Below are positions 1 to 64,000 of a stretch of DNA of 64,000 bases, piece after piece; within the stretch, counting starts at the first letter, position 1, and every line of letters starts with the position of its first letter. Location: positions 62,001 to 126,000 of the forward strand of contig NZ_NEVQ01000013.1 in the NCBI RefSeq assembly GCF_002261185.1. Reading direction: 5' to 3'. The DNA comes from Bordetella genomosp. 4 (lineage in GTDB: Bacteria > Pseudomonadota > Gammaproteobacteria > Burkholderiales > Burkholderiaceae_B). The translations under genes and the position numbers were made by a program. The notes under the pieces are model-generated. The model had not been told where the DNA came from. It worked only from the letters and a program-made list of their open reading frames with translations, and did no database searches.

Positions 1-544
1 GAACGCCCTGGTCGGGTTCAGGCAATGGATAACTCGAGCCGGGTGCACCGCTATAGCGCCATAAGCCATCGGGACGCAGCCGCCACATGACGCGTTGCCA
101 CAAGCCATTTTCCGGTGTGGCGCGGATCAGATTCAGCAGCACGGCACCGGAGGATTGCGTGATATCAATGCCCGGGGGCAGCAGCGTGGTACTGCTGCTC
201 GAAGCGGTCGTGCCCGTGCCTGTGCCGTCGGCGCTGCCGGACGTGCTTGATATTGTGCCCGCAGGCGTACCTGCATAGGCGCGATTTAAATCGCGTTCGA
301 TTTGCCCCAGCGTACGCAGGACGATAGCCTGGTCTGCGGATTCCTCGCCCAGCCAATCCCGAGCGTTCGACACTTGTTCCAGGCCTTTCCAGGATAGCAG
401 GTTGACCAGCGCCATCAGGGCGATCGCGATCAGAACTTCGATGAGCGTGAAGCCTTGCTGCGCGGTACGAGGACGCATGGGGGCGATCTGACGCGCGCCC
501 GAGCGTCTATTCGATCTCACCGGTCTGCTAAAACGGGTGCGCAT
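1..544 (-). CDS. gspJ: Type II secretion minor pseudopilin GspJ (partial, C-terminus beyond window)
   Basis: The minus-strand reading frame is open to the left edge of the window. It encodes a prepilin leader with the FTLIEVLIAIALMALV hydrophobic N-helix typical of GspJ, followed by WKGLEQV and a low-complexity Gly/Thr/Ser stretch (GTGTGTTASSSSTT). GspJ is a tip pseudopilin of the type II secretion pseudopilus in the inner membrane/periplasm. The start is placed at 544, where the gspI stop and a start codon overlap as TAATG with an AGGT ribosome-site remnant. That gives a 31-residue leader; an in-frame ATG at 478 would give a more usual 9-residue leader. The family call is firm; the exact start is uncertain. 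Confidence 0.85.
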   Translation of the reverse strand, partial: MRTRFSRPVRSNRRSGARQIAPMRPRTAQQGFTLIEVLIAIALMALVNLLSWKGLEQVSNARDWLGEESADQAIVLRTLGQIERDLNRAYAGTPAGTISSTSGSADGTGTGTTASSSSTTLLPPGIDITQSSGAVLLNLIRATPENGLWQRVMWRLRPDGLWRYSGAPGSSYPLPEPDQGV

Positions 545-1083
545 TATCTGACCTGCGACAAGAGGCCGCTCAATTGCGTCAGTGTCACGCCATCGCGGTC
601 GGCGTCATTCACCCGGACTGTGACTTGGCGGAAATTGCGGTTCATTGAATTACGGATTTCGATTTCGCAGCGCAGTGCGATATTGCCTTGGGGGCAGGGG
701 CGCGTCTGTGTACCGGCGCGCGGAAACGCGCGCTCCAGCCGCAATTGCGCCAAGGTGTTTTCAGCAGCCAGCAGCGCCAGCGTCTTGCCGCGGATGGCGC
801 GGCTGTTATCGAGCATGACCTGCGTAGCCCGCAGCGCCGCGCCCATGGCGACGGCGATGATGGCCAACGCCACGAGGACTTCGATCAGGGTGAAACCTTG
901 CTCGGCAGGTCTGGATGCGCCGGAAAGCTGGCCACCGGTTTGCCGGTCACCGGGTCGCCGGCCACCGGAATGCCGGCCACCGGAGCGCTGGCCGCCGCAT
1001 ACCCGTGGCCGTAGCGACCGGCTCTCCGGGTGGCGAATATGCGGCCGCACGAGGCCTTCAAGAAACCGTTTAATTAATGGCAT
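544..1083 (-). CDS. gspI: Type II secretion minor pseudopilin GspI with an unusually long leader
   Basis: 179 residues. The pseudopilin signature EQGFTLIEVLVALAIIAVAM starts near residue 61, with predicted prepilin-peptidase cleavage between Gly63 and Phe64. GspI is a tip-complex pseudopilin of the type II secretion system, working with GspJ and GspK. The only in-frame ATG I find before the signature is at 1083, overlapping the gspH end by 14 bp. The leader is therefore about 63 residues, where pseudopilins usually have 6-20, and it is Arg/Gly-rich and carries a 15-bp tandem repeat (924-983). No in-frame ATG, GTG or TTG is visible between the repeat and the signature. Either the leader is really extended or the repeat marks a frame-altered 5' end. 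The C-terminal half is a normal GspI domain. Confidence 0.85.
   Translation of the reverse strand: MPLIKRFLEGLVRPHIRHPESRSLRPRVCGGQRSGGRHSGGRRPGDRQTGGQLSGASRPAEQGFTLIEVLVALAIIAVAMGAALRATQVMLDNSRAIRGKTLALLAAENTLAQLRLERAFPRAGTQTRPCPQGNIALRCEIEIRNSMNRNFRQVTVRVNDADRDGVTLTQLSGLLSQVR
924..983 (-). repeat. Four 15-bp tandem repeats inside the gspI leader region
   Basis: On the minus strand four consecutive 15-bp units read CCGGTGGCCGGC plus a variable triplet (ATT, GAC, AAA, TTT); the third unit has GTGACC and the fourth has GGCCAGC. A fifth, degenerate unit follows at 984-998. A 15-bp unit keeps the frame, so copy-number change would add or remove five residues. The units lie just upstream of the GspI pseudopilin signature. 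Confidence 0.85.
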
Positions 1084-1561
1084 ATCCGCCTGCCGCGTCG
1101 CGTTCGATACGCACGGTGTCTCCTTTGATGGAGAGCTCCAGTATGATGGGATCGGCAATCCACTCGGTACCGAAAACGACGGGCCGATTGGGTGAAAGCT
1201 GTAACGCCACGGGCGGCGAGCCCCATGTCTGAGGACGCAGGCTTTGGTCATCATCGAAGCGATCAGGCTTGAGGGGGCCATCGTCCTGCGCCGACAAACG
1301 CTCCGATCGACCCTGGCGTTCGAACGACCAGCCTTGCTCGTCCGCATACCAGCGAATCGTGCGGCCATCGCTGCGGGCTTCGCTTTGCGCGACAGAAAAA
1401 GCATCAACCAGACGTTCCGCGTCAGCACGCAGCGTCCGATCGGACGAGGATGCCACCGACAAGCTGACCATCGAGGCCGCGATGGCGATGATCACCACCA
1501 CGACCAGCATTTCGATCAGGGTAAAGCCGCCCTCAGAGTTCCCACGAGCCGATGTCCGCAT
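1070..1561 (-). CDS. gspH: Type II secretion minor pseudopilin GspH
   Basis: 163 residues from the ATG at 1561. The leader MRTSARGNSEGG precedes FTLIEMLVVVVIIAIAASMV, with predicted cleavage after Gly12, and the C-terminal beta-rich part ends in VRIERDAAGGYAIN. GspH is a minor pseudopilin of the type II secretion pseudopilus in the inner membrane and periplasm. The start overlaps the gspG end by 29 bp and the stop overlaps gspI by 14 bp, so the four genes look translationally coupled. A longer frame extends upstream into gspG, but ATG 1561 gives the normal short leader. Confidence 0.9.
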   Translation of the reverse strand: MRTSARGNSEGGFTLIEMLVVVVIIAIAASMVSLSVASSSDRTLRADAERLVDAFSVAQSEARSDGRTIRWYADEQGWSFERQGRSERLSAQDDGPLKPDRFDDDQSLRPQTWGSPPVALQLSPNRPVVFGTEWIADPIILELSIKGDTVRIERDAAGGYAIN

Positions 1562-1961
1562 CGTCTTGCTCTCCGCCTGGCTTGTTGTCGGGGCCAAACG
1601 AGAACACATCGATTTCGCCTTTAACGCCGGGGTTCAGGTATTGATAGGGATGGCCCCAGGGGTCGTTTGGCATGCGGTCCAGATACGGCCGCCAATTGCG
1701 CGCGCCCTCCGGGCGTTGCACCAGCGCCTGCAATCCCTGAGCGGTAGAGGGATAGCGGCCGTTGTCCAGACGATAGAGTTTCAAGGCCTGCATCAGGCCG
1801 TTGATGTCCTGCTTGGCCGCGACGCGGCGCGCCTGGTCGGGGCGATCCAGCACGCGAGGGACGACGAGCGCAGCCAGAATGCCCATGATCACAACGACCA
1901 CCATGATCTCGATCAGGGTGAAACCTTGCTGCCGGCCGCGCTGGCGCTGAAACTGATGCAC
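1533..1961 (-). CDS. gspG: Type II secretion major pseudopilin GspG
   Basis: 142 residues from a GTG at 1961, preceded on the minus strand by GGAGAAA at a normal ribosome-site distance. The leader MHQFQRQRGRQQG is cut before FTLIEIMVVVVIMGILAALV. Downstream is the GspG signature PSTAQGLQAL, with DPWGHPYQY and the C-terminal calcium-site region (FSFGPDNKPGG...DADIGSWEL). It forms the main shaft of the periplasmic pseudopilus that pushes folded exoproteins through the secretin. Length is typical for the family. The frame stays open further upstream to 2123, but the GTG start is supported by the ribosome site and leader length. It heads the G-H-I-J run. Confidence 0.95.
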   Translation of the reverse strand: MHQFQRQRGRQQGFTLIEIMVVVVIMGILAALVVPRVLDRPDQARRVAAKQDINGLMQALKLYRLDNGRYPSTAQGLQALVQRPEGARNWRPYLDRMPNDPWGHPYQYLNPGVKGEIDVFSFGPDNKPGGEQDDADIGSWEL

Positions 1962-2116
1962 GAACTTTCTCCGCTCACTCAATGAAAAAACATATGAAGG
2001 CGGCAATGATGCGTCAGAAATATGACAGTAATACTTCCGGGGCGAAAGCAGTGGGCAGGTTTGCGCGCCCCGGGAATGCCGCCCGCGCAGACAGATACGT
2101 GTTTCGCAGACGGACG

Positions 2117-2147
2117 TTGACACAAAGCGTTTGGAGCGCGCTATAGT
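2117..2147 (+). promoter_or_regulatory. Candidate sigma-70 promoter for the DUF3313 lipoprotein gene
   Basis: TTGACA at 2117-2122 and TATAGT at 2142-2147 are separated by 19 bp, slightly longer than the optimal 17. They lie 91 bp upstream of the lipoprotein ATG at 2238, in the divergent region between this gene and gspG. Sequence match only. Confidence 0.45.
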
Positions 2148-2237
2148 GCTGTGTAGCTTTTGTTACGTTATGGTAGGAAACAGGACAAAAGTTTACAGCG
2201 CTACTTCTCTGGGTCTACTTTCCGCAAAGGAAAATCA

Positions 2238-2927
2238 ATGAAAATCAATAATCCAGTGCGTGCAATTTGTTTGGGGATATTGGCCGCTTTCTTGGTGTCG
2301 GGTTGTGCGACGCGGTCCGCGCCTAAAGAGTCGGGCTTTTTGCCGGATTACAGCCGTCTGCACCAGGAAACCACCCCTGATGGTGGCACTCGGCAGGTCT
2401 ATGTGAACCCTGCGTTTACGCCGGCACGCTACAAGGCGGTATGGCTTGACACCGTTAAGTATTACCCAGAGCCGCAGGCCACGGCAGATGTGTCGATGGA
2501 AACCTTGACCCAGATCCGCAATATGATCGACCAAACGCTGCGTAGCAAGATCGGCCAGCAGGCCCGTTTGGTAGACCGTGCAGGGCCAGGGGTAGCACAT
2601 GTGCGTATCGCCATCACCACCGTCGGGACAGAGCAGCAATCGCTGAAGGCTTACCAATACATTCCTATCGGCCTGGTATTGACTGGTGCCAAAGCCGCCC
2701 TGGATGGCGGGCTGCCGCGTGATGCGACGATTGCAATCGAGACTCACGTCACAGACAGTATGTCGGGCGAGATGTTGTATGCCGCCGTGCGTGGAGGCAC
2801 AGGCGAACGGATCACGAGCGCCAGCCAGGGCAAGGGAGGGGTTCAGGTGGCCGATCTGCAGCCGCTGATCAACGAATGGGCCACCGGTGCTGCCCGTGAG
2901 GTCCGCAAATACGTCAAAGGAAAATAA
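2238..2927 (+). CDS. DUF3313 family outer-membrane-type lipoprotein
   Basis: 229 residues from the ATG at 2238, which has AGGAAAA just upstream; in-frame codons before it lack a ribosome site. The lipoprotein signal ends in the lipobox VSGC with lipidated Cys23. The rest has the DUF3313 pattern: FLPDYSRL near the N-terminus, ARYKAVWLDTV, a helix with RSKIGQQARLVDRAGPGVAHVRIAITTV, and a glycine-rich C-terminal segment. Function is unknown; family members are predicted periplasmic-side lipoproteins. It is on the opposite strand to the secretion genes and sits between gspC and gspG, so it may be unrelated cargo or an accessory lipoprotein. Confidence 0.75.
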   Translation: MKINNPVRAICLGILAAFLVSGCATRSAPKESGFLPDYSRLHQETTPDGGTRQVYVNPAFTPARYKAVWLDTVKYYPEPQATADVSMETLTQIRNMIDQTLRSKIGQQARLVDRAGPGVAHVRIAITTVGTEQQSLKAYQYIPIGLVLTGAKAALDGGLPRDATIAIETHVTDSMSGEMLYAAVRGGTGERITSASQGKGGVQVADLQPLINEWATGAAREVRKYVKGK

Positions 2928-2997
2928 GCGGCAGCGCAGCGACGATCGGGACCGCAGCAATAGCCGGGTGCCGATCGTGCGGGAGACGTGAGCCGAC

Positions 2998-3441
2998 CTA
3001 GGGCACGGCCACAATCCCCGCCGGGACGGCGGATAGTTTGGGCGCCGCCACGCGCAAACGCGCTCCATTGCGGTCCAATTCGACGCCGTTGGTCGAGACC
3101 TCGACGAGGGACAATCCCGGTGCGAGCTCCGTACCGATGCGATAGGCGCGGGCCGGCGCGCCATCCACGCTCAATACGGCGGACCCTTGGGTTCCCGCCG
3201 CAATCAAACCCAACACCGTGATCTGCGTGTCCAGGACCCCATCGGTGCCAAACAGCATCGCAACAGAGCGTGTGTCCGATACCGGGGCGCTGCTGGTATT
3301 GAGCGCGGGGGGCAAATCGTCGGGCGCAGGCGCCAACAGAATTGCGCTCCATAGTCCCACACCCGCGGCCGCCGCGGCTATTGCGAGAACGCGTACAGTG
3401 CGTGGGGCAGAGGGCAGCGTAAAAGTCGGACGCAGGCGCAT
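2998..3441 (-). CDS. gspC: Short type II secretion protein GspC
   Basis: 147 residues. A short cytoplasmic N-terminus is followed by one transmembrane helix (about residues 17-37, VRVLAIAAAAAGVGLWSAIL). The periplasmic homology region then reads SVAMLFG...ITVLGLIAAGTQGSAVLSVDGAPARAYRIGTELAPGLSLVEV, which matches the T2SSC domain. GspC links the inner-membrane platform to the GspD secretin. The protein ends after the homology region and lacks the C-terminal PDZ or coiled coil of the ~270-residue enterobacterial form; short forms are usual in beta-proteobacteria. It is co-oriented with gspG-J but separated from them by the lipoprotein gene. Confidence 0.8.
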   Translation of the reverse strand: MRLRPTFTLPSAPRTVRVLAIAAAAAGVGLWSAILLAPAPDDLPPALNTSSAPVSDTRSVAMLFGTDGVLDTQITVLGLIAAGTQGSAVLSVDGAPARAYRIGTELAPGLSLVEVSTNGVELDRNGARLRVAAPKLSAVPAGIVAVP

Positions 3442-3526
3442 AAAGCAAATGGTATCGCTAGGACGAAAGCGTGGACCCTAACGTAGATTTATGACAGCAG
3501 TATGTGTGTCACGCCAGCAGCCAGCA

Positions 3527-4429
3527 TCAACTTGCCTGGGCATGCGCTTTCATCTGGAATATCTCCAGGCTTTGCGTGCAGATTTCATGGGTGATGTGCT
3601 GGCGGACGTGATCGCGGCGTTCCACCATGCCGATGCTGCGGGTAGGGTGTCCCAGTTCATCGGGCAGCGGCACGATGCGCAGGTCCGGACTGTTTTGCCA
3701 GTTCGATCCATTCAATAGCGGCAGCAGGGTCACTCCCACCTCCTGGCGCACCAGTTCGACCAGCGTCTCGATCGCGTTCAATTCCAGAAACTCGTCAGAG
3801 GCGACGCCCAGACGCCGTAACAGGCGGTCAATTTGCCGGCCAGTACGCTGGGTGCGATCAAAGCGCAAGAAAGGATTGGCCGCCAACACGGCATGCGCCG
3901 TTTGTTCCTGGACCGACGCCGGCGCGACGATGACCAGCGGTTCTTCGTAAAGCGGGGTCCAGTGCAGGCTGGCGACCTTGCGGTTGCTCTCGACGACAAA
4001 GGCCGCATCGAGTTCGCCTGCCTCGACCTTGCTGGCGAGCTCGCTGGCTTTACCGGACAGGACGCGGACATCCAGGGCGGGGTGCTGGCGTTTGAGCTGA
4101 GACACCACCTTGGACAGCGTTCCCATGCAGGACACGATCGCGCCGATGGAAACTGCACCCGCCAGCTTGCCAGGGGCCGAACGAGGCAGCTTCAGGCGAT
4201 CGTACATGTCGACCAGCTGTTTGATATCCGGCAACAGCTCGCGGCCGGCCGCGTTCAAGATGGCCAGCCGCCCCGTACGGTCGAACAATTCCCGTCCCAG
4301 TTCGGCCTCGATGGCGCGCATCTGAAAGCTGATGGCCGCTTGCGTCAGGGCGACCTGCTCGGCGGCTTCGGAAAACGAGCCGTGGTGGGCGACGGCCAGG
4401 AAACTGCGCAGGAAGCGTATGCTACTCAT
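3527..4429 (-). CDS. LysR-family regulator divergent from the ggt-gsi operon
   Basis: 300 residues from the ATG at 4429. The N-terminal winged helix-turn-helix (about residues 5-62: FLAVAHHGSFSEAAEQVALTQAAISFQMRAIEAELG) is followed by a LysR substrate-binding domain (from about residue 90, ...VSIGAIVSCMG). A TTG at 4462 would add 11 residues, but the HTH spacing favours 4429. It is transcribed away from the gamma-glutamyltransferase gene across a 175-bp region holding a perfect 16-bp AT-rich palindrome, so it probably controls that operon and itself. The effector is unknown; a glutathione or gamma-glutamyl compound is an inference from context. Confidence 0.88.
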   Translation of the reverse strand: MSSIRFLRSFLAVAHHGSFSEAAEQVALTQAAISFQMRAIEAELGRELFDRTGRLAILNAAGRELLPDIKQLVDMYDRLKLPRSAPGKLAGAVSIGAIVSCMGTLSKVVSQLKRQHPALDVRVLSGKASELASKVEAGELDAAFVVESNRKVASLHWTPLYEEPLVIVAPASVQEQTAHAVLAANPFLRFDRTQRTGRQIDRLLRRLGVASDEFLELNAIETLVELVRQEVGVTLLPLLNGSNWQNSPDLRIVPLPDELGHPTRSIGMVERRDHVRQHITHEICTQSLEIFQMKAHAQAS

Positions 4430-4464
4430 AAAAAAATTTTTTACGAGAAAATAATTATTCAAAT

Positions 4465-4480
4465 TGATTTAATTAAATCA
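4465..4480. promoter_or_regulatory. Perfect 16-bp palindrome, probable LysR operator
   Basis: TGATTTAATTAAATCA is a perfect inverted repeat 35 bp upstream of the LysR start and 125 bp upstream of the gamma-glutamyltransferase start. It sits in an AT-rich patch in otherwise GC-rich DNA. LysR regulators usually bind such dyads in the divergent region. Confidence 0.6.
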
Positions 4481-4604
4481 CAAGAGTAACTTCGATTGTT
4501 TCGGCTGGCGCATTCGCGCTGGCGCATTGTGCCGGCGCTCGTGTCGGCCATGCAGTCCGGTTGATGTATCTAACTTCCAGGTTTCTTTTTCGAGTCTCCG
4601 CGCC

Positions 4605-6233
4605 ATGAAAACCTTTGATTGGAATAACCCGTATCCCTCCTACCGCATTCCGCACTTCGCCCGGAACGTGGTATCGACGTCGCATCCGTTGGCCGCTCAG
4701 GCGGGATTACGCATGCTGCTAAAGGGCGGCAATGCCATCGACGCGGCGATTGCGGCGGCCGCCACGATTACGCTGACTGAGCCGGTGTCGAACGGTTTGG
4801 GCAGCGATTGCTTTGCGATTCTGTGGGATGGCAAGGAATTGCATGGCTTGAACTCGTCGGGTGTAGCCCCTGCGGCTTGGAACACCGAGTATTTCAAGGC
4901 GAAATACGGTACGGACGCCAACGGCCTGGCGATTCAGCCCAAGCGCGGTTGGGATTCTGTCACGGTGCCGGGTGCGGTGGCTGGCTGGGCGGCGTTGCAC
5001 GAGAAATTCGGCAAGCTGCCGTTTGCCGATCTGTTCGAGCCCGCGATTGAAATCGCTGAGCGCGGCTATGCGGTACCGCCTGTCGTGGCCCATAAATGGG
5101 CAGCCGCTGCCGACGAGCTGCGGAATCAACCAGGCTATGCGCAGGCGTTCCTGCCGAACGGCCGCGCGCCGAATCCGGGCGAGCATTTCCGCCTTCCCGA
5201 TGCCGCCTACACGCTGCGCCGAATCGCCGCCAGCGGCAGCCGGGATTACTACGAGGGCGAAATCGCCGAGAAAATCGTCGCGTTTGCGAAAGAATGCGGC
5301 GGTGCAATGACGCTGGACGATCTGCGCAACTACAAGCCGGACTGGGTCAAACCGATTTCCAAGTCGTATCGCGGCTACGAACTGCACGAAATCCCGCCGA
5401 ACGGGCAGGGCATTGCCGCATTGATGGCGCTGGGTATTTGCGAGCACTTCGACCTGGCCAATATGAAGGTCGATTCGGTTGAGTCGCAACACGTGCAGAT
5501 CGAGGCCATGAAGCTGGCGTTCTCGGATCTGTACCGCTATGTGTCCGACCCGCGCAGCATGGACGTCACGCCCGAGCAGATGCTGTCTGATGCCTATCTG
5601 CAAAGCCGCGCCAAGCTGATCCGCCTGGACCGCGCCACGCAGTTCGAAGCCGGCCGTCCACATGCTGGCGGCACGATTTATCTGACGGCTGCCGACGAAA
5701 GCGGCATGATGATCTCGTTCATCCAATCGAATTACATGGGCTTCGGTTCGGGTGTGGTCGTGCCGGGCACCGGCATCAGCCTGCAGAACCGCGGCGTAGG
5801 TTTCTCAATGGATCCGAAATCGCCCAACGTGGTCGAAGGCGGCAAGCGGCCTTTCCACACGATCATTCCTGGATTCCTGACGCGCGGCGGCAAGCCCGTG
5901 ATGAGCTTTGGCGTGATGGGCGGCGACATGCAGCCGCAAGGCCATCTACAAACCGTGGTGCGCATGCTGGACTACCATCAGCAGCCGCAGGCCGCGTGCG
6001 ACGCGCCCCGTTGGAAGGTCAACCGCGATTTCACGCTGGATATCGAGTCCAGTATGAACCGTGCGACCGTCGAGGGGCTGCAGGCATTGGGCCATGCGCT
6101 GAAGTCGGTGGATGATCCCTATATGGACTTTGGCGCGGGCCAGTTCATCTGGCGCATGCACGAGAGCGACAACGAACTGGGCTATGTCGCGGCCAGCGAT
6201 ACCCGACGTGACGGCCAAGCCGTCGGCTTCTAA
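4605..6233 (+). CDS. ggt: Gamma-glutamyltransferase, cytoplasmic YwrD-like
   Basis: 542 residues from the ATG at 4605. It is an Ntn-hydrolase of the gamma-glutamyltranspeptidase family, which hydrolyses or transfers the gamma-glutamyl group of glutathione and related peptides. The precursor should self-cleave before a Thr; the candidate nucleophile is Thr357 in RPHAGGTIYLTAADESG. N-terminal motifs include LLKGGNAIDAAIAAA and ...NGLGSD; the small-subunit region has GTGISLQNRGVGFSMDP and VMGGDMQPQGH. No signal peptide is visible, unlike periplasmic Ggt, so action is predicted in the cytoplasm after import. It is followed after 87 bp by an ABC importer, which fits breakdown of imported gamma-glutamyl peptides. 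Confidence 0.92.
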   Translation: MKTFDWNNPYPSYRIPHFARNVVSTSHPLAAQAGLRMLLKGGNAIDAAIAAAATITLTEPVSNGLGSDCFAILWDGKELHGLNSSGVAPAAWNTEYFKAKYGTDANGLAIQPKRGWDSVTVPGAVAGWAALHEKFGKLPFADLFEPAIEIAERGYAVPPVVAHKWAAAADELRNQPGYAQAFLPNGRAPNPGEHFRLPDAAYTLRRIAASGSRDYYEGEIAEKIVAFAKECGGAMTLDDLRNYKPDWVKPISKSYRGYELHEIPPNGQGIAALMALGICEHFDLANMKVDSVESQHVQIEAMKLAFSDLYRYVSDPRSMDVTPEQMLSDAYLQSRAKLIRLDRATQFEAGRPHAGGTIYLTAADESGMMISFIQSNYMGFGSGVVVPGTGISLQNRGVGFSMDPKSPNVVEGGKRPFHTIIPGFLTRGGKPVMSFGVMGGDMQPQGHLQTVVRMLDYHQQPQAACDAPRWKVNRDFTLDIESSMNRATVEGLQALGHALKSVDDPYMDFGAGQFIWRMHESDNELGYVAASDTRRDGQAVGF

Positions 6234-6260
6234 GCCAAAATAGCAGCAATGCATCCAACA

Positions 6261-6284
6261 CCGGAGCCCCACGACAGGCTCCGG
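6261..6284 (+). terminator. Intercistronic hairpin between ggt and gsiB
   Basis: CCGGAGCC (6261-6268) pairs with GGCTCCGG (6277-6284) around an 8-nt loop and is followed by TTTGG. The run of T is short, so it is more likely a partial terminator or RNA-stabilising hairpin than a full stop. Confidence 0.45.
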
Positions 6285-6320
6285 TTTGGTGTCTACAACA
6301 CGTATACAAGGGAAAGAACC

Positions 6321-7835
6321 ATGAAGCGTAAGACCTTCAAGCTTGGACTGTGTGCAACCCTATTAGCCGTGGCCTCAGGCGCTGCCGTCGCGCAGGAAAT
6401 GCGCATCGGCTTGCAAGAAGATCCCGACGTGCTCGATCCGCATCGCGCTCGCACCTATGTGGGCCGTATTGTTTTCACGTCCCTGTGCGACAAACTGGTG
6501 GACGTCAATGAAAAACTGCAGTTCGTGCCGCAATTGGCCGAGTCGTGGTCATGGAACGACGACAATACTCAGCTGACATTCAAGCTGCGCTCGGACGCGG
6601 TGTTTCACGATGGGACCAAGTTCGACGCGGCGGCAGCCAAGGCAAACATCGAGCGCGCCCTGGGCTTGCAGGACAGCATGCGCAAGAGCGAGCTGGCTTC
6701 CGTGGAGTCGGCTGACGCCCCTGACGCACAGACGTTGGTGCTGAAATTGAAAAAGCCCGACGCGACCTTGCTGGCGTCGTTGTCGGACCGGGCGGGCATG
6801 ATGCTGTCGCCCAAGACCTTTACCGACGATACTGCCGCTGTAGGGCGCAACCCGGTCTGCTCGGGACCGTACAAATTCGTGCAGCGTGTGCAGAACGACC
6901 GCATCGTGCTGGACAAGTTCGACCAGTATTACAACGCCAAGGACTACGCCTTCAAGCGCGTGACGTTCTTGCCGATTCCAGATTCCACCGTGCGTCTGTC
7001 CAACCTGCGTGCGGGCGGCCTGGATATCCTGGAGCGCATGAATCCCTCGGACGCCCAACAGGTCAAGAGCGATGCCTCGCTGCAATTTGCCAACGTCTCC
7101 GGCCTGGGTTACCAGCAGTTCTACTTCAACGTGGCCAATGGCAAGCGCGCCGAAACCAATCCGTTCAAAGACGCACGCGTGCGCCGCGCATTCGAGTTGT
7201 CGCTGGATCGCAATGTGATCAACGAAGTCGTGGGGGGCGGTATTTTTGATCCCGCCAATCAGCCGTTTCCGCCGGCCAGCCCCTATCACAGCGACAAATT
7301 CCCGATCCCCGCTCGCGACGTGGCCAAGGCTAAGGCCCTGCTGAAAGAAGCAGGCAAGGAGCAGGTCAAGGCCGAGCTGGCCTTCGGCAACAACACCACG
7401 ACTTCGGCGATCGCCGAGATGGTGCAGGCCATGGCCGCCGAGGCGGGGTTTCAATTGAGTCTGCGCCCGACGGAGTACGCGGCCTTGTTGAGCGAAGCGC
7501 AAAGCGGCAACTTCGAGTTGTTGATGCGTGGCTGGTCCGGCCGCGTCGATCCCGATGGCAACATCCATCAGTTCGTGACATGCAAAGGCGCGTTGAACGA
7601 CGGCCGCTATTGCAATCCCGAGATCGACAAACTGCTGAACGAGGCGCGCACCGTGCCTGACGAGGCCAAGCGCAAAGCGATCTACGATCAGGCACAGAGC
7701 ATTCTGCAAAACGAAACGCAGGCGGTCTACATTTACTACCAGCCTTGGCCGTTTGTGCTGGCTAAAAAGGTTCAAGGCTTCAAGCCCTATCCAGACGGCA
7801 TGATCCGCCTGAAGGGCGTGACGTTCGCGCAATAA
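6321..7835 (+). CDS. gsiB: Periplasmic glutathione/peptide-binding protein, GsiB-like
   Basis: 504 residues from the ATG at 6321, preceded by GGGAAAG. A Sec signal peptide (MKRKTFKLGLCATLLAVASGAAVA) is probably cut before QEMRIG. The rest is an SBP family 5 protein: LQEDPDVLDPHRA, LAESWSWNDDNTQLTFKLRSDAVFHDGTKFDA and VRRAFELSLDRNVI are all typical. It would capture the peptide substrate in the periplasm and deliver it to the permeases encoded next. Gene order with a fused double ATPase and a gamma-glutamyltransferase points to glutathione (Gsi) rather than a generic dipeptide system; substrate is inferred. Confidence 0.85.
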   Translation: MKRKTFKLGLCATLLAVASGAAVAQEMRIGLQEDPDVLDPHRARTYVGRIVFTSLCDKLVDVNEKLQFVPQLAESWSWNDDNTQLTFKLRSDAVFHDGTKFDAAAAKANIERALGLQDSMRKSELASVESADAPDAQTLVLKLKKPDATLLASLSDRAGMMLSPKTFTDDTAAVGRNPVCSGPYKFVQRVQNDRIVLDKFDQYYNAKDYAFKRVTFLPIPDSTVRLSNLRAGGLDILERMNPSDAQQVKSDASLQFANVSGLGYQQFYFNVANGKRAETNPFKDARVRRAFELSLDRNVINEVVGGGIFDPANQPFPPASPYHSDKFPIPARDVAKAKALLKEAGKEQVKAELAFGNNTTTSAIAEMVQAMAAEAGFQLSLRPTEYAALLSEAQSGNFELLMRGWSGRVDPDGNIHQFVTCKGALNDGRYCNPEIDKLLNEARTVPDEAKRKAIYDQAQSILQNETQAVYIYYQPWPFVLAKKVQGFKPYPDGMIRLKGVTFAQ

Positions 7836-7860
7836 GCGCGGGGAGTCTTGCATCGCCGGA

Positions 7861-7894
7861 TGCACGGGCCGTGCCGTCACGCACGGCCCGTGCA
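7861..7894 (+). terminator. Strong GC-rich hairpin between gsiB and gsiC
   Basis: A perfect 14-bp stem (TGCACGGGCCGTGC at 7861-7874, its complement at 7881-7894) with a 6-nt loop lies in the 103-bp gap. Only TTT follows. Such hairpins after the binding-protein gene commonly stabilise the upstream mRNA and lower permease expression; that role is inferred here. Confidence 0.7.
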
Positions 7895-7938
7895 TTTGGC
7901 GTTGACCGTTCGAAATCCCGAGTTTTTCAGGTTTCTTT

Positions 7939-8883
7939 ATGTTCAAAATAATTCTGCGTCGCGTACTGGTGGCGATACCGACACTGATACTGGTGTCGGT
8001 GATCGTATTCCTGCTGCAGAAACTGCTGCCCGGCGATGCCGTGCTGACCATGGCGGGCGAGGAGCGCGATCCTGCCGTCCTGGAGTTTCTGCGCCAAAAA
8101 TATCAATTGGATGCTTCATGGCCCGTGCAGTATTGGGCATGGGTGAGCAATGTGCTGCAGGGCGATCTGGGGACCTCGTTGCGTACGGACGTGCCCGTGA
8201 CGCAATTAATCGCCCAGAAACTGCCCGTCACGCTGCAGCTGGCGACGATGGCGATGTTTTTTGCCATTTTGATCGGCGTGCCCATGGGCATCATCGCAGC
8301 CGTACGCAAGGGCACGGTCACCGAGATGGGCGCCAATGTCGCGGCGCTGTCAGGCATGTCGATTCCGAACTTCTGGCTCGGCATTCTGCTGATCATGCTG
8401 GTGTCTGTGAAATGGCGTCTGCTGCCCGCGTCGGGGTATGTTTCACCGTTCGAGGATTTCTGGTTGTCCATGAAGACCATGCTGATGCCGGCATTGGTGT
8501 TATCGACGGCGATTGCCGCCTATTTGATGCGCCATACGCGTTCGGCCATGCTGGAGGCGCTGAACGCAGACTACGTGCGCACCGCCCGCGCCAAAGGCGT
8601 ATCGGCGCGTCGCGTGGTGCTGCGCCATGCCTTGCGTAATGCCTTGATGCCGATCGTGACGCTGGTCACGCTGCTGTTTGGCGAGTTGATGGCTGGTGCT
8701 GTGCTGACGGAGCAGGTCTTTACCATTCCCGGTTTCGGCAAGCTGATCGTCGACGCGGTGTTCACGCGTGACTACGCAGTGGTGCAGGGCGTGGTCCTGT
8801 GCGTGGCCGTGGGATTCATCGTCATGAACCTGTTGGCCGACATTCTGTATATCCTGGTTAACCCACGTTTGAGGCACGCATGA
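7939..8883 (+). CDS. gsiC: Peptide/glutathione ABC transporter permease, GsiC-like
   Basis: 314 residues. This is a DppB/GsiC type inner-membrane permease: N-terminal helix ILRRVLVAIPTLILVSVIVFLL, a periplasmic loop LGTSLRTDVPV, then the BPD_transp_1 core with the EAA-loop region LEALNADYVRTARAKGVSARRVVLRHALRNAL that contacts the ATPase. About six membrane segments are visible. It overlaps the next gene by 4 bp (ATGA), so it should be translationally coupled to the partner permease. Confidence 0.9.
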   Translation: MFKIILRRVLVAIPTLILVSVIVFLLQKLLPGDAVLTMAGEERDPAVLEFLRQKYQLDASWPVQYWAWVSNVLQGDLGTSLRTDVPVTQLIAQKLPVTLQLATMAMFFAILIGVPMGIIAAVRKGTVTEMGANVAALSGMSIPNFWLGILLIMLVSVKWRLLPASGYVSPFEDFWLSMKTMLMPALVLSTAIAAYLMRHTRSAMLEALNADYVRTARAKGVSARRVVLRHALRNALMPIVTLVTLLFGELMAGAVLTEQVFTIPGFGKLIVDAVFTRDYAVVQGVVLCVAVGFIVMNLLADILYILVNPRLRHA

Positions 8884-9758
8884 GCGCAAATACTGCTACG
8901 GCTGCCGCCGTTACGCCGCCCCGCCGCCGCAATCGCGCCTGGGGTAAATTCAAACGCAATCGTGTAGCCTTGCTCGGGGCTGCTATCGTCCTGGCGATGG
9001 TATTGCTGGCGATCTTTGCTCCCTTGCTCGCGACGCACGATCCTTTTCAGACGAGTTTCATGACGATCCGCAAGGCGCCTTCCGCGGCGTTTTGGCTGGG
9101 GTCTGACGAACTGGGCCGGGACATCTATAGCCGCATGCTGTACGGCGCGCAGGCGTCTTTGATGGCCGGCGTCGTGTCTGTGGCCATCGCCGTGCTCATC
9201 GGTGTGCCGCTCGGCCTGGTGTCGGGCTATTTCGGCGGCTGGGTCGACAGCATCGTGTCGCGCTGCACCGAGGCTTTGCTGGCGATTCCGTTTTTGATTC
9301 TGGCCATTGCGCTGGCGGCGTTTCTAGAGCCGAGTCTGACCAACGCCATGATCGCCATCGGGGTGTCGGCTGCGCCGAAATTCATACGATTGGCGCGCGG
9401 CCAGGTATTGGCCGTCAAGAGCGAAGACTACGTGCAGAGCTCGCGCGCGCTGGGGGCATCGGATACGCGCATCATTGCGCGCCACATCCTGCCCAACATC
9501 ATGCCGCCGTTGATCGTGCAGGCGACCATCACCATTGCCACGGCCATCATTGCGGAGGCGAGCTTGTCGTTCTTGGGGCTGGGCCTGCAGCCGCCAAATC
9601 CGTCATGGGGATCGATGCTGAACACGGGCAAAAACTTTATGGTGCAAGCACCCTGGATGTCGATTTTCCCGGGCTCTGCGATTTTTCTGGTGGTATTGGG
9701 GTTCAACCTGCTGGGCGATGGCCTGCGTGACGCGCTCGACCCGCGGCAGGAGAAATGA
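8880..9758 (+). CDS. gsiD: Peptide/glutathione ABC transporter permease, GsiD-like
   Basis: 292 residues. A DppC/GsiD type permease with a basic cytoplasmic N-terminus, a first helix ([22 protein letters not shown]), the motif [23 protein letters not shown] typical of this subfamily, and the EAA loop [26 protein letters not shown]. It forms the heteromeric channel with the preceding permease. Both ends overlap neighbours by 4 bp (ATGA), a tight operon arrangement. Confidence 0.9.
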
Positions 9759-11794
9759 CGATGACGACAAACAGGGATTCCAAGAGCGCTGCGCAACATA
9801 TGGATGCCCAGCGCGTCGTGCAGGTCGATGGTTTGACCGTGCAGTTCAAAACGCCGGATCGCGTTGTCAAAGCCGTGCGCGATGTGTCGTTTCATGTCGA
9901 CCGTGGCGAAACGCTCGCTATTGTTGGCGAGTCGGGCTCCGGAAAATCCGTGACGTCGTTGGCGTTGATGCGTTTGGTAGAGTACGGCGGTGGCCGCATC
10001 GTGAATGGCGAGATGCGCTTGCGTCGCCGCGATGGCAGTGTGTTGGACTTGACCCGCGCTAGCGATACAGTGCTGGAGCGAGTGCGCGGTGCCGACGTAG
10101 CGATGATTTTCCAAGAGCCGATGACCTCGCTGAATCCCAGCTTTACGGCAGGTTCGCAGATCGCCGAGGCGTTGCAACTGCACCAGGGGCTGGACAGTGC
10201 CGGCGCTCGCGCCGAGACATTACGCATGCTCGAGCGCGTCCGTATTCCCGAGGCACGCGCCATTCTCGATCGCTATCCGCATCAGCTATCCGGCGGGATG
10301 CGTCAACGTGTCATGATCGCAATGGCGCTGTCGTGCAAACCGCAGTTGTTGATCGCAGACGAACCGACCACGGCGCTGGATGTGACCATTCAAGCACAGA
10401 TCCTGCAATTGATCCGTCAATTGCAGGAGGAAATGGACATGGGGGTGATTTTCATCACGCACGACATGGGCGTGGTGGCTGAGGTCGCCGATCGTGTGCT
10501 GGTCATGTACCGTGGCGACAAGGTCGAGGAGGGCGGCTCGGACGAGATCTTCGCCGCGCCGCGCCATGCCTATACGCGCGCCTTGCTGTCTGCCGTGCCG
10601 CGTTTGGGCGCGATGAAGGGCACGGACGAGCCGGCGCCATTTCCGCTATTGCAGGTGACGGATGCCGGGCGTACTGCCGGCGCGAAAGCGAATGCACAAG
10701 CTATCGCGGGCGCGATGGCCGCAGACGAGGACACGTCGGTGGCGGGCACGGTTCCCGTGAGCGATGCTAATCGTGCGGCGAACCTCAGGAGCGCCGCGGA
10801 TGCCCCTGCGACGTCGTCTTTGGCCGAGGTCCCGCAGAGCACGGTACGCCGCGACAACGGCCCCGTCTTGCGCGTAAAGGACTTGGTCACTCGTTTCGAC
10901 ATCACCGGTGGTATTTTCGGTCGTGTGCAGAAAAGGGTGCACGCCGTGGAACGCGTCAGTTTCGATCTCTATCCGGGCGAGACTTTGGCCTTGGTAGGCG
11001 AGTCAGGCTGCGGCAAGACCACGACAGGCCGCTCGCTGCTGCAACTGGTGAAGAGCCAAGGCGGCAGTATCGAGTTCGATGGTCAGGATATCGGCAGCCT
11101 GCGCGGCGCGGCCATGCAGACTTTGCGGCGCCACATTCAGTTCATTTTTCAGGATCCCTTTGCCTCGCTGGACCCGCGCATGACCGTGGGCTATTCGATC
11201 ATGGAGCCTTTGCTGATTCATGATGTGGCCAAAGGCAAGGCGGCGCAAGAGCGCGTGCGCTGGCTGATGGACAAATGCGGGTTGATGCCCGAGATGATTG
11301 ACCGCTATCCGCACGAATTTTCCGGCGGCCAGCGTCAACGCATCTGCATTGCCCGTGCGTTGGCGTTGAATCCGAAGGTGATCGTGGCGGACGAGTCGGT
11401 GTCGGCGCTGGATGTGTCGATTCAGGCTCAGATCGTCAATCTCTTGCTCGATCTGCAACGCGAGCTGGGGATATCGCTGCTGTTCATCTCGCATGATATG
11501 GCGGTGGTTGAGCGCATCAGCCATCGTGTGGCGGTGATGTATCTGGGGCAGATCGTCGAGATCGGCCCGCGTCGAGCGATCTTTGAAAATCCGCAGCATC
11601 CGTATACGCGCAAGCTGATGGACGCTGTGCCTATCGCAGATCCGCAACGCCGCCATCGCGAGCGTTCATTGCTCGTTGATGAGATTCCCAGTCCGGTGCG
11701 TCGGGTGGGGGATGATCCTGTCGTGGCGCCGCTGGTGGCAGTGGGCGAGGGGCATTTTGTCGCTCGTCATGCTGTGGGGGTGTATGCGGGATAG
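9755..11794 (+). CDS. gsiA: Fused double ABC ATPase of the peptide/glutathione importer, GsiA-like
   Basis: 679 residues with two complete ABC domains. The first has Walker A GESGSGKS at about 58-65, signature LSGGMRQR near 178 and Walker B LLIADEP near 199. The second has Walker A GESGCGKT near 415, signature FSGGQRQR and Walker B VIVADES. Each is followed by an oligopeptide-transporter C-terminal region. It energises GsiC/GsiD. The Ala-rich linker between the halves (about 295-370) makes it longer than E. coli GsiA (623 residues). The fused form is characteristic of glutathione importers. ATG at 9755 overlaps the gsiD stop; a second ATG at 9761 is possible. Confidence 0.9.
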
Positions 11795-11831
11795 GGGGTG
11801 AGTTGTTGGCGTAGATCTTCTCTGTGAAGAC

Positions 11832-11960
11832 GTCGCTGTCGGTGCCTGGAAGCCTTACCGGGCCTATCGCCGCGACCAGGACAACCAGGGGCCTCGGCCC
11901 GCTTCGCGGGCTAAATCGCGGCTCTACGGCCCGGTAAGGCTTCCAGGCACCGACAGCGAC
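11832..11960 (-). repeat. 129-bp palindromic element A (33-bp perfect arms around a structured centre)
   Basis: Perfect 33-bp inverted arms lie at 11832-11864 and 11928-11960. The 63-nt centre contains a hairpin (GCCCGC at 11897-11902, GCGGGC at 11906-11911) and a second pairing (GCCGCG with CGCGGC). Read on the minus strand, the centre starts GTAGA and ends GATA, as does element B at 16043-16177. The element fills most of the 317-bp gap between gsiA and the autotransporter gene, so it may also act as a transcript end for gsi. No coding potential is evident. The repeat family was not identified. Confidence 0.85.
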
Positions 11961-12111
11961 TCACGAGAGCGGCATGCTTAGGGTGCTGGTTGCCGGCTGT
12001 TTCAGTTCTTTTTGTCCGAAAATCTGCTTAGTTGGACGTGGCGCCTCGTTTTTGGCTTACGGCGCAGCATTATCCGCGATTTCGCTATTTACTGATTACG
12101 GAGTCGTGTGT

Positions 12112-13923
12112 ATGCCTAAGGTCTTCGGGACGATCGTCCCCCGCAATGAGCATGATTACTTCGCTGCGCGTCATTCGACGCGGCGCTTTGGAGGTACAAC
12201 ATTATCAGCCGCCATACTAGGTGTTGCGTTTGCATCGGCCGCTGCTCCCGTTGGTGCAGAGACGTCTGGACAGGAAGGGGGCAGATTGTCTGCGCTTACA
12301 AACGGGGCGCGTACGATGGTAGGGTGGGGACATGCTGGGGTACGGCATGTTTGGGATAATGCGCCCACAAAGGAGAATGCCATCCCTTATTTCGCGGGTG
12401 CCATTGCGGGCGGGGGCGTTTCCATTGCGAAGCACATGGCCGTTCGGGCTCTAGGAAGCAATCATCCCTACGTGACGGGAGTGGCTAGCGTCCCCGTTTT
12501 ACATTATGTCGTGGATCCTTTGATCAACACTGCGCTGTCATATGGAGAGGCGCCAGCGGCTTTTCATGAAGGCTTCGCCGTGGGGCAGAGCGCCGTTGCT
12601 TTCGGCTCTCTGGCTGTCGATCTTTACGCTGCTGCCGGTGCGGTCAAACAAGGTCTTCAGGGGGGGCCGCAGCGTCCCGACCCTCAGGACTATGCGCGTG
12701 CTCAGAATAAACTCGCCGCTGAGAAGGTTGGACTCGCAAGTGCTGAGAGCAGATACGAGGCAGCTCAGAGGGTTGAGGCGGTGGTGTATGGTGGTGGCGG
12801 CGGTCGCCGTGTGGCCGACGCTACGCTCGTCCTAGATAACGCTCGGAACGCTGTCAAGGCTGCCGAGCAGGATTTTAGTCTGCTCCACCAAAAGAACTTG
12901 GCTGTGGACGCATGGGAGCAGCGGGTCACGCCGACTACTGCAATGTCTACGTTCCCCGCGGATGCGCATGGAATTGCGCGGACTGAGACCGGATATGCCG
13001 GCCTGTGGTGGGCCGCAGGAAAGGCCGTCAGTGTACCTCTTGAGTGGATGGGCATATGGGCGGCCCAGGAGAACGTTGAGGACGAGAGCGATAAAGAAGC
13101 CAAGTTGCCCGGTGGGCCCAGCGGTACGAGTCAACCGCCTTCGGCGTCCACGATGCCAACGCTGTTGGCGCAGGATGCCGCAAAGGATGGCGAGGCGGCA
13201 ACAGTCGCGGGCGGCGAAAACCTCGATCAAGGTGGCCCCCAAAAGGCGTACGACGGGACGGATCCTGATGCGTCCGATCTGAGCGCAGGGGGGGATAACC
13301 CCGCTCCCAAGCATGAAGGCCCGCGAGTATCTGAGCGAACGGCGGGAGATCAAAGTGCGATGAAGGATCGCGATTCAGGAATCGAAGAGCAGAAAGTAAA
13401 AGCACAACAATCGGAAGCACTGCTGACAGAAGAACGATCGGCAGAGAAAGGGCCGGCAGAGGAACAGACGGGCGCAAAGCAAGTCACAGAGGGGCCAACC
13501 GATGACGAGCAATCCAAAACGCCGCAAGCCGACGCCGCCGAGATATTGAAGCAGCCTGAGGCGCCTGTGGTGACGTTGGAGGCATCCCCGCCCGTCCATC
13601 AAACTGCCATCCGACCGGCTGCCGGCTCATACAACAGCAACGCCTGGGCAGCCAACACGATGTTTCAGATGAATCTGAGTGATCGTCTCAACAGCTATTA
13701 CAAAGACGAATCCAGTCCGGACGCAGGCAATGCATGGATCCGATACAGTGGCTCGAGCATCCGTCAGCGAGACGATTCGGATCAGCTGTACACCAAGGGC
13801 GACAAGAACGCTGTCATGATGGGCGTGGACATGTTCATGCCCTCTACCAGCGGCCGCGATCGATTCACGATGGGTGTGATGGGGGGGCTATGGTCACTAT
13901 ACGGGCCGCACGCATTCGGATAG
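12112..13923 (+). CDS. Autotransporter with unusual helical/acidic passenger, frame broken at a G7 run
   Basis: 603 residues as the sequence stands. The ATG at 12112 has GGAG upstream. A long signal peptide (about residues 1-49, ending SAAAPVGA) leads to: a Gly/Ala-rich hydrophobic region (90-180), a predicted coiled coil (190-275), an acidic low-complexity linker (320-490), and the start of a pertactin-type autotransporter beta-domain (from about 508, NSNAWAANTMFQMNLSDRL). No beta-helix repeats are visible. The frame ends early after FTMGVMGGLWSLYG. Removing one G from 13881-13887 continues into the barrel at 13888-14554, giving a 813-residue protein ending KYRY. This may be a phase-off allele, a pseudogene or a base-call error. 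Confidence 0.75.
   Translation: MPKVFGTIVPRNEHDYFAARHSTRRFGGTTLSAAILGVAFASAAAPVGAETSGQEGGRLSALTNGARTMVGWGHAGVRHVWDNAPTKENAIPYFAGAIAGGGVSIAKHMAVRALGSNHPYVTGVASVPVLHYVVDPLINTALSYGEAPAAFHEGFAVGQSAVAFGSLAVDLYAAAGAVKQGLQGGPQRPDPQDYARAQNKLAAEKVGLASAESRYEAAQRVEAVVYGGGGGRRVADATLVLDNARNAVKAAEQDFSLLHQKNLAVDAWEQRVTPTTAMSTFPADAHGIARTETGYAGLWWAAGKAVSVPLEWMGIWAAQENVEDESDKEAKLPGGPSGTSQPPSASTMPTLLAQDAAKDGEAATVAGGENLDQGGPQKAYDGTDPDASDLSAGGDNPAPKHEGPRVSERTAGDQSAMKDRDSGIEEQKVKAQQSEALLTEERSAEKGPAEEQTGAKQVTEGPTDDEQSKTPQADAAEILKQPEAPVVTLEASPPVHQTAIRPAAGSYNSNAWAANTMFQMNLSDRLNSYYKDESSPDAGNAWIRYSGSSIRQRDDSDQLYTKGDKNAVMMGVDMFMPSTSGRDRFTMGVMGGLWSLYGPHAFG
13881..13887 (+). repeat. Homopolymeric G7 tract at the autotransporter frameshift
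   Basis: Seven G follow GTGAT at codon 590 of the gene starting at 12112. With seven G the frame stops 36 bp later; with six G it runs on through the complete beta-barrel to 14554. Short poly-G or poly-C runs are known slip-strand sites in surface-protein genes, but seven is short, so phase variation is only a possibility. Confidence 0.8.
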
Positions 13924-13939
13924 CTTCGACTATACGAGC

Positions 13940-14554
13940 GTGGGCAGAGTCGATGGCTACAGTGTGGGTCTGTATGGTACTTATCTACAAGATGTCGGCG
14001 CGCAGCAGGGGCTGTTCGTAGATAGCTGGTTGCTGTGGAACCGGTTCAAAAACAACGTTAAAGGCGGGGATCTGCCGAGAGAGAACTACGTCTCAAAGGG
14101 CGTCACCGCGTCGTTGGAGTTGGGATACAACTTCAATCTCGCCGAGCGCAATAACGTGAAATATGTGGTGCAACCCCATGCACAGGCTGTTTATCAAAAT
14201 GTGCGTGCCCACGATTTCCGCGAAGCCGACGGCACTCGTGTGGATTTTCTCAACGGCTCGCGTGTGCAAACGGCCGTCGGGGTGCGCGCCGCCGCGCATA
14301 TCTCCACCGGATTGACGTCTGTCGTCACCCCGCATATCGAAGTCAATTGGCTGCATTCGACCAAAGGCTATGGTGTGCGACTGGATGACGCCGGCTCCGA
14401 TATGAATGGCGGACGGAATGCCGGCCAACTGAAATTGGGCGTACAAGGCGATCTCAATCGTCAGGTATCGCTCAATATCGAGCTGTTCCACAATCAGGGC
14501 AATGGCGGTTATCGTGAGACGGGGGGCAACCTGGTCGCAAAGTATCGCTACTGA
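13940..14554 (+). pseudogene. C-terminal beta-barrel part of the frameshifted autotransporter
   Basis: This frame continues the autotransporter of 12112-13923 in the +1 frame. In-frame coding sense begins right after the G7 run (GYGHYTGRTHSDSFDYTSVGRV...). It carries alternating amphipathic strands of an autotransporter translocator domain (YSVGLYGTYLQD, VDSWLLWNRFKNNV, TASLELGYNF, VVTPHIEVNWLH, LKLGVQGDL) and ends in the outer-membrane signature VAKYRY. The GTG at 13940 is not a convincing start and no ribosome site precedes it, so this is not an independent gene. Without frame repair the passenger could not be exported through this barrel. Confidence 0.8.
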
Positions 14555-14584
14555 TGCGCTGCGTCTAGGCGATTATTGATGGCC

Positions 14585-14655
14585 GGGAACTGGGAAAGCA
14601 AGCGGGCCAACGATGTTTTTTCGGCCATTTCTGACGCCTGACCGCCCCAGTTCCC
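14585..14655. terminator. Terminator-like inverted repeat after the autotransporter gene
   Basis: GGGAACTGGG at 14585-14594 pairs with CCCAGTTCCC at 14646-14655. Inside lies a smaller GGCC/GGCC pairing around a T6 run near 14617. It follows the autotransporter stop by 30 bp. A structured transcript end is likely; it is not a textbook rho-independent terminator. Confidence 0.4.
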
Positions 14656-14667
14656 CGCTAGCGTTAG

Positions 14668-14718
14668 ATCCAACGGGTATGATTAGCCCTTTTTCAAAAC
14701 GGGCGTCTCCCGTTGGAT
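14668..14718 (+). promoter_or_regulatory. Long 5' hairpin directly upstream of yaeQ
   Basis: ATCCAACGGG (14668-14677) pairs with CCCGTTGGAT (14709-14718), and inside it GCCC (14686-14689) pairs with GGGC (14701-14704). The 3' arm contains the only ribosome-site-like GGA, six bases before the yaeQ ATG at 14725. Folding would hide it. A regulatory role is inference. Confidence 0.5.
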
Positions 14719-14724
14719 GTCACC

Positions 14725-15261
14725 ATGGCCCTACGCGCAACGATCTATAAAGCTGACCTACACGTAGCCGACACTGATCGGCATTATTACGGTAGTCATG
14801 CCTTGACGATCGCACGGCATCCGTCAGAGACGGACGAGCGCATGATGGTGCGCTTATTGGCATTCGGATTGCACGCTCAAGAAGGCCTGGCCTTCACCAA
14901 GGGTTTGAGCGAAACAGATGAACCCGATGTATGGTTGAAGGACCTGACTGGCGCCATCGATTTGTGGATCGAAGTCGGCCAGCCTGACGAACGCCGCATT
15001 CTGAAAGCCTGCGGCCGTGCCGGACAAGTCATCGTCTATTGCTACGGTGGTCATGCCAGCACCGTGTGGTGGGACGGCGTACGCAACAAACTCGAACGCG
15101 CCCGCAACCTGCGCGTCGTACATTTACCGGCCGCGCAGACCCGCGAACTCGGCGAATTGGCCGAACGTACGATGGATGTGCACGTCAACATACAAGACAG
15201 CGCCGTCTTTGTGTCTGCAGACAAAGGGCAGGTGACCGTCGAGCCCGAAATCTGGCGTTAG
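14725..15261 (+). CDS. yaeQ: YaeQ family protein
   Basis: 178 residues from the ATG at 14725 (MALRATIYKAD, the conserved start of the family). Matches to E. coli YaeQ run end to end: LARHPSETDERMMVRLLAF, LSETDEPDVWLKDLTGAIDLWIEVGQPDERRILKACG, STVWWD, and AERTMDVHVNIQDSAVFVS. YaeQ has a PD-(D/E)XK nuclease-like fold; the E. coli protein was once linked to suppression of RfaH loss, but its biochemical role is not settled. An upstream TTG at 14713 is less likely. The gene lies behind a stable 5' hairpin and converges on ubiC. Confidence 0.92.
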   Translation: MALRATIYKADLHVADTDRHYYGSHALTIARHPSETDERMMVRLLAFGLHAQEGLAFTKGLSETDEPDVWLKDLTGAIDLWIEVGQPDERRILKACGRAGQVIVYCYGGHASTVWWDGVRNKLERARNLRVVHLPAAQTRELGELAERTMDVHVNIQDSAVFVSADKGQVTVEPEIWR

Positions 15262-15369
15262 ATCGTTTTCCGTGGGATGGCACGGCTCCGGGATTCGTAC
15301 GAGATGCTGATCTGCAGAGCAGCGCCGATCTGAGCGACTGCTTGGGCCACCAACCAGCCTGCTGAATCG

Positions 15370-15936
15370 CTACTTGGCCGAACCTTGTTCCGCGATTCGC
15401 CAAAAACCCGGCAAAAAGCATTCGGCGACCAACAGCGGCTGCCCATATCGCCAAAATACCGAACGCCGCGCCCACAGCGCACCGTTGTCTCCCTCGGCCT
15501 GTACGCGTCGCGCTGTCGCATAAAACGGTACGGGCGAAGCCAGTCTGCGGCATACAAAGGGCGAACGTTGAATCGTGCGATCGTGATAAAGCATGTCCGC
15601 CAACGGCCGCGTGCGCAGCCGGCGTATCCCTTGCCACACGCCATGAGAGGCAGCCAATGGCGTCAGACTGCGCGCCACCACGCTGTCCACACCGTCCACG
15701 GACATCAGAATTTCCCGTACCCAAACAGGACACGCTACCTCAAGACCCATACCACGAGCCTCATCCAGTGGGACCCCGTCGGCATATTCGTTCAATACAC
15801 GCAAATCCATTTTGCCCAACTGCCGCAACCCGGCCGTCAAGGCGCCGGGACGCATCAACCAGTATTTATGAGCAGGGGTCAACGAAGGCGCAACCGTAGG
15901 CTGCCAACCAGCGGCGAGAGGAAGAAAGGCTGTCAT
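15370..15936 (-). CDS. ubiC: Chorismate--pyruvate lyase UbiC
   Basis: 188 residues. UbiC removes pyruvate from chorismate to give 4-hydroxybenzoate, the first committed step of ubiquinone synthesis, in the cytoplasm. Supporting features are the conserved core WVREILMSVDGVDSVVARSLTP, a central RPLADMLYHDRTIQRSPF segment, and the C-terminal ARRSVFWRYGQPLLVAECFLPGFW with the conserved product-site Glu in VAECF. Length is close to the family norm (165-190). It is convergent with yaeQ (108-bp gap) and divergent from the pseudouridine synthase gene across a 365-bp region with palindromic element B. Confidence 0.9.
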   Translation of the reverse strand: MTAFLPLAAGWQPTVAPSLTPAHKYWLMRPGALTAGLRQLGKMDLRVLNEYADGVPLDEARGMGLEVACPVWVREILMSVDGVDSVVARSLTPLAASHGVWQGIRRLRTRPLADMLYHDRTIQRSPFVCRRLASPVPFYATARRVQAEGDNGALWARRSVFWRYGQPLLVAECFLPGFWRIAEQGSAK

Positions 15937-16042
15937 AGCCGCTATTATGCCAAGTCTGTCCGCAACAGATTAAACCCCGGCCCTCACTGTTCCAGACAAA
16001 AGCACCAAATTCGATGTATCTCAAGGCATGCCTACACCGAGA

Positions 16043-16177
16043 GTTTCTGCCGCGTGCCCAGTGCCGCGCCGGCCCGTAGATCGGAGGGCAGCCCCGCGCA
16101 GCGGGGCCGAGGCCGCCTGGTGTTGCGGCCGAGCCGTAGTGATAGGGCCGGCGTGGCACTGGGCGCGTGGCAGAAAC
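16043..16177 (+). repeat. 135-bp palindromic element B, related to element A
   Basis: 33-nt arms at 16043-16075 and 16145-16177 are complementary except at three positions, each of which is a G-U wobble when read as plus-strand RNA. The 69-nt centre begins GTAGA, ends GATA, and contains GCCCCGC/GCGGGGC (16091-16097, 16101-16107) followed by CGAGGCC and CCTGGT. These match the centre of element A on its minus strand, although the arms agree at only about half the positions. It lies between the divergent ubiC and rluF-like genes; the rest of that 365-bp gap shows nothing clear. Confidence 0.85.
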
Positions 16178-16301
16178 GGTTTAAGAACGCCACCACGCTG
16201 ACCAGAACCAGACCCTGAACCTGTCCTGAGCTCCTTCGGCCTAAAATACCCCCTTCGCTACACGCCCACATCACCAGTCGCGTAGCAGACCACCAAGGCA
16301 T

Positions 16302-17033
16302 ATGGAAAAAGTACGAATCTCAAAGCTGATGTCCGAGCGCGGCCTATGCTCGCGGCGCGAGGCCGATAGTTATATTGAGCGCGGTTGGGTCAAAGTCGAC
16401 GGCGTCGTCGTATCCGAGCTCGGCGCCAAAGCCTATCCCGGCCAGGTCATCACCCTGGAACGCGCCGCCCAGGCGCAGCAGACCTCTCGCGTCACCATCC
16501 TGATCAACAAACCCGTCGGCTATGTATCGGGCCAGGCCGAAAAAGGCTATACCCCCGCCGTTGCCTTGATCGATGCCCGTTCGCGCGACGCCAATGACCG
16601 CTCGCCGCTGCGATTTTCACGGGCCCATCTGCAGGGCCTCGCTGTCGCAGGCCGGCTGGATATCGATTCCCAAGGCCTGCTCGTGCTGACCCAGGACGGC
16701 CGCATCGCTCGTCAGCTCATCGGCGAGGACTCCGACGTAGACAAGGAATATCTCGTACGCGTGCAGGGGCGTCTGGACGAGCGTGGGCTGGCGCTGCTGA
16801 ATCACGGCCTATCGCTCGATGGCAAGCCGCTGCGTCCCGCCCAGGTCCGCTGGCAAAACGACGACCAACTCTGTTTTATCCTGCGCGAGGGCAAAAAACG
16901 CCAGATCCGCCGCATGTGCGAACTGGTGGGCTTGCGGGTCGTGGGACTGAAACGCGTGCGTATCGGCCGAGTCAGACTGGGCAATCTGCCGCAAGGGCAG
17001 TGGCGATATTTGCGGGACGACGAGCGCTTTTAA
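16302..17033 (+). CDS. rluF: 23S rRNA pseudouridine synthase, RluF/RluB family
   Basis: 243 residues. An N-terminal S4 RNA-binding domain ([30 protein letters not shown]) precedes a RsuA/RluB-type catalytic domain with the catalytic Asp120 in [15 protein letters not shown], the KEYLVRV strand and [16 protein letters not shown]. The C-terminal [13 protein letters not shown] resembles RluF. It isomerises a uridine in 23S rRNA; assignment to RluF rather than RluB is by the C-terminal match only. The gene is divergent from ubiC and convergent on the next LysR gene (45-bp gap). Confidence 0.85.
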
Positions 17034-17078
17034 AAGCCAAATATGTGACAGCTGTTTCAGCCGATTACTCGCCTTAAT

Positions 17079-18008
17079 TTAAATTAATAAGTCCGCGCTA
17101 TCCTGCGCTACGAGTTTGCCGTCGCGTAGTCTTTCCATCAGGAACTCGATGAAAATTCGAGTTTTGGCGGGCAGCAGTCGTGTGTCGGTGACAGCATGGA
17201 CCGGAAACGGTCCCGCCTGCCAGTCAGGCAGGACGCGTTGCAAGCGTTGTTCTTCGACGTCCTGAAAGACGCTTTGTGTCGGGCCCAGAATGGCAATGCC
17301 GGCGCCTAGCGACGCCAGGCTGCGCACCATGGCCATGCTGTTGACGGAAAAGCGGTTGCTGGGCGTGATCTCGATGCGTTCGTCCCCGCGCGACAGCGGC
17401 CATCGTGTCACACGGCTATTGTCGGCGCGGAACTCGATGCATTCGTGGCTGGTCAAGTCACTCGGGTGTTTTGGAGTGCCGTGGCGCTTCAGGTATTCCG
17501 GCGACGCGTACAGATAGGCCGATAGCCGTCCTAACAGGCGCGCAATCTGGGTGGAATCGGGCAGGGCGCCGATCTCGATGGAAATGTCGCATGTCTGGAA
17601 TACCCGCCCGGCATGCTCGGGACTGGCCAGATCTAGATAAAAGGTGACTTCAGGATAGCGTTGAGAAAATTCCAGAAAGGCTTCTGCAAGAAAATCTGTG
17701 CCAAAATCGGCCGGCATATTGACCCGCAATGGCCCCGAGGGCGTTTCGACCAGTTTTTGCAGCTCTTCGTGAGCGATCTGAGCTTCCGAAACAATGCGTT
17801 GGCACCGCGCAAAATACAGCTCGCCCGCCTCGGTCAGTTGCACTTTGCGTGTGGTGCGACTGAGCAACTGCAGCCCCAACGAGCGTTCCAGCTCGGCTAC
17901 CTGACGGGACAGGGTTGATTTTGGAATTCCCAGATTGTTGGCAGCGCGGCCGAAATTGCAGGTTTTGGCGACTTCGACAAAGAGTTCCATGCCTTGCAGG
18001 CGTTTCAT
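17079..18008 (-). CDS. LysR-family regulator divergent from the RND efflux operon
   Basis: 309 residues. The N-terminal HTH (GMELFVEVAKTCNFGRAANNLGIPKSTLSRQVAELERSLG) and substrate-binding domain (VNMPADFGTDFLAEAFLEF...) are of the CrgA/AaeR-like type. It is transcribed away from the efflux operon over a 222-bp region that contains a CCATATATGG palindrome next to its own start. By position it is the likely local regulator of the pump. Whether it activates or represses, and its ligand, cannot be read from the sequence. Confidence 0.88.
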   Translation of the reverse strand: MKRLQGMELFVEVAKTCNFGRAANNLGIPKSTLSRQVAELERSLGLQLLSRTTRKVQLTEAGELYFARCQRIVSEAQIAHEELQKLVETPSGPLRVNMPADFGTDFLAEAFLEFSQRYPEVTFYLDLASPEHAGRVFQTCDISIEIGALPDSTQIARLLGRLSAYLYASPEYLKRHGTPKHPSDLTSHECIEFRADNSRVTRWPLSRGDERIEITPSNRFSVNSMAMVRSLASLGAGIAILGPTQSVFQDVEEQRLQRVLPDWQAGPFPVHAVTDTRLLPAKTRIFIEFLMERLRDGKLVAQDSADLLI

Positions 18009-18045
18009 GGGCGTAGCCCTTAATCACGTTGGAGCACAGATTATT

Positions 18046-18055
18046 CCATATATGG
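18046..18055. promoter_or_regulatory. Palindrome upstream of the pump regulator
   Basis: CCATATATGG is a perfect 10-bp palindrome, extended to a near-perfect 16-bp ATTCC/GGGAT dyad (18043-18058), 38 bp upstream of the LysR start. Two copies of GCGCAGTG (near 18117 and 18139) lie further toward the pump gene. A LysR operator is likely but unproven. Confidence 0.45.
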
Positions 18056-18230
18056 GATGATGTTTTCGCTTTTTCCTACTTTGTTTCTGAATTGGGATAA
18101 AGCAAAATACCGCGTTGCGCAGTGCAACATAGGGGTACTGCGCAGTGGCACTTGTGAATCAGTAAATCAGGGCTGCGAGCACCACGCCGAAAGGGATGGT
18201 GCGGGCACGTTATAGCTCGGAAAGGATGGT

Positions 18231-19430
18231 ATGAACTACAACGGAATGCGGCGTGGCGCCGCTGTTTTGACCCTCGCAGCGACCGCGCTGGCGTTGGCGG
18301 CCTGCAGCAAGACTGCAGAAGCACCCGCGGGAGGCAAGCCACAAGTCAGCGTCGTGACCTTGGCGACGCGTCCGGTGGTGTTGACGACCGAATTGCCTGG
18401 CCGCACCTCGGCCTACAGAGTGGCGGAAGTCCGCCCGCAGGTCAACGGCATCATCAAGAAGCGTTTGTTCACCGAGGGCGGCGAGGTCAAGGCCGACCAG
18501 CAGCTCTATCAGATCGATCCTGCGTTGTACCAAGCCAGCCTTGATAGTCAGCAGGCCGCATTGGCGCGCGCTCAGGCTCAGTTGAAGACGGCCAATCTGC
18601 TGGTGCAGCGCTACAAGCCGCTGACGGAAACGCGAGCGGTGAGCCGCCAGACCTATGATGATGCTGTGGCGGCGCGTGATCAAGCTGCCGCCGACGTGCA
18701 GTCGGCCAAGGCCGCACTGGAGACGGCGCGAATCAATCTGGTGTACACCAAGGTCCTGTCGCCCATCGAGGGCATCATCGGCCGCTCGTCTGTCACGGAG
18801 GGCGCGTTGGTGACGGCCAATCAGACGGCGGCATTGGCCTCGGTGCAGCAGATCGATCCCATCTATGTGGATGTGACGCAATCCAGCGTCGAATTGCTGC
18901 GCTTGCGCAATGCGATCGAGAGCGGACTGCTCCAACGAGACATGAGCAAGGATTCCGCTCGCGTGTCGCTGGTGCTGTCCAACGGCCAAAACTATGGCGT
19001 GGAAGGCACGCTGGAGTTTTCCGAGATCACGGTCGACGAGAGCACCGACTCGGTGACCTTGCGTGCGGTGTTCCCCAATCCCGATCACAAACTGCTGCCC
19101 GGCATGTTCGTGCGCGCCCGCATCCTCGAGGGTACGGCGACGCAGGCGCTGTTGGTGCCGCAGCGCGGCGTGACGCGTAATCAGCGTGGCCAACCGACGT
19201 CTTTGGTGGTGAATGCCGAGAACAAGGTCGAGCTGCGTGTGTTGAAAACCGATCGTACGGTGGGCGACCAATGGCTGGTCACCGATGGCCTGAAGGCCGG
19301 TGACAAAGTCATCGTCGAGGGCTTGCAAAGCGTACAGCCGGGTGTCGAAGTGACTGCCAAAGAATTCGAGGCGAAACCGGCGACTGCCGCCGCGTCGCCG
19401 TCTGCAGCCCCCGCCGCCGCGGCCAAGTAA
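18231..19430 (+). CDS. acrA: RND efflux periplasmic adaptor (AcrA/MexA type)
   Basis: 399 residues; the ATG at 18231 is preceded by AAAGGA. A lipoprotein signal ends at Cys25 (ALAAC). The hairpin and lipoyl domains follow: LPGRTSAYRVAEVRPQVNG, a long alpha-hairpin (about 90-180) and LSPIEGIIGRSSVTEGALV. The beta-barrel and membrane-proximal domains end in LKAGDKVIVEGLQSVQPG. It bridges the inner-membrane pump and the outer-membrane channel. It is the first gene of a three-gene operon with a 9-bp gap to the pump. The Ala/Pro-rich C-terminal tail is usual. Confidence 0.92.
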   Translation: MNYNGMRRGAAVLTLAATALALAACSKTAEAPAGGKPQVSVVTLATRPVVLTTELPGRTSAYRVAEVRPQVNGIIKKRLFTEGGEVKADQQLYQIDPALYQASLDSQQAALARAQAQLKTANLLVQRYKPLTETRAVSRQTYDDAVAARDQAAADVQSAKAALETARINLVYTKVLSPIEGIIGRSSVTEGALVTANQTAALASVQQIDPIYVDVTQSSVELLRLRNAIESGLLQRDMSKDSARVSLVLSNGQNYGVEGTLEFSEITVDESTDSVTLRAVFPNPDHKLLPGMFVRARILEGTATQALLVPQRGVTRNQRGQPTSLVVNAENKVELRVLKTDRTVGDQWLVTDGLKAGDKVIVEGLQSVQPGVEVTAKEFEAKPATAAASPSAAPAAAAK

Positions 19431-19439
19431 GGAGCCCGC

Positions 19440-22400
19440 ATGGCCAAGTTTTTTATTGATCGGCCGGTCTTCGCCTGGGTCATTGCCATCTGCTTGATGC
19501 TGGCCGGGATTCTGTCGATCCTGAACCTACCGATAGCGCAATATCCGAATATTGCTCCGCCGGCCATCAGCATCCAGGTGACTTACCCGGGGGCGTCGGC
19601 CCAGACGGTGCAGGACAGTGTGGTGCAGGTCATCGAACAGCAGATGAACGGCATCGATAACCTGAGCTACATCACGTCGGAAAGTAACTCTGACGGCAGC
19701 ATGACCATCACCCTGACGTTCACGCAGGGCACCGACCCGGATACGGCACAGGTGCAGGTGCAGAACAAGCTGGCCGTGGCGCAACCGCTGTTGCCTCAAG
19801 AGGTGCAGCAGCAAGGGATACGCGTCACCAAGGCGACCAAGAACTTCCTGATTTTTGCCGGCTTCATCTCGACCGATGGCAGCATGGCCAAGGAAGACTT
19901 GGCCAACTATGTCGCGGCCAACGTGCAGGATCCGATCAGCCGTACACAGGGTGTGGGGGATTTCCAGTTGTTCGGCTCGCAATACGCGATGCGGATCTGG
20001 CTGGACCCCGCCAAATTGCTGAACTTCAGCTTGACGACCAGCGATGTGGTCAACGCCATCGAAGAACAGAACGTGCAGGTGTCGTCCGGCTCGCTCGGTG
20101 GTTTGCCCTCGGTGCGCGGCCAGCAGTTGAACGCCACCATCATCGGCCCGACGCGTCTGCAGACGGCCGAAGAGTTCGGCGAGATTTTGCTGAAGGTCAA
20201 TAGCAACGGGTCGCAGGTGCGCCTGCGTGACGTTGCAACGGTATCGCTGGGTGCGCAGAGCTATTCCATCGACAGCTACTACAACGGGACGCCCGCTACG
20301 GGTCTGGGTATCAAGCTGGCCCCAGGGGCGAACGCGCTCGACACGGTCGAGGCCGTGCGCCACACGATCAATACGCTCAAGCCGTATTTCCCGCCCGGCA
20401 TGGAGGTGGTGTATCCGTATGACACATCGCCGTTCGTGTCGCTGTCGATCGAGAGTGTGATTCACACGCTGATCGAAGCCATCATTCTCGTGTTCCTGGT
20501 GATGTATCTGTTCCTGCAGAACTTCCGGGCGACCTTGATTCCGACCTTGGCAGTGCCCGTGGTGCTGTTAGGCACGTTTGCCGTGTTGGCGATGTTCGGC
20601 TATTCCATCAACACGCTGACCATGTTCGGCATGGTGTTGGCCATCGGCTTGCTGGTGGACGATGCCATCGTGGTGGTGGAAAACGTCGAGCGTTTGATGG
20701 CCGAGGAGGGCTTGTCGCCCAAGCAGGCTACACGTAAATCGATGAGCCAGATCACGGGCGCGCTGGTAGGTATTGCCCTGGTGTTGTCGGCGGTGTTTGT
20801 GCCGATGGCCTTTTTTGGCGGATCGACGGGCGTGATTTATCGGCAGTTCTCGATCACCATTGTGGCGGCGATGACCTTGTCGGTGTTGGTGGCCATCGTG
20901 TTTACCCCCGCGTTGTGCGCGACGATGCTCAAGCGCATCCCCAAAGGACATCACGGCGCCAAGACGGGCTTTTTCGGCTGGTTCAACCGGATGTTCGATC
21001 GCTCGACCACCGGCTACGCCAATTCGGTCGCTCGCGGTCTGGGCCGCACCAAGCGCTTGATGCTGATCTATCTGCTGCTTGTGTTGATCATGGGCTGGCT
21101 GTTCACGCGTATTCCGACCTCGTTCCTGCCTGAAGAAGACCAGGGCATTCTGTTCGTTCAGGTCCAGGCCCCGACGGGCTCCACCGCCGAGCGTACGAGC
21201 GAGACGGTACGTGAGGCGACGCGCTACCTCCTGGAAGACGAAAAAGACGTCGTCACCTCGGTGTTTGCGGTGCACGGCTTCAGCTTTGGCGGCCGCGGCC
21301 AGAACTCGGCCATCATGTTCGTCAAACTGCGTGACTGGGCGGATCGCCCCAACGCCGAGCAAAAGGTGGGCGCATTGGCGCAGCGAGCCAACGCGTTTTT
21401 TGCCACGCACTTGCATGACGCTCGTGTAGCTGCGTTTGCCCCGCCTGCGGTGATGGAGCTGGGTAACGCTTCAGGCTTTGACTTCCAGTTGATGGATCAG
21501 GCCGGGCTGGGGCATGAAAAGCTGGCCGAGGCGCGGGACAAGTTCCTGGCCGAAGCCGCAAAAAGTCCCATTCTGGTGGGTACGCGTCTGAACGGGATGG
21601 TCGATCAGCCGCAGTATCAACTGAACATTGACCGCGAAAAAGCCCGTGCCTTGGGCGTTGCCGTGTCGGACATCAACAGCACGCTGTCGACGGCGTGGGG
21701 AAGCTCCTATGTGAACGACTTCCTGGATCGTGGGCGTGTGAAACGGGTCTACGTACAGGGTCAGGCCGACTCGCGCATGCTGCCCGAGGACCTGAAGAAA
21801 TGGTACGTACGCAATTCGAGCGGCGAGATGGTGCCTTTCTCGTCCTTCTCGTCGGCGGAGTGGGTGTTCGGCCCGCCGCGCCTGGATCGTTTCAACGGTG
21901 TGGCGTCGTTCAACATTCAGGGGAATCCGGCGCCGGGCTATAGCTCGGGCGAGGCGATGGCGGAAATGGAACGCATCGCGTCGACCATGCCGACCGGTGT
22001 GGGCTATCAATGGACGGGCCTGTCGTTTGAGGAACGCCTGTCGGGGTCGCAAGCGCCTGCGCTGTATGCGATCTCGCTGCTGGTGGTGTTCCTGTGCCTG
22101 GCCGCGTTGTACGAGAGTTGGGCGATTCCGACATCGGTGATGCTGGCCGTACCGTTGGGCGTGATTGGTGTGCTGGTTGCGACCTTGTTGCGTGGCTTGT
22201 CCAACGACGTGTATTTCCAGGTGGGGCTATTGACGACAGTGGGCTTGAGCGCCAAGAACGCCATTCTGATTGTGGAGTTCGCCAAGGCGCACTATGAAGA
22301 AGGGGCAAGCCTGGTCGAGGCCGCCGTGCATGCGGCGCGCCAACGTCTGCGTCCTATCTTGATGACGTCGCTGGCGTTCATCCTGGGCGTCGTGCCACTG

Positions 22401-22643
22401 GCCATTTCGAATGGCGCAGGCTCGGGTAGCCAACACGCCATTGGTACGGGTGTGATTGGCGGCATGTTGGCAGGCACCTTCCTGGCCATTCTCTTTGTGC
22501 CGGCTTTCTTTGTCGTGATGTTGCGTGTGTTCAAGATCAAGCGCTTGAGCGAGCGGCGTGACGAGGATGATGACGAGCCGCAAGACGATAACCGCGCGTT
22601 GCCGCACTCGGCATCGACCCAGCCTGGGGAGCAACCGCAATGA
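19440..22643 (+). CDS. acrB: RND multidrug efflux pump (AcrB/MexB type)
   Basis: 1067 residues, the usual length for HAE1-type pumps. It starts [17 protein letters not shown], has the porter-domain motif [27 protein letters not shown], and the proton-relay pair Asp-Asp in [18 protein letters not shown] of helix 4, with [15 protein letters not shown] in helix 10. It is a trimeric inner-membrane proton-driven exporter of hydrophobic drugs, dyes, detergents or solvents. It overlaps the channel gene by 4 bp. Substrate range cannot be predicted; homologues in the Alcaligenaceae are intrinsic resistance pumps. Confidence 0.95.
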
Positions 22644-24151
22644 TGAACTTTAGAATGCGTTTATCTTTTTTGACGGCGACGCTGGCGACTGCCTTGGCTG
22701 GTTGCTCGCTGGCGCCGACTTACGAGCGTCCCGAGGCGCCGGTGAGCGCCGCTTATCCCACGGGCGAAGCCTATACGCAAACAGGCCAATCCCAAGGCAC
22801 TGCGCGAGGTCCCGTGGCCGATATCGGCTGGCGTGATTTCTATTCGGATCCGCTGTTGCAAAAGCTGATCTCGATGGCGCTGACGGCCAATCGTGATTTG
22901 CGCGTTGCGGCGTTGAACGTCGAAGAGGCCCGCGCGCAATACCGCATTCAGCGAGCCGACTTGCTGCCTGGTGTGGGTGTCGGCGGCGACGGTTCGGTAC
23001 AGCGCTTGCCTGCGGATCTGAGCAGCACGGGCAGCAGCAATATCACCCGTTCCTATCAGGTCGGCGGCACGGCGTCATGGGAACTGGATCTGTTTGGCCG
23101 CATCCGCAGTCTGAGCGACCAGGCATTGGAAACCTATCTGGCGCAGGACGAGACGCGTATCGCCACGCAGTTGTCGTTGATTTCCGAAACGGCGATCGCG
23201 TATCTGACGTTGCGCGCGGATCAGGAACTGCTGAGCCTGACGCAGTCGACGCTGACGTCGCAGCAGGATTCATACCAGTTGACAAAACAGAGTTATGACG
23301 CTGGTGTGGCAACGGAGCTGGATCTGAGCCAGGCCGAGGTGTCACTGCGTACGGCACAGCGTGATCTGTCGACGTATACGCGACTGGTGGCGCAAGCTCG
23401 CAACGCATTGGTGTTGTTGGTGGGGCAGCCTTTGCCGGATGATGTGGTGGCGCAGTTGAATCAGGCCAGGACCTTGCCCGACGGCATCGTGCCGGAGACC
23501 TTGCCGGCTGGATTGCCTTCGGATTTGTTGGCGCGACGTCCTGATATCCGGGCCGCGGAGCATCAACTGAAGGCCGCTAACGCCTATATCGGCGCTGCGC
23601 GCGCTGCGTTTTTCCCGACTATCAGTTTGACGGGTAGCGCAGGCACGGCCAGTTCCAGCCTGGGCGGTCTGTTCGACGCGGGGTCGGGGGCATGGAGTTT
23701 CGCGCCGTCGATCACGATGCCGATTTTTGCTGGCGGCTCGTTATGGGCAGGGTTGGATGTCGCAAAGGTGCGCAAGAACATCCAGATCGCGACCTACGAG
23801 CAAACCATCCAGACGGCGTTCCGCGAGGTGGCTGACGCCTTGGCGGGCCAGGGCACCTACCAAACGCAGATCGTGGCACAGCAGCAGCTGGTAGCGGCGT
23901 ATCAGCGTGCCTATGATTTGTCGCGGCAGCGTTTTGACCAAGGCGTGGATGATTATTTGAGCGTCCTGGATTCGCAGCGCTCGCTGTTCGCCGCACAGCA
24001 GGTGTTGGTGGAAACGCGTTTGTCCAGGCTGTCTAATCTGATCACGCTGTATCAGGTGCTGGGCGGCGGTTGGACCGAGAAAACGGTTGCTGCGCAGGAT
24101 GTTGGCACGGCGGCTGCTGCACAAGGTAGCGCTACGCCAGCGGTTAAATAA
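22640..24151 (+). CDS. oprM: Outer-membrane efflux channel lipoprotein (OprM type)
   Basis: 503 residues. The lipoprotein signal ends with LAGC (Cys22). Two TolC-type repeats follow, with [42 protein letters not shown] and [40 protein letters not shown] as characteristic sequences. It forms the outer-membrane exit duct for the AcrB-like pump. The ATG at 22640 overlaps the pump stop (ATGA); a second ATG follows at once. The operon ends in a strong terminator 18 bp downstream. Confidence 0.93.
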
Positions 24152-24168
24152 GTATCAGCGGTAAAAAC

Positions 24169-24209
24169 GAAACGGGCGGCTCTTGCTCAAGAGCCGCCCG
24201 TTTCTTTTT
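24169..24209 (+). terminator. Rho-independent terminator of the efflux operon
   Basis: A perfect 17-bp stem (24169-24185 with 24188-24204) with a 2-nt minimal loop is followed by TTTTT. It ends the efflux operon and lies between convergent genes. Confidence 0.9.
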
Positions 24210-24308
24210 GCTTTATGCGCATCAAGCAACAACGCGCAAAAAACAATCTGTCGATCGTCGGAGGGCGACGCGGCATGTGCGCGTCGCCGCTGACCTTTCC
24301 CGCGCTTT

Positions 24309-24560
24309 TCAGCCGCGTTTTTTAGCGATCAGGCCGACCACGAACAGGACGATGATGGCGCCAACTACGGAACCGATCCAGCCCGCGGGCTCGCCCGGAG
24401 CATACCAACCCATCGACTGGCCTAGAAAGCCGGCGACGACAGAACCCACAATCCCGAGAATCGTCGTAAAGATGATCCCCATGGACTGATCTCCAGGCAT
24501 GATGGCGCGGGCAATCAGACCCACGACAAAGCCAACGATGATCATGATGATAATGCTCAT
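24309..24560 (-). CDS. GlsB/YeaQ/YmgE family stress-response membrane protein
   Basis: 83 residues from the ATG at 24560, with AGGAG upstream on the minus strand. It is a small transglycosylase-associated (Transgly_assoc) membrane protein with three hydrophobic helices: IIIMIIVGFVVGLIARAIMPG, GIIFTTILGIVGSVVAGFLG and WIGSVVGAIIVLFVVGLIAKK. The Gly-rich helices and the PGD motif after helix 1 are typical. Relatives are induced by stress; their molecular role is not known. It is convergent with the efflux operon. Confidence 0.88.
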   Translation of the reverse strand: MSIIIMIIVGFVVGLIARAIMPGDQSMGIIFTTILGIVGSVVAGFLGQSMGWYAPGEPAGWIGSVVGAIIVLFVVGLIAKKRG

Positions 24561-24670
24561 TCGCACACTCCTGTTAGGCGATGGGTAAACGCTCTGATGA
24601 TACTCACCGTAGGCGACTGCGGTGTAACAACTCGTATTCAGGGTGTTTGTACAACAACACCGTGCGGTTG

Positions 24671-26161
24671 TCACATCTGTGTGGCATTCGCCACGGTGTT
24701 CAGGGGCGTGAAAATCGCTCGGCTCGGGTCGAACCCGTACTGGTGTTCGAATTGTGTTGCGTCCGTTGCCAGCGCCAATACCGATGCCAGAATGAAATCG
24801 ACCTTGGCATCCGGTAGCAGGACGCTGAGATTCAACCTGGTGAAGCCCGGTTTTTCGAGTTCGCGGCCATCGAGAATGGCTAGGCGCATGCGGGCGGATT
24901 CGTCGGCGCCGATGTCGAGCAGTTCATGCACGTAGGGCCCGGCGCAGGCGCATCCGCCGCGGGCCTGAATACCGAATCGGTCACTCAGCATGCGGGTGAT
25001 CAATTGCTGGTGGACAAAGCCGCCTTGGCCATTACGTACCCGGAACGAGAAAATCGGCAAGCGTTCGGCGGTCAGAGAACCGAGCAGTTCGATCTGCGGC
25101 ACGCCTTGCCATGTTGCCAGTGCGCGCTGCACCAAGGTGGCCTGACGTTGTTGCAGGAACGAGGCGCCGATGGCCTCTTTGACCAGGACTGCGAGTGCGG
25201 CACGGATGTCGCCGATGACGTTGGGCGTACCGGCTTCTTCGCGGGATTCGAGGCTGTCGCTGTAGTCGTGGTTCAGCGGCGATACGAATTTGACGGTACC
25301 GCCGCCTGGCCATGTGGGGGTGGTGTTCAGGACCGCGTCGCGCCGCACGATCAGGACGCCCGAGGCGCCAGGACCGCCAACGAACTTATGAGGAGAAAAG
25401 ACGATCGCGTCGATGGGGGCATCGGCGGCGGGCGACAACTGTACGGGCAGATAAGGTGCGCCGCCGGCATAGTCCCATAGCATTTTTGCACCAGCTTTTT
25501 TTACTCGGCGCGTAATGGCGGCGACGTCGGCGACAATGCCCGTCACGTTCGAGGCGGCCGACAGTGCGCAGATGACCAAGGCATCGTCGTGGGTTTTCAG
25601 GGCGGCGTCCAGCTCATTCAGATCGGGACCGCCTTGCGGGCTTTCGGCGAGCACGATGAGTTCGGCGCCGGATTCACGCCAGGGCAAAATGTTCGAATGA
25701 TGTTCGTAGGGGCCGATGATGACGCGGACTTTTTTTCCGGCCTTGATGGCTGCATCGACGCCGAACAAATGGACCAATCGGTTGATACCCGCTGTTGCGC
25801 CCGAGCCGGCGAAAATCACCGCATGTTCGGCAGTGGCGCCGCAGCAGCGCGCGATGGCGGCGCGAGCTTCGCGACGCAGGCGGGTGATGAATCCGCCGCA
25901 ATACGAGGCCTCGGTATGCGAGTTGGCGTAATAGGGCAGGACTTTTTCGAGTACGAAGCGCTCGACTTGCATGAGCGCCCGGCCTGAAGCGACATAGTCG
26001 GCGTAAATCAGCGGTTTGGGGCCGTAAGGGCCTTGGACGATTGCGTCCTGGCCGATAAGCCCGTCAGCCAGGCGGGCAATGACGTCGCCGGTGTTGAGAT
26101 CTGCTTGAAATCGCTGCAACAGGCCCAGTGTGGCGGGTGTTGCGACTGTGTGGGTATCCAT
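24671..26161 (-). CDS. Class V aminotransferase / cysteine desulfurase-like PLP enzyme
   Basis: 496 residues. This is a fold-type I PLP enzyme with the Schiff-base lysine predicted as Lys259 in FSPHKFVGGPGASGVL and the cofactor Asp in WDYAGG. A Cys-rich loop GGCACAGPYVHELL lies where cysteine desulfurases carry their active-site Cys, which suggests a desulfurase- or lyase-type reaction. It is longer than IscS/SufS (about 400), with extra N- and C-terminal segments. Substrate is unknown. It is divergent from an Lrp/AsnC regulator over a 117-bp region with paired inverted repeats, so regulation by that protein is likely. Confidence 0.8.
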   Translation of the reverse strand: MDTHTVATPATLGLLQRFQADLNTGDVIARLADGLIGQDAIVQGPYGPKPLIYADYVASGRALMQVERFVLEKVLPYYANSHTEASYCGGFITRLRREARAAIARCCGATAEHAVIFAGSGATAGINRLVHLFGVDAAIKAGKKVRVIIGPYEHHSNILPWRESGAELIVLAESPQGGPDLNELDAALKTHDDALVICALSAASNVTGIVADVAAITRRVKKAGAKMLWDYAGGAPYLPVQLSPAADAPIDAIVFSPHKFVGGPGASGVLIVRRDAVLNTTPTWPGGGTVKFVSPLNHDYSDSLESREEAGTPNVIGDIRAALAVLVKEAIGASFLQQRQATLVQRALATWQGVPQIELLGSLTAERLPIFSFRVRNGQGGFVHQQLITRMLSDRFGIQARGGCACAGPYVHELLDIGADESARMRLAILDGRELEKPGFTRLNLSVLLPDAKVDFILASVLALATDATQFEHQYGFDPSRAIFTPLNTVANATQM

Positions 26162-26199
26162 CTATGCCGTCTTTGTGGTCATGCCGAAGGTGTCCAAAT

Positions 26200-26271
26200 A
26201 TCATACGATGGAAAGAAAATTGAAACATCACCTAAATTTTCCGAAAAATCGCCAATTTTGGGTCGTATGAT
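26200..26271. promoter_or_regulatory. Paired inverted repeats in the Lrp-aminotransferase divergent region
   Basis: ATCATACGA (26200-26208) and TCGTATGAT (26263-26271) are perfect inverted copies with centres 63 bp apart, about six helical turns. Between them are GAAAATT (26215-26221) and its inverse AATTTTC (26235-26241). The spacing fits a multimeric Lrp-type protein contacting two faces of the DNA. Binding itself is inferred. Confidence 0.65.
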
Positions 26272-26278
26272 CTGATTC

Positions 26279-26752
26279 ATGGAAAAAATAGATAAATTTG
26301 ATATGGCTATCGTCTCTTGCCTGCAAAGGGACGGCGCGTTGTCGCAGCGCGAGCTGGCGGATCGTGTGGGGTTGTCGCAAAACGCGTGTTGGAGACGGCT
26401 GCAGCGCTTACATAGCTGCGGCATCATTCGCGGCACGCGCGCGCAGGTGAATGTGGTCGAATTGGGCTTCGACCTGACGGTATTCGTGATGATAAGGACC
26501 AGCCGCCATTCCAAGGATTGGGCCGATGCGTTTCGTCAGCACGTGGATCAGTTGCCCGAGGTGACCGAGTTTTATCGCATCGGGGGCGACTGGGATTATT
26601 TGATCAAGGTGGTCTGCCGGGGCATGGCGGGGTACGACCGTTTTTATCAGCGGCTGATTACGGGGTTTGAGCTGGCGACGGTGACCGGGTTTTTCAGTAT
26701 GGAGGCCATCATCGACAACCGGCCGCTGGATTTGCGGTCTATGGAGGGCTGA
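26279..26752 (+). CDS. Lrp/AsnC family transcriptional regulator
   Basis: 157 residues. An N-terminal HTH (DKFDMAIVSCLQRDGALSQRELADRVGLSQNACWRRLQRLHSCGII) is joined to an AsnC/RAM ligand-binding domain (VFVMIRTSRHSKDWADAFRQHV, VTEFYRIGGDWDYLIKVVCRGMAGYDRFYQRLI). Such proteins form dimers to octamers and usually respond to amino acids. It is divergent from the PLP enzyme gene, which is the obvious target, and it probably also controls itself. The 3' end is 5 bp from the convergent sco gene. Confidence 0.92.
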   Translation: MEKIDKFDMAIVSCLQRDGALSQRELADRVGLSQNACWRRLQRLHSCGIIRGTRAQVNVVELGFDLTVFVMIRTSRHSKDWADAFRQHVDQLPEVTEFYRIGGDWDYLIKVVCRGMAGYDRFYQRLITGFELATVTGFFSMEAIIDNRPLDLRSMEG

Positions 26753-26757
26753 GCGCC

Positions 26758-27372
26758 TCAGCGAGTCAGTTCGACTAACTGTCGCATGTCCTTGACGATG
26801 TCAGCGGTGCTCTCGGTGTCTGAAGCGAGCAGGCGGGCTTTGCCGGTGTTGTCGAATATATAGACGCCGCGGCTATGCCTGACGTCGTAGATTTCGGCGG
26901 AATCTCCCGGCCGCGGTTTTTCGATTTGATAGGCGACGCGATAACGACGGGCGAGATCGGCGATCTGTTTTTCGGTGCCGGTGACGCCGATGGCCTGCTT
27001 GTTGAAGGCATCGACGTAGGCCTGCAGTTTGTCGGGTGTGTCGCGGTGGGGGTCAACGCTGACGAACAGAATACGTACGTTTTGGGCGTCGTCGCCAAGT
27101 TGTTCGAGGACGGCGGTAAGTTGCGCCATGGTGGTGGGACAGATGTCGGGGCAACTGGCGTAGCCGAAAAACAGCATGACGGTCTTGCCTTTCAGGTCTT
27201 CGCTGGAGACAGTTTTTCCGCCTGCGCCGGGCAATTGAAATTGCAGGTCTGGCAGGTGGCCTTTGACGTCGTAGAGGGTCCAGTTGACGGCTCGATCTCC
27301 GCAGGCGGCGAGCAGGGTGCAGGTGGCTAGCAGCAGAGCACGCCAGAGGCGGCGGGTGAGAATGGCAGGCAT
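26758..27372 (-). CDS. SCO1/SenC family copper chaperone lipoprotein
   Basis: 204 residues. A lipoprotein signal ends at Cys24 (LLAAC). The thioredoxin-fold domain carries the copper site CPDIC (Cys74, Cys78) and the distal ligand His166 in DVRHSRGVYIFD. SCO proteins deliver copper to the CuA site of cytochrome c oxidase, on the periplasmic face. No oxidase gene is nearby, so it is an isolated member here. All metal ligands are intact and the length is normal. Confidence 0.92.
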   Translation of the reverse strand: MPAILTRRLWRALLLATCTLLAACGDRAVNWTLYDVKGHLPDLQFQLPGAGGKTVSSEDLKGKTVMLFFGYASCPDICPTTMAQLTAVLEQLGDDAQNVRILFVSVDPHRDTPDKLQAYVDAFNKQAIGVTGTEKQIADLARRYRVAYQIEKPRPGDSAEIYDVRHSRGVYIFDNTGKARLLASDTESTADIVKDMRQLVELTR

Positions 27373-27449
27373 GTGGTGTCGTGACGCTGATGCGATGTGG
27401 CACGGGAATGGCCTGATTCTAGCTTGAGGGGGATTTTGGCGTTCTTGGT

Positions 27450-27603
27450 GATGGAAACAGGGGCTCTTGAGCCGTTTATCGTGGCCAGCCGCAGCGAGGT
27501 CTTCAAGGCGTTTTATCGGGCGTTGAAGGCCAGGGGACTGGCCGCCACCGAAGCTTTTGTCATTCCGGCGCGCAAGCTATTCGCCCGTATATTGCCGCAA
27601 TGA
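27450..27603 (+). pseudogene. Possible C-terminal remnant of an IS110-type transposase
   Basis: The frame reads ...FIVASRSEVFKAFYRALKARG...ARKLFARIL, which resembles the conserved IS110/IS116/IS902 transposase end (R-x-P-V-x-K-A-F-Y-x-x-L-x-x-x-G ... R-K-L-L-x-x-L). Only about 50 residues remain. There is no catalytic domain, and no terminal repeats were seen. It lies in the 247-bp gap between sco and the GST gene. The similarity is from memory of the family pattern and may be chance. Confidence 0.4.
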
Positions 27604-27619
27604 TGGATCGCGTCGCCGT

Positions 27620-28231
27620 TTACAGACCTTCGGCTTTTAGCGCGGCTTGCACGCCTTTGTCGGCGTCCATGCGGCTCGAGAATTCCGTCAGGTTGTTCAG
27701 GCCGGATAGGTCGATGTTTTTGGCCTTTGCCCAGCGCAGGACGACGTAGAGGTAGGGGTCGGCGATGGTGGGGGCCTTGCCTGCCAGGTAGGGCTTGTCC
27801 GCGAGTTGGGTGTTCAGGATGGTGAACAGGTTGCGCAGAATGGCAGCGGCGGAGGTGCTGAGCTCTTTTTGCGCGGCTTCGCTGGCGACGAAACGCTGCG
27901 GGCCGAAGACCAGCGAGAAGGTGCGGTGCAGGTCGGAGTTGATGAATCCGAGCCAGCGGCGGACTTCTGCGCGGGATTGGGCGGTGCCGTCGCCCAGCAG
28001 GTTCAACTGCGGGGCTTGTTCGGCCAGGTATTCCAGGATGGAGGCATTCTGGGTCAGCGTGTAATCGCCGTCGGTCAGGACGGGCACGGCACCCATGGGG
28101 TTGATGCTCAGGAATTCGGGTTGTTTCAGCGCGTCGCGCGCGATGGCCTGTGTCTCGTACGGCTTGCCGACCCATTCGAGGACAATGTGGGCAGCTAGCG
28201 AGCAGGCGCCGGGCATGTAGTACAGTTTCAT
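27620..28231 (-). CDS. gstA: Glutathione S-transferase, beta class
   Basis: 203 residues from the ATG at 28231 (MKLYYMPGACSLAAH). Cys10 in PGACSL is the mixed-disulfide Cys of bacterial beta-class GSTs. The thioredoxin-like N-terminal domain has MGAVPVLTDGDYTLTQNASILEYLAE, and the helical C-terminal domain has the N-capping motif APTIADPYLYVVLRWA. It conjugates or reduces electrophiles with glutathione in the cytoplasm. Upstream in-frame codons add 26 residues without family similarity. It is divergent from the sugar dehydrogenase gene. Confidence 0.92.
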   Translation of the reverse strand: MKLYYMPGACSLAAHIVLEWVGKPYETQAIARDALKQPEFLSINPMGAVPVLTDGDYTLTQNASILEYLAEQAPQLNLLGDGTAQSRAEVRRWLGFINSDLHRTFSLVFGPQRFVASEAAQKELSTSAAAILRNLFTILNTQLADKPYLAGKAPTIADPYLYVVLRWAKAKNIDLSGLNNLTEFSSRMDADKGVQAALKAEGL

Positions 28232-28340
28232 GGTGTGCTGTTCTCCATTAGAACGACATGGCATATTCAAGTTGCCATTCGTGCTTGGTATGGTACGCCA
28301 GTCTGACATCCTCCCTCCACCTGATTCATCGAGAGACCCT

Positions 28341-29579
28341 ATGCCGGATTCGTACTGCCGTTTCTTCCCGAAAACTCCCCTGCGTACTGTGCCGTTGCTG
28401 CCCGCAAGGTCCGCTGCCTTGGCTGCTGCCGCGTTGACTGCGACGTTCTGGGCGACTGTCCCTGCTGTGTCGCAGGCACAAGCACAAACTCAAGTGTCTA
28501 TCGAGGCGCCTGCTTTTACCGAGGGCAAGGTGCAGGTAACGACTGTGGTCGAGGGCCTGGAGCATCCGTGGGGGTTGGCGTTCTTGCCGGACGGCGGCAT
28601 GCTGGTGACCGAGCGCGCAGGCCGGTTGCGCGTTGTGAATGCGCAAGGGGTGCTGTCCGTGCCCTTGCAGGGAATTCCCAAGGTGTATGCGTCGGGGCAG
28701 GGTGGTTTGCTGGATGTGGTCTTGTCGCCCGACTTTGGCAATGACCGTTTAGTGTATTTGTCTTATGCCGAAGCGGGCGAGGATGGCAAGGCAGGCACGG
28801 CTGTCGGGCGTGGCCGTCTGGCCAAGGACGCGCGCGGCCTGGAGGATTTCCAGGTTATTTTCCGCCAACAGCCGAAGCTTTCTACGGGGCAGCATTTCGG
28901 CGGCCGTTTGGTGTTTGATGGCGACGGTTTGTTGTTTATTGCTTTGGGCGAGAACAACCAGCGTCCTACTGCGCAGGATCTGGACAAGCTGCAAGGCAAG
29001 ATCGTGCGGATTGCCGCCGACGGCTCGATTCCCAAGGACAATCCGTTTGTGGGCCGCGCGAATGTGCGTCCCGAGATCTGGACGTATGGGATGCGTAATC
29101 CGCAGGGGATGGCGCTGAATCCGTGGACGGGCGAGTTGTGGGAACACGAGCACGGCCCGCGCGGCGGTGATGAGATCAATATCATCAAACCCGGTCAAAA
29201 CTACGGCTGGCCGTTGGCGACGTACGGGATTAATTATTCGGGATTCGCGATCCCGGAAGCCAAGGGTAAAACGCTCGACGGCGGACAGGGGCCGGTGTAT
29301 TGGTGGAAGAAGTCGCCCGCGATCAGCGGCATGGCCTTTTATACGGCGGATCGTTTTCCTGCGTGGAAGGATTCGCTATTCATTGGTGCATTGGGCGCGC
29401 AGGCGTTGATTCGCCTGCAGTTCAAAGACGGAAAAATCGTTGGAGAAGAACGCCTGCTGGACGATCTGAGCGCCCGCATCCGTGATGTGCGGCAGGGACC
29501 CGACGGCTATGTCTATGTGTTGACGGATGCGGGCGATGGCAAGCTATTGCGGGTGGCTCCGTCGGGCGCAGGCTCTTAA
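28341..29579 (+). CDS. yliI: PQQ-dependent aldose sugar dehydrogenase, YliI-like
   Basis: 412 residues from the ATG at 28341, with a signal peptide ending near SQAQA. It is a six-bladed propeller of the soluble glucose dehydrogenase family (GSDH): VVEGLEHPWGLAFLPDGGMLVTERAGRLRV, GGLLDVVLSPDF, LSTGQHFGGRLVFDGDGLLFIALGE, YGMRNPQGMALNPWTGELWEHEHGPRGGDEIN. It oxidises aldose sugars in the periplasm using PQQ; no PQQ synthesis genes are in the window. Its stop overlaps that of the convergent DUF423 gene by 3 bp. Confidence 0.88.
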   Translation: MPDSYCRFFPKTPLRTVPLLPARSAALAAAALTATFWATVPAVSQAQAQTQVSIEAPAFTEGKVQVTTVVEGLEHPWGLAFLPDGGMLVTERAGRLRVVNAQGVLSVPLQGIPKVYASGQGGLLDVVLSPDFGNDRLVYLSYAEAGEDGKAGTAVGRGRLAKDARGLEDFQVIFRQQPKLSTGQHFGGRLVFDGDGLLFIALGENNQRPTAQDLDKLQGKIVRIAADGSIPKDNPFVGRANVRPEIWTYGMRNPQGMALNPWTGELWEHEHGPRGGDEINIIKPGQNYGWPLATYGINYSGFAIPEAKGKTLDGGQGPVYWWKKSPAISGMAFYTADRFPAWKDSLFIGALGAQALIRLQFKDGKIVGEERLLDDLSARIRDVRQGPDGYVYVLTDAGDGKLLRVAPSGAGS

Positions 29580-29956
29580 GCCGAACGCCAGGCTGCCCAC
29601 GCTACCAAGGCCCATGCGGCCAGAAAGGCCACACCGCCTATCGGCGTGATCGGGCCCAGCCAGCGCGCACCGGTGAGCGCCAACAGATACAGGCTGCCGC
29701 TGAATAGGACGATGCCGGCAAACATGAGAATCCCGGCGGTCGAGAACAGGCTGGAGCCGAAATGGGCGGCTAGCAACGCAACGACGAACAAGCCCACCGC
29801 ATGGATCAGGTGATACAGGACACCGGTTTGCCAGACGGCAAGCAGGTCGGCGCTGATCATTTGTTTGAGGCCATGGGCGCCAAATGCGCCGGCGCCGACG
29901 GCGGCGATCATGTTCAGGGCGGCGAGGATGATGAGTTGGCGTTCGGTCACGGGCAT
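29576..29956 (-). CDS. DUF423 (YgdD-type) membrane protein
   Basis: 126 residues with four hydrophobic helices: LIILAALNMIAAVGAGAFGAHGL, VLYHLIHAVGLFVVALLAA, AGILMFAGIVLFSGSLYLLAL and ITPIGGVAFLAAWALVAWAAW. The GAFGAHGLK and H-x-x-H-A-V-G motifs and PIGG are the conserved family marks. It is an inner-membrane protein of unknown role. The stop overlaps that of the sugar dehydrogenase gene on the other strand. Confidence 0.88.
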   Translation of the reverse strand: MPVTERQLIILAALNMIAAVGAGAFGAHGLKQMISADLLAVWQTGVLYHLIHAVGLFVVALLAAHFGSSLFSTAGILMFAGIVLFSGSLYLLALTGARWLGPITPIGGVAFLAAWALVAWAAWRSA

Positions 29957-30086
29957 ATCCTTTTGATCAAGCGAAGGTGCAATAGGCCTGCATTATCCAC
30001 GCGAATGGCCGGATTACGCCGGCAGGTGTGCCAACCATTTTTTGCGTGGCGGCAAGCGGGCATTATTGCGGGGCGGCGGCCGGACA

Positions 30087-31079
30087 TTACACACGCGATT
30101 GGGCGGTGCGCCGGATCAGCGTGGATTTGCCGAACAGGCTTTGCACCAGTTCGGTTGCCAGCATCGCAGTTTTATTGCGGATGTCCAGCGCCGGGTTGAG
30201 TTCGACAATGTCCAGCGATCCCAGGCATCCGGTGTCGGCAATCATCTCCATGCACAGTTGTGCTTCGCGATAGGTGGGGCCGCCGGGAATGCTGGTGGCA
30301 ACGGCAGGTGCGATTTCGGGGTCGAGAAAATCTACGTCGAAGCTGACGTGCAAGTGGGTATGAGGTGTGAGATCCGCTAATGCGGCCTCCATGACGGACC
30401 GCATACCGATCTCGTCGATGGTGCGCATGTCATAGACTTCGATGCCGGCGTCGGCGATCAGGTTTTTCTCTCCCTCGTCCACGCTGCGTATGCCGATTTG
30501 GCGGATCCATTCGGGATGCAGCGCCGGATTTTGGCCGGAGAGAGTGGTCAATGGCTCCGGCCCTTGGCCGCACAGGCACGCCACAGGCATGCCGTGCAGA
30601 TTGCCAGAGGGCGTCAGCGCCTGGGTGTTGAAGTCGGTATGTGCGTCCAGCCACAGCACGCGCAGTGGTTTGCCAGCGTGATGGCAGTGCCGGGCGACCG
30701 CGCTGATGGAACCCATGCCGAGGCAATGATCGCCGCCCAGCGTGATAGGCAGCCGGCTGCGCTGCAGTTCGGCGTAGACCGCGTCGTGCAGGGTTTGATT
30801 CCAAGCAATCACCTCTGTCAGATGCCGATAGCCATTGTCCGGCGGCAGCATGGGATTCGCTGGGCCAATCAAATTGCCGGCATCTTCCACGTCGTATCCC
30901 AATGCCTGTAAGGCAGGGCCGAGCCCCGCTACACGCAATGCCTCTGGCCCCATGGAGGCTCCGCGCGAGCCTGCGCCGATATCGGTGGGCACGCCGATCA
31001 TTGTCAGTGCACGGACGGCAGGGGGCGGATTGGATATCAGCACAGAGCAGGCCTCGTAGTTTGGGGCAACGAAGAACAT
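30087..31079 (-). CDS. rocF: Arginase
   Basis: 330 residues. This is a ureohydrolase with the binuclear manganese site: GGDHCLGMGS (115-124), DAHTDFNT (145-152) and SFDVDFLDP (246-254). The N-terminal IGVPTDIGAGSRGASMGPEALR and the central SGNLHGMPVA are arginase rather than agmatinase features. It hydrolyses arginine to ornithine and urea in the cytoplasm. An ATG at MIGVPTD would give a protein of more usual length (about 304), so the first 26 residues are doubtful. It is divergent from psd; no other arginine catabolic gene is adjacent. Confidence 0.88.
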   Translation of the reverse strand: MFFVAPNYEACSVLISNPPPAVRALTMIGVPTDIGAGSRGASMGPEALRVAGLGPALQALGYDVEDAGNLIGPANPMLPPDNGYRHLTEVIAWNQTLHDAVYAELQRSRLPITLGGDHCLGMGSISAVARHCHHAGKPLRVLWLDAHTDFNTQALTPSGNLHGMPVACLCGQGPEPLTTLSGQNPALHPEWIRQIGIRSVDEGEKNLIADAGIEVYDMRTIDEIGMRSVMEAALADLTPHTHLHVSFDVDFLDPEIAPAVATSIPGGPTYREAQLCMEMIADTGCLGSLDIVELNPALDIRNKTAMLATELVQSLFGKSTLIRRTAQSRV

Positions 31080-31304
31080 GATGTTGCGATCTGCCGCCTA
31101 TGCAGAATGACGGCGGTCCCCGACAACATCCGCATAGCGCGCCAGCGGTTGCCACGATTGCGTTGACCCCTATTATCTGCTGAAGTCAACACGGGCGAAA
31201 CCAATCGAATCGATCTCCTCGCTGGCGCTACACGTCTATAACAAGTAACATCCGTAGCCCGAAGCCGCCTCTGCGGCCGCGCCACGTTGTTTTCACCGGA
31301 TTCC

Positions 31305-32168
31305 ATGCACTTCAAAGACCAGATCTTCCTCGCTAGCCAATACGCTGCGCCGCACCATTTGGTGTCGCGCCTGATGGGGTTGGCCTCCGATTGCCGCACG
31401 CCTGCGGTCAAAAACTGGATGATCTCGCGTTTCGTGCGTCGCTATGGGGTGGATATGACCGAGGCGCTGGTCGAGGATCCGCTGGCGTACGACACGTTCA
31501 ATCAGTTCTTTACGCGCGCGTTAAAGCCCGATGCCCGTCCGTTGGACGCCGAGCCGCACAGCATTCTGTGTCCGGCCGACGGTGCGATCAGTCAGCTGGG
31601 ACGTATTGAACATGGCCGTATTTTTCAGGCCAAGGGACATTCCTACAGCCTGACTGCATTGCTGGGCGGCGATTCGGCCCGCGCGGCGGAATTCATGGGC
31701 GGTGATTTCGCGACGGTGTATCTGTCGCCGCGCGATTATCACCGCGTGCATATGCCGTGTGACGGCACCTTGCGCGAGATGGTGCATGTGCCGGGGCGAC
31801 TGTTTTCGGTCAATCCCCTGACTGCCAGCCACGTGCCTGAGTTGTTTGCGCGTAATGAGCGGGTGGTCTGTTTATTCGACACGGAATATGGCCCGATGGC
31901 CATGGTGCTGGTAGGCGCGATGATCGTCGCGTCGATCGAAACGGTCTGGGCCGGGCTGGTGACCCCGCACAAGCGCAAGGTGCGTTCAGTGCGCTACGAC
32001 GAGTCCGCCCGTACGCCGATCCACTTGGCCAAAGGGGCGGAGATGGGGCGTTTCCTGCTGGGGTCCACCGTGATTGTCCTGTTTGGGCCCAATCGCGTGC
32101 GCTGGACGGACACACCCTCGGTACGTGGTCCGGTGCGCATGGGCGAATTGCTGGCATTGCCCAATTAA
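31305..32168 (+). CDS. psd: Phosphatidylserine decarboxylase proenzyme
   Basis: 287 residues from the ATG at 31305; a TTG at 31287 is less likely. This pyruvoyl enzyme makes phosphatidylethanolamine from phosphatidylserine at the inner membrane. The self-cleavage site LGST lies at residues 252-255, and Ser254 becomes the pyruvoyl group. Other marks are [38 protein letters not shown] and FSVNP. Length matches the E. coli-type enzyme. It is divergent from arginase; the 225-bp gap between them shows no clear site. Confidence 0.93.
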
Positions 32169-32194
32169 GGGCTGCCAATCGCTCGCGCAACGCC

Positions 32195-33004
32195 CTACCA
32201 CGGAAAATCGATCAAATCACCGTATAGCTGGCGCAGCTTGGCTTTTACCTCGGGCGATTGCTGATAGATCTTGATGAACTGCAGCAGCCGCGGATCTTGT
32301 GCATGCTCAGGCGTGGTCACCCAGCGAATGGCATAGCGGCGCACGTTGTCCGCATCCGTGTTGTCGAACGCCAAGCCGTCTTTTTCGTCGATGCCGGCGT
32401 GCTTGGCAAACGTGGTGTAGGTGACCGAGGCGGTCACGTCATCAAACGTGCGCGCGGATTGCGAGCCCTCGACTTGAATGAAGTTCAATTGCTTCGGGTT
32501 CGCGACGATATCCTGCAACGAGGCCTGGTGATCCGTACCGGGACGCAAGCTGATCAAGCCCATCGACTGCAATAGCAGCAGCGCCCGGCCCGTGTTGACC
32601 GGGTCATTCGGGATGGCGATCTTTGCGCCTTGGGGAATAGGGTCGCCGCGCTTGAGCTTCTTTGAAAACAGGCCGATCGTGGTCGAATATCCATAGGCGA
32701 TCGGCGTCAGTTTTGTGCCGCGGCTCTGATTGAACAGTTGCAGAAACGGCGCGTGCTGAAAGAAATTGGCGTCCAGCGCACCCTCGGCAACGCCGGTATT
32801 CGGCATGACCCAATCGCTGAACTCGACCAGCTTGACCTCGATGCCTTGTTTGGCGGCTTCGGCGATGGCGATCTCGGTGGCTTGATTGGCTACGCTGGGA
32901 ATCACGCCGATGCGCAGAGGCTTGTCCTGCGCTGCCTGAGCGCCGCCTGCCAGCATCACGGCGCTGAGCAAGCCAACCAAGGAAAATGTCAAGAAACGAT
33001 TCAT
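32195..33004 (-). CDS. MetQ/NlpA family ABC substrate-binding protein
   Basis: 269 residues from the ATG at 33004; a second ATG at 33031 would add nine residues. A Sec signal peptide ends AGGAQA, with no lipobox Cys, so the mature protein is predicted to be soluble. The NLPA lipoprotein family core is clear: LRIGVIPSVANQATEIAIAEAAKQG, DANFFQHAPFLQLFNQSRG, IAIPNDPVNTGRALLLLQSMGLI. Relatives bind methionine or other amino acids. No metN or metI partner is adjacent, so it is an orphan receptor here and its substrate is uncertain. Confidence 0.85.
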   Translation of the reverse strand: MNRFLTFSLVGLLSAVMLAGGAQAAQDKPLRIGVIPSVANQATEIAIAEAAKQGIEVKLVEFSDWVMPNTGVAEGALDANFFQHAPFLQLFNQSRGTKLTPIAYGYSTTIGLFSKKLKRGDPIPQGAKIAIPNDPVNTGRALLLLQSMGLISLRPGTDHQASLQDIVANPKQLNFIQVEGSQSARTFDDVTASVTYTTFAKHAGIDEKDGLAFDNTDADNVRRYAIRWVTTPEHAQDPRLLQFIKIYQQSPEVKAKLRQLYGDLIDFPW

Positions 33005-33120
33005 CGCGCGACGCCTATCCAATACCGTCATCGGAAAAGCGCCATTGTGCCGCAGGCAGGCTTGTTTTTGAGGGATGCCCCTGGCGTCGAGTGGGGCTCC
33101 CCTTTGCGATGGCGGCGGTA

Positions 33121-34011
33121 CTACGGTTTGCCTGTGGCCAGCAGTGCCACCAGATGCGGCAGGGTAGTTTGCGGCGCAGTGTCGTTCGCGCCTTGTTTGA
33201 AGAGCTGCTCGATGGCGTCGGCCGCGCCATGGGCGGCACCCGTTTCCTCGGCCATGGTGGTGTAGTAACCCAGGTCCTTATGCGCATTGGACAAGGAAAA
33301 ACGCATGCCCGAATCGTCGCCGGATTCGATAAAGGGGCGCAGGCGCTCGAGTGCGACACCGGCGCCGCCGCCTTTGGCCAGGACGTCGATCAGGACGGGG
33401 GCATCGATGCCGGCGCGTTGGGCGCAGGCGGCAGCCTCTGCGATGACGGCGGCGCAGCCCAGCGAGACATAGTTATGGATCAGTTTCATGCGGTGGCCGG
33501 CACCGATCGCACCGACGTGGGTGATGTTCTCGGCATAGCAGCGCAGTAGCGGCAGGCACCGGTCGAACAAGGCGGGATCACCGCCCACCAGCAGATTCAG
33601 CCGGCCTTCGGCCGCCTCTTTGGGCGTGCGGGTCATGGGCGCATCCAGGAACAGGCCGCCAGCCTCGGTGATGGCTAGGGCGATGCGCTCGGTCGACGAT
33701 GGGATGGCTGTGGAGCAATCAATTACGATGGTGCCGGGCCGCAGGCCTTGGAGCAGGCCATCGGGACTGAACAAGACATCTTCGATCTGCGGCGTGCCAG
33801 TGACGCAGAGGATGACTACGTTGGACTGCCGGGCGACCTGCGCAGGGCTGGCGACTTTGGCCGCGCCGGCGGCCAGCAGCTGGTCGACCGGCTGATTGCC
33901 AGGGTGATCCAGCAGTACCAAGGGGTAGCCATGTTTGATGATATTGCTGGCAATGCCGTGGCCCATGAGGCCTACGCCGATCATGCCTACAGTGTCTTTC
34001 CCGGTATTCAT
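33121..34011 (-). CDS. 3-hydroxyisobutyrate dehydrogenase-like beta-hydroxyacid dehydrogenase
   Basis: 296 residues from the ATG at 34011; a GTG at 34023 is also possible. The Rossmann motif is VGMIGVGLMGHGIA. The substrate-site region has DCSTAIPSSTERIA and DAPMTRTPKEAAEGRLNLLVGGD, and the catalytic Lys lies in GAGHRMKLIHNYVSLG. It is an NAD(P)-dependent oxidoreductase of small 3-hydroxyacids. The family usually has PVSGG where this protein has PMTRT, so substrate preference may differ. It runs in the same direction as the metQ-like gene with a 116-bp gap. Confidence 0.87.
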   Translation of the reverse strand: MNTGKDTVGMIGVGLMGHGIASNIIKHGYPLVLLDHPGNQPVDQLLAAGAAKVASPAQVARQSNVVILCVTGTPQIEDVLFSPDGLLQGLRPGTIVIDCSTAIPSSTERIALAITEAGGLFLDAPMTRTPKEAAEGRLNLLVGGDPALFDRCLPLLRCYAENITHVGAIGAGHRMKLIHNYVSLGCAAVIAEAAACAQRAGIDAPVLIDVLAKGGGAGVALERLRPFIESGDDSGMRFSLSNAHKDLGYYTTMAEETGAAHGAADAIEQLFKQGANDTAPQTTLPHLVALLATGKP

Positions 34012-34153
34012 CAACGAATTCACTTAACGAAAAGCCCCGATATTCTTGCCGAGGACAGCTAGACTGCAAAAAACGGTGACAGAACAACTGTCTGTTCCGC
34101 ACAGGGTAAATGACGAATATCGATCATACAAGTTACGAAAATTTAAGTTTTTT

Positions 34154-34198
34154 GTAAGAAATGCCGTCAGGTTATGTTCAGGTTGCTGTAAGAAATGC
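34154..34198. repeat. 11-bp direct repeat upstream of the TerC gene
   Basis: GTAAGAAATGC occurs at 34154-34164 and again at 34188-34198, 34 bp apart, in the 228-bp region between the divergent dehydrogenase and terC-like genes. The second copy ends 42 bp before the terC start. Tandem binding sites for a regulator are possible; no protein is indicated. Confidence 0.5.
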
Positions 34199-34239
34199 TA
34201 AAACAACGCTTTGACGATTAATACCAACACGGAGATTGC

Positions 34240-34968
34240 ATGCTCGAGTTTTTGCAGACCCTTAGCTGGGCCGCAGTGTTTCAGATCATTCTTATCGACA
34301 TCCTATTGGGTGGCGACAATGCCGTGGTTATTGCACTGGCCTGCCGCAACCTGCCGCCGAAACAGCGCATGCAGGGCATTTTGTGGGGCACCGCCGGGGC
34401 TATTGGCCTGCGGGTAGTGCTGATCGCTTTTGCGTTGACCCTGTTGACGATTCCTTACCTGAAGATTATTGGCGCGCTGCTGCTGTTGTGGGTGGGTATC
34501 AAACTGTTGATCCCCGAGGAAGACGCCCATGGCAACATCCAGGGCAGTGCGTCCGTGTGGGCCGCAGTCAAGACCATCATCGTGGCTGACTTTGTGATGA
34601 GCCTGGACAACGTGATCGCGATTGCGGGCGCGGCCCAAATGGCTGACCCGTCGCATCAGATCGGTCTGGTGATCTTTGGTCTGGTGGTGAGCGTACCCAT
34701 CATCATCTGGGGCAGCACGCTGGTGCTGAAACTGATCGACCGTTATCCGCTGGTCGTCACGTTCGGCGCGGCCTTGCTGGGCTGGATCGCGGGTGGCATG
34801 CTGGTGACCGATGTGGTTGTGGTCGAGCGCTTCGGCGAGATCTCCGGCACGGTCAAGATCGCGGCGGAAGTCATCGGTGCCTTGCTGGTGGTGGGCCTGG
34901 GCCGCTTGTTCGCGGCTCGTAAAAAGGCCAATAGCGCGGCCCCGCAGGTCAGCAGCCAAGAAGGCTGA
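34240..34968 (+). CDS. TerC family integral membrane protein
   Basis: 242 residues with about seven membrane segments. The TerC marks are ILIDILLGGDNAVVIALACRNLP near the N-terminus and IIVADFVMSLDNVIAIAGAA in the middle, each with acidic residues thought to bind metal. Family members (Alx/YgaP-like) are linked to manganese handling, often coupled to protein metalation at the membrane. The ATG at 34240 has GGAG upstream. No yybP-ykoY riboswitch pattern was found upstream. The gene ends before a bidirectional terminator. Confidence 0.9.
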   Translation: MLEFLQTLSWAAVFQIILIDILLGGDNAVVIALACRNLPPKQRMQGILWGTAGAIGLRVVLIAFALTLLTIPYLKIIGALLLLWVGIKLLIPEEDAHGNIQGSASVWAAVKTIIVADFVMSLDNVIAIAGAAQMADPSHQIGLVIFGLVVSVPIIIWGSTLVLKLIDRYPLVVTFGAALLGWIAGGMLVTDVVVVERFGEISGTVKIAAEVIGALLVVGLGRLFAARKKANSAAPQVSSQEG

Positions 34969-34991
34969 TCGCATCATCTAGTGTGTTAGCC

Positions 34992-35030
34992 ACTGAGGGA
35001 GGCCAGCTGCAAAGCTGAGCCTCCCTCAGT
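34992..35030. terminator. Bidirectional terminator between terC-like and MmgE/PrpD genes
   Basis: A perfect 12-bp stem (ACTGAGGGAGGC at 34992-35003, its complement at 35019-35030) with a 15-nt loop lies between two convergent genes. It lacks a long T run on either side. Confidence 0.65.
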
Positions 35031-35033
35031 CAT

Positions 35034-36374
35034 TTAGCGCGTTGCGTCGAGGTCGAGCCGAGCAGCGTGTTCCAGCGACCACAGCTTGCGCAACAGCTCG
35101 CCGGCACGTTCTTGTCCTAGGACGGGAGCCACCAATTCATCGAACTTGCCGCTCAGATCGGCATCGCTCAGGGGCAGTTCCGGATCGCCTTTACGATGAG
35201 GCTGCAGATAGGAGTCCTGCGTACCGTTGGTCAGGCGCATATCGACCCGCGCAGCACGCTGACCTGGAAACAGACCATCGAGGGTGGGCTCCACATGCAG
35301 GCGGATACGCGACATCAGCTGACGCAGGGCGGGGTCTTTCAGACGTGCCTCATCAAAGGCCGCCAGCCGTACGCTGCCATACACCACGGCAGAGGCGACA
35401 ACAAAGGGGATACTGAAACGCGCCTCGGCTGCAGTTTGGGGCTCGGGGTTTCCGGCCACGTCCAGCGCAGGGGCATAGGTGTGCACGTCGATCTGCGCGA
35501 TGTCGTCCGGCGCGGCCTGAAGCCGGTCTTTCAAGACTAACGCGGCATCGATGGGCGAGAACGTATGGCCGCAACACGCATGATTTTTAAAGGTCATGCG
35601 CGTGATATTGAAGGTCTCGCCCAGGGTTGCAAGGAAAGGCTGCCAGTCCGGGCCGTTGCTCATGGCGTACCCCAGGCCTGCGGCGCCATCCAGCACGTCC
35701 AGCGAACCGGTAACCCCGGCTCGCGCCATCTGGGCGGCGGCCAGGCCGCCTTCGGCCGCACGGCCCGAATGCAGCGGCTTGGACATGGAGTCCATTCGAA
35801 AGGCCTGTTGCAGCCCGCTGGCAAAGGTGGCGGCAGTGGCCAGCGCGTGGGTGAACGGCCGGGATTCCAGGCCATACAGGCTGCTGGCCGCTGCGGCGGC
35901 GCCAAAGGTGCCGACCGTCCCGGTGTTGTGCCAGAATTTGTAGTGAGTCCGTCCCAGCGCGGCGCCGATGCGCGTAGAAATCTCGTAACCCACCACCACG
36001 GCGCGGAGAAAATCGCGGCCGCTAGCGCCCGTTTCCTGCGCTGCAGCTAGGGCGGCAGCTATGGTCGGCGCGCCAGGGTGATAGATCGCGTCTTTGAAAA
36101 TGTCGTCGACTTCGGCCGTATGCGCGGCGGTGCCGTTGATGAGCGCCGCGGCGCGAGAGGTGGCGGGCTGGCCTAGCGCTAGACGGGATGGTCCCCGTCC
36201 GATGTCTTCTGCATAGGCTTGTTCCAACAGGGTCGCGGGCGGCAGTACCGCACCCGGGAGCAGGGAGGCGTACCAATCCACGACAGCGCGTTTGGCGTGG
36301 TGCAGGACATCCTCGGTCAGGTTCTGGTTGCGCAGGCTGGCGCCAAAGGCGGCAAAGGTTTCTAGTGCAGTCAT
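35034..36374 (-). CDS. MmgE/PrpD family protein
   Basis: 446 residues from the ATG at 36374, which has AGGAAA upstream. The family includes 2-methylcitrate dehydratase and other cofactor-free dehydratases or decarboxylases. Marks are INGTAAHTAEVDDIFKDAIYHPGAPTIAAALA, WHNTGTVGTFGAAAAA, MSKPLHSGRAAEGGLAAAQMARAGVTG and NHACCGHTFSPIDA. No prpB or prpC homologue is near, so propionate metabolism is not implied. It is divergent from the acyl-CoA dehydrogenase gene, suggesting a shared organic-acid pathway. Confidence 0.88.
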   Translation of the reverse strand: MTALETFAAFGASLRNQNLTEDVLHHAKRAVVDWYASLLPGAVLPPATLLEQAYAEDIGRGPSRLALGQPATSRAAALINGTAAHTAEVDDIFKDAIYHPGAPTIAAALAAAQETGASGRDFLRAVVVGYEISTRIGAALGRTHYKFWHNTGTVGTFGAAAAASSLYGLESRPFTHALATAATFASGLQQAFRMDSMSKPLHSGRAAEGGLAAAQMARAGVTGSLDVLDGAAGLGYAMSNGPDWQPFLATLGETFNITRMTFKNHACCGHTFSPIDAALVLKDRLQAAPDDIAQIDVHTYAPALDVAGNPEPQTAAEARFSIPFVVASAVVYGSVRLAAFDEARLKDPALRQLMSRIRLHVEPTLDGLFPGQRAARVDMRLTNGTQDSYLQPHRKGDPELPLSDADLSGKFDELVAPVLGQERAGELLRKLWSLEHAARLDLDATR

Positions 36375-36587
36375 CGCTTTCCTGAGTGTGCGGCAGTAGA
36401 CGCTATGGTCGATCTTGCGGCGCGATTTCACCACTGTTTATTTTGCGCGTTGTCATGCCCTTTGATCATATCAACGCCATCTTTGCGATGACTTTTTGTC
36501 ATGGCGCTAGGCGCAATGCGAAGTTTTCTCGACGGGCCAGGCAGGCGATGATTTATCCATCGACACATCCACCGCAGGAGTAAAAAG

Positions 36588-37748
36588 ATGGATTTTGAAT
36601 TAAACGAGGAACACCGGGCCTTTGCCGACTCGGTAAGGCGTTTTGCCCAGGATCGCCTGGCCGCAGGCGCACTGGAGCGCGCGCATTCGCCGGAATACCC
36701 GTGGGAAACTGCCCAGATGTTGGCAGAACAGGGGCTGCTGGGTATCGCGTTCCCGGAGGAGGACGGTGGCCAGGGCGGCTCGCTCATGCACGCGGTATTG
36801 GCGATCCAGGAGGTCGCGCTGGTCTGCCCCAAGAGCGCCGACATCGTACAGGCAGGCAATTTCGGCCCCATCCGTACCTTTGTCGAATACGCCACCCCCG
36901 AGCAGAAAGAACGGTTCCTTCCCGATCTGCTGGGCGCACGCAAACTGATTTCGCTTGGAATGACCGAGCCCGATGCCGGCTCGGCCGTGACAGAGCTGAA
37001 GACGTCCGCGCGTCAGGATGGCGACGATTACCTCATCAACGGCAGCAAGATTTTCTCCACCCACAGTCCGGAAGCTGAATTGTTTTTGGTCTATGTACGC
37101 TTTGGCCCGGGTCTCGATGGCATCGGCTCGGTGCTGGTCGAGCGCGGCACGCCGGGATTTACGGTGGGTAAACCGGCCTCGTTCATGAACGGTGAACAGT
37201 GGTCGCAGCTGTACTTCGAGGACGCGCGTATTCCCGCCAAGAACGTGCTGCTGGGGCCTGGCGGTTTCAAGAAGCAGATTTCGGGTTTCAACGTGGAACG
37301 CTTGGGTAACGCTTCGCGCTCTCTGGCGCTAGGCCGTCACGCGTTCAATATCGCTCGCGAACACGCGCTCACACGCAAACAATTTGGCCGCGAGCTGTGC
37401 GAATTCCAAGGCTTGCAATGGAAATTCGCGGACATGTGGATGCGTTTGGAGCAAGCGCAATTGCTCTTGTATCGCGCCGCCTTGGAAGGCGAGCACGGTT
37501 TGCCGTCTGCACAGAGCACCGCCATGGCCAAATTGGCCTGCAACGAAGCGGGCTGGTTCGCGGCCAATGAGGCATTGCAGGTCATGGGCGGCATGGGCTT
37601 TAGCCAAGAGGCCTTGGTCGAGTACTGCGTGCGCCGCATTCGCGGTTGGATGATCGCAGGGGGCTCTATCGAGATGCTCAAAAACCGCATCGCGGAAGGT
37701 GTATTCGGGAAATCGTTTTCCCAGCGTCCGCCCAAGCCCAAAGCCTAA
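36588..37748 (+). CDS. Acyl-CoA dehydrogenase family protein
   Basis: 386 residues; the ATG at 36588 has AGGAG upstream. All three ACAD domains are present: MDFELNEEHRAFADSVRRFAQDRLA at the N-terminus, the FAD-binding SLGMTEPDAGSAVTELKTSARQDGDDYLINGSKIFSTH, and the C-terminal RKQFGRELCEFQGLQWKFADMWMRLEQAQLL with ALQVMGGMGFSQE. The usual I-Y-E-G-T base motif reads IAGGSIE, and I find no Glu at the alternative helix position either. It may use another base or an unusual reaction. It starts a plus-strand cluster with a Bug receptor, a CoA ligase and a hydrolase. Confidence 0.9.
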   Translation: MDFELNEEHRAFADSVRRFAQDRLAAGALERAHSPEYPWETAQMLAEQGLLGIAFPEEDGGQGGSLMHAVLAIQEVALVCPKSADIVQAGNFGPIRTFVEYATPEQKERFLPDLLGARKLISLGMTEPDAGSAVTELKTSARQDGDDYLINGSKIFSTHSPEAELFLVYVRFGPGLDGIGSVLVERGTPGFTVGKPASFMNGEQWSQLYFEDARIPAKNVLLGPGGFKKQISGFNVERLGNASRSLALGRHAFNIAREHALTRKQFGRELCEFQGLQWKFADMWMRLEQAQLLLYRAALEGEHGLPSAQSTAMAKLACNEAGWFAANEALQVMGGMGFSQEALVEYCVRRIRGWMIAGGSIEMLKNRIAEGVFGKSFSQRPPKPKA

Positions 37749-37774
37749 GTATCAAGAGAGTGGAAGGAGACAGT

Positions 37775-38746
37775 ATGCGTAGTTTGATTTGTGCCACCGT
37801 CGCTGCCGTTGGCATGATGAGTTGGGCAGGCACCGTATGGGCCGAAGACGATGCCTATCCCAATCGAGCGGTCAAAATCGTGGTCGGATTCCAACCTGGC
37901 GGTCCGACCGACGTGGTGGCTCGCTTGGTGGCAAAGGCCTTGCAGGAGGAACTCAAAGGCGCTTTTGTGGTTGAGAATAAACCTGGCGCCACGAGCAATA
38001 TTGCTTCGGAGTCGGTGGCCTCTGCCAAGCCGGATGGTTATACATTATTGTTCGCGGCCTCGCCCCTGGTCATGAACAAGTTCACCTACCCGATGCAGAA
38101 ATTCGATCCCGTCAAGAGTTTCGAACCCATTTCGAAGATATCCTCCGCACCGGGTGTACTGGCTGCGACCAACAAGCTGCCAGTCAAGGACTACAAGGAG
38201 TTCAAAGCGTTGGCCAAAAAAGAGCCCGGCAAACTCAATTACGGTTCGACAGGCAATGGGGGCACGCAACATATGGCAATGCTGAAATTGCAGGCATTGA
38301 CCGGGATCGACATGGCCCATATTCCATACGGTGGCGGCTCTGGCGCCATGAACGACTTGATTGCCGGGAACATCGACGTTGCGTTCATGACTGCAACGGG
38401 TGCGATGCCGGCCCTGGTGGCGGGCACTGTGCATCCGCTGGCAGTCGCCGGGCCGAAGCGTTTGCCGGAGTTGCCCAATGTGCCAACCTTTGCCGAACTC
38501 GGTATTCCTGAGATGAAATCCGACTCGTGGAATGCGCTATTGGCGCCTGCCGGGACACCCAAACCCATCGTGGACAAGCTTGCCGCCGTCCTCGAAAAAG
38601 CGGTAAAGACCAAAGAGTTCTCTGACGTCTTGGGGCCGCAAGGTGCGATGCTGATTGGCAATAGCCCTGAAGAGTTCAGGGCCGAACTGATCGCCGAGGA
38701 CGCATACTGGAACGAACAATTCAAAAACGTAAAGCTGGACAAGTAA
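37775..38746 (+). CDS. Bug-family tripartite tricarboxylate transporter substrate-binding protein
   Basis: 323 residues from the ATG at 37775, with GGAAGGAGA upstream. A signal peptide is probably cut after AGTVWA. The TctC/Bug core is clear: YPNRAVKIVVGFQPGGPTDVVARLVAKALQEELKGAFVVENKPGATSNIASESVASAKPDGYTLL, GTQHMAMLKL, MAHIPYGGGSGAMNDLIAGNIDVAFM and the C-terminal GTPKPIVDKLAAVLEKA. Bug proteins bind small carboxylates in the periplasm. No TctA/TctB permease is adjacent. Its place between acyl-CoA genes suggests that the ligand is the substrate of this cluster. Confidence 0.93.
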   Translation: MRSLICATVAAVGMMSWAGTVWAEDDAYPNRAVKIVVGFQPGGPTDVVARLVAKALQEELKGAFVVENKPGATSNIASESVASAKPDGYTLLFAASPLVMNKFTYPMQKFDPVKSFEPISKISSAPGVLAATNKLPVKDYKEFKALAKKEPGKLNYGSTGNGGTQHMAMLKLQALTGIDMAHIPYGGGSGAMNDLIAGNIDVAFMTATGAMPALVAGTVHPLAVAGPKRLPELPNVPTFAELGIPEMKSDSWNALLAPAGTPKPIVDKLAAVLEKAVKTKEFSDVLGPQGAMLIGNSPEEFRAELIAEDAYWNEQFKNVKLDK

Positions 38747-38751
38747 AGGTT

Positions 38752-40833
38752 ATGTCATCGATCAATACCCCTGCATCCTCCGTCTGTCAGGCATTGCTGT
38801 ATCCCAAGAGCATTGCGCTCGTCGGTGCTTCCGACGACGTCAAAAAGACAGGCGGGCGTCCTCTGCAGTTTCTGCGCCGGTCCGGCTTTCAAGGCACCAT
38901 CTATCCGATCAATCCAAAGCGTGCCGAGGTGCAAGGGGAAAAAGCATGGCCTAGCCTGGCTGCGCTGCCGGAGGTGCCCGAGCATGTCTTTATCTTGTCT
39001 CCTACCGATACGGTAGTACCCGCCGTGCAGGAATGCGCCGACCTGGGGGTCAAGCTCGTCACCATCCTGGCGGCTGGATTTTCCGAATCGGGGCCCGACG
39101 GCGTCGAGCGTGAGGCTGCGCTGCGCGAGATCAGTCGAAAGAGCGGCTTGCGCATTCTGGGGCCAAGCAGCCTGGGTGTCGTCAACCCTGGTAACGGCTT
39201 GGTCCTGACAGCGAACGCGGCGTTTGCCGAACCCGATGTGCCGCGTGGCAACGTCTTTGTGGCGTCGCACAGCGGCAGCATGATCGGCGCGCTGGTGTCT
39301 CGCGGAAAGGCACGTGGCGTGGGCTTTGCGGGCTTGGTATCGGTAGGCAGCGAGGTCGATCTCAGCGTCGGTGAAATCTGCATGGCGACGCTGGACGACC
39401 CTGCCATCCAGGGGTATGTGCTCTTTCTGGAAAGCTTGCGTCATGGCGATGCCATTCAGGCATTTGCCCGCGAGGCGGCAAAACGCGGCAAACCCGTGGT
39501 CGCGTACAAGCTCGGGCGATCGAGCGCTGCGGCGGAAATGGCGGCAACGCATACCGGCGCACTGGCCGGCGAAGACGATATCGCAGATGCTTTCCTGAAG
39601 GACCTGGGCGTGGTTCGCGTGGAAATGCTGGAGACGCTGTTCGAGGTGTTTCCCTTGGCCCGGAAACTGCCTTTGGTAGGCAAGCAGGCCAAGCGCGTCG
39701 GAGTCGTGACGACGACAGGGGGCGGCGCCGCCATGGTGGTGGATCAACTCGGTGTGCGCAACGTGATCGTAGAGCCTGCGTCCGCAGCGACGGTAGCGCA
39801 GTTGCAGGCGGCCGGCATGCCCGGCAGTGCAGGGCGGGTCGTGGATCTCACCTTGGCAGGGACCAAATACGAGGTCATGAAAAAAGCCCTGGACATCATG
39901 CTGGAGGCGCCAGAGTTTGACGTGGTCGTCGCCGTCGTGGGGTCATCGGCGCGTTTTCAGCCGGACTTGGCAGTCAAGCCTATCATCGACAGCGCGGGCC
40001 ACGAAAAGCCTTTGCTGGCCATGCTGGTGCCCGATGCGCCCAACGCATTGGCGCAGCTCACGACCGCTCAGATTCCGTGCTTTCGCTCGCCAGAGGCCTG
40101 CGCCGATGCCATTGCTTCGGTGCTTGCACGCCGTTCGCCGGGACCGTCTGCGACGGTCAAGCTCGATCACGAGCAGCCCGCCTGCGCAATCAGCGAGGCC
40201 GATGCCTACGAGCTGCTGGATACGCTGAATGTGCCGCATGCGCTGGCAGCGACTTATCCTTTGGACAGTCCGCCCGACAATTTGCCATTTGATTATCCCG
40301 TCGTAGCCAAGGTCTGCTCTGCGCACATCCCGCATAAAACCGAAGTGGGCGGCGTCGTGCTGGGCATCAAGAATGCCGAGGAGCTGGCGCGCGCCTTTGC
40401 CACCCTGCAGCAGAACCTGCGCGATAAAGCCCCCGGCGTCGATTGTCGGGACGTGCTGGTGCAGCCGATGCGCAAGGGACTGACAGAAGTCCTCGTGGGC
40501 TATCGCGTGGATGTGGATGCCGGTCCCATCATCATGCTGGCCGCCGGGGGTATCTGGGCAGAAGTGATGCGTGATCGCAGCATTCGCCTGGCACCCGTCT
40601 CGGTGCAAGCGGCCAAGGAAATGATAGAAGAGGTCAAGATGTTGAAAACGGTCTCTGGCCTGCGCGGCAAGGAAAAGGGCGATTTGGACGCGTTGGCCGT
40701 CGCGATTTCCAATCTGTCCAAGCTCGCGGTGACGCCTGATTTGCCCGTGCGCGAGGCCGAGGTCAATCCGCTGATGGTGATGCCCGAAGGCGAAGGCGTG
40801 ATGGCCGTGGATGCTTTGATCATGCGTTCGTGA
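38752..40833 (+). CDS. Acyl-CoA/acetyl-CoA synthetase family, NDP-forming
   Basis: 693 residues; starts 5 bp after the Bug gene. An N-terminal CoA-binding domain (YPKSIALVGASDDVKKTGGRPLQFLRRSGFQGTIYPINPKR) and a succinyl-CoA-ligase-like domain carry the probable phosphohistidine His267 in AATHTGALAGEDDIADAFLKDLGV. A C-terminal ATP-grasp domain has FDYPVVAKVCSAHIPHKTEVGGVVLGI and EVLVGYRVDVDAGPIIMLAAGGIWAE. It joins a carboxylic acid to CoA with release of ADP or GDP and phosphate. With the acyl-CoA dehydrogenase it would activate and oxidise an imported acid. Confidence 0.88.
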   Translation: MSSINTPASSVCQALLYPKSIALVGASDDVKKTGGRPLQFLRRSGFQGTIYPINPKRAEVQGEKAWPSLAALPEVPEHVFILSPTDTVVPAVQECADLGVKLVTILAAGFSESGPDGVEREAALREISRKSGLRILGPSSLGVVNPGNGLVLTANAAFAEPDVPRGNVFVASHSGSMIGALVSRGKARGVGFAGLVSVGSEVDLSVGEICMATLDDPAIQGYVLFLESLRHGDAIQAFAREAAKRGKPVVAYKLGRSSAAAEMAATHTGALAGEDDIADAFLKDLGVVRVEMLETLFEVFPLARKLPLVGKQAKRVGVVTTTGGGAAMVVDQLGVRNVIVEPASAATVAQLQAAGMPGSAGRVVDLTLAGTKYEVMKKALDIMLEAPEFDVVVAVVGSSARFQPDLAVKPIIDSAGHEKPLLAMLVPDAPNALAQLTTAQIPCFRSPEACADAIASVLARRSPGPSATVKLDHEQPACAISEADAYELLDTLNVPHALAATYPLDSPPDNLPFDYPVVAKVCSAHIPHKTEVGGVVLGIKNAEELARAFATLQQNLRDKAPGVDCRDVLVQPMRKGLTEVLVGYRVDVDAGPIIMLAAGGIWAEVMRDRSIRLAPVSVQAAKEMIEEVKMLKTVSGLRGKEKGDLDALAVAISNLSKLAVTPDLPVREAEVNPLMVMPEGEGVMAVDALIMRS

Positions 40834-40936
40834 CCGAGGACGTTGCGCGGCGCGCAGCTTTACCGCGCGCTTTTTTTCGATCCCGAAAGGGGACGTTGCC
40901 TGGAAAAACGATGAGCCAAGGTCAACAAGGTTGGTG

Positions 40937-41821
40937 ATGCAGGAATTTTCTTCAGCAGATATTGCGGCGGCCGATGCTGCGCTGGATCGTCTGGACACCA
41001 GCGCCATTCATCATGCGTTCGATGTGCAGGGTTGTCGAATGGTGTGGCGAGAATGGGGCAGGGGGCCTGCCCTGGTCCTGATTCATGGCGGACACGGCTC
41101 GTGGATGCATTGGGCCAAGAACATCGACGTCTTGGCCGAGCATTTCCGCGTCCTGATCCCGGACATGCCGGGCTTCGGCGATTCCGAGGATTTTGATATG
41201 CCGCCGTACGACCCGGACAGGGTCGAACGCCTGTTGGAGACCTTGACGCAAGGCATAGCCCGATTGGTCGGAACGGCGCCTCTGTATCTGACGGGGTTTT
41301 CATTTGGCGGCGCCATCGCGGGCGCGTTGGCGCCTCGTCTGCCGACATTGCAGCGCCTGGCGTTGTTGGGTAGCGCTGGCCACGGTGGGCCTCGTCGAGA
41401 CAGAGAACCCTTGTCCGACTGGCGGGCCGTCACGGGACAGGAACGGGAGCAGGCATTTGCACAGAACCTGCGAGCGTTCATGCTGTCGTTCCGGCATACC
41501 GTGAACGCCCTGGCGCTGCAGATTCACGCGCGCTCTTGCGAAAAGACCCGCTTTCGCAGCAAATCCATTTCGCGCAGGTCGTCGTTGCTGGATGTGCTGA
41601 AGGACTTTGACAAACCGATACTCATGGCTTGGGGCGAGGATGATGTCACGGCAGTCCCCGCCGACGCCGGCCGTATGCTGGCGCAAGGGCATCCATCGCG
41701 AGAGTGGCACGTCATCGCCGACTCGGGCCATTGGGTGCAGTTTGAACAGGCCGATGCAGTCAACGCCCTGTTGATACGGTGGTTCGCGCCGCCAGCGGCG
41801 GTGGGCGCACGCTCAGCCTAG
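40937..41821 (+). CDS. Alpha/beta hydrolase
   Basis: 294 residues from the ATG at 40937; TTG and GTG codons just upstream are less likely. The fold marks are ALVLIHGGHGSWMHWAKNIDVLAEHFRVLIPDMPGFGDSE, the nucleophile elbow GFSFGG with Ser122, an acid-bearing loop WGEDDVTAVP and the catalytic His in DSGHWVQFEQ. It may hydrolyse an ester, thioester or C-C bond in the same pathway as the preceding genes. The 3' end overlaps the convergent LysR gene by 9 bp. Confidence 0.87.
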   Translation: MQEFSSADIAAADAALDRLDTSAIHHAFDVQGCRMVWREWGRGPALVLIHGGHGSWMHWAKNIDVLAEHFRVLIPDMPGFGDSEDFDMPPYDPDRVERLLETLTQGIARLVGTAPLYLTGFSFGGAIAGALAPRLPTLQRLALLGSAGHGGPRRDREPLSDWRAVTGQEREQAFAQNLRAFMLSFRHTVNALALQIHARSCEKTRFRSKSISRRSSLLDVLKDFDKPILMAWGEDDVTAVPADAGRMLAQGHPSREWHVIADSGHWVQFEQADAVNALLIRWFAPPAAVGARSA

Positions 41822-42754
41822 GCTTGGGGGCTCTTTGGGGCCGTTGGCCAGCGCTTCGCGCTCGCGTGCCGCGGTCTCGAGCAGCCAATCGCGAAACACG
41901 GCCACGCGGCGCGAAAATCGTTGTTCCTGCGGGCGCAGCAGATAATACGACATCGAGCGCTGCAACGGCCGGCGGAACGGGCGCACGAGCAACCCTTTAT
42001 TGAACTCCGTCTGCAACAAGGCACTTTGGCCGATCGCGATGCCCAAACCATCCAGCGCAGCCTGCCACGTCAAAATAGACGTACTGAATCCCATCCGTTC
42101 CGAGTTCGCAGCCGCTGCAGATAGTCCGTTGGCTTCCAGCCAGTCGGTCCAGTCGGTCTTGCGGTATTTCGAGACCAGAAGACGCCCTTTCAACAAGTCC
42201 TCCAGCTTTCCATGTCGGGACATGTTCTTGTCCAAATACTCGGGCGAGCAGACCGGCTCTATTTCATCAGTAAAGAGAACGTCTTCCTTGACCCTGGGCC
42301 AGCCGCCGAGGCCGAACTGAATCGCCACATCCGCTGCGTCACGATCGAAATCCACCTCGGAGACACCGTTGCTCACGATGACTTCGATGTTGGGGTGGCG
42401 GGCGTGAAAATCCTCTAACCGCGGGATCAGCCACTTTGCCGTAAATGTCGTGTACGTCCTGACCCGTAGCACTTTATGCGACATGTTTTGCAGCAGGCCA
42501 TCGGTGGCAGCAGCGATTTCCGCGAAGGCCGGTGCGACGCGCTTGGCATAGGCTGCTCCGGCCCGCGTGAGCGTCACGCCCCGATGCTCGCGGCGGAACA
42601 GTTCTACACCGAGATAACTCTCCAGTGTCGCCAGTTGCCGGCTCACCGCGGATTGCGAGACGTGCAGCTCTTGCGCTGCCAGGGTGAGGTTCTGCAACCG
42701 GGCAACGACTTCGAAAACCCGTAGCGGGTTCAGGGGAGGAATACGCAATGACAC
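41813..42754 (-). CDS. LysR-family regulator, GcvA-like
   Basis: 313 residues from a GTG at 42754, giving the normal start LRIPPLNPLRVFEVVARLQNLTLAAQELHVSQSAVSRQLATLESYLG. The frame is open further upstream but without family similarity. The effector domain has WLIPRLEDFHARHPNIEVIVSNG and VDFDRDAADVAIQFGLGGWP, typical of the GcvA group. It faces away from ssuE with a 202-bp gap, and converges on the hydrolase gene. It could govern either the ssu operon or the acyl-CoA cluster; sulfonate genes are more often controlled by CysB/SsuR-type LysR proteins, so the target is open. Confidence 0.85.
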   Translation of the reverse strand: MSLRIPPLNPLRVFEVVARLQNLTLAAQELHVSQSAVSRQLATLESYLGVELFRREHRGVTLTRAGAAYAKRVAPAFAEIAAATDGLLQNMSHKVLRVRTYTTFTAKWLIPRLEDFHARHPNIEVIVSNGVSEVDFDRDAADVAIQFGLGGWPRVKEDVLFTDEIEPVCSPEYLDKNMSRHGKLEDLLKGRLLVSKYRKTDWTDWLEANGLSAAAANSERMGFSTSILTWQAALDGLGIAIGQSALLQTEFNKGLLVRPFRRPLQRSMSYYLLRPQEQRFSRRVAVFRDWLLETAAREREALANGPKEPPSLG

Positions 42755-42956
42755 GGCGGGAATTCGTGAGAGCAAAAAGGCCGGGAGAAATGACTTTTTA
42801 GTATACCTGTGCGTCCTGTGCCCGGCGCGGATCGGATCGGGCAGTCGGCACGGACCACGCATAACGACATATCGACTAAGTATTTTCCAGATCGACATGA
42901 CGAGGCCAGAATGACCGCATTCCTGGTTATATACAGACGGAGCGGTAGTCCTCATC

Positions 42957-43541
42957 ATGACGATTCTGACGTTGGCCGGCAGTCCCTCACAGAACTCGCG
43001 TTCATCGGCCTTATTACGTTATGCCGCAGAGCGATTAGCGGCGCGTGGTTTGGCCAGCGATGAACTGGGGTTGCGCGATCTGCCTGCCGTTGATTTGATC
43101 GAAGGCAACTACAGCGGATCCGCCGCCAGTGCATTGCGCAAACGCGTCAATGCCGCGCAAGCATTATTGATTTCCACGCCAGTCTATAAGGCCTCGTTTG
43201 CCGGCGGACTGAAAGCAATCCTGGATCTGCTGGATGAAAAGGCGCTGGCAGACAAAATCGTGTTGCCGATAGCCACCGGGGGGAGCACCGCGCACCTGTT
43301 GGCGCTGGAATACAGCCTCAAGCCCGTGCTATCGGCCCTGGGTGCACGGCATATTTTGGCTGGCGTTTATGCGACAGACCGGCAGGTCACGGTGCAACAG
43401 GGACACGTTGCGATCGATGACGATGTGCGCGAACGGCTGGATACCGCAGTCGATCGTTTGGCCAAGCACGTGTCGACGGCGCCGTTATCACAGGGTTATG
43501 ACCTCGGCTATCTGGCGTTGAACGCCAGATTCAGTGTTTGA
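42957..43541 (+). CDS. ssuE: NADPH-dependent FMN reductase SsuE
   Basis: 194 residues. A flavodoxin-like reductase: MTILTLAGSPSQNSRSSALLRYAAERL binds the FMN phosphate, ALLISTPVYKASFAGGLKAILDLLDEKALADKIVLPIATGGS is the family core, and LGARHILAGVYA follows. It supplies reduced FMN to the SsuD monooxygenase. It is the first gene of ssuEADCBF, ends 84 bp before ssuA, and is divergent from the LysR gene. Confidence 0.93.
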   Translation: MTILTLAGSPSQNSRSSALLRYAAERLAARGLASDELGLRDLPAVDLIEGNYSGSAASALRKRVNAAQALLISTPVYKASFAGGLKAILDLLDEKALADKIVLPIATGGSTAHLLALEYSLKPVLSALGARHILAGVYATDRQVTVQQGHVAIDDDVRERLDTAVDRLAKHVSTAPLSQGYDLGYLALNARFSV

Positions 43542-43625
43542 GAGTGTGCAAAGGCTGATGATGCAGCGCCCGAACACCTCACGCAATAACGATCTGCACA
43601 ACGACTGATACATAGGAGCATTCCC

Positions 43626-44609
43626 ATGCACAGGATGCATTTGCCTTTCCTGAGTTGGTTCCGTTTTTCCCGCCTTGCCGTCGCGGGTGTGATGGCGTTG
43701 AGCGCCGCCATGCTGACCTGCGCGGCAGCGTCCGCGCAGGATGCCAAGACCTTGCGCATCGGCTTTCAGAAATACGGCACCTTGACCATTCTGAAGGCGC
43801 TGGGCTCGCTCGATAAAAAGCTGGGTGAACAAGGCATTGCCGTGAAATGGGTGGAGTTTCCCGCAGGGCCGCAATTGCTCGAGGGCCTGAATGTCGGCTC
43901 CATTGATTTCGGCACGGTGGGCGAGGCGCCTCCGATTTTTGCACAGGCAGCGCAGGCGCCGTTGGTCTACGTCGGCAACGAGCCGCCGGCTCCGACGAGT
44001 GAGGCCATTCTCGTGCCGAAGGATTCGCCGATCCAATCGGTGGCTGATCTCAAGGGCAAGAAAGTCGCCTTGAACAAGGGTTCCAATGTGCATTATCTGC
44101 TCGTCAAGCAGTTGGAAAAAGCCGGGGTGCCATACAAGGACGTCAACGTCACGTATCTCACACCCGCCGATGCTCGGGCCGCGTTCGAGCGCGGTGTGAT
44201 CGATGCCTGGGTCATCTGGGATCCATTCCAGGCCGCCGCGGAAAAACAGTTGGGCGCGCGTGTATTGGCCGATGGGACTGGCGTGGTCAACAACTATCAA
44301 TTCTTTCTCGCGTCTCGCGATTACCTGGATAAGCATCCCGACGTGGTCAAGACCGTGCTGGAGGAAATCCGCAAAGGCGATTTGTGGGCCAAGGATCACC
44401 TGAAAGAATCCGTGGATCTCTTGCAGCCGGTATTGGGCCTGGAACGGCCGGTGGTAGAGCTGGCGGCGCAACGTCTGGCCTACGGCGTGACGCCTGTGAC
44501 GCGCGAGGTATTGCAGCATCAACAGGAAATCGCCGACGCGTTCTACGCGCTGAAGCTGATTCCCCGCAAGCTGGACGTGCAGCAGGCGGCGCCAGCCGAG
44601 CTACGTTAA
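43626..44609 (+). CDS. ssuA: Aliphatic sulfonate-binding protein SsuA
   Basis: 327 residues. A signal peptide ends AAASA before QDAKTLRIGFQKYGTLTILKALGSLDKKL. Further marks are WVEFPAGPQLLEGLNVGSIDFGTVGEAPPIFAQAA, KGKKVALNKGSNVHYLLVKQLEKAGVPYKDVNV and WVIWDPFQAAAEKQLGARVL. It is the periplasmic receptor that delivers alkanesulfonates to SsuC/SsuB. Length is typical. Confidence 0.94.
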   Translation: MHRMHLPFLSWFRFSRLAVAGVMALSAAMLTCAAASAQDAKTLRIGFQKYGTLTILKALGSLDKKLGEQGIAVKWVEFPAGPQLLEGLNVGSIDFGTVGEAPPIFAQAAQAPLVYVGNEPPAPTSEAILVPKDSPIQSVADLKGKKVALNKGSNVHYLLVKQLEKAGVPYKDVNVTYLTPADARAAFERGVIDAWVIWDPFQAAAEKQLGARVLADGTGVVNNYQFFLASRDYLDKHPDVVKTVLEEIRKGDLWAKDHLKESVDLLQPVLGLERPVVELAAQRLAYGVTPVTREVLQHQQEIADAFYALKLIPRKLDVQQAAPAELR

Positions 44610-44636
44610 CGCATAGATCTATAAGGCCATTTGCTG

Positions 44637-45824
44637 ATGAACGTTTTCTGGTTTATCCCCACCCATGGCGACTCTCGTTACTTGGGCACTACGCAAGGCG
44701 CACGTGCGGCGAGTCATGACTATTTCCGTCAGATCGCGGTAGCGGCTGATACGCTGGGCTACGACGGGGTCTTGTTGCCGACAGGCAGGTCTTGCGAGGA
44801 TGCATGGGTGGTGGCGTCGAGCTTGATCGATGCGACACGCCGGCTGAAATTCCTGGTGGCGATACGGCCTGGTGTCAGTTCGCCGCAGTTTGCCGCGCGC
44901 ATGGCTGCGACCTTCGATCGCATGTCGGGCGGCCGTCTGTTGGTCAATGTGGTCACGGGCGGCGATCCGTCGGAGCTGGAGGGCGATGGGGTGTTCGTCA
45001 GCCATGACGAGCGCTATGCCGTGACGTCGGATTTTCTGAAAATCTGGCGCGGCATTCTTGGGGCCAGTCATCACGGGCAGGCGTATGACTACGCTGGCGA
45101 TCATTTGGTCTCAAAGGGCGGCAAAGTCATTTACCCGCCTGTGCAACAGCCGTATCCGCCGCTGTATTTCGGCGGCTCGTCAGAGGCCGCGCACGAGTTG
45201 GCGGCCGAGCAGCTCGATGTCTATCTGACCTGGGGAGAGCCGCCCCAGGCGGTGGCTGCCAAGATCGAAGACATGCGCCGTCGCGCTGCCCGCCATGGCC
45301 GCACGCTGAGATTCGGTATTCGTCTGCATGTGATTGTGCGTGAAACGGATGAAGAAGCGTGGGCCGCTGCAGAGGCGCTGATCCAGCATTTGGATCAGGA
45401 CACAGTGGCTGCTGCCCAGGCTGCGTTCCAACGCATGGATTCCGAAGGCCAGCGCCGCATGGCGGCACTGCACGGCGGGCAGTTGCACGATGAAAAAGGC
45501 GGCCGCTCGCATCTGGAAATCTCGCCCAATCTTTGGGCAGGCGTGGGGCTGGTGCGCGGCGGTGCGGGAACCGCATTGGTAGGCAGTCCGCAAACGGTAG
45601 CCGCCCGCATGCGCGAGTATGCCGAGTTGGGCATCGAGACCTTTATCCTGTCCGGCTATCCGCATCTCGAAGAATCGTACCGATTCGCGGAGCTGGTGTT
45701 TCCGTTATTGCCCGGTAAGGCGGTGACGCAGCCCGCACGAGGCCTGCTGAGCGGGCCGTTTGGCGAAGTGATGGCGACGGAGATTGTGCCGGGGCGCAGC
45801 AACAAACAGACGGTGCCTGCATGA
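44637..45824 (+). CDS. ssuD: FMNH2-dependent alkanesulfonate monooxygenase SsuD
   Basis: 395 residues from the ATG at 44637; a TTG at 44631 adds two residues. It is a bacterial luciferase-like monooxygenase that cleaves C1-C14 alkanesulfonates to aldehyde and sulfite. Family sequence is evident: [84 protein letters not shown] and [28 protein letters not shown]. It overlaps ssuC by 4 bp (ATGA). Confidence 0.95.
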
Positions 45825-46612
45825 GTTCGGCGTCGTTCTTGTCCGCGTCAGCGTGGCGTCGCCGTGCGCTGCCATGGCTGGTGCCGTTGTTGATTCTGAT
45901 TGTGTGGCAGGGGTCTGCGCAATTAGGCTGGCTATCCTCACGGATATTGCCCGCGCCATGGTCGGTAGCCAAAGCAGGATGGGAATTGGCCGTCTCGGGC
46001 GAGTTGTGGGAACACCTGCGCGTCAGTGCGCTGCGCGCGCTGTGGGGGTTGTTGCTCGGGGGCGGGTTGGGGTTGGCCCTGGGACTGTTGAACGGCGCCT
46101 CACGTGTCGCCGAGACCTTGTTGGATACAACGCTGCAGATGATCCGCAATATACCGGTGCTGGCGCTGATCCCATTGGTGATTCTGTGGTTCGGTATCGA
46201 TGAGGCGGCGAAGCTCTCCCTGTTGTCACTGGGTGTGTTCTTTCCCGTGTACCTGAATACGTTTCATGGCATCCGTTCTGTAGATCCGGCGCTGATCGAG
46301 ATGGGACGTTCATATGGGCTGTCGGGATGGGCACTGTATCGCGACGTGATACTGCCGGGGGCCTTGCCGTCCATCTTGGTAGGGCTGCGCTTCGCCTTGG
46401 GGCTGGTGTGGGTCATCCTGATCGTGACGGAAACGATTTCTGCGCAGTCAGGGATCGGTTATATGACGATGAATGCGCGCGAGTTCCTGCAGACCGACGT
46501 CGTGCTGCTGGGTATCTTGTTGTATGCGTTGTTGGGCAAGGTGGCGGATTGGTGTGCGAGGGGCCTGGAAACGCGATTGTTGCGCTGGAACCCGGCTTAT
46601 CGGCCGACCTGA
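45821..46612 (+). CDS. ssuC: Sulfonate ABC transporter permease SsuC
   Basis: 263 residues. A BPD_transp_1 permease with about six membrane helices. The N-terminal [31 protein letters not shown], the helix [23 protein letters not shown], and the EAA-loop equivalent [43 protein letters not shown] are characteristic. It forms the inner-membrane channel for sulfonates. Confidence 0.94.
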
Positions 46613-46638
46613 GATCACGAATATTTTCGGAGCCGATC

Positions 46639-47541
46639 ATGCACTTTAGTCCGTATAACTGGGAATTGAATGAGCTCGCGGTGCAGCCGTTCGTGCGCGA
46701 GACTTATGACACTGAGCCGGCGGCGGCCCAGCCGCCCGTGCATGTCACGCTGCGCGGGCTGAACAAATATTACGGCGAACGTCACGTCCTGAAGGGGCTG
46801 AATATCGAGTTCGCGCCGGGCGAGTTCGCCGCCATCGTGGGGCGCAGCGGTTGCGGCAAAAGCACGTTGCTGCGGTTGCTGGCCGGTCTGGAAACCGCTA
46901 CGCCCGCCGCGGGGCAGCGAGGCGGCAGCACTGCGATTCGCTTTGACGGCGAGGTGCAAGACGGCGCCGATGACCGCGTGCGAATGATGTTCCAAGACCC
47001 TCGGCTGTTGCCGTGGAAATCGATTCTGGACAACGTCGCCATCGGTACGGCCATTCGTCAACGTGGCGAGGCGGCGTCTGTGCTGCGACAAGTCGGCTTG
47101 GGCGAACGGGGCGGCGAATGGCCGGCCGCATTATCGGGCGGTCAAAAGCAACGTGTGGCGCTTGCGCGGGCATTGCTGCATCGGCCAGGACTCTTGTTAT
47201 TGGACGAACCGCTCGGTGCATTGGATGCGTTGACGCGTCTGGAAATGCAGCAGTTGATCGAGGATCTCTGGCTGCGCGATGGTTTTACGGCTGTACTGGT
47301 GACGCACGATGTAAATGAAGCGATTGCCTTGGCTGACCGGGTCATTGTGATTGACGAGGGCAATGTGATCCTCGACCAGCGTGTCGCGTTGCCGCGGCCC
47401 CGGCTACGCACGAGTACTGCATTTGCTGCGCTGGAGGCACGTGTGCTCGACGCAGTATTGAACAAAAAAGACCCCACCCCGGTGGATACCCGTCCGCTGG
47501 CTCAGGTTATTTCCATTGACCATTTGCGGCTGGCAGTCTAG
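46639..47541 (+). CDS. ssuB: Sulfonate ABC transporter ATPase SsuB
   Basis: 300 residues from the ATG at 46639; the frame is open upstream inside ssuC but that is not the start. It has Walker A GRSGCGKS (68-75), Q-loop [18 protein letters not shown], signature LSGGQKQR, Walker [13 protein letters not shown] and switch His in VTHDVNEA. The QDxRLLPW motif is typical of the sulfonate/nitrate/taurine subfamily. The N-terminal extension of about 33 residues is longer than in E. coli SsuB (255 residues). Confidence 0.93.
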
Positions 47542-47569
47542 AGCCAGATTTTTTTACAGGAGCAGTCTC

Positions 47570-47785
47570 ATGAGCATTCAATCCATCAACGCCCGTAACC
47601 AGTTTCGCGGCCGTATCAAGGAAATCATCCTCGGCCCGGTGCTGTCCGAGGTTGATGTCGATACCCCCTCCGGTATCGTCACGTCGGTGATTACGACTCG
47701 TTCGGTCAAAGAACTGGATCTGCAGGTCGGCACCGAGGTGCTGGCGTTTGTAAAGGCTACGGAAGTGTCCGTGGCGAAACTCTAA
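47570..47785 (+). CDS. ssuF: Molbindin-type protein SsuF
   Basis: 71 residues, one Mop/TOBE domain: INARNQFRGRIKEIILGPVLSEVDVDTPSGIVTSVITTRSVKELDLQVGTEVLAFVKATEVSVAKL. The ATG at 47570 has ACAGGAG upstream and lies 28 bp after ssuB. Such molbindins bind molybdate. In pseudomonads the same gene closes ssuEADCBF and is needed for sulfonate use by an unclear mechanism. Here a molybdenum enzyme (sulfite dehydrogenase) follows directly, which may link the two. Confidence 0.9.
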   Translation: MSIQSINARNQFRGRIKEIILGPVLSEVDVDTPSGIVTSVITTRSVKELDLQVGTEVLAFVKATEVSVAKL

Positions 47786-47861
47786 AGCCGTGAGGGCGCA
47801 AACAGCGCGAACGGCTGTTTGCGTGTCGTATTGTGTTCGAGTGTGATTCACGAGGGAGTTC

Positions 47862-49211
47862 ATGCAGACCCGTATCGCAGTATCAGATAGCGACATTGAC
47901 GAGGTAGACGATTCAGCGGCCATAACGGCGGTTCAGTCATCGCGCCGCGATTTTCTACGGCGGGGTGTTGCGGCAGGCGGCCTGTTCGCGGCAACGGCTA
48001 CGACAGGCGTGTATGGTTCGTCAGCAGTGACGGCGCATACTACGGCAGTTCCTGCCGATGCCGATACACCATTGGAAATCCCCGAATGGAGCCGTGCGCC
48101 AGGGGCTCCTACAGGCGGGCAGCCTTATGGTCAGCCGTCCGCCTACGAAAAAAAGGTGATTCGTCATCTGCGCCCTAACGACAAGCAATACATTTCCTCG
48201 TCCACGCGTACACCCATCCAGGAGCTGGACGGCATCATTACGCCAAACGGCCTGTTCTACGAGCGTCATCACGGTGGCGTACCCGAGATCGATCCCGCTC
48301 AGCATCGTCTGGCATTGCACGGCTTGGTAGATCGGCCCTTGTTGTTCACGATGGACGATCTGCGGCGTTTCCCTTCCGAATCGCATATCTATTTTTTGGA
48401 ATGCTCGGGCAATCCGGGCTACAACGTCTACGGCAAGACGGCGGCGGAGGCTAACGGCCTGGTGAGCTGTGCCGAGTGGACGGGCGTCCCCCTGCGCACT
48501 GTATTGGCCGAGGCTGGTGTGCAAGCGCAAGCAAAATGGATCGTGGCCGAAGGCGCCGACGCTGCAGCGATGACGCGCAGTATTCCGATAGAGAAATGCC
48601 TGGAGGATGCCTTGCTGGTGTACAGCCAGAACGGTGAGCGCCTGCGTCCCGAACAAGGTTATCCCTTGCGCCTGCTGTTACCGGGGTTCGAAGGCAATAT
48701 GAGCATCAAATGGCTGCGGCGTTTACATGTGACGGACAAGCCCGCGCAATCGCGCGAGGAGACCTCCAAATACACGGATCCGCTGCCCGACGGCACTGCA
48801 CGGCGTTTTACGTTTTACATGGAGGCCAAGTCCATCATCACAGCCCCCTCTGGCGGCCAACTCGTGTCTAAGCCCGGCTTTAACGAAATCCGTGGAATCG
48901 CGTGGAGCGGGCACGGGAAAATCGTGCGTGTCGAGGTGTCTGTAGATGATGGCAAGACATGGCACGAAGCGCAACTGCAGGCGCCGGTATTGACCCGCGC
49001 GATCACGCGATTTCGTTATCCCTGGGAGTGGAACGGCGAAGCCACAGTGATCCAGAGCCGCGCGACTGACGAGACCGGCTATGTGCAGCCCACCCTCGAA
49101 GCGCTGGTCGCTGTGCGCGGGGTGAACAATACCTATCACAACAATGCGATTACGCCCTGGCGTGTCGCTGCGAATGGCGAGGTCACGAATGCGCGTATTA
49201 AAACAGGCTGA
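47862..49211 (+). CDS. soxC: SoxC-like sulfite dehydrogenase molybdoenzyme subunit
   Basis: 449 residues. A Tat signal (SRRDFLRRGVAAGGLFAAT) indicates folded export with its cofactor. The sulfite-oxidase core has the molybdenum-ligating Cys181 in YFLECSGNPGYNVYG, followed by VSCAEWTGVPLRTVLAEAGV, the PLRLLLPGFEGNMSIKWLRRLHV segment, and the C-terminal dimerisation domain (IRGIAWSGHGKIVRVEVSVDDGKTWHEAQL). It would oxidise sulfite, passing electrons to the cytochrome encoded next. It lies 76 bp downstream of ssuF. Other sox genes are absent, so the role is probably sulfite removal rather than thiosulfate oxidation. Confidence 0.9.
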   Translation: MQTRIAVSDSDIDEVDDSAAITAVQSSRRDFLRRGVAAGGLFAATATTGVYGSSAVTAHTTAVPADADTPLEIPEWSRAPGAPTGGQPYGQPSAYEKKVIRHLRPNDKQYISSSTRTPIQELDGIITPNGLFYERHHGGVPEIDPAQHRLALHGLVDRPLLFTMDDLRRFPSESHIYFLECSGNPGYNVYGKTAAEANGLVSCAEWTGVPLRTVLAEAGVQAQAKWIVAEGADAAAMTRSIPIEKCLEDALLVYSQNGERLRPEQGYPLRLLLPGFEGNMSIKWLRRLHVTDKPAQSREETSKYTDPLPDGTARRFTFYMEAKSIITAPSGGQLVSKPGFNEIRGIAWSGHGKIVRVEVSVDDGKTWHEAQLQAPVLTRAITRFRYPWEWNGEATVIQSRATDETGYVQPTLEALVAVRGVNNTYHNNAITPWRVAANGEVTNARIKTG

Positions 49212-49851
49212 GTCACGGGGCTGGTCGCGATGGTGTTCCATACATACGCTCTTGAGTGGTATAGGTCATAGCGTCACTGTGTCGCTGATGCTGGTCAGTT
49301 CAGCATCGGCCCAGCAGCCTTCGCAGCCCGCGAGCTTGGGGCACTATGGCATTGGTACGCCATTGACCGAGGCCCGCCTGGCGCCCTGGAATATCGATGT
49401 CGCGCCTGATGGCTTGAACCTGCCTGCGGGTCAGGGGACTGTCGCCGCCGGACGGACCTTGTATGCTGCGCAATGCGCCGCCTGCCATGGTGCGCAGGGC
49501 GAGGGTGGACAAGGTGATCGTCTGGTGGGCGGAGCGGGGACGCTGGCCAGCGCCAAACCGATACGTACGGTGGGTAGTTACTGGCCCTATGCTACGACGC
49601 TGTACGACTATATTCGCCGCGCTATGCCACTCTATGCGCCGCAATCCCTCAGTAATGATGAGGTTTATGCGGTGTCGGCCTATGTGCTGCATTTGAACGG
49701 TCTATGGCCAGAGGATAAGGTATTGGATGCGGGTGGGTTGCGCAGTATCCAGATGCCGAATCGGGACGGATTTGTAGACGATGCTCGGCCGGATGTGAAG
49801 CCCCAGGCCAGCGCGGCTGAGGCCGCGGCGGTTGTCGGGTCGCCTCGATGA
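49189..49851 (+). CDS. soxD: SoxD-like c-type cytochrome, partner of the sulfite dehydrogenase
   Basis: 220 residues from the ATG at 49189, overlapping the SoxC-like gene by 23 bp. A signal region ends near SSASA. One haem-binding motif CAACH (96-100) lies in AAGRTLYAAQCAACHGAQGEGGQGDRL, and the likely axial Met is in IRRAMPLYAPQSLSNDEVYAVSAYVLHLNG. It accepts electrons from the molybdenum subunit in the periplasm. True SoxD is longer and can have two haems; this short single-haem form resembles SorB/SoxD-type partners. A CGCCCCA-GAAA-TGGGGCG hairpin follows at 49870-49887. Confidence 0.87.
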   Translation: MRVLKQAESRGWSRWCSIHTLLSGIGHSVTVSLMLVSSASAQQPSQPASLGHYGIGTPLTEARLAPWNIDVAPDGLNLPAGQGTVAAGRTLYAAQCAACHGAQGEGGQGDRLVGGAGTLASAKPIRTVGSYWPYATTLYDYIRRAMPLYAPQSLSNDEVYAVSAYVLHLNGLWPEDKVLDAGGLRSIQMPNRDGFVDDARPDVKPQASAAEAAAVVGSPR

Positions 49852-49869
49852 CCTATATCATGACGGCGG

Positions 49870-49887
49870 CGCCCCAGAAATGGGGCG
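49870..49887 (+). terminator. Short GC-rich hairpin after the sulfite dehydrogenase genes
   Basis: CGCCCCA (49870-49876) and TGGGGCG (49881-49887) enclose a GAAA tetraloop, 19 bp after the cytochrome stop. It lacks a T run, so termination may be partial. Confidence 0.5.
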
Positions 49888-49947
49888 TTGCGTTGTCGCG
49901 GCCTGCGCTTTAGTGGCTGCACACCGTCTCGTCAAGGAGGCCGCCAC

Positions 49948-52494
49948 GTGGCTTTGCAGACCCGCACCGCCCATTCCCTCGGTATGAATGTCAATCCGGC
50001 GCTGTCGCGCGCGCGCTGGGCGATACCATGGGTGGTGCAACTATGCCGCGTCATGGCGGTGTTGTTTGCGCTGTTCCTCAGCCAAGGGGTGCAGGCAGCC
50101 GTTGCGATTCCTGGCTTGTCGTCCGCTGCTGAGAAGCCCGCCGCCGAAGCGGCGCCGGCTGACGCGTTGACGCCTGCCAAATTGGCGGACCTGCTCGATG
50201 ATCCCACCACGCGCGATAAGCTGATCGAGCAACTCCGGGCACAGGCGGCGGCGCCGTCCCAGCCTGCGTCTGGCACGGATCCGACTGCCGCGCCGCCGTC
50301 GCTGCCGACGCGCATTGCGACTGGCGCACAGGATTTCCTGGCGACGATGGGCACGAATGCACAGACCGCCGTAGACGAATTGACGGCGGTGGTGCAAAAC
50401 CGGGGCATGGTCCCGGAGCGGCGAGAGCGGCTGATTACGACTCTGGTGAGCCTTGCCATTGTCGCGGCAGCCACCTTGATCGTTTTTGGCGTATTGCGGG
50501 CCATTGCAGCCTTTGCCTACACCCGGATAGACAAATGGGCGGCGACCCCGTCGTTGTCGGCCGTCGGGCCGGTACGGTCCGCAGCCAGGGCCATGTTTGT
50601 GCGGCGGGCGGGAGCCATTGTCGGGGCCTTGCTTATCGACATGGCTATCGTGTTGTTGGCCGGAATGGCAGGCTATGCCACGGCAATGTATGCAGAGAGA
50701 CCCTACGGTGCGGTGACGACGGCGCAATCCTTGTTTGTGAATGCCTTTGTGGCCGTGGGAATTACGCGAGCCCTGATTCGCGCGGTGTTTGCCACGCGCT
50801 ATCCGGCGCTGCGTCTTTTTACGATGGCCGATGAGACGGCTCAGTACTGGAATGTCCGGTTGGGGCATATCGCTGCCGTCGTGGGCTACGGCTTGTTGCT
50901 GGTCGAGCCCGTGGCGCAGTCTCTGCTGTCGCCTGCCTTAGGCGAATTGCTTGGCCTGGCCATCATGATAACGGCCTATATCTACGCGGTGCGTATCATT
51001 TGGCGTAACCGCAACTTGTTGCGCGAACATTTAAAACAGCGCGCCGAACGCGCCTCGATCCACTCATTTGGCACGGCGCTGCGTCTGTTGGCGCGCAGTT
51101 GGCATTTCCTGGCGATCGGATATTTCACGGTATTGCTGATAGTCAGTCAGGTTGACACCCAAGAGGCCTTGCCATTCATGGTCCAAGCGACGGTGCAATC
51201 GGTCGTGGCGCTGGCCGTGGGGTCGCTCGTCATCATGTTGCTGGCCACCATGTTGGCTCAGCGCATCCGTCTGCCCGAGGATGTGCGGCGCAAGCTGCCC
51301 ATGCTGGAAGCGCGCGTGAATGCCTATGTGCCCGCAGGACTGCGCGGCGTTGGCGTGCTGGTACGCATCGTGGTGGCGTTGTTTGTGCTGGATGCCTGGC
51401 GGGTGTTTGACTTGTCGAGGTGGATTTCCTCGGCCGCGGGGGCAAAGGCCATCGGCGTTGTCGTCCATGTGGCTATCGTGCTGTTGGTGGCGGCCGTGGT
51501 ATGGACCTTGATCGCCAGCATCATCGAGCATCGGCTCAGCACACAAGAGGGCCGCAGCCTGCCTACCGCGCGCGAGCGCACCTTGTTGGCGCTGTTTCGC
51601 AATGCCACCCTGATCGTGATCGTCACGATGACGGTCATGGTGGTGCTCTCACAGATCGGCGTGGATATCGGTCCGCTGATTGCAGGCGCCGGGGTGGTCG
51701 GTCTGGCAATCGGCTTCGGCTCGCAAAAGCTCGTACAAGACATCATCACAGGGATTTTCATCCAGCTGGAAAACGGCATGAACCAGAATGACGTGGTTCA
51801 GGTCGCAGGGATTTTCGGGACAGTGGAAAAGATCACGATCCGCTCGGTGGGTATACGTACGCTGGACGGCGGCTATCATTTGATCCCGTTCTCATCGGTG
51901 GATGTGGTGTCCAACCATATGCGCGATTTCTCGTATCACTTGGGCGAATACACGATTTCGCATCGGGAAAGCGTGGATGATGCGATTCAGCATCTGCGCC
52001 AGGCGTTTGATGAACTGATGCAGGATGAGTTGCTGGCCCCCGAGGTCCTGGAAGACGTCAGCATTCCGGGTGTGACCGCATTGAACGAAAAGGGCGCGAC
52101 CATTCGCGTGTTGATCAAGACCACGCCGGGTATGCAGTGGGCAGTGCAGCGCGGCTACAACCGATTGGTCAAGAAGCACTTCAACGCTGCCGGTATCGAG
52201 CTGCCGTATCCGCACACCGTGCTGTACTTTGGTCAGGACAAGAATGGCTACGCCCCGCCGGCCAACGTATTCATGCAGACCGAGCGTGCCGCGAATACAC
52301 ATAATGCGCGTGCGGCAGGGCACACGCGCCGTCAATTATCCAAGGAGCAGGGCGAGGCGTCGGAGGACGTGTTGGGCAATGAGCTGGAGCGTACGGCCGA
52401 AGCGGACGACGAGGCTGCAGCGGATTCTGCCGCAACGCAGGCGGCCGATGCCAGCCAGGGACCTGAAGTCTCTCAGAACAAGAAGCCGGCATGA
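49948..52494 (+). CDS. ybiO: YbiO-type moderate-conductance mechanosensitive channel
   Basis: 848 residues. The GTG at 49948 is chosen because a perfect AAGGAGG (49934-49940) lies 7 bp upstream; an ATG at 49984 has none. After a signal-like segment ending GVQA there is a LADLLDDPTTRDKLIEQLR motif as in E. coli YbiO, many membrane helices, then the MscS pore and cytoplasmic domain: IAGAGVVGLAIGFGSQKLVQDIITGIFIQLENGMNQNDVVQVAGIFGTVEKITIRSVGIRTLDGGYHLIPFSSV. It opens on membrane tension to relieve hypo-osmotic shock. The C-terminal tail is acidic and Ala-rich, longer than in E. coli (741 residues). Confidence 0.9.
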   Translation: MALQTRTAHSLGMNVNPALSRARWAIPWVVQLCRVMAVLFALFLSQGVQAAVAIPGLSSAAEKPAAEAAPADALTPAKLADLLDDPTTRDKLIEQLRAQAAAPSQPASGTDPTAAPPSLPTRIATGAQDFLATMGTNAQTAVDELTAVVQNRGMVPERRERLITTLVSLAIVAAATLIVFGVLRAIAAFAYTRIDKWAATPSLSAVGPVRSAARAMFVRRAGAIVGALLIDMAIVLLAGMAGYATAMYAERPYGAVTTAQSLFVNAFVAVGITRALIRAVFATRYPALRLFTMADETAQYWNVRLGHIAAVVGYGLLLVEPVAQSLLSPALGELLGLAIMITAYIYAVRIIWRNRNLLREHLKQRAERASIHSFGTALRLLARSWHFLAIGYFTVLLIVSQVDTQEALPFMVQATVQSVVALAVGSLVIMLLATMLAQRIRLPEDVRRKLPMLEARVNAYVPAGLRGVGVLVRIVVALFVLDAWRVFDLSRWISSAAGAKAIGVVVHVAIVLLVAAVVWTLIASIIEHRLSTQEGRSLPTARERTLLALFRNATLIVIVTMTVMVVLSQIGVDIGPLIAGAGVVGLAIGFGSQKLVQDIITGIFIQLENGMNQNDVVQVAGIFGTVEKITIRSVGIRTLDGGYHLIPFSSVDVVSNHMRDFSYHLGEYTISHRESVDDAIQHLRQAFDELMQDELLAPEVLEDVSIPGVTALNEKGATIRVLIKTTPGMQWAVQRGYNRLVKKHFNAAGIELPYPHTVLYFGQDKNGYAPPANVFMQTERAANTHNARAAGHTRRQLSKEQGEASEDVLGNELERTAEADDEAAADSAATQAADASQGPEVSQNKKPA

Positions 52495-52518
52495 CTTGAG
52501 TGTCGTCGGACAGTCAGG

Positions 52519-52566
52519 GCCGGTTAACGCGCAGAGCAAGACGTTCGCGCGCTCGCGTTAACCGGC
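52519..52566. terminator. Inverted repeat between convergent ybiO and M20 peptidase genes
   Basis: GCCGGTTAACGCG (52519-52531) is matched by CGCGTTAACCGGC (52554-52566), a perfect 13-bp stem around a 22-nt loop. It lies 24 bp after ybiO and 38 bp from the end of the opposing peptidase gene, as expected for a shared terminator. A T run is lacking. Confidence 0.65.
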
Positions 52567-52604
52567 TGATTGCTCCAAAATAGCTGGCGGCTATCCGGCA
52601 AATG

Positions 52605-53990
52605 TCATTTTGGTGTGCCGCCCGAGCCCAGATCCCAATACAGTCCCGTCATCAAGGTCAATGCTTCGCGCAACAGCTCCGGAGGCAAATGCTCGTTCGG
52701 AGCATGTTGCGAGCATCCCGGATACGAATGTGGGACCCATACCGTCTTTAACCCAAGCACGTCGGTGAAAATATCATTGGGCAGGGACCCGCCCAAATTC
52801 GGCAGAATGGCGGTTTTCTTGCCGCTGGTTTTTTCGAGCGACGACACGGCCCATTTGACCCAGGGATCTTCGGGGTCGATCCGTGTTGCCTTGAACATGG
52901 TTTCGCGCGTGGTTTGTATTTTCACCATGGGAAAGCCTTGGCGATCCAGATGGCGGCGTAACGCAGGCAACAAATTGTCGGGATCGACGCCGACGACAAA
53001 ACGCAATTGGCATCGCGCCCAGGCGCGTGGCGGGATCGCGTTGACGGGGGTTTCCGGATTGCCGGTCTTGTAGGCCAGGACTTCGAACGAGCACCAGCCG
53101 AATACGCGTTCGGCGGGCGAGAGGCCGGGTTCTCCCCATTCCGGCTCGATGACAGGGCCATCCGATCCGCCGTCGACCTCGCAATCCGCCAGCGCGCGCC
53201 GTACGGATGCCGGCAACTCCGCAGGCACCCATTCCGGGATACGAATCTGTCCCGTGGGAGATGAAATACTGGCAATGGCGTGTGCGAGCTGGATTCCCGG
53301 GTTCGATATCAATCCACCCCAGTTGCCCGAGTGATGGCCGCCTGCGCGCGCCTCGATGCTGAGATCGATATTCAGGCTGCCGCGCGCGCCGAGGAATACG
53401 GTGGGGCGCTGAGGACTCAGGCGTGGGCCATCCGAGGCGATGAGCAGATCGGCGCTGAAACGATCCTTGTGCTGTTCGCATAGCTCGCGCAGCCCCGGCG
53501 ACCCGGTTTCTTCGCCCATCTCGATCAGGTATTTGACGTTAAAGCCCAGCTTGCCTCGCGTTTCCAATACGAGACGCAGCGCCTCCATGTTGATGCTGTG
53601 CTGGCCCTTGTTGTCAGCGATGCCTCGTCCATACCAGCGGCCGTCTCGCTCGGTCAGCGTCCAGGGCGACAGGCCTTCGTGCCATTCAGGTTCGAGCCCG
53701 CGAATCACGTCGCCGTGGCCGTAGCCCAGTACGGTGGGCAGGGCAGGGTCTTCGATACGCTCCGCATATAAAAACGGGGCGCGTGCCTTGGCATGAGTCA
53801 AGGTCTCGCAGCGAAAGCCCATTGCCTCAAAGGCGGGTTGCATCTCGGTGGAGAGATAGCTTGCCAACGCCTCGGCGCGATCAGGGTTCTGGCTCTCTGT
53901 GGGGATGCTCACACGACGGCTCAGAACGGCACGGAAGGCGCCTGAATCAAAACACTGTTCAGCGTTGGCAATGGCTTGTTCACGGCTCAC
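52605..53990 (-). CDS. M20 family metallopeptidase
   Basis: 461 residues from a GTG at 53990 with AAGGAAA upstream. It has the di-zinc site of M20: GYGHGDV (His), WYGRGIADNKGQ (bridging Asp), LIEMGEETGSPG (catalytic and ligand Glu), IASDGPR (Asp) and a C-terminal HAPNEHL. The lid domain contains ARAGGHHSGNWGG. Relatives act on dipeptides or N-acyl amino acids in the cytoplasm. It is the last gene of the peptide-transporter operon (133-bp gap), so it probably splits the imported substrate. Confidence 0.9.
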   Translation of the reverse strand: MSREQAIANAEQCFDSGAFRAVLSRRVSIPTESQNPDRAEALASYLSTEMQPAFEAMGFRCETLTHAKARAPFLYAERIEDPALPTVLGYGHGDVIRGLEPEWHEGLSPWTLTERDGRWYGRGIADNKGQHSINMEALRLVLETRGKLGFNVKYLIEMGEETGSPGLRELCEQHKDRFSADLLIASDGPRLSPQRPTVFLGARGSLNIDLSIEARAGGHHSGNWGGLISNPGIQLAHAIASISSPTGQIRIPEWVPAELPASVRRALADCEVDGGSDGPVIEPEWGEPGLSPAERVFGWCSFEVLAYKTGNPETPVNAIPPRAWARCQLRFVVGVDPDNLLPALRRHLDRQGFPMVKIQTTRETMFKATRIDPEDPWVKWAVSSLEKTSGKKTAILPNLGGSLPNDIFTDVLGLKTVWVPHSYPGCSQHAPNEHLPPELLREALTLMTGLYWDLGSGGTPK

Positions 53991-54123
53991 GATGATTTTC
54001 CTTGAATGAGATGGAAACTCCGCACATGGCTTCGGAGAAGAACCTCAGCTGTGGGCGGCATGATGTTTGATTCCGAGTGTCGTCATTTGAGTTTTGTCTG
54101 TTCATCGCTTGAGTACGCAGTCT

Positions 54124-55095
54124 TCAGGCAATGGCCTTTTCTTGCGAATACGACGGATACAGATGACAAGCGACTTGCGCCTGACCTTGTGTGTGCAGCG
54201 CAGGCCGTTGTTGTTCGCACTGCGGCATCGCATGTTTGCAGCGCGGATGAAACGGACAGCCGGCGGGCGGATTGATCGGGTCGGGAAAGGATAGTCCCAG
54301 TCCCATGTCCGGTATGCCCAGTCCCGGTTCGGGCGTGAGCACCGAGGCGAGCAGGGCTTGTGTATACGGATGGCGCGGCTCATGAAAAAGCTCGGTGGCA
54401 GGCGCGGATTCAACCACGCGGCCCAGATACATCACCGCAACGTGTGTCGCAATGTGTTCGACGACAGCCAGGTTATGGCTGATGAACACATAGGTCAGGT
54501 TGAATTCCTGCCGCAGCGTCATCAACAGATTCATGATCTGCGCCTGCACCGATACGTCCAATGCTGAGGTCGGCTCGTCGCAGATGACGATTTCAGGATT
54601 CATCACCAGGGCGCGCGCAATCGCAACGCGCTGGCGTTGGCCGCCGGACAGCTGCCCGGGCGTGTTGTTGGCCAGCCGGGGAGGCAGGCCCACGCGTTCG
54701 AGCATCTCGATGGCTTTGTGCTGGCGAGGGTTGGCGATGCCGTGCACCTCCAGTGGCAGCGATACGATGGACGCGATGCTGCGGCGCGGGTTCAGCGACG
54801 AATAGGGGTCTTGGAATACGGGTTGAACCCGCCGCGCAAGATCACGCCGCGACATGCTGCGTATGTCTTGGCCTTCGATACTGACGCTGCCGCTGGTCGT
54901 CGGGATGAGCCCCAGCAGCAGCCGCGCCAGGGTGGATTTGCCGCAGCCGGATTCTCCGACAATGCCCAGCACGCCGCCGCGCTCTACCTGTAAATCCACA
55001 CCATTGACCGCATGCAGCGTGCGGCGAGGTTGAAACATGCCGCTCTTTACCGTGAAGCTGCGGCTGACGTCTTGCGCCTGGATGAGTGGGCTCAT
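54124..55095 (-). CDS. Dipeptide-type ABC transporter ATPase (DppF/OppF-like)
   Basis: 323 residues from the ATG at 55095, which overlaps the stop of the preceding ATPase gene (ATGA). Walker A GESGCGKS, Q-loop PVFQDPYSSLNPR, signature LSGGQRQR, Walker B IVICDEPTSALD and FISHNLAVVEH are intact. The C-terminal oligopeptide-type zinc/cluster region has GCPFHPRCKHAMPQCEQQRP. It pairs with the DppD-like ATPase to drive import. Confidence 0.92.
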   Translation of the reverse strand: MSPLIQAQDVSRSFTVKSGMFQPRRTLHAVNGVDLQVERGGVLGIVGESGCGKSTLARLLLGLIPTTSGSVSIEGQDIRSMSRRDLARRVQPVFQDPYSSLNPRRSIASIVSLPLEVHGIANPRQHKAIEMLERVGLPPRLANNTPGQLSGGQRQRVAIARALVMNPEIVICDEPTSALDVSVQAQIMNLLMTLRQEFNLTYVFISHNLAVVEHIATHVAVMYLGRVVESAPATELFHEPRHPYTQALLASVLTPEPGLGIPDMGLGLSFPDPINPPAGCPFHPRCKHAMPQCEQQRPALHTQGQAQVACHLYPSYSQEKAIA

Positions 55096-56072
55096 GCGTG
55101 CGCCTCCGTGCGAATGCAGCGCCACTGCCGGCCGGGTGCTTCGTGAACGGGAACGGCCTGTTGGCAAACGGCCTGCGCATAGCGGCATCGATCATGAAAT
55201 GCACAACCGTGCAGATCGCCGACCAAGGCCGGCACGACGCCGGGAATGGTGCCCAACGGCGTGCCGGGAGGGGTGCGGCCCGGCACCGGAATACAGGCCA
55301 ATAGCCCCTCGGTATACGGATGGCGCGGCGCTTGAAATAGCTCGGATACAGGACCTTGTTCGACGATCTGGCCCGCATACATCACGGCGACCTGGCGCGC
55401 AATGCGGGCCACCACGCCGAGATCGTGCGTGATGAGCACCATGGCAATGCCCAATTCCGCCTGCAAGTCGGCCAGCAACCGCAGGATCTGCGCCTGAATG
55501 GTCACGTCCAGCGCCGTGCTGGGCTCGTCGGCGATCAAGAGTTCCGGGCCGCACATCAATGCCATGGCGATCATGACGCGTTGACGCAGGCCCCCAGACA
55601 ACTGGTGCGGATATTGTCCAAGCCGTTGCGCGGCAGAGGCGATGCCGACTTTTTCCAACAACTCCACAGCACGCTCTCGAGCCTGACTGGCGCTGGCATG
55701 CCGATGGTGGCGATAGTGTTCAGTGAGTTGGTCGCCGATGGTATAGGCGGGGTTCAAGGCGGTCATGGGCTCTTGGAAAATCATGGCCATCTTGTTGCCG
55801 CGCAGGGCGTTGACGCGCCGGCGGCTGGCGCGAGACAGGTCTTCGCCCAGGACCGCCAGGCGCGAAGTGCTGCGTTTTGCGGCCCTGGGCAACAGGCCCA
55901 TGATAGCCAGCGAGGTCATGGATTTCCCGCAGCCCGATTCACCCACCAGGCACAATGTCTCGCCACGCCGCACCTGGAATGAAATGTCGCGCACCGCATG
56001 CAGCTGGCCGCGTGGCGTATCGATATCCACGCGCAGGTTCTGTACGTCTAATACGATATCGGAGTCGGTCAT
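55092..56072 (-). CDS. Dipeptide-type ABC transporter ATPase (DppD/OppD-like)
   Basis: 326 residues. Walker A GESGCGKS, Q-loop [20 protein letters not shown], signature LSGGLRQR, Walker B LLIADEPSTALDV and LITHDLGVVARIA are present, with the C-terminal family motif GCAFHDRCRYAQAVC. It is the first ATPase of the pair, 4 bp downstream of the DppC-like permease and overlapping the next ATPase by 4 bp. Confidence 0.92.
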   Translation of the reverse strand: MTDSDIVLDVQNLRVDIDTPRGQLHAVRDISFQVRRGETLCLVGESGCGKSMTSLAIMGLLPRAAKRSTSRLAVLGEDLSRASRRRVNALRGNKMAMIFQEPMTALNPAYTIGDQLTEHYRHHRHASASQARERAVELLEKVGIASAAQRLGQYPHQLSGGLRQRVMIAMALMCGPELLIADEPSTALDVTIQAQILRLLADLQAELGIAMVLITHDLGVVARIARQVAVMYAGQIVEQGPVSELFQAPRHPYTEGLLACIPVPGRTPPGTPLGTIPGVVPALVGDLHGCAFHDRCRYAQAVCQQAVPVHEAPGRQWRCIRTEAHA

Positions 56073-56076
56073 TGCG

Positions 56077-56988
56077 TCAGGCCTTGTCCTCGGGCGTCAG
56101 CCACTGGTGCAGGCCGTCGCCTGCCAGGTTGATGGCGAAAATCAGCAGCGCCAGCGCGCTGCCGGGGATGGCGATCAGCCAGAACGAAAAGAACATATAG
56201 GCCTTGGCCTCGGAAATCATCAGGCCCCATGAGGGCAGCGGCGGTTGCACGCCCAGTCCCAGGAACGACAGGGCCGCCTCCAGCAGAATGGCGCTGGCGG
56301 CCTCCAGCGTGGCGATCACGATCAGATGCGGCACCACGTTCGGCAACACCTCGCCACGAACAATGCGCCAGGTCGAGGCGCCGGCAGATTGGGCGGCGGC
56401 GACGTATTCGAGCGAGCGCACCTGTTGCGTGGCGCTGCGCATGACGACAGCAAAACGATCCCATTTCAAAAAGCCCAGCACCAGAATCACGACCCAGAGC
56501 GAGCCGCCCACGATGGCGACGGTGGCCAAGGCCACCAGAATGACCGGCATGGACAGGCGTGTCGTCACGAGAAAGGAGACAAACATATCTACGCGGCCGC
56601 CAAAATACCCCGCGGCCATGCCTAACGCGGTGCCGATCAGCCCAGAGATAAGTGCAACGCTGATTCCGATCAATAAGGAAATCCTGGCCCCATAAAAGAG
56701 GCGCGACATATAGTCACGGCCCAATTGATCGGTGCCCAGGGGATGCAGCCACGTGCCTTTCTCATACCAGACAGGCGGCGCCGTGCGATGGGCCAGGTCC
56801 TGAAAATAAGGATCATGCGGCGCTATCCAGGGCGCGAAGATCGCGATCAAGACGATCAACAGCAAGATGCCGCCGCCTGCCAGCAGCGCCTTGTTCTGCC
56901 GTAAACGCCGCCAGGTCAGACTGCCCGCCGGTGCAGTCACATTCGGTACTGGCGCATTAGCCGTAATCGGTGAGGTCGGTACAGTCAT
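56077..56988 (-). CDS. Dipeptide-type ABC transporter permease (DppC-like)
   Basis: 303 residues. A first membrane helix (ALLAGGGILLLIVLIAIFAPWIAPHDPY) is followed by the subfamily motif HPLGTDQLGRDYMSRLFYGARISLLIG, further helices, and the ATPase-contact loop LEYVAAAQSAGASTWRIVRGEVLPNVVPHLIV. It forms the channel with the preceding DppB-like permease; the two genes are 3 bp apart. Confidence 0.92.
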   Translation of the reverse strand: MTVPTSPITANAPVPNVTAPAGSLTWRRLRQNKALLAGGGILLLIVLIAIFAPWIAPHDPYFQDLAHRTAPPVWYEKGTWLHPLGTDQLGRDYMSRLFYGARISLLIGISVALISGLIGTALGMAAGYFGGRVDMFVSFLVTTRLSMPVILVALATVAIVGGSLWVVILVLGFLKWDRFAVVMRSATQQVRSLEYVAAAQSAGASTWRIVRGEVLPNVVPHLIVIATLEAASAILLEAALSFLGLGVQPPLPSWGLMISEAKAYMFFSFWLIAIPGSALALLIFAINLAGDGLHQWLTPEDKA

Positions 56989-56991
56989 GGT

Positions 56992-57909
56992 CTACGACAC
57001 CCGGATGCGTGGGTCCAGCCACGCGTTGGCAATATCCGCTGCCAATGTCAGCAGCACATACAGTACGGATAGCAGCAGCACGATCAGTTGCATGACGGGA
57101 TAGTCTTTGAACGTGATGCTTTGATAGGCCAGATAGCCTAGGCCGTCCAGCGCGAAAACCGTTTCGATCACGACCGAGCCGCCTAACAGGTAGCCAAGTT
57201 GCACGGCGGCCAGAGCCACGACGGGCACGATGGCGTTGCGCAAGGCGTGTTTAAAGATGACCGTGCCGGTGGGCAGGCCTTTGGCCCTGGCCGTGCGGAT
57301 GTAATCGGCAGCCAGGACTTCGATCATGCCTGCACGTATCAACCGCATGAACGCCGGTGCGACGTAGTAGCCTAGCGCGATCGCAGGCATCACGAAATGC
57401 TGCCACGTTCCGCTGCCGGATACTGGCAGTATGCGCAGCGATATCGAAAACAGCATGATGAGCAGCAGCGCAAAAAAGAAATTCGGCAAGGCCTGGCCCA
57501 GCACCGCTACGGCCAGACAGATGCGGTCGGCAATGCCGCCCTTGTAGAGCGCCGCAATCACGCCCAGCGGAATGGAGATCAGCAAGGCTACAGCCAACGC
57601 GCTCAGCCCCAGCATCAGGGTGGTCTGCAGCTTCGACAGGATCAACGGTCCGGCAGCCGTCTTGAAATACACCGAGGTGCCGAACTGGCCCTGCAGGATG
57701 TGCCACAACCAATCGGCGTACTGAACAACGACGGGACGGTCCAGCCCATAGGCTTTGCGCACCATGTCGATGTCCGCCTGGCGCGCGCCTTCGCCCGCCA
57801 GCGCGACGGCGGGGTCTCCCGACAGATGCAACAGCATGAACGCCAGGACGGAGACGGTCAGAGCGACCATCACCGCCAGTCCCAGCCGCCGGATGATGAA
57901 TGCAAGCAT
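56992..57909 (-). CDS. Dipeptide-type ABC transporter permease (DppB-like)
   Basis: 305 residues. N-terminal helix FIIRRLGLAVMVALTVSVLAFMLLHL, periplasmic loop GQFGTSVYFKTAAGPLI, and the contact loop IEVLAADYIRTARAKGLPTGTVIFKHALRNAIVP are typical of DppB. It lies 53 bp downstream of the binding-protein gene and begins the membrane part of the operon. Confidence 0.92.
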   Translation of the reverse strand: MLAFIIRRLGLAVMVALTVSVLAFMLLHLSGDPAVALAGEGARQADIDMVRKAYGLDRPVVVQYADWLWHILQGQFGTSVYFKTAAGPLILSKLQTTLMLGLSALAVALLISIPLGVIAALYKGGIADRICLAVAVLGQALPNFFFALLLIMLFSISLRILPVSGSGTWQHFVMPAIALGYYVAPAFMRLIRAGMIEVLAADYIRTARAKGLPTGTVIFKHALRNAIVPVVALAAVQLGYLLGGSVVIETVFALDGLGYLAYQSITFKDYPVMQLIVLLLSVLYVLLTLAADIANAWLDPRIRVS

Positions 57910-57962
57910 TGAAAGACTCCGTGCGCCGCCACGTCACCGTGGCGGTTGTCAGGGTTTCAGGG

Positions 57963-59552
57963 TTATTTCCAACTCATGTCCCAGAAACGGACCAGCTCGT
58001 CAGGATAGGCCTTGAACTCCACGTCCTGGCTGGCGACGTAATACACCGGCAACGACCAGAGCGGCACGGCGTAGGCGTGTTCCGCAATCATGGTGAGGGC
58101 CTCTTTATAGGCGGCATTACGGGCAGTGCTGTCTATCGTCACATCGCCCTTGTCCAGTAATTCGCGGACCTTGGGATCACGCGTCACGTCGTCATTGCCG
58201 AACGCAAAATACACCGGCGTCGAGGCCGACACGTCATTGACCAGGTTCGAGCCCCAGGTCTGATGCGTCAGCGACGCTTTGCCCGCGCGGATCATGTCAC
58301 GCATCGCGGCGTATTGCAGGAAATTCAGTTTGGCGCGGATACCGACAGCTTGCAGATAATTGATGATGGCTTCGGTCTGATTGCGTTCGCGATAGGCGAC
58401 GATATCAATGTCGAATCCATTGGGATAGCCGGCCTCGGCCAGCAGTTTCTTGGCTAGTGCCGGATCGTATTTGTAAATCGGTGCGCCTTCGTCGGTGCAG
58501 CCGACTTGTGAGGGTGTGCAGATGGTGTTGAGCAGCTCCGAGCCTTCGCCCACGATGTTCTTGATAATGGACTCGCGATCAATGGCGTGCAGAATGGCTT
58601 TGCGTACGCGTTCATCCTTGAGCTGCGGGGCGGGCGTATCGTCGCGGATGTTCATCTGCATGAACGCGATACGCATGGTGTTGCCGCTTTTGACTTGCAG
58701 TTGAGGCATGGATCTCAGTTGCTCGGCCTGGTCCTTGGGCACGTGCATGATGAAATCTTCACCACCGGAAATCACCTCTGCCATCTGTGTCTGGCGATCC
58801 GGGATAAAGCGGATCACGACCTTGCCGATCTTGGGCTGGGCCTTGGGCGAGTCTTTGAAATAGTCCTTGTTGGCCTCTAGCGTGATCGATTTGCCGGGTA
58901 TGTATTCGACCACCTTGTACGGGCCGGTGCCGACGGGCTTGGCGTTCATCCCTTGCGGGCCGACTTCGGCATAGTATTTCGCGGGGTGGATGGCGACGGT
59001 GGTTGAGAGATATTCTTTGGCGCCGGGGAAGGGTTCCTTGGTCGTGAGGCGCACTTTGTATTTATCGATCTTTTCTACTTTGTCGATCCAGCGCACGTTC
59101 TGTTGCGTCGTCGCTTTGTTTTTCGGGTCCGCGACAAAATTGAGCGTGTAGACGACGGAATCGGCGTCGAATTCCTCGCCATTGTGAAACTTGATCCCCT
59201 CGCGCAGCTCGAATTCCAGGGTCTTGTCGTCGACCTGTTTCCAGCTTTTCGCCAGTTGCCCCTTGTATTCGTTGGTCAGCGGATCGCGATAGAGCAGGGT
59301 ATCCCAGACATTGGCGGCGATGATGACGCCGATACGGACGTTGTTGTAATAGGGATCAACGCTTTCCGGGGCCTGGTCATAGGCCATGCGCAGCGTATCG
59401 TTCTGCTTGTTGGCCAGCGCAGGCGACATGCTCAGCGCGGTGCCGGCAAAGAGCAGCGCGGCGGCCAACGCCTTGAAACGGGGCACGACGTGATGGCGGT
59501 GTTCAGGGCGATCCAAATGCAGCGGTGCAGCCAATCTAACGCGATGTTCCAT
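57963..59552 (-). CDS. Peptide-type ABC transporter substrate-binding protein (SBP family 5)
   Basis: 529 residues from the ATG at 59552 with AGGAG upstream. The signal peptide has a long N-region (MEHRVRLAAPLHLDRPEHR...) and ends SPALA before NKQNDTLRMAYDQAPESVDPYYNN. Family 5 marks: WDTLLYRDPLTNEYKGQLAKSWKQVDDKTLEFELREGIKFHNGEEFDADSV, VGTGPYKVVEYIPGKSITLEANKDY and KDERVRKAILHAIDRESII. It is the periplasmic receptor; the ligand is unknown, but a peptide or peptide-like amide is likely given the peptidase and serine hydrolase alongside. Confidence 0.9.
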   Translation of the reverse strand: MEHRVRLAAPLHLDRPEHRHHVVPRFKALAAALLFAGTALSMSPALANKQNDTLRMAYDQAPESVDPYYNNVRIGVIIAANVWDTLLYRDPLTNEYKGQLAKSWKQVDDKTLEFELREGIKFHNGEEFDADSVVYTLNFVADPKNKATTQQNVRWIDKVEKIDKYKVRLTTKEPFPGAKEYLSTTVAIHPAKYYAEVGPQGMNAKPVGTGPYKVVEYIPGKSITLEANKDYFKDSPKAQPKIGKVVIRFIPDRQTQMAEVISGGEDFIMHVPKDQAEQLRSMPQLQVKSGNTMRIAFMQMNIRDDTPAPQLKDERVRKAILHAIDRESIIKNIVGEGSELLNTICTPSQVGCTDEGAPIYKYDPALAKKLLAEAGYPNGFDIDIVAYRERNQTEAIINYLQAVGIRAKLNFLQYAAMRDMIRAGKASLTHQTWGSNLVNDVSASTPVYFAFGNDDVTRDPKVRELLDKGDVTIDSTARNAAYKEALTMIAEHAYAVPLWSLPVYYVASQDVEFKAYPDELVRFWDMSWK

Positions 59553-59578
59553 GATGGGCTCCTGTCGAGCGTAATCGG

Positions 59579-60343
59579 TTAAGCGGAATACTGCGGGTGA
59601 TTCGGTGGCCCCTGGCTGGGCGTACGTTGTGCCAGATACTTCAGCGCGGCCTCGTATTTGCACTGCAAATGCATGCGCATGATCTCGGTCAGCCGAGCGG
59701 TATCGCGGGCAGCCAGCGCCTCGGCGAGATCGATATGCTGGCGCATGGAGCGGTCCCAGTTTTCGTGGTTTTCGTTAGACACGAACCGCAGGTTCTGAAT
59801 GCGGATGTTTTGGGTCTCATACAGACGCGTCAACAGCGTGTTGTGCGCAGCCTGATGAATGCGCGCATGGATTTCGCGATTGCACCGGTAATACGTGGGC
59901 AGATCGCGGCGGGCATGGCTGGCCCTCATTTCGAAAGTCAGTGCGCGGATTTCGGCGATTTCCTGATCGGTTGCGCGTTCGCAAGCATAGTGACAGGCGA
60001 GGGTCTCGATCCCGCCGATGACCTCAAACGTCTCGCGCACATCGGTTTCGGACAGCTCGACGACTTGTGCGCCCCGATTGGGCTCGATGCGTACCAACCC
60101 GTCAAAGGCCAGAAGGCGCAGCGCCTCTCGTAACGGTGTGCGGGAGACGCCGAGCATTTCGCCCAAGGTGCGTTCGTTCAAACGGGATCCTGGGGGAAAT
60201 TCCCCCTCGATGATGCGTTCGCGCAAGCGTTCCGCTACGCTGGCGGGCAGCGTGCCGCCATTGCCCGAGGCCCGTGGCGGGCGTATGGCGGGCGGGGCGT
60301 CGGACACTGCGCTATCAGAAAGCGTAGGGGGATCGCTGCTCAC
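59579..60343 (-). CDS. GntR-family (FCD/FadR-type) regulator
   Basis: 254 residues from a GTG at 60343; the frame is open further but lacks similarity. The winged helix (SVAERLRERIIEGEFPPGSRLNERTLGEMLGVSRTPLREALRLLAFDGLVRI, about 36-86) is joined to an FCD ligand-binding domain (DVRETFEVIGGIETLACHYACERATDQEIAEI...HARIHQAAHNTLLTRLYETQNIRI...QHIDLAEALAARDTARL). It is the first gene of the transporter operon, 26 bp before the binding protein, and is flanked by GTATAC palindromes. It is the likely repressor of both divergent units. Confidence 0.88.
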   Translation of the reverse strand: MSSDPPTLSDSAVSDAPPAIRPPRASGNGGTLPASVAERLRERIIEGEFPPGSRLNERTLGEMLGVSRTPLREALRLLAFDGLVRIEPNRGAQVVELSETDVRETFEVIGGIETLACHYACERATDQEIAEIRALTFEMRASHARRDLPTYYRCNREIHARIHQAAHNTLLTRLYETQNIRIQNLRFVSNENHENWDRSMRQHIDLAEALAARDTARLTEIMRMHLQCKYEAALKYLAQRTPSQGPPNHPQYSA

Positions 60344-60354
60344 TTGTATACCAA
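60344..60354. promoter_or_regulatory. GntR-type operator at the regulator start
   Basis: TTGTATACCAA, a near-perfect dyad, abuts the GTG start of the GntR gene. FCD-type GntR proteins bind short dyads of this kind. A stronger copy lies at 60531-60540. Confidence 0.55.
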
Positions 60355-60530
60355 ATGGATTTGATCTTTTATTCACTATAAAGCACGTAATCCACGCCCC
60401 ATTATGGGGGATTACCCTGCAGTATTCCGATAAAACAAGGGCGTACGGGTAATCGATGATAGGGTGTGTCCGGGTGGCCGTTGCGGCGCGCGAGGGCCTT
60501 GCGTATGATTTGAAACAGGGAATTTGCCAG

Positions 60531-60540
60531 TGGTATACCA
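60531..60540. promoter_or_regulatory. GntR-type operator upstream of the serine hydrolase gene
   Basis: TGGTATACCA is a perfect 10-bp palindrome 92 bp upstream of the hydrolase ATG at 60633. It shares its GTATACC core with the site at 60344-60354, supporting one regulator for both divergent units. Confidence 0.6.
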
Positions 60541-60632
60541 TTTTGGCGGGGTCGGACCCGCCATGCGCTTCGTTCAAAAACGATCGGCAGCGTGGTCACT
60601 GGCCGTTCGTCAACGACAATTTTGGGGGCTTC

Positions 60633-61685
60633 ATGCAAGACGCATTGATGCAGCAGGCGATTCAGTTTGCGCAAGACCACGAAACCACTTGGGACCGCTC
60701 GGTCGACGGCGTCTTCGGTGTGCATCAGCAGGATCCTCCGCCTTGGAACCGCTTGCTCGGGCCGGTGCATGATCGCGGCCCTGTGACGGGGCTGGTCGTG
60801 GTCGATGGCAAGACCGTAGCATCCTGGGGCGAACCGCACCGTGCAGACCTGACGTTCAGCGTGGCAAAGATGTATCTGGCGCTGGTGGCAGGCGTGGCGC
60901 ACGACCGAGGCCTGTTGCCGGATGTCGACGAGCCCGTGCGCGCCCGCGTGCCCGGAATCGGCTTTGACGAGGGCAATAACGCGCTGATTACCTGGCGTCA
61001 TTTACTGCAGCAGACCAGCGAATGGGAAGGCGAGCGTTTTGGCGTTTCGGATCAGGCAGACCGCTATCGCGCAGTGACATTCGGTGCGCCGCCCAATGGC
61101 AAGAAAGGCGATCCGCGTCCGTTGCAAACGCCGGGCACGTATTGGGAATACAACGACGTCCGTATCAATCAATTGTCATATGCATTGCTGCATTTATTCC
61201 GCAAGCCGCTGCCGGAGGTCTTCCGCGAGGCGGTGATGCGGCCGATCGGAGCCAGCGAAAGCTGGAACTGGGTCTGCTATGACAATGCCTGGGTGAACAT
61301 CGACGGTGTGCTGATGCCGTCGGTGCCCGGCGGATCGCATTGGGGCGGCGGGATGTCCATCAGCAGCGAGGATCAAGCCTTGATCGGTCAGATGCTCTTG
61401 AATGACGGCCGCGCCTGGAATGGAAAGCAGGTGATCTCGCACGAATGGCTGCGCGCCATGCGCACGCCCAGCGAGCTGGCGCCGTATTACGGCTATCTGA
61501 TCTGGTTGAACGAGGGGCAAAAGATGTTTCCCAGCGTGCCGGCATCGAGTTTCTTTGGTGTCGGGGCCGGCAGCTCATTCACCTGGGTGGAACCCGAGCG
61601 CCGCATGGTCGTGATTGTGCGCTGGCTGAATTCGGCGTACGCGGATGGCCTGTTCGGCAGGATATTGGCGGCAGTGGATGGTTGA
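60633..61685 (+). CDS. Beta-lactamase-fold serine hydrolase (S12 family)
   Basis: 350 residues from the ATG at 60633; the frame is open upstream through the operator, so earlier starts are unlikely. The S-x-x-K motif is SVAK (Ser76, Lys79) in LTFSVAKMYLALVAGVAHDRGLL. The second motif is probably the Tyr in TYWEYNDVRINQLSYAL, and the C-terminal strand has GVGAGSSFTWVEPERRMVVIV. No signal peptide is seen, so it acts in the cytoplasm. Relatives include D-aminopeptidases, esterases and amide hydrolases such as 6-aminohexanoate-dimer hydrolase. With the divergent transporter and peptidase it may process an imported amide. Confidence 0.87.
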   Translation: MQDALMQQAIQFAQDHETTWDRSVDGVFGVHQQDPPPWNRLLGPVHDRGPVTGLVVVDGKTVASWGEPHRADLTFSVAKMYLALVAGVAHDRGLLPDVDEPVRARVPGIGFDEGNNALITWRHLLQQTSEWEGERFGVSDQADRYRAVTFGAPPNGKKGDPRPLQTPGTYWEYNDVRINQLSYALLHLFRKPLPEVFREAVMRPIGASESWNWVCYDNAWVNIDGVLMPSVPGGSHWGGGMSISSEDQALIGQMLLNDGRAWNGKQVISHEWLRAMRTPSELAPYYGYLIWLNEGQKMFPSVPASSFFGVGAGSSFTWVEPERRMVVIVRWLNSAYADGLFGRILAAVDG

Positions 61686-62061
61686 GTTTGTTTGCTAACG
61701 CTCGTATGGCTTTATTCGATCGCGCTTCGACAAGCTTCGGCCATTCATACCGAGGGGAAAAGGCATGGCTTATGGATGGTGGCAGGATCGGTCTGATTTG
61801 AATTGAGTGCTGTGTATTTATCCAGCAATCTAATTCGGAGCGAATAGTATCTCGGGCATGCAAACTCAACGTGCCCACCGGGCCCGATTCCGTTCAGCGC
61901 CAGAGCGGACGATAACGCCCATTCTGACGGCGCGGCCGACCACTGCGATCTCAGCATCGTCCGTGACGGCGGGCTGCCATCGGGCATTCGTTACGGCTGC
62001 CAATTCGTATTTTGTTAGATTTTTCACTAAAATATCTAACAAATACCCTGACAAGCTAATC
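61686..62061. other. 376-bp gap before the AbiE-type operon
   Basis: No convincing gene. It holds the AbiE operator/promoter (62011-62043) at its right end. The remainder shows no hairpin, repeat or tRNA-like sequence I can support. The base composition near 61990-62060 is AT-richer than the surroundings, as often seen at acquired modules. Confidence 0.6.
62011..62043 (+). promoter_or_regulatory. Operator and promoter of the AbiE-type toxin-antitoxin operon
   Basis: TTTGTTAGAT (62011-62020) and its inverse ATCTAACAAA (62034-62043) flank a 13-bp AT-rich spacer holding a possible -10 TAAAAT (62028-62033). The dyad lies 18 bp upstream of the antitoxin ATG. Antitoxins of this class repress their own promoter through such repeats. 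Confidence 0.75.
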
Positions 62062-62673
62062 ATGAGTACTTCTCGATCTATCCGTGAACGCGTCGCCTCG
62101 CATCCGTCGGGAGAGCCCTTCACTCCCGCCTTGTTTGCGGGCCTAGGGTCGCGCGCTGCCATTGATCAGACGTTGATGCGGCTGACGAAGGCCGGCAGTA
62201 TCGAACGCATAGGCCATGGTTTGTACGTCGTGCTCAAGGCCGGACGGTTCGGTATCAAATCCATGCCCGCGCCAGAGCAGGTAGCGCGAACGGTTGCTCA
62301 GGCCGAAGGCGCGACGATCGAGATTCATGGAGCGGAAGCTGCACGGCGCCTGGGGCTGTCTACGCAGATGCCAGCACAGGCTGTTTTTCACACCACGGGC
62401 TCCTCACATCGGATCCGGCTGGGCAAGCTGATTGTCCGGTTGCAACATGTGGCTCCACGCAAGCTCGCATTGGCTGGCCAGCCAGCAGGCCAGGCGCTGT
62501 CGGCCCTCTGGTATCTGGGACGAGATCAAGTCACACCAAACACCTTCAGACAGATCGCAAAGAAATTGCCCGCTGACGAGTTCGAGGCGTTGAGCGAGGC
62601 CAAGGCCTTGATGCCTGCCTGGATGGTGCAGGCCCTCATTAGCTACGAGCGCAGTGAGCCTGCTCGTGCCTGA
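62062..62673 (+). CDS. AbiEi-like antitoxin (DUF6088 family)
   Basis: 203 residues from the ATG at 62062. An N-terminal winged helix (SIRERVASHPSGEPFTPALFAGLGSRAAIDQTLMRLTKAGSIERIGHGLYVV) is followed by a C-terminal domain with PEQVARTVAQAEGATIEIHGAEAARRLGLSTQMPAQAVFHTTGSSHRIRLGKLIVRLQHV, the DUF6088 pattern. It should bind the operator upstream and counter the AbiEii enzyme. It overlaps the toxin gene by 20 bp, so translation is coupled. Confidence 0.88.
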   Translation: MSTSRSIRERVASHPSGEPFTPALFAGLGSRAAIDQTLMRLTKAGSIERIGHGLYVVLKAGRFGIKSMPAPEQVARTVAQAEGATIEIHGAEAARRLGLSTQMPAQAVFHTTGSSHRIRLGKLIVRLQHVAPRKLALAGQPAGQALSALWYLGRDQVTPNTFRQIAKKLPADEFEALSEAKALMPAWMVQALISYERSEPARA

Positions 62674-63697
62674 GTCTGTTGTGCACTACTTCGATTTATC
62701 GTCGGCCGAGCAGGCTGAACTGCTGCATGGCTTGGCACCCGTGTTAGGTCGACGCGCTGAGATTCTCGAGAAGGACATCTGGCTGTGCCAAGTACTGGGG
62801 ATATTGTTCGCGCTGCCGAATCGCAAACCCATGGCGTTCAAGGGCGGCACGTCTCTGTCCAAGGTCTATCAAGCTATCGAGCGCTTTTCAGAGGACATTG
62901 ATGTCACCATCGACTATAGGAGCTTGGTCGTCGATGTGCCCGAACTTGCGATGCTTTCCAATACGCAGCGCCGAAAGCTGTCCGATATGCTTAAGAAGGC
63001 TCTGATTAAGCATGTCACCGAGGAGTTGGTCCCGGCATTGAAAGAGGCACTGACGCAGTCGCTTCCAATGGTCCAGTTCAACATCGAAGTCAGTGACGAT
63101 GCAGAGAGGCTCTGGTTGTACTACCCCAGCGCGGTAGAGAATACTGACGCCTATCTGCGACCAAGCGTGCTGATCGAATTCGGTGGCCGCAATACGGCGC
63201 TGCCGCAAGACGCGATGAAAATAGTGCCCGACGTGGCCGCCCACGTGCCGCAGTTGGTGTTTCCCAGCGCGCAAGTGGTGGTGTTATCGCCAATGCGTAC
63301 ATTTTGGGAAAAGGCTACCCTCATCCATGTTGAGTGCCATCGTCCGGACCTGCGCATCGATGCGGAGCGTTTGTCGCGACATTGGTACGACTTGGCGCGT
63401 TTGGCCGACCATGAGGTGGGGCAGAAGGCGTTGGCTGATACCCAATTGCTGGCCGACGTGCTGAATATCAAGGAGACCTTCTATCGCAGCGGATTCAGCC
63501 ACTATGGTCTGTGTCAGGCTGGTGGTCTGCGGCTAATTCCCGATGAGGTGTTGATGAGGGCGCTACAACGAGACTACCAGACTATGCTGGATGCGCAGAT
63601 GTTCTATGGCGAGAGCCTGGATTTTCACCAAATCATAGAGCGCCTGTCCGCATTGGAACGGGATATCAATCGCGCAGCATCTCTGCAAAGAACGTAG
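62654..63697 (+). CDS. AbiEii/AbiGii-type nucleotidyltransferase toxin
   Basis: 347 residues from a GTG at 62654 inside the antitoxin gene. It carries the nucleotidyltransferase motif GGTSLSK (64-70) with SEDID (79-83), and later a TFWEKATLIHVE segment as in the DUF1814 family. In characterised type IV/II-like AbiE systems this enzyme modifies RNA or stalls growth during phage infection. Both catalytic motifs are intact, so the toxin is predicted active. Origin by horizontal transfer is likely, though no integrase or att site is visible. Confidence 0.88.
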   Translation: MSLLVPESVVHYFDLSSAEQAELLHGLAPVLGRRAEILEKDIWLCQVLGILFALPNRKPMAFKGGTSLSKVYQAIERFSEDIDVTIDYRSLVVDVPELAMLSNTQRRKLSDMLKKALIKHVTEELVPALKEALTQSLPMVQFNIEVSDDAERLWLYYPSAVENTDAYLRPSVLIEFGGRNTALPQDAMKIVPDVAAHVPQLVFPSAQVVVLSPMRTFWEKATLIHVECHRPDLRIDAERLSRHWYDLARLADHEVGQKALADTQLLADVLNIKETFYRSGFSHYGLCQAGGLRLIPDEVLMRALQRDYQTMLDAQMFYGESLDFHQIIERLSALERDINRAASLQRT

Positions 63698-63807
63698 AAC
63701 AGTTCTGCAAATTTCTGGAGTAATTTTTGATGACGATCGACCGTATCATTGGCGTCTCAAAATTTGAATTACTCATGACGCGTCCGATGTCATAGCCTGC
63801 GGTGAGG

Positions 63808-63824
63808 GCCAGTGTTGCACTGGC
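63808..63824 (+). terminator. Small hairpin after the toxin gene
   Basis: GCCAGTG (63808-63814) and CACTGGC (63818-63824) enclose a TTG loop, in the 213-bp gap between the toxin gene and the last gene. No T run follows; the function is unclear. A weaker dyad GAGTAATT/AATTACTC (63718, 63767) lies upstream. Confidence 0.3.
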
Positions 63825-63910
63825 ACCTGGACTTTGGCGTCAGCCTCAGCCTCAGTCTGCAACCGGCATGCGGCTCGTTCTTGAGTAGAGAATACCTAGG
63901 AGGAGCACAC

Positions 63911-64000
63911 ATGCCCAATGGCAAGCGCAGGGGACTCATCGCGCTCGCGGCCAGCACAGCGCTGGCGTTCGCGTTTCCTGTTTCCGCTCGAGCGGACAGC
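63911..64000 (+). CDS. Start of an exported protein (partial, cut by the right edge)
   Basis: Only 30 codons are present: MPNGKRRGLIALAASTALAF followed by AFPVSARADS. The ATG at 63911 has a strong AGGAGG (63898-63903). The sequence is a Sec signal peptide with a basic N-region, a hydrophobic core and a probable cleavage site after SARA. It could be a Bug-type receptor or another periplasmic protein; the rest is outside the window. Confidence 0.7.
   Translation, partial: MPNGKRRGLIALAASTALAFAFPVSARADS

What the first reader, a model, noticed from the sequence alone, without database searches (positions are those of the whole stretch)
11832..16177. Two palindromic elements share a conserved centre while their 33-nt arms diverge with pairing kept
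Elements at 11832-11960 (minus orientation) and 16043-16177 (plus orientation) share a centre that starts GTAGA, ends GATA and carries a GCCC(C)GC/GCGG(G)GC hairpin followed by CGAGGCC and CCTGGT. Both have arms of exactly 33 nt. I count about 17 of 33 arm positions identical between elements, yet within each element the arms are complementary: perfect in A, and in B three exceptions that are all G-U pairs only if the plus strand is the RNA. The central hairpin also gains a matched C-G pair in B. This covariation suggests selection for a folded RNA (or cruciform) rather than a drifting dead repeat. ERIC-like in size, but ERIC elements do not vary this way in the arms, as far as I know.
Basis: partly seen in the sequence, partly recalled or inferred. 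Interest (0 to 1): 0.72.

Follow-up and report, generated by a model that had tools for sequence, protein, structure and literature searches.

The report
Bordetella hairpin repeat with rewritten arms
The two palindromes belong to a family of dozens of scattered, hairpin-forming repeats in Bordetella-like bacteria whose two arms change together so that they keep matching, probably because one arm is repeatedly copied from the other; this is a good natural case for separating copying errors from selection for a folded molecule.

Summary
A and B are two of about 60 copies, in this genome, of an intergenic element with conserved flanks, a conserved branched centre and two ~34-bp arms of free sequence. 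The family occurs in environmental Bordetella, B. ansorpii and at least two allied genera; no Rfam family reaches its cut-off in the window. In 179 oriented elements 96% of arm pairs are Watson-Crick and G·U outnumbers A·C 126:28, so one strand matters. In orthologous copies arm pairs change on both sides together (72 double Watson-Crick changes). These show no clear transition excess over neighbouring DNA; arms diverge at 0.5-0.8 of its rate. One ortholog has its centre inverted between the same arms, and G-C/T-A pairs exceed C-G/A-T pairs, as predicted for intrastrand template switching. Best reading: a REPIN-like dispersed hairpin element whose arms are rewritten in place by template switching on a preferred strand. 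Selection on the folded strand, as RNA or single-stranded DNA, probably adds to this. Expression was not tested; single copies between co-directional genes are 20 sense, 19 antisense. New variant of a known kind.

The parts
11832..11960 (-). Element A, hairpin proper (read on the - strand: 5' arm 11928-11960, centre 11865-11927, 3' arm 11832-11864)
   Evidence: CM match 11820-11972 (-) 132.4 bits, but A is one of the 21 sequences of model R1
11897..11911 (-). P3 hairpin of A, 6-bp stem with C-GAA-G triloop
   Evidence: sequence; C-GNA-G loop in 156 of 168 short-centre elements
11961..11988 (-). Conserved 5' (left) flank of A
   Evidence: flank profile over the 61 listed G000 copies
11805..11831 (-). 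Conserved 3' (right) flank of A (GTCTTCACAGAGA type); outer limit approximate
   Evidence: the 3' arm ends 37 nt after the stop of the ABC-transporter ATPase gene 9755-11794
16043..16177 (+). Element B, hairpin proper (5' arm 16043-16075, centre 16076-16144, 3' arm 16145-16177)
   Evidence: CM match 16031-16189 (+) 117.9 bits, but B is in the training set of R1
16091..16107 (+). P3 hairpin of B, 7-bp stem with C-GCA-G triloop
   Evidence: sequence
16015..16042 (+). Conserved 5' (left) flank of B
16178..16200 (+). Conserved 3' (right) flank of B (GGTTTAAGAACGCC type); outer limit approximate

Best explanation
A and B are members of a dispersed, hairpin-forming intergenic element (about 190-220 bp; arms mostly 33-35 bp; conserved flanks and a conserved three-way-junction centre) of the REP/REPIN/MITE kind in environmental Bordetella and relatives. 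The plus strand (GTWGA...GATA) folds; its centre, with a C-GNA-G triloop hairpin and tandem G-A pairs, folds back. The arms stay complementary in place mainly because one arm is rewritten from the other (intrastrand template switching or arm-to-arm conversion), the 5' arm more often being the donor; an added preference for the folded plus strand (as single-stranded DNA or RNA) purges A-C but tolerates G-U. Shown: family, covariation, strand specificity, paired changes in place, one inverted centre, pair asymmetry. Inferred: template switching as the cause, the centre as fold-back primer, mobility by an unknown factor, any function at 3' ends of genes.
For: Covariation in 21 copies. 179 of 216 distinct inverted-repeat finds were oriented and kept: 5811 WC, 126 G-U, 28 A-C, 73 other pairs. 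Orthologous copies: 19 pairs between two B. ansorpii genomes and 12 with genomosp. 13 gave 26 and 46 double WC changes against 21 and 23 single ones; if the arms changed independently I would expect about one compensated pair in the first set (my arithmetic). Doubles are 17 ts:9 tv and 20:26; near flanks have ts:tv 1.36 and 0.73, so about 35 of the 72 are expected to be transitions and 37 are (my arithmetic). Arms differ by 5.7% and 14.8%; near flanks by 7.9% and 18.1% in local alignments or 11.4% and 29.2% in global ones. Same arms and flanks with the centre inverted: L175/L196, a described product of template switching (PMC8604942, passages). Mid-arm G-C:C-G 1796:1083 and T-A:A-T 557:315; 45 against 6 (5 ties) among 56 arms under 60% identical, the direction PMC8794818 predicts for intrastrand switching (sections 8, 9).
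Against: G-U over A-C is not predicted by unbiased copying and is not a mutational strand bias (C/T:A/G differences 137:166 in flanks, 25:40 in centres), so strand-specific selection or strand-specific correction is needed too. PMC8794818 reports the same pair asymmetry for RNA stems in general, so it does not exclude RNA. In the closer ortholog set the doubles lean to transitions (17:9). Arms at 0.5-0.8 of the flank rate are slower than neutral. One inverted centre, no mutation caught in the act. Counts share ancestry. No transposition factor and no clean empty site were found; six absences that I could read are deletions with remnants, one could not be read.
Confidence: 0.5

Rival explanations
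1. Functional structured RNA: the plus strand is transcribed and the long stem with three-way junction is selected (mRNA 3'-end barrier, insulator between convergent genes, or free ncRNA). Double changes are ordinary compensatory evolution.
For: G-U over A-C 126:28 and 76:4 in 77 elements of the ansorpii/genomosp. 13 set, not a mutational strand bias; compensation in place in orthologs; pair asymmetry as in RNA stems (PMC8794818); between convergent genes in 24 of 40 assignable G000 loci against 4 of 29 baseline gaps in the window; arms slower than flanks.
Against: No clear transition excess in double changes; singles in tandem gene contexts 20 sense:19 antisense; no U-tract follows the hairpin; over all loci fetched, convergent contexts are 61 of 132 clusters (no baseline for those genomes); no Rfam family reaches gathering score. 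No expression data here.
Confidence: 0.25
2. Non-autonomous mobile element whose folded single-stranded plus strand is the substrate of a structure-recognising nuclease or recombinase (as for REPINs or IS200/IS605; attC by recall); pairing is selected for mobility.
For: Inverted doublets: 47 (-,+), 1 (+,+), 0 (+,-) in the loci fetched; near-identical copies with unrelated surroundings (L041 against L040/L044/L046); patchy distribution (17 of 268 family genomes); C-GNA-G triloops in 156 of 168, a motif described as extraordinarily stable in DNA (PMC4686876, passages).
Against: Compensation happens in resident orthologous copies, where selection for mobility is not expected; no Y1/RAYT gene at E<=0.001 in G000, G003, G007, G014, G018, G135 or G136, though G001, G002, G004, G005, G006 and G008 have one each; no clean empty site or target duplication found.
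Confidence: 0.2
3. Chance or assembly artefact, or recent inverted duplications of host sequence.
For: Perfect long arms could in principle arise by one template-switch insertion.
Against: About 60 copies in G000 and matches in 16 other genomes of the family, with the same architecture in named assemblies.
Confidence: 0.02

Closest known systems
REP/BIME/REPIN (RAYT- or TnpA-REP-associated)
   Same: Extragenic palindromes, inverted doublets with variable spacer, folded single strand; compensatory changes in the REPIN hairpin are reported (PMC3116915, passages). 29 of 179 elements begin their centre with GTAG, the usual REP tetranucleotide (PMC8266576, passages).
   Different: Each unit is 130-250 nt with ~34-bp arms instead of 20-50 nt; 142 of 179 begin with GTTG, TTTG or TTGG-like letters instead; no Y1/RAYT gene was found in 7 of 13 carrier genomes, among them G000, G007, G135 and G136, while the copy-rich G002 and G006 have one.
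Bor-1/Bor-2 stem-loop families of B. bronchiseptica/pertussis (PMC2267715)
   Same: Intergenic, structured, Bordetella; Bor-2 is listed as 167 nt with 17 copies, 6 of them full (passages).
   Different: Their sequences are not in the text held, so identity could not be tested; whether any held genome is of the pertussis group is unknown.
BRE, Beta-proteobacterial repeat element (PMC3110155)
   Same: GC-rich, mostly intergenic repeat in Bordetella; the bprJ transcripts overlap one locus (abstract and passages).
   Different: 75-91 bp, in tandems of variable number, reported also in Polaromonas and Delftia; mine has long arms and inverted doublets. Not compared by sequence.
ERIC and other bacterial MITEs
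   Same: Size, palindromy, intergenic location (recalled).
   Different: Arms share no sequence here; no conserved terminal repeat or target duplication seen. ERIC sequence itself not compared.
Template switching at quasipalindromes
   Same: Arm homogenisation and spacer inversion (PMC8604942, passages); paired changes and correction by the 5' base proposed for RNA genes (PMC8794818, abstract and sections 8-9).
   Different: Here a whole dispersed bacterial repeat family with ~34-bp arms shows the pattern across species.

Membership tests
REP/REPIN with RAYT | 20-50-nt palindrome preceded by a GTAG-type tetranucleotide | tested here: not met
   Arms ~34 bp plus 60-151-nt centre; GTAG at the centre's edge in 29 of 179
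REP/REPIN with RAYT | Cognate Y1 transposase (RAYT) in the genome | tested here: not met
   PF01797: none in G000, G003, G007, G014, G018, G135, G136; one each in the other 6 of 13 genomes; not met for the window's genome
REP/REPIN with RAYT | Doublets in inverted orientation | tested here: met
   47 of 48 doublets (-,+); 16 of 16 in G000
Structured RNA family | Covariation supporting a common fold | tested here: met
   strand asymmetry; but copying can mimic it
Structured RNA family | Match to a curated family | tested here: not met
   No Rfam 15 match at gathering score in the window; MIR8788 hairpin match at 44.9 bits, cut-off 124
Structured RNA family | Transcript from the plus strand | not testable with these tools
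   no expression data
MITE | Conserved terminal inverted repeats and target-site duplication | tested here: inconclusive
   Arms are inverted repeats without shared sequence; similarity limits of recent copies seen but no duplication recognised
Template-switch maintained palindrome | Arm homogenisation plus spacer inversion in orthologs | tested here: met
   a single inversion case
BRE / Bor-2 | Sequence identity with the published repeat | not tested
   published sequences not held; only sizes and arrangement compared

The most novel reading that the evidence does not exclude
A self-perpetuating palindrome: a conserved, hyper-stable fold-back centre (C-GNA-G loop, tandem G-A) acts as a primer that keeps re-copying the 5' arm onto the 3' arm, so that the element preserves its hairpin form without preserving any arm sequence and persists across species as a structure-only repeat.
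Probability: 0.3. Interest if true: 0.75.

Novelty: new variant of a known kind. Interest (0 to 1): 0.5.

Why it matters
Compensatory change is the standard evidence for functional RNA. This family offers dozens of long, sequence-free stems per genome, with close orthologs, where the share due to DNA-level arm copying and the share due to selection can be told apart by spectrum, rate, centre inversion and strand asymmetry. That makes the proposal of PMC8794818, that template switching maintains hairpins, directly testable in bacteria, and it is a warning for covariation-based RNA discovery in palindromic repeats.

Tried and rejected
Composite transposon bounded by A and B: rejected; between three other widely spaced elements (C19) lie genes that look like ordinary housekeeping genes, and 46 of 48 doublets are 61-409 nt apart, two 661. 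REP/RAYT: rejected as a membership for this genome. Insertion beside intrinsic terminators: a terminator-like site lies within 200 nt on the right of 6 of 61, on the left of 1 of 61, background 3 of 600; too rare to define a target. Arms evolving faster than flanks: I noted this after (note) and withdrew it. Clean empty sites: not found; five absences in G136 and one in G135 keep remnants of the element, one (second comparison) cannot be read. The order-wide search with R2 (2 of 399 genomes) scored only 7 candidates per genome and is weak evidence of absence; the family search scored 11. First strict pattern in the window found nothing; by my reading it was mis-spaced by two. Rows dropped: 37 of 216 distinct inverted-repeat finds (orientation unclear or other centre size) before the counts; L018 from the first alignment; from the ortholog sets, L175/L196 (inverted centre), repeats of one locus, and hits without a partner element.
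Full report
What is there. Element A (11832-11960, read on the - strand) and element B (16043-16177, +) head the inverted repeats of the window and fold far better than shuffled sequence. A search of the genome with B gave 45 matches at E <= 10, 21 of them below 0.005; 20 of these 21 places (L018 left out) and A were cut out and aligned. A covariance model of these 21 (R1) found further copies; my list for later counts holds 61 places in the 5.53-Mb genome. They share a left flank of about 28 nt (AGCATCCGYGGCATGCCACTACTGYGAG), a 5' arm, a centre, a 3' arm, and one of two right-flank types. The usual centre is a three-way junction: P2, a P3 hairpin with 27 different stems but the loop C-GNA-G in 156 of 168 short-centre elements, and a P4 hairpin with tandem G-A pairs (CGAG...CGAG in 149 of 168). 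Some copies carry a 150-nt centre between the same kind of arms and flanks. Arm length is 33-35 bp in 123 of 179 elements.

Distribution. Among 268 genomes of the same family 17, G000 included, have matches at E <= 1e-5, in 5 of 43 genera; only 11 candidates per genome were scored. A pattern scan of named genomes gave 81 stretches, 80 of them listed, all in environmental Bordetella (genomosp. 2, 7, 13, petrii strains, sp. BOR01), B. ansorpii, Paracandidimonas soli and Mesopusillimonas faecipullorum. Matching contig lengths identify G135 as B. ansorpii SMC-8986T and G136 as strain H050680373, with 42 and 24 matches to a second model. Whether pertussis-group genomes are among the 268 is not known.

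Covariation. On 21 copies 95.1% of cells pair, 39 of 55 pairs have changes on both sides, and the covariation score is 0.603 (shuffles 0.180, slid partners 0.073-0.091). In 179 oriented elements (of 216 distinct finds) the arm cells are 5811 WC, 126 G-U, 28 A-C, 73 other. The G-U excess is 69:13 in 94 elements of loci found by a pattern in the centre, 43:7 in 58 of G000, and 14:8 in the remaining 27. It is not a mutational strand bias: in orthologs, C/T against A/G differences on the plus strand are 137:166 in flanks and 25:40 in centres. So pairing of one strand is what matters.

Change in place. I compared elements at orthologous positions. In 19 pairs between the two B. [quoted passage not shown] in 12 pairs with Bordetella genomosp. 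13 the numbers are 46 and 23 (46 and 24 in the unoriented count). The non-Watson-Crick states in single changes are G-U 25, A-C 3, other 16. Double changes are 17 transitions:9 transversions and 20:26, where near flanks give 1.36 and 0.73. Arms differ by 5.7% and 14.8%, centres by 4.5% and 7.3%, near flanks by 7.9% and 18.1% in local alignments (11.4% and 29.2% in global ones), DNA 300-1000 nt away by 4.2% and 8.9%. Compensation through tolerated G-U should favour transitions; over both sets no clear excess is seen, although the closer set leans that way. The orthologs L175/L196 have the same flanks and arms but the centre in opposite orientation. Arm homogenisation with spacer inversion is the described outcome of template switching (PMC8604942, passages read). 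PMC8794818 (abstract, sections 8 and 9 read) predicts that intrastrand switching corrects G-U by the 5' base and so enriches G-C and U-A pairs: in the middle of the arms G-C:C-G is 1796:1083 and T-A:A-T 557:315, with the same sign in 84 against 7, 42 against 8 and 25 against 1 elements by group (3, 8 and 1 ties), and in 45 against 6 (5 ties) of 56 arms less than 60% identical to one another. I therefore take templated copying as the main keeper of the arms, and a strand-specific preference as a second force.

Mobility and losses. Inside G000, L040, L044 and L046 are near-identical doublets in different surroundings, and L041 is a solo copy of their minus member that starts directly after a stop codon, with similarity from about 35 nt left to about 50 nt right of the hairpin. 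By the coordinates the intergenic B site is shorter by about 165-280 bp in G001, G002, G003, G005, G006, G007 and G008 and longer in G004; I read the sequence for G005 and G008 only. Six absences between the two B. ansorpii genomes that I could read (five in G136, one in G135) keep remnants of an arm or half the centre, so they are deletions; one could not be read. In L144 an IS110-family element (Pfam PF01548 and PF02371) sits in the P4 hairpin of the ortholog of an intact element in L209.

Arrangement. Close doublets are 47 (-,+), 1 (+,+), 0 (+,-) in the loci fetched. In G000, 24 of 40 assignable loci outside the window lie between convergent genes, 15 tandem, 1 divergent (3 more not assignable), against 4 convergent, 16 tandem, 9 divergent gaps in the window (gene calls by a simple codon model). 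Over all loci fetched, 61 of 132 clusters are convergent, 66 tandem, 5 divergent. Singles in tandem contexts are 20 sense, 19 antisense. B itself lies between divergent genes for chorismate lyase (15370-15936, -) and a pseudouridine synthase (16302-17033, +). So in G000 convergent 3' ends are preferred, but transcription direction is not.

Comparison. It works most like REPINs (inverted doublets, folded single strand, compensatory change; PMC3116915 passages), but it fails two REP features: unit size with tetranucleotide, and, in this genome, a RAYT gene (six other carriers have one). It has no Rfam match at the curated cut-off. BRE and Bor-2 are the published Bordetella repeats nearest in kind; a 26-30-bp Bor repeat is described too (PMC1590033, passages). 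Their sequences are not held, so identity with Bor-2 in particular is open. My searches for a description of this element listed nothing that I recognised as it; beyond the papers named I saw listings only.

Verdict.

Noticed in passing
window 11974-14554: An autotransporter gene, seen as two reading frames (11974-13923 without a Pfam match and 13940-14554 with the beta-domain), lies between A and a YaeQ gene; in G005 the ABC-transporter gene is followed by the YaeQ gene after about 75 bp, so this stretch is extra in G000.
   Followed up: partly
L034:1171-1322, L090:1775-1926, L028:1920-2071: A sister element type with 42-bp partly variable arms and a different centre (AGCGAGGGAAACCG...), in L090 forming the partner of a normal element and sharing its flank type.
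   Followed up: no
L071:633-832 and 1501-1721, L073:1407-1596: Similar long hairpins with larger centres in genomes of other genera (G013, G021); possibly distant relatives.
   Followed up: no
L144:2338-3360, inside an element spanning about 2041-3460: IS110-family transposase gene (PF01548, PF02371) inserted in the P4 hairpin of an element; the orthologous element in L209 is intact.
   Followed up: partly
L278 and L279 (G136): Two separate deletions remove the left arm and end at nearly the same point in P4, close to where the insertion of L144 lies.
   Followed up: no
L195:4614-4825, L077:1228-1491, L134:804-903, L171:1360-1538: Another short repeat (GGTGTCTGACACC-like) occurs in several loci of related Bordetella genomes.
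   Followed up: no
window 7851-7904 and 24164-24209: Two further inverted repeats with 22-24-nt arms and very short loops, of unknown nature.
   Followed up: no
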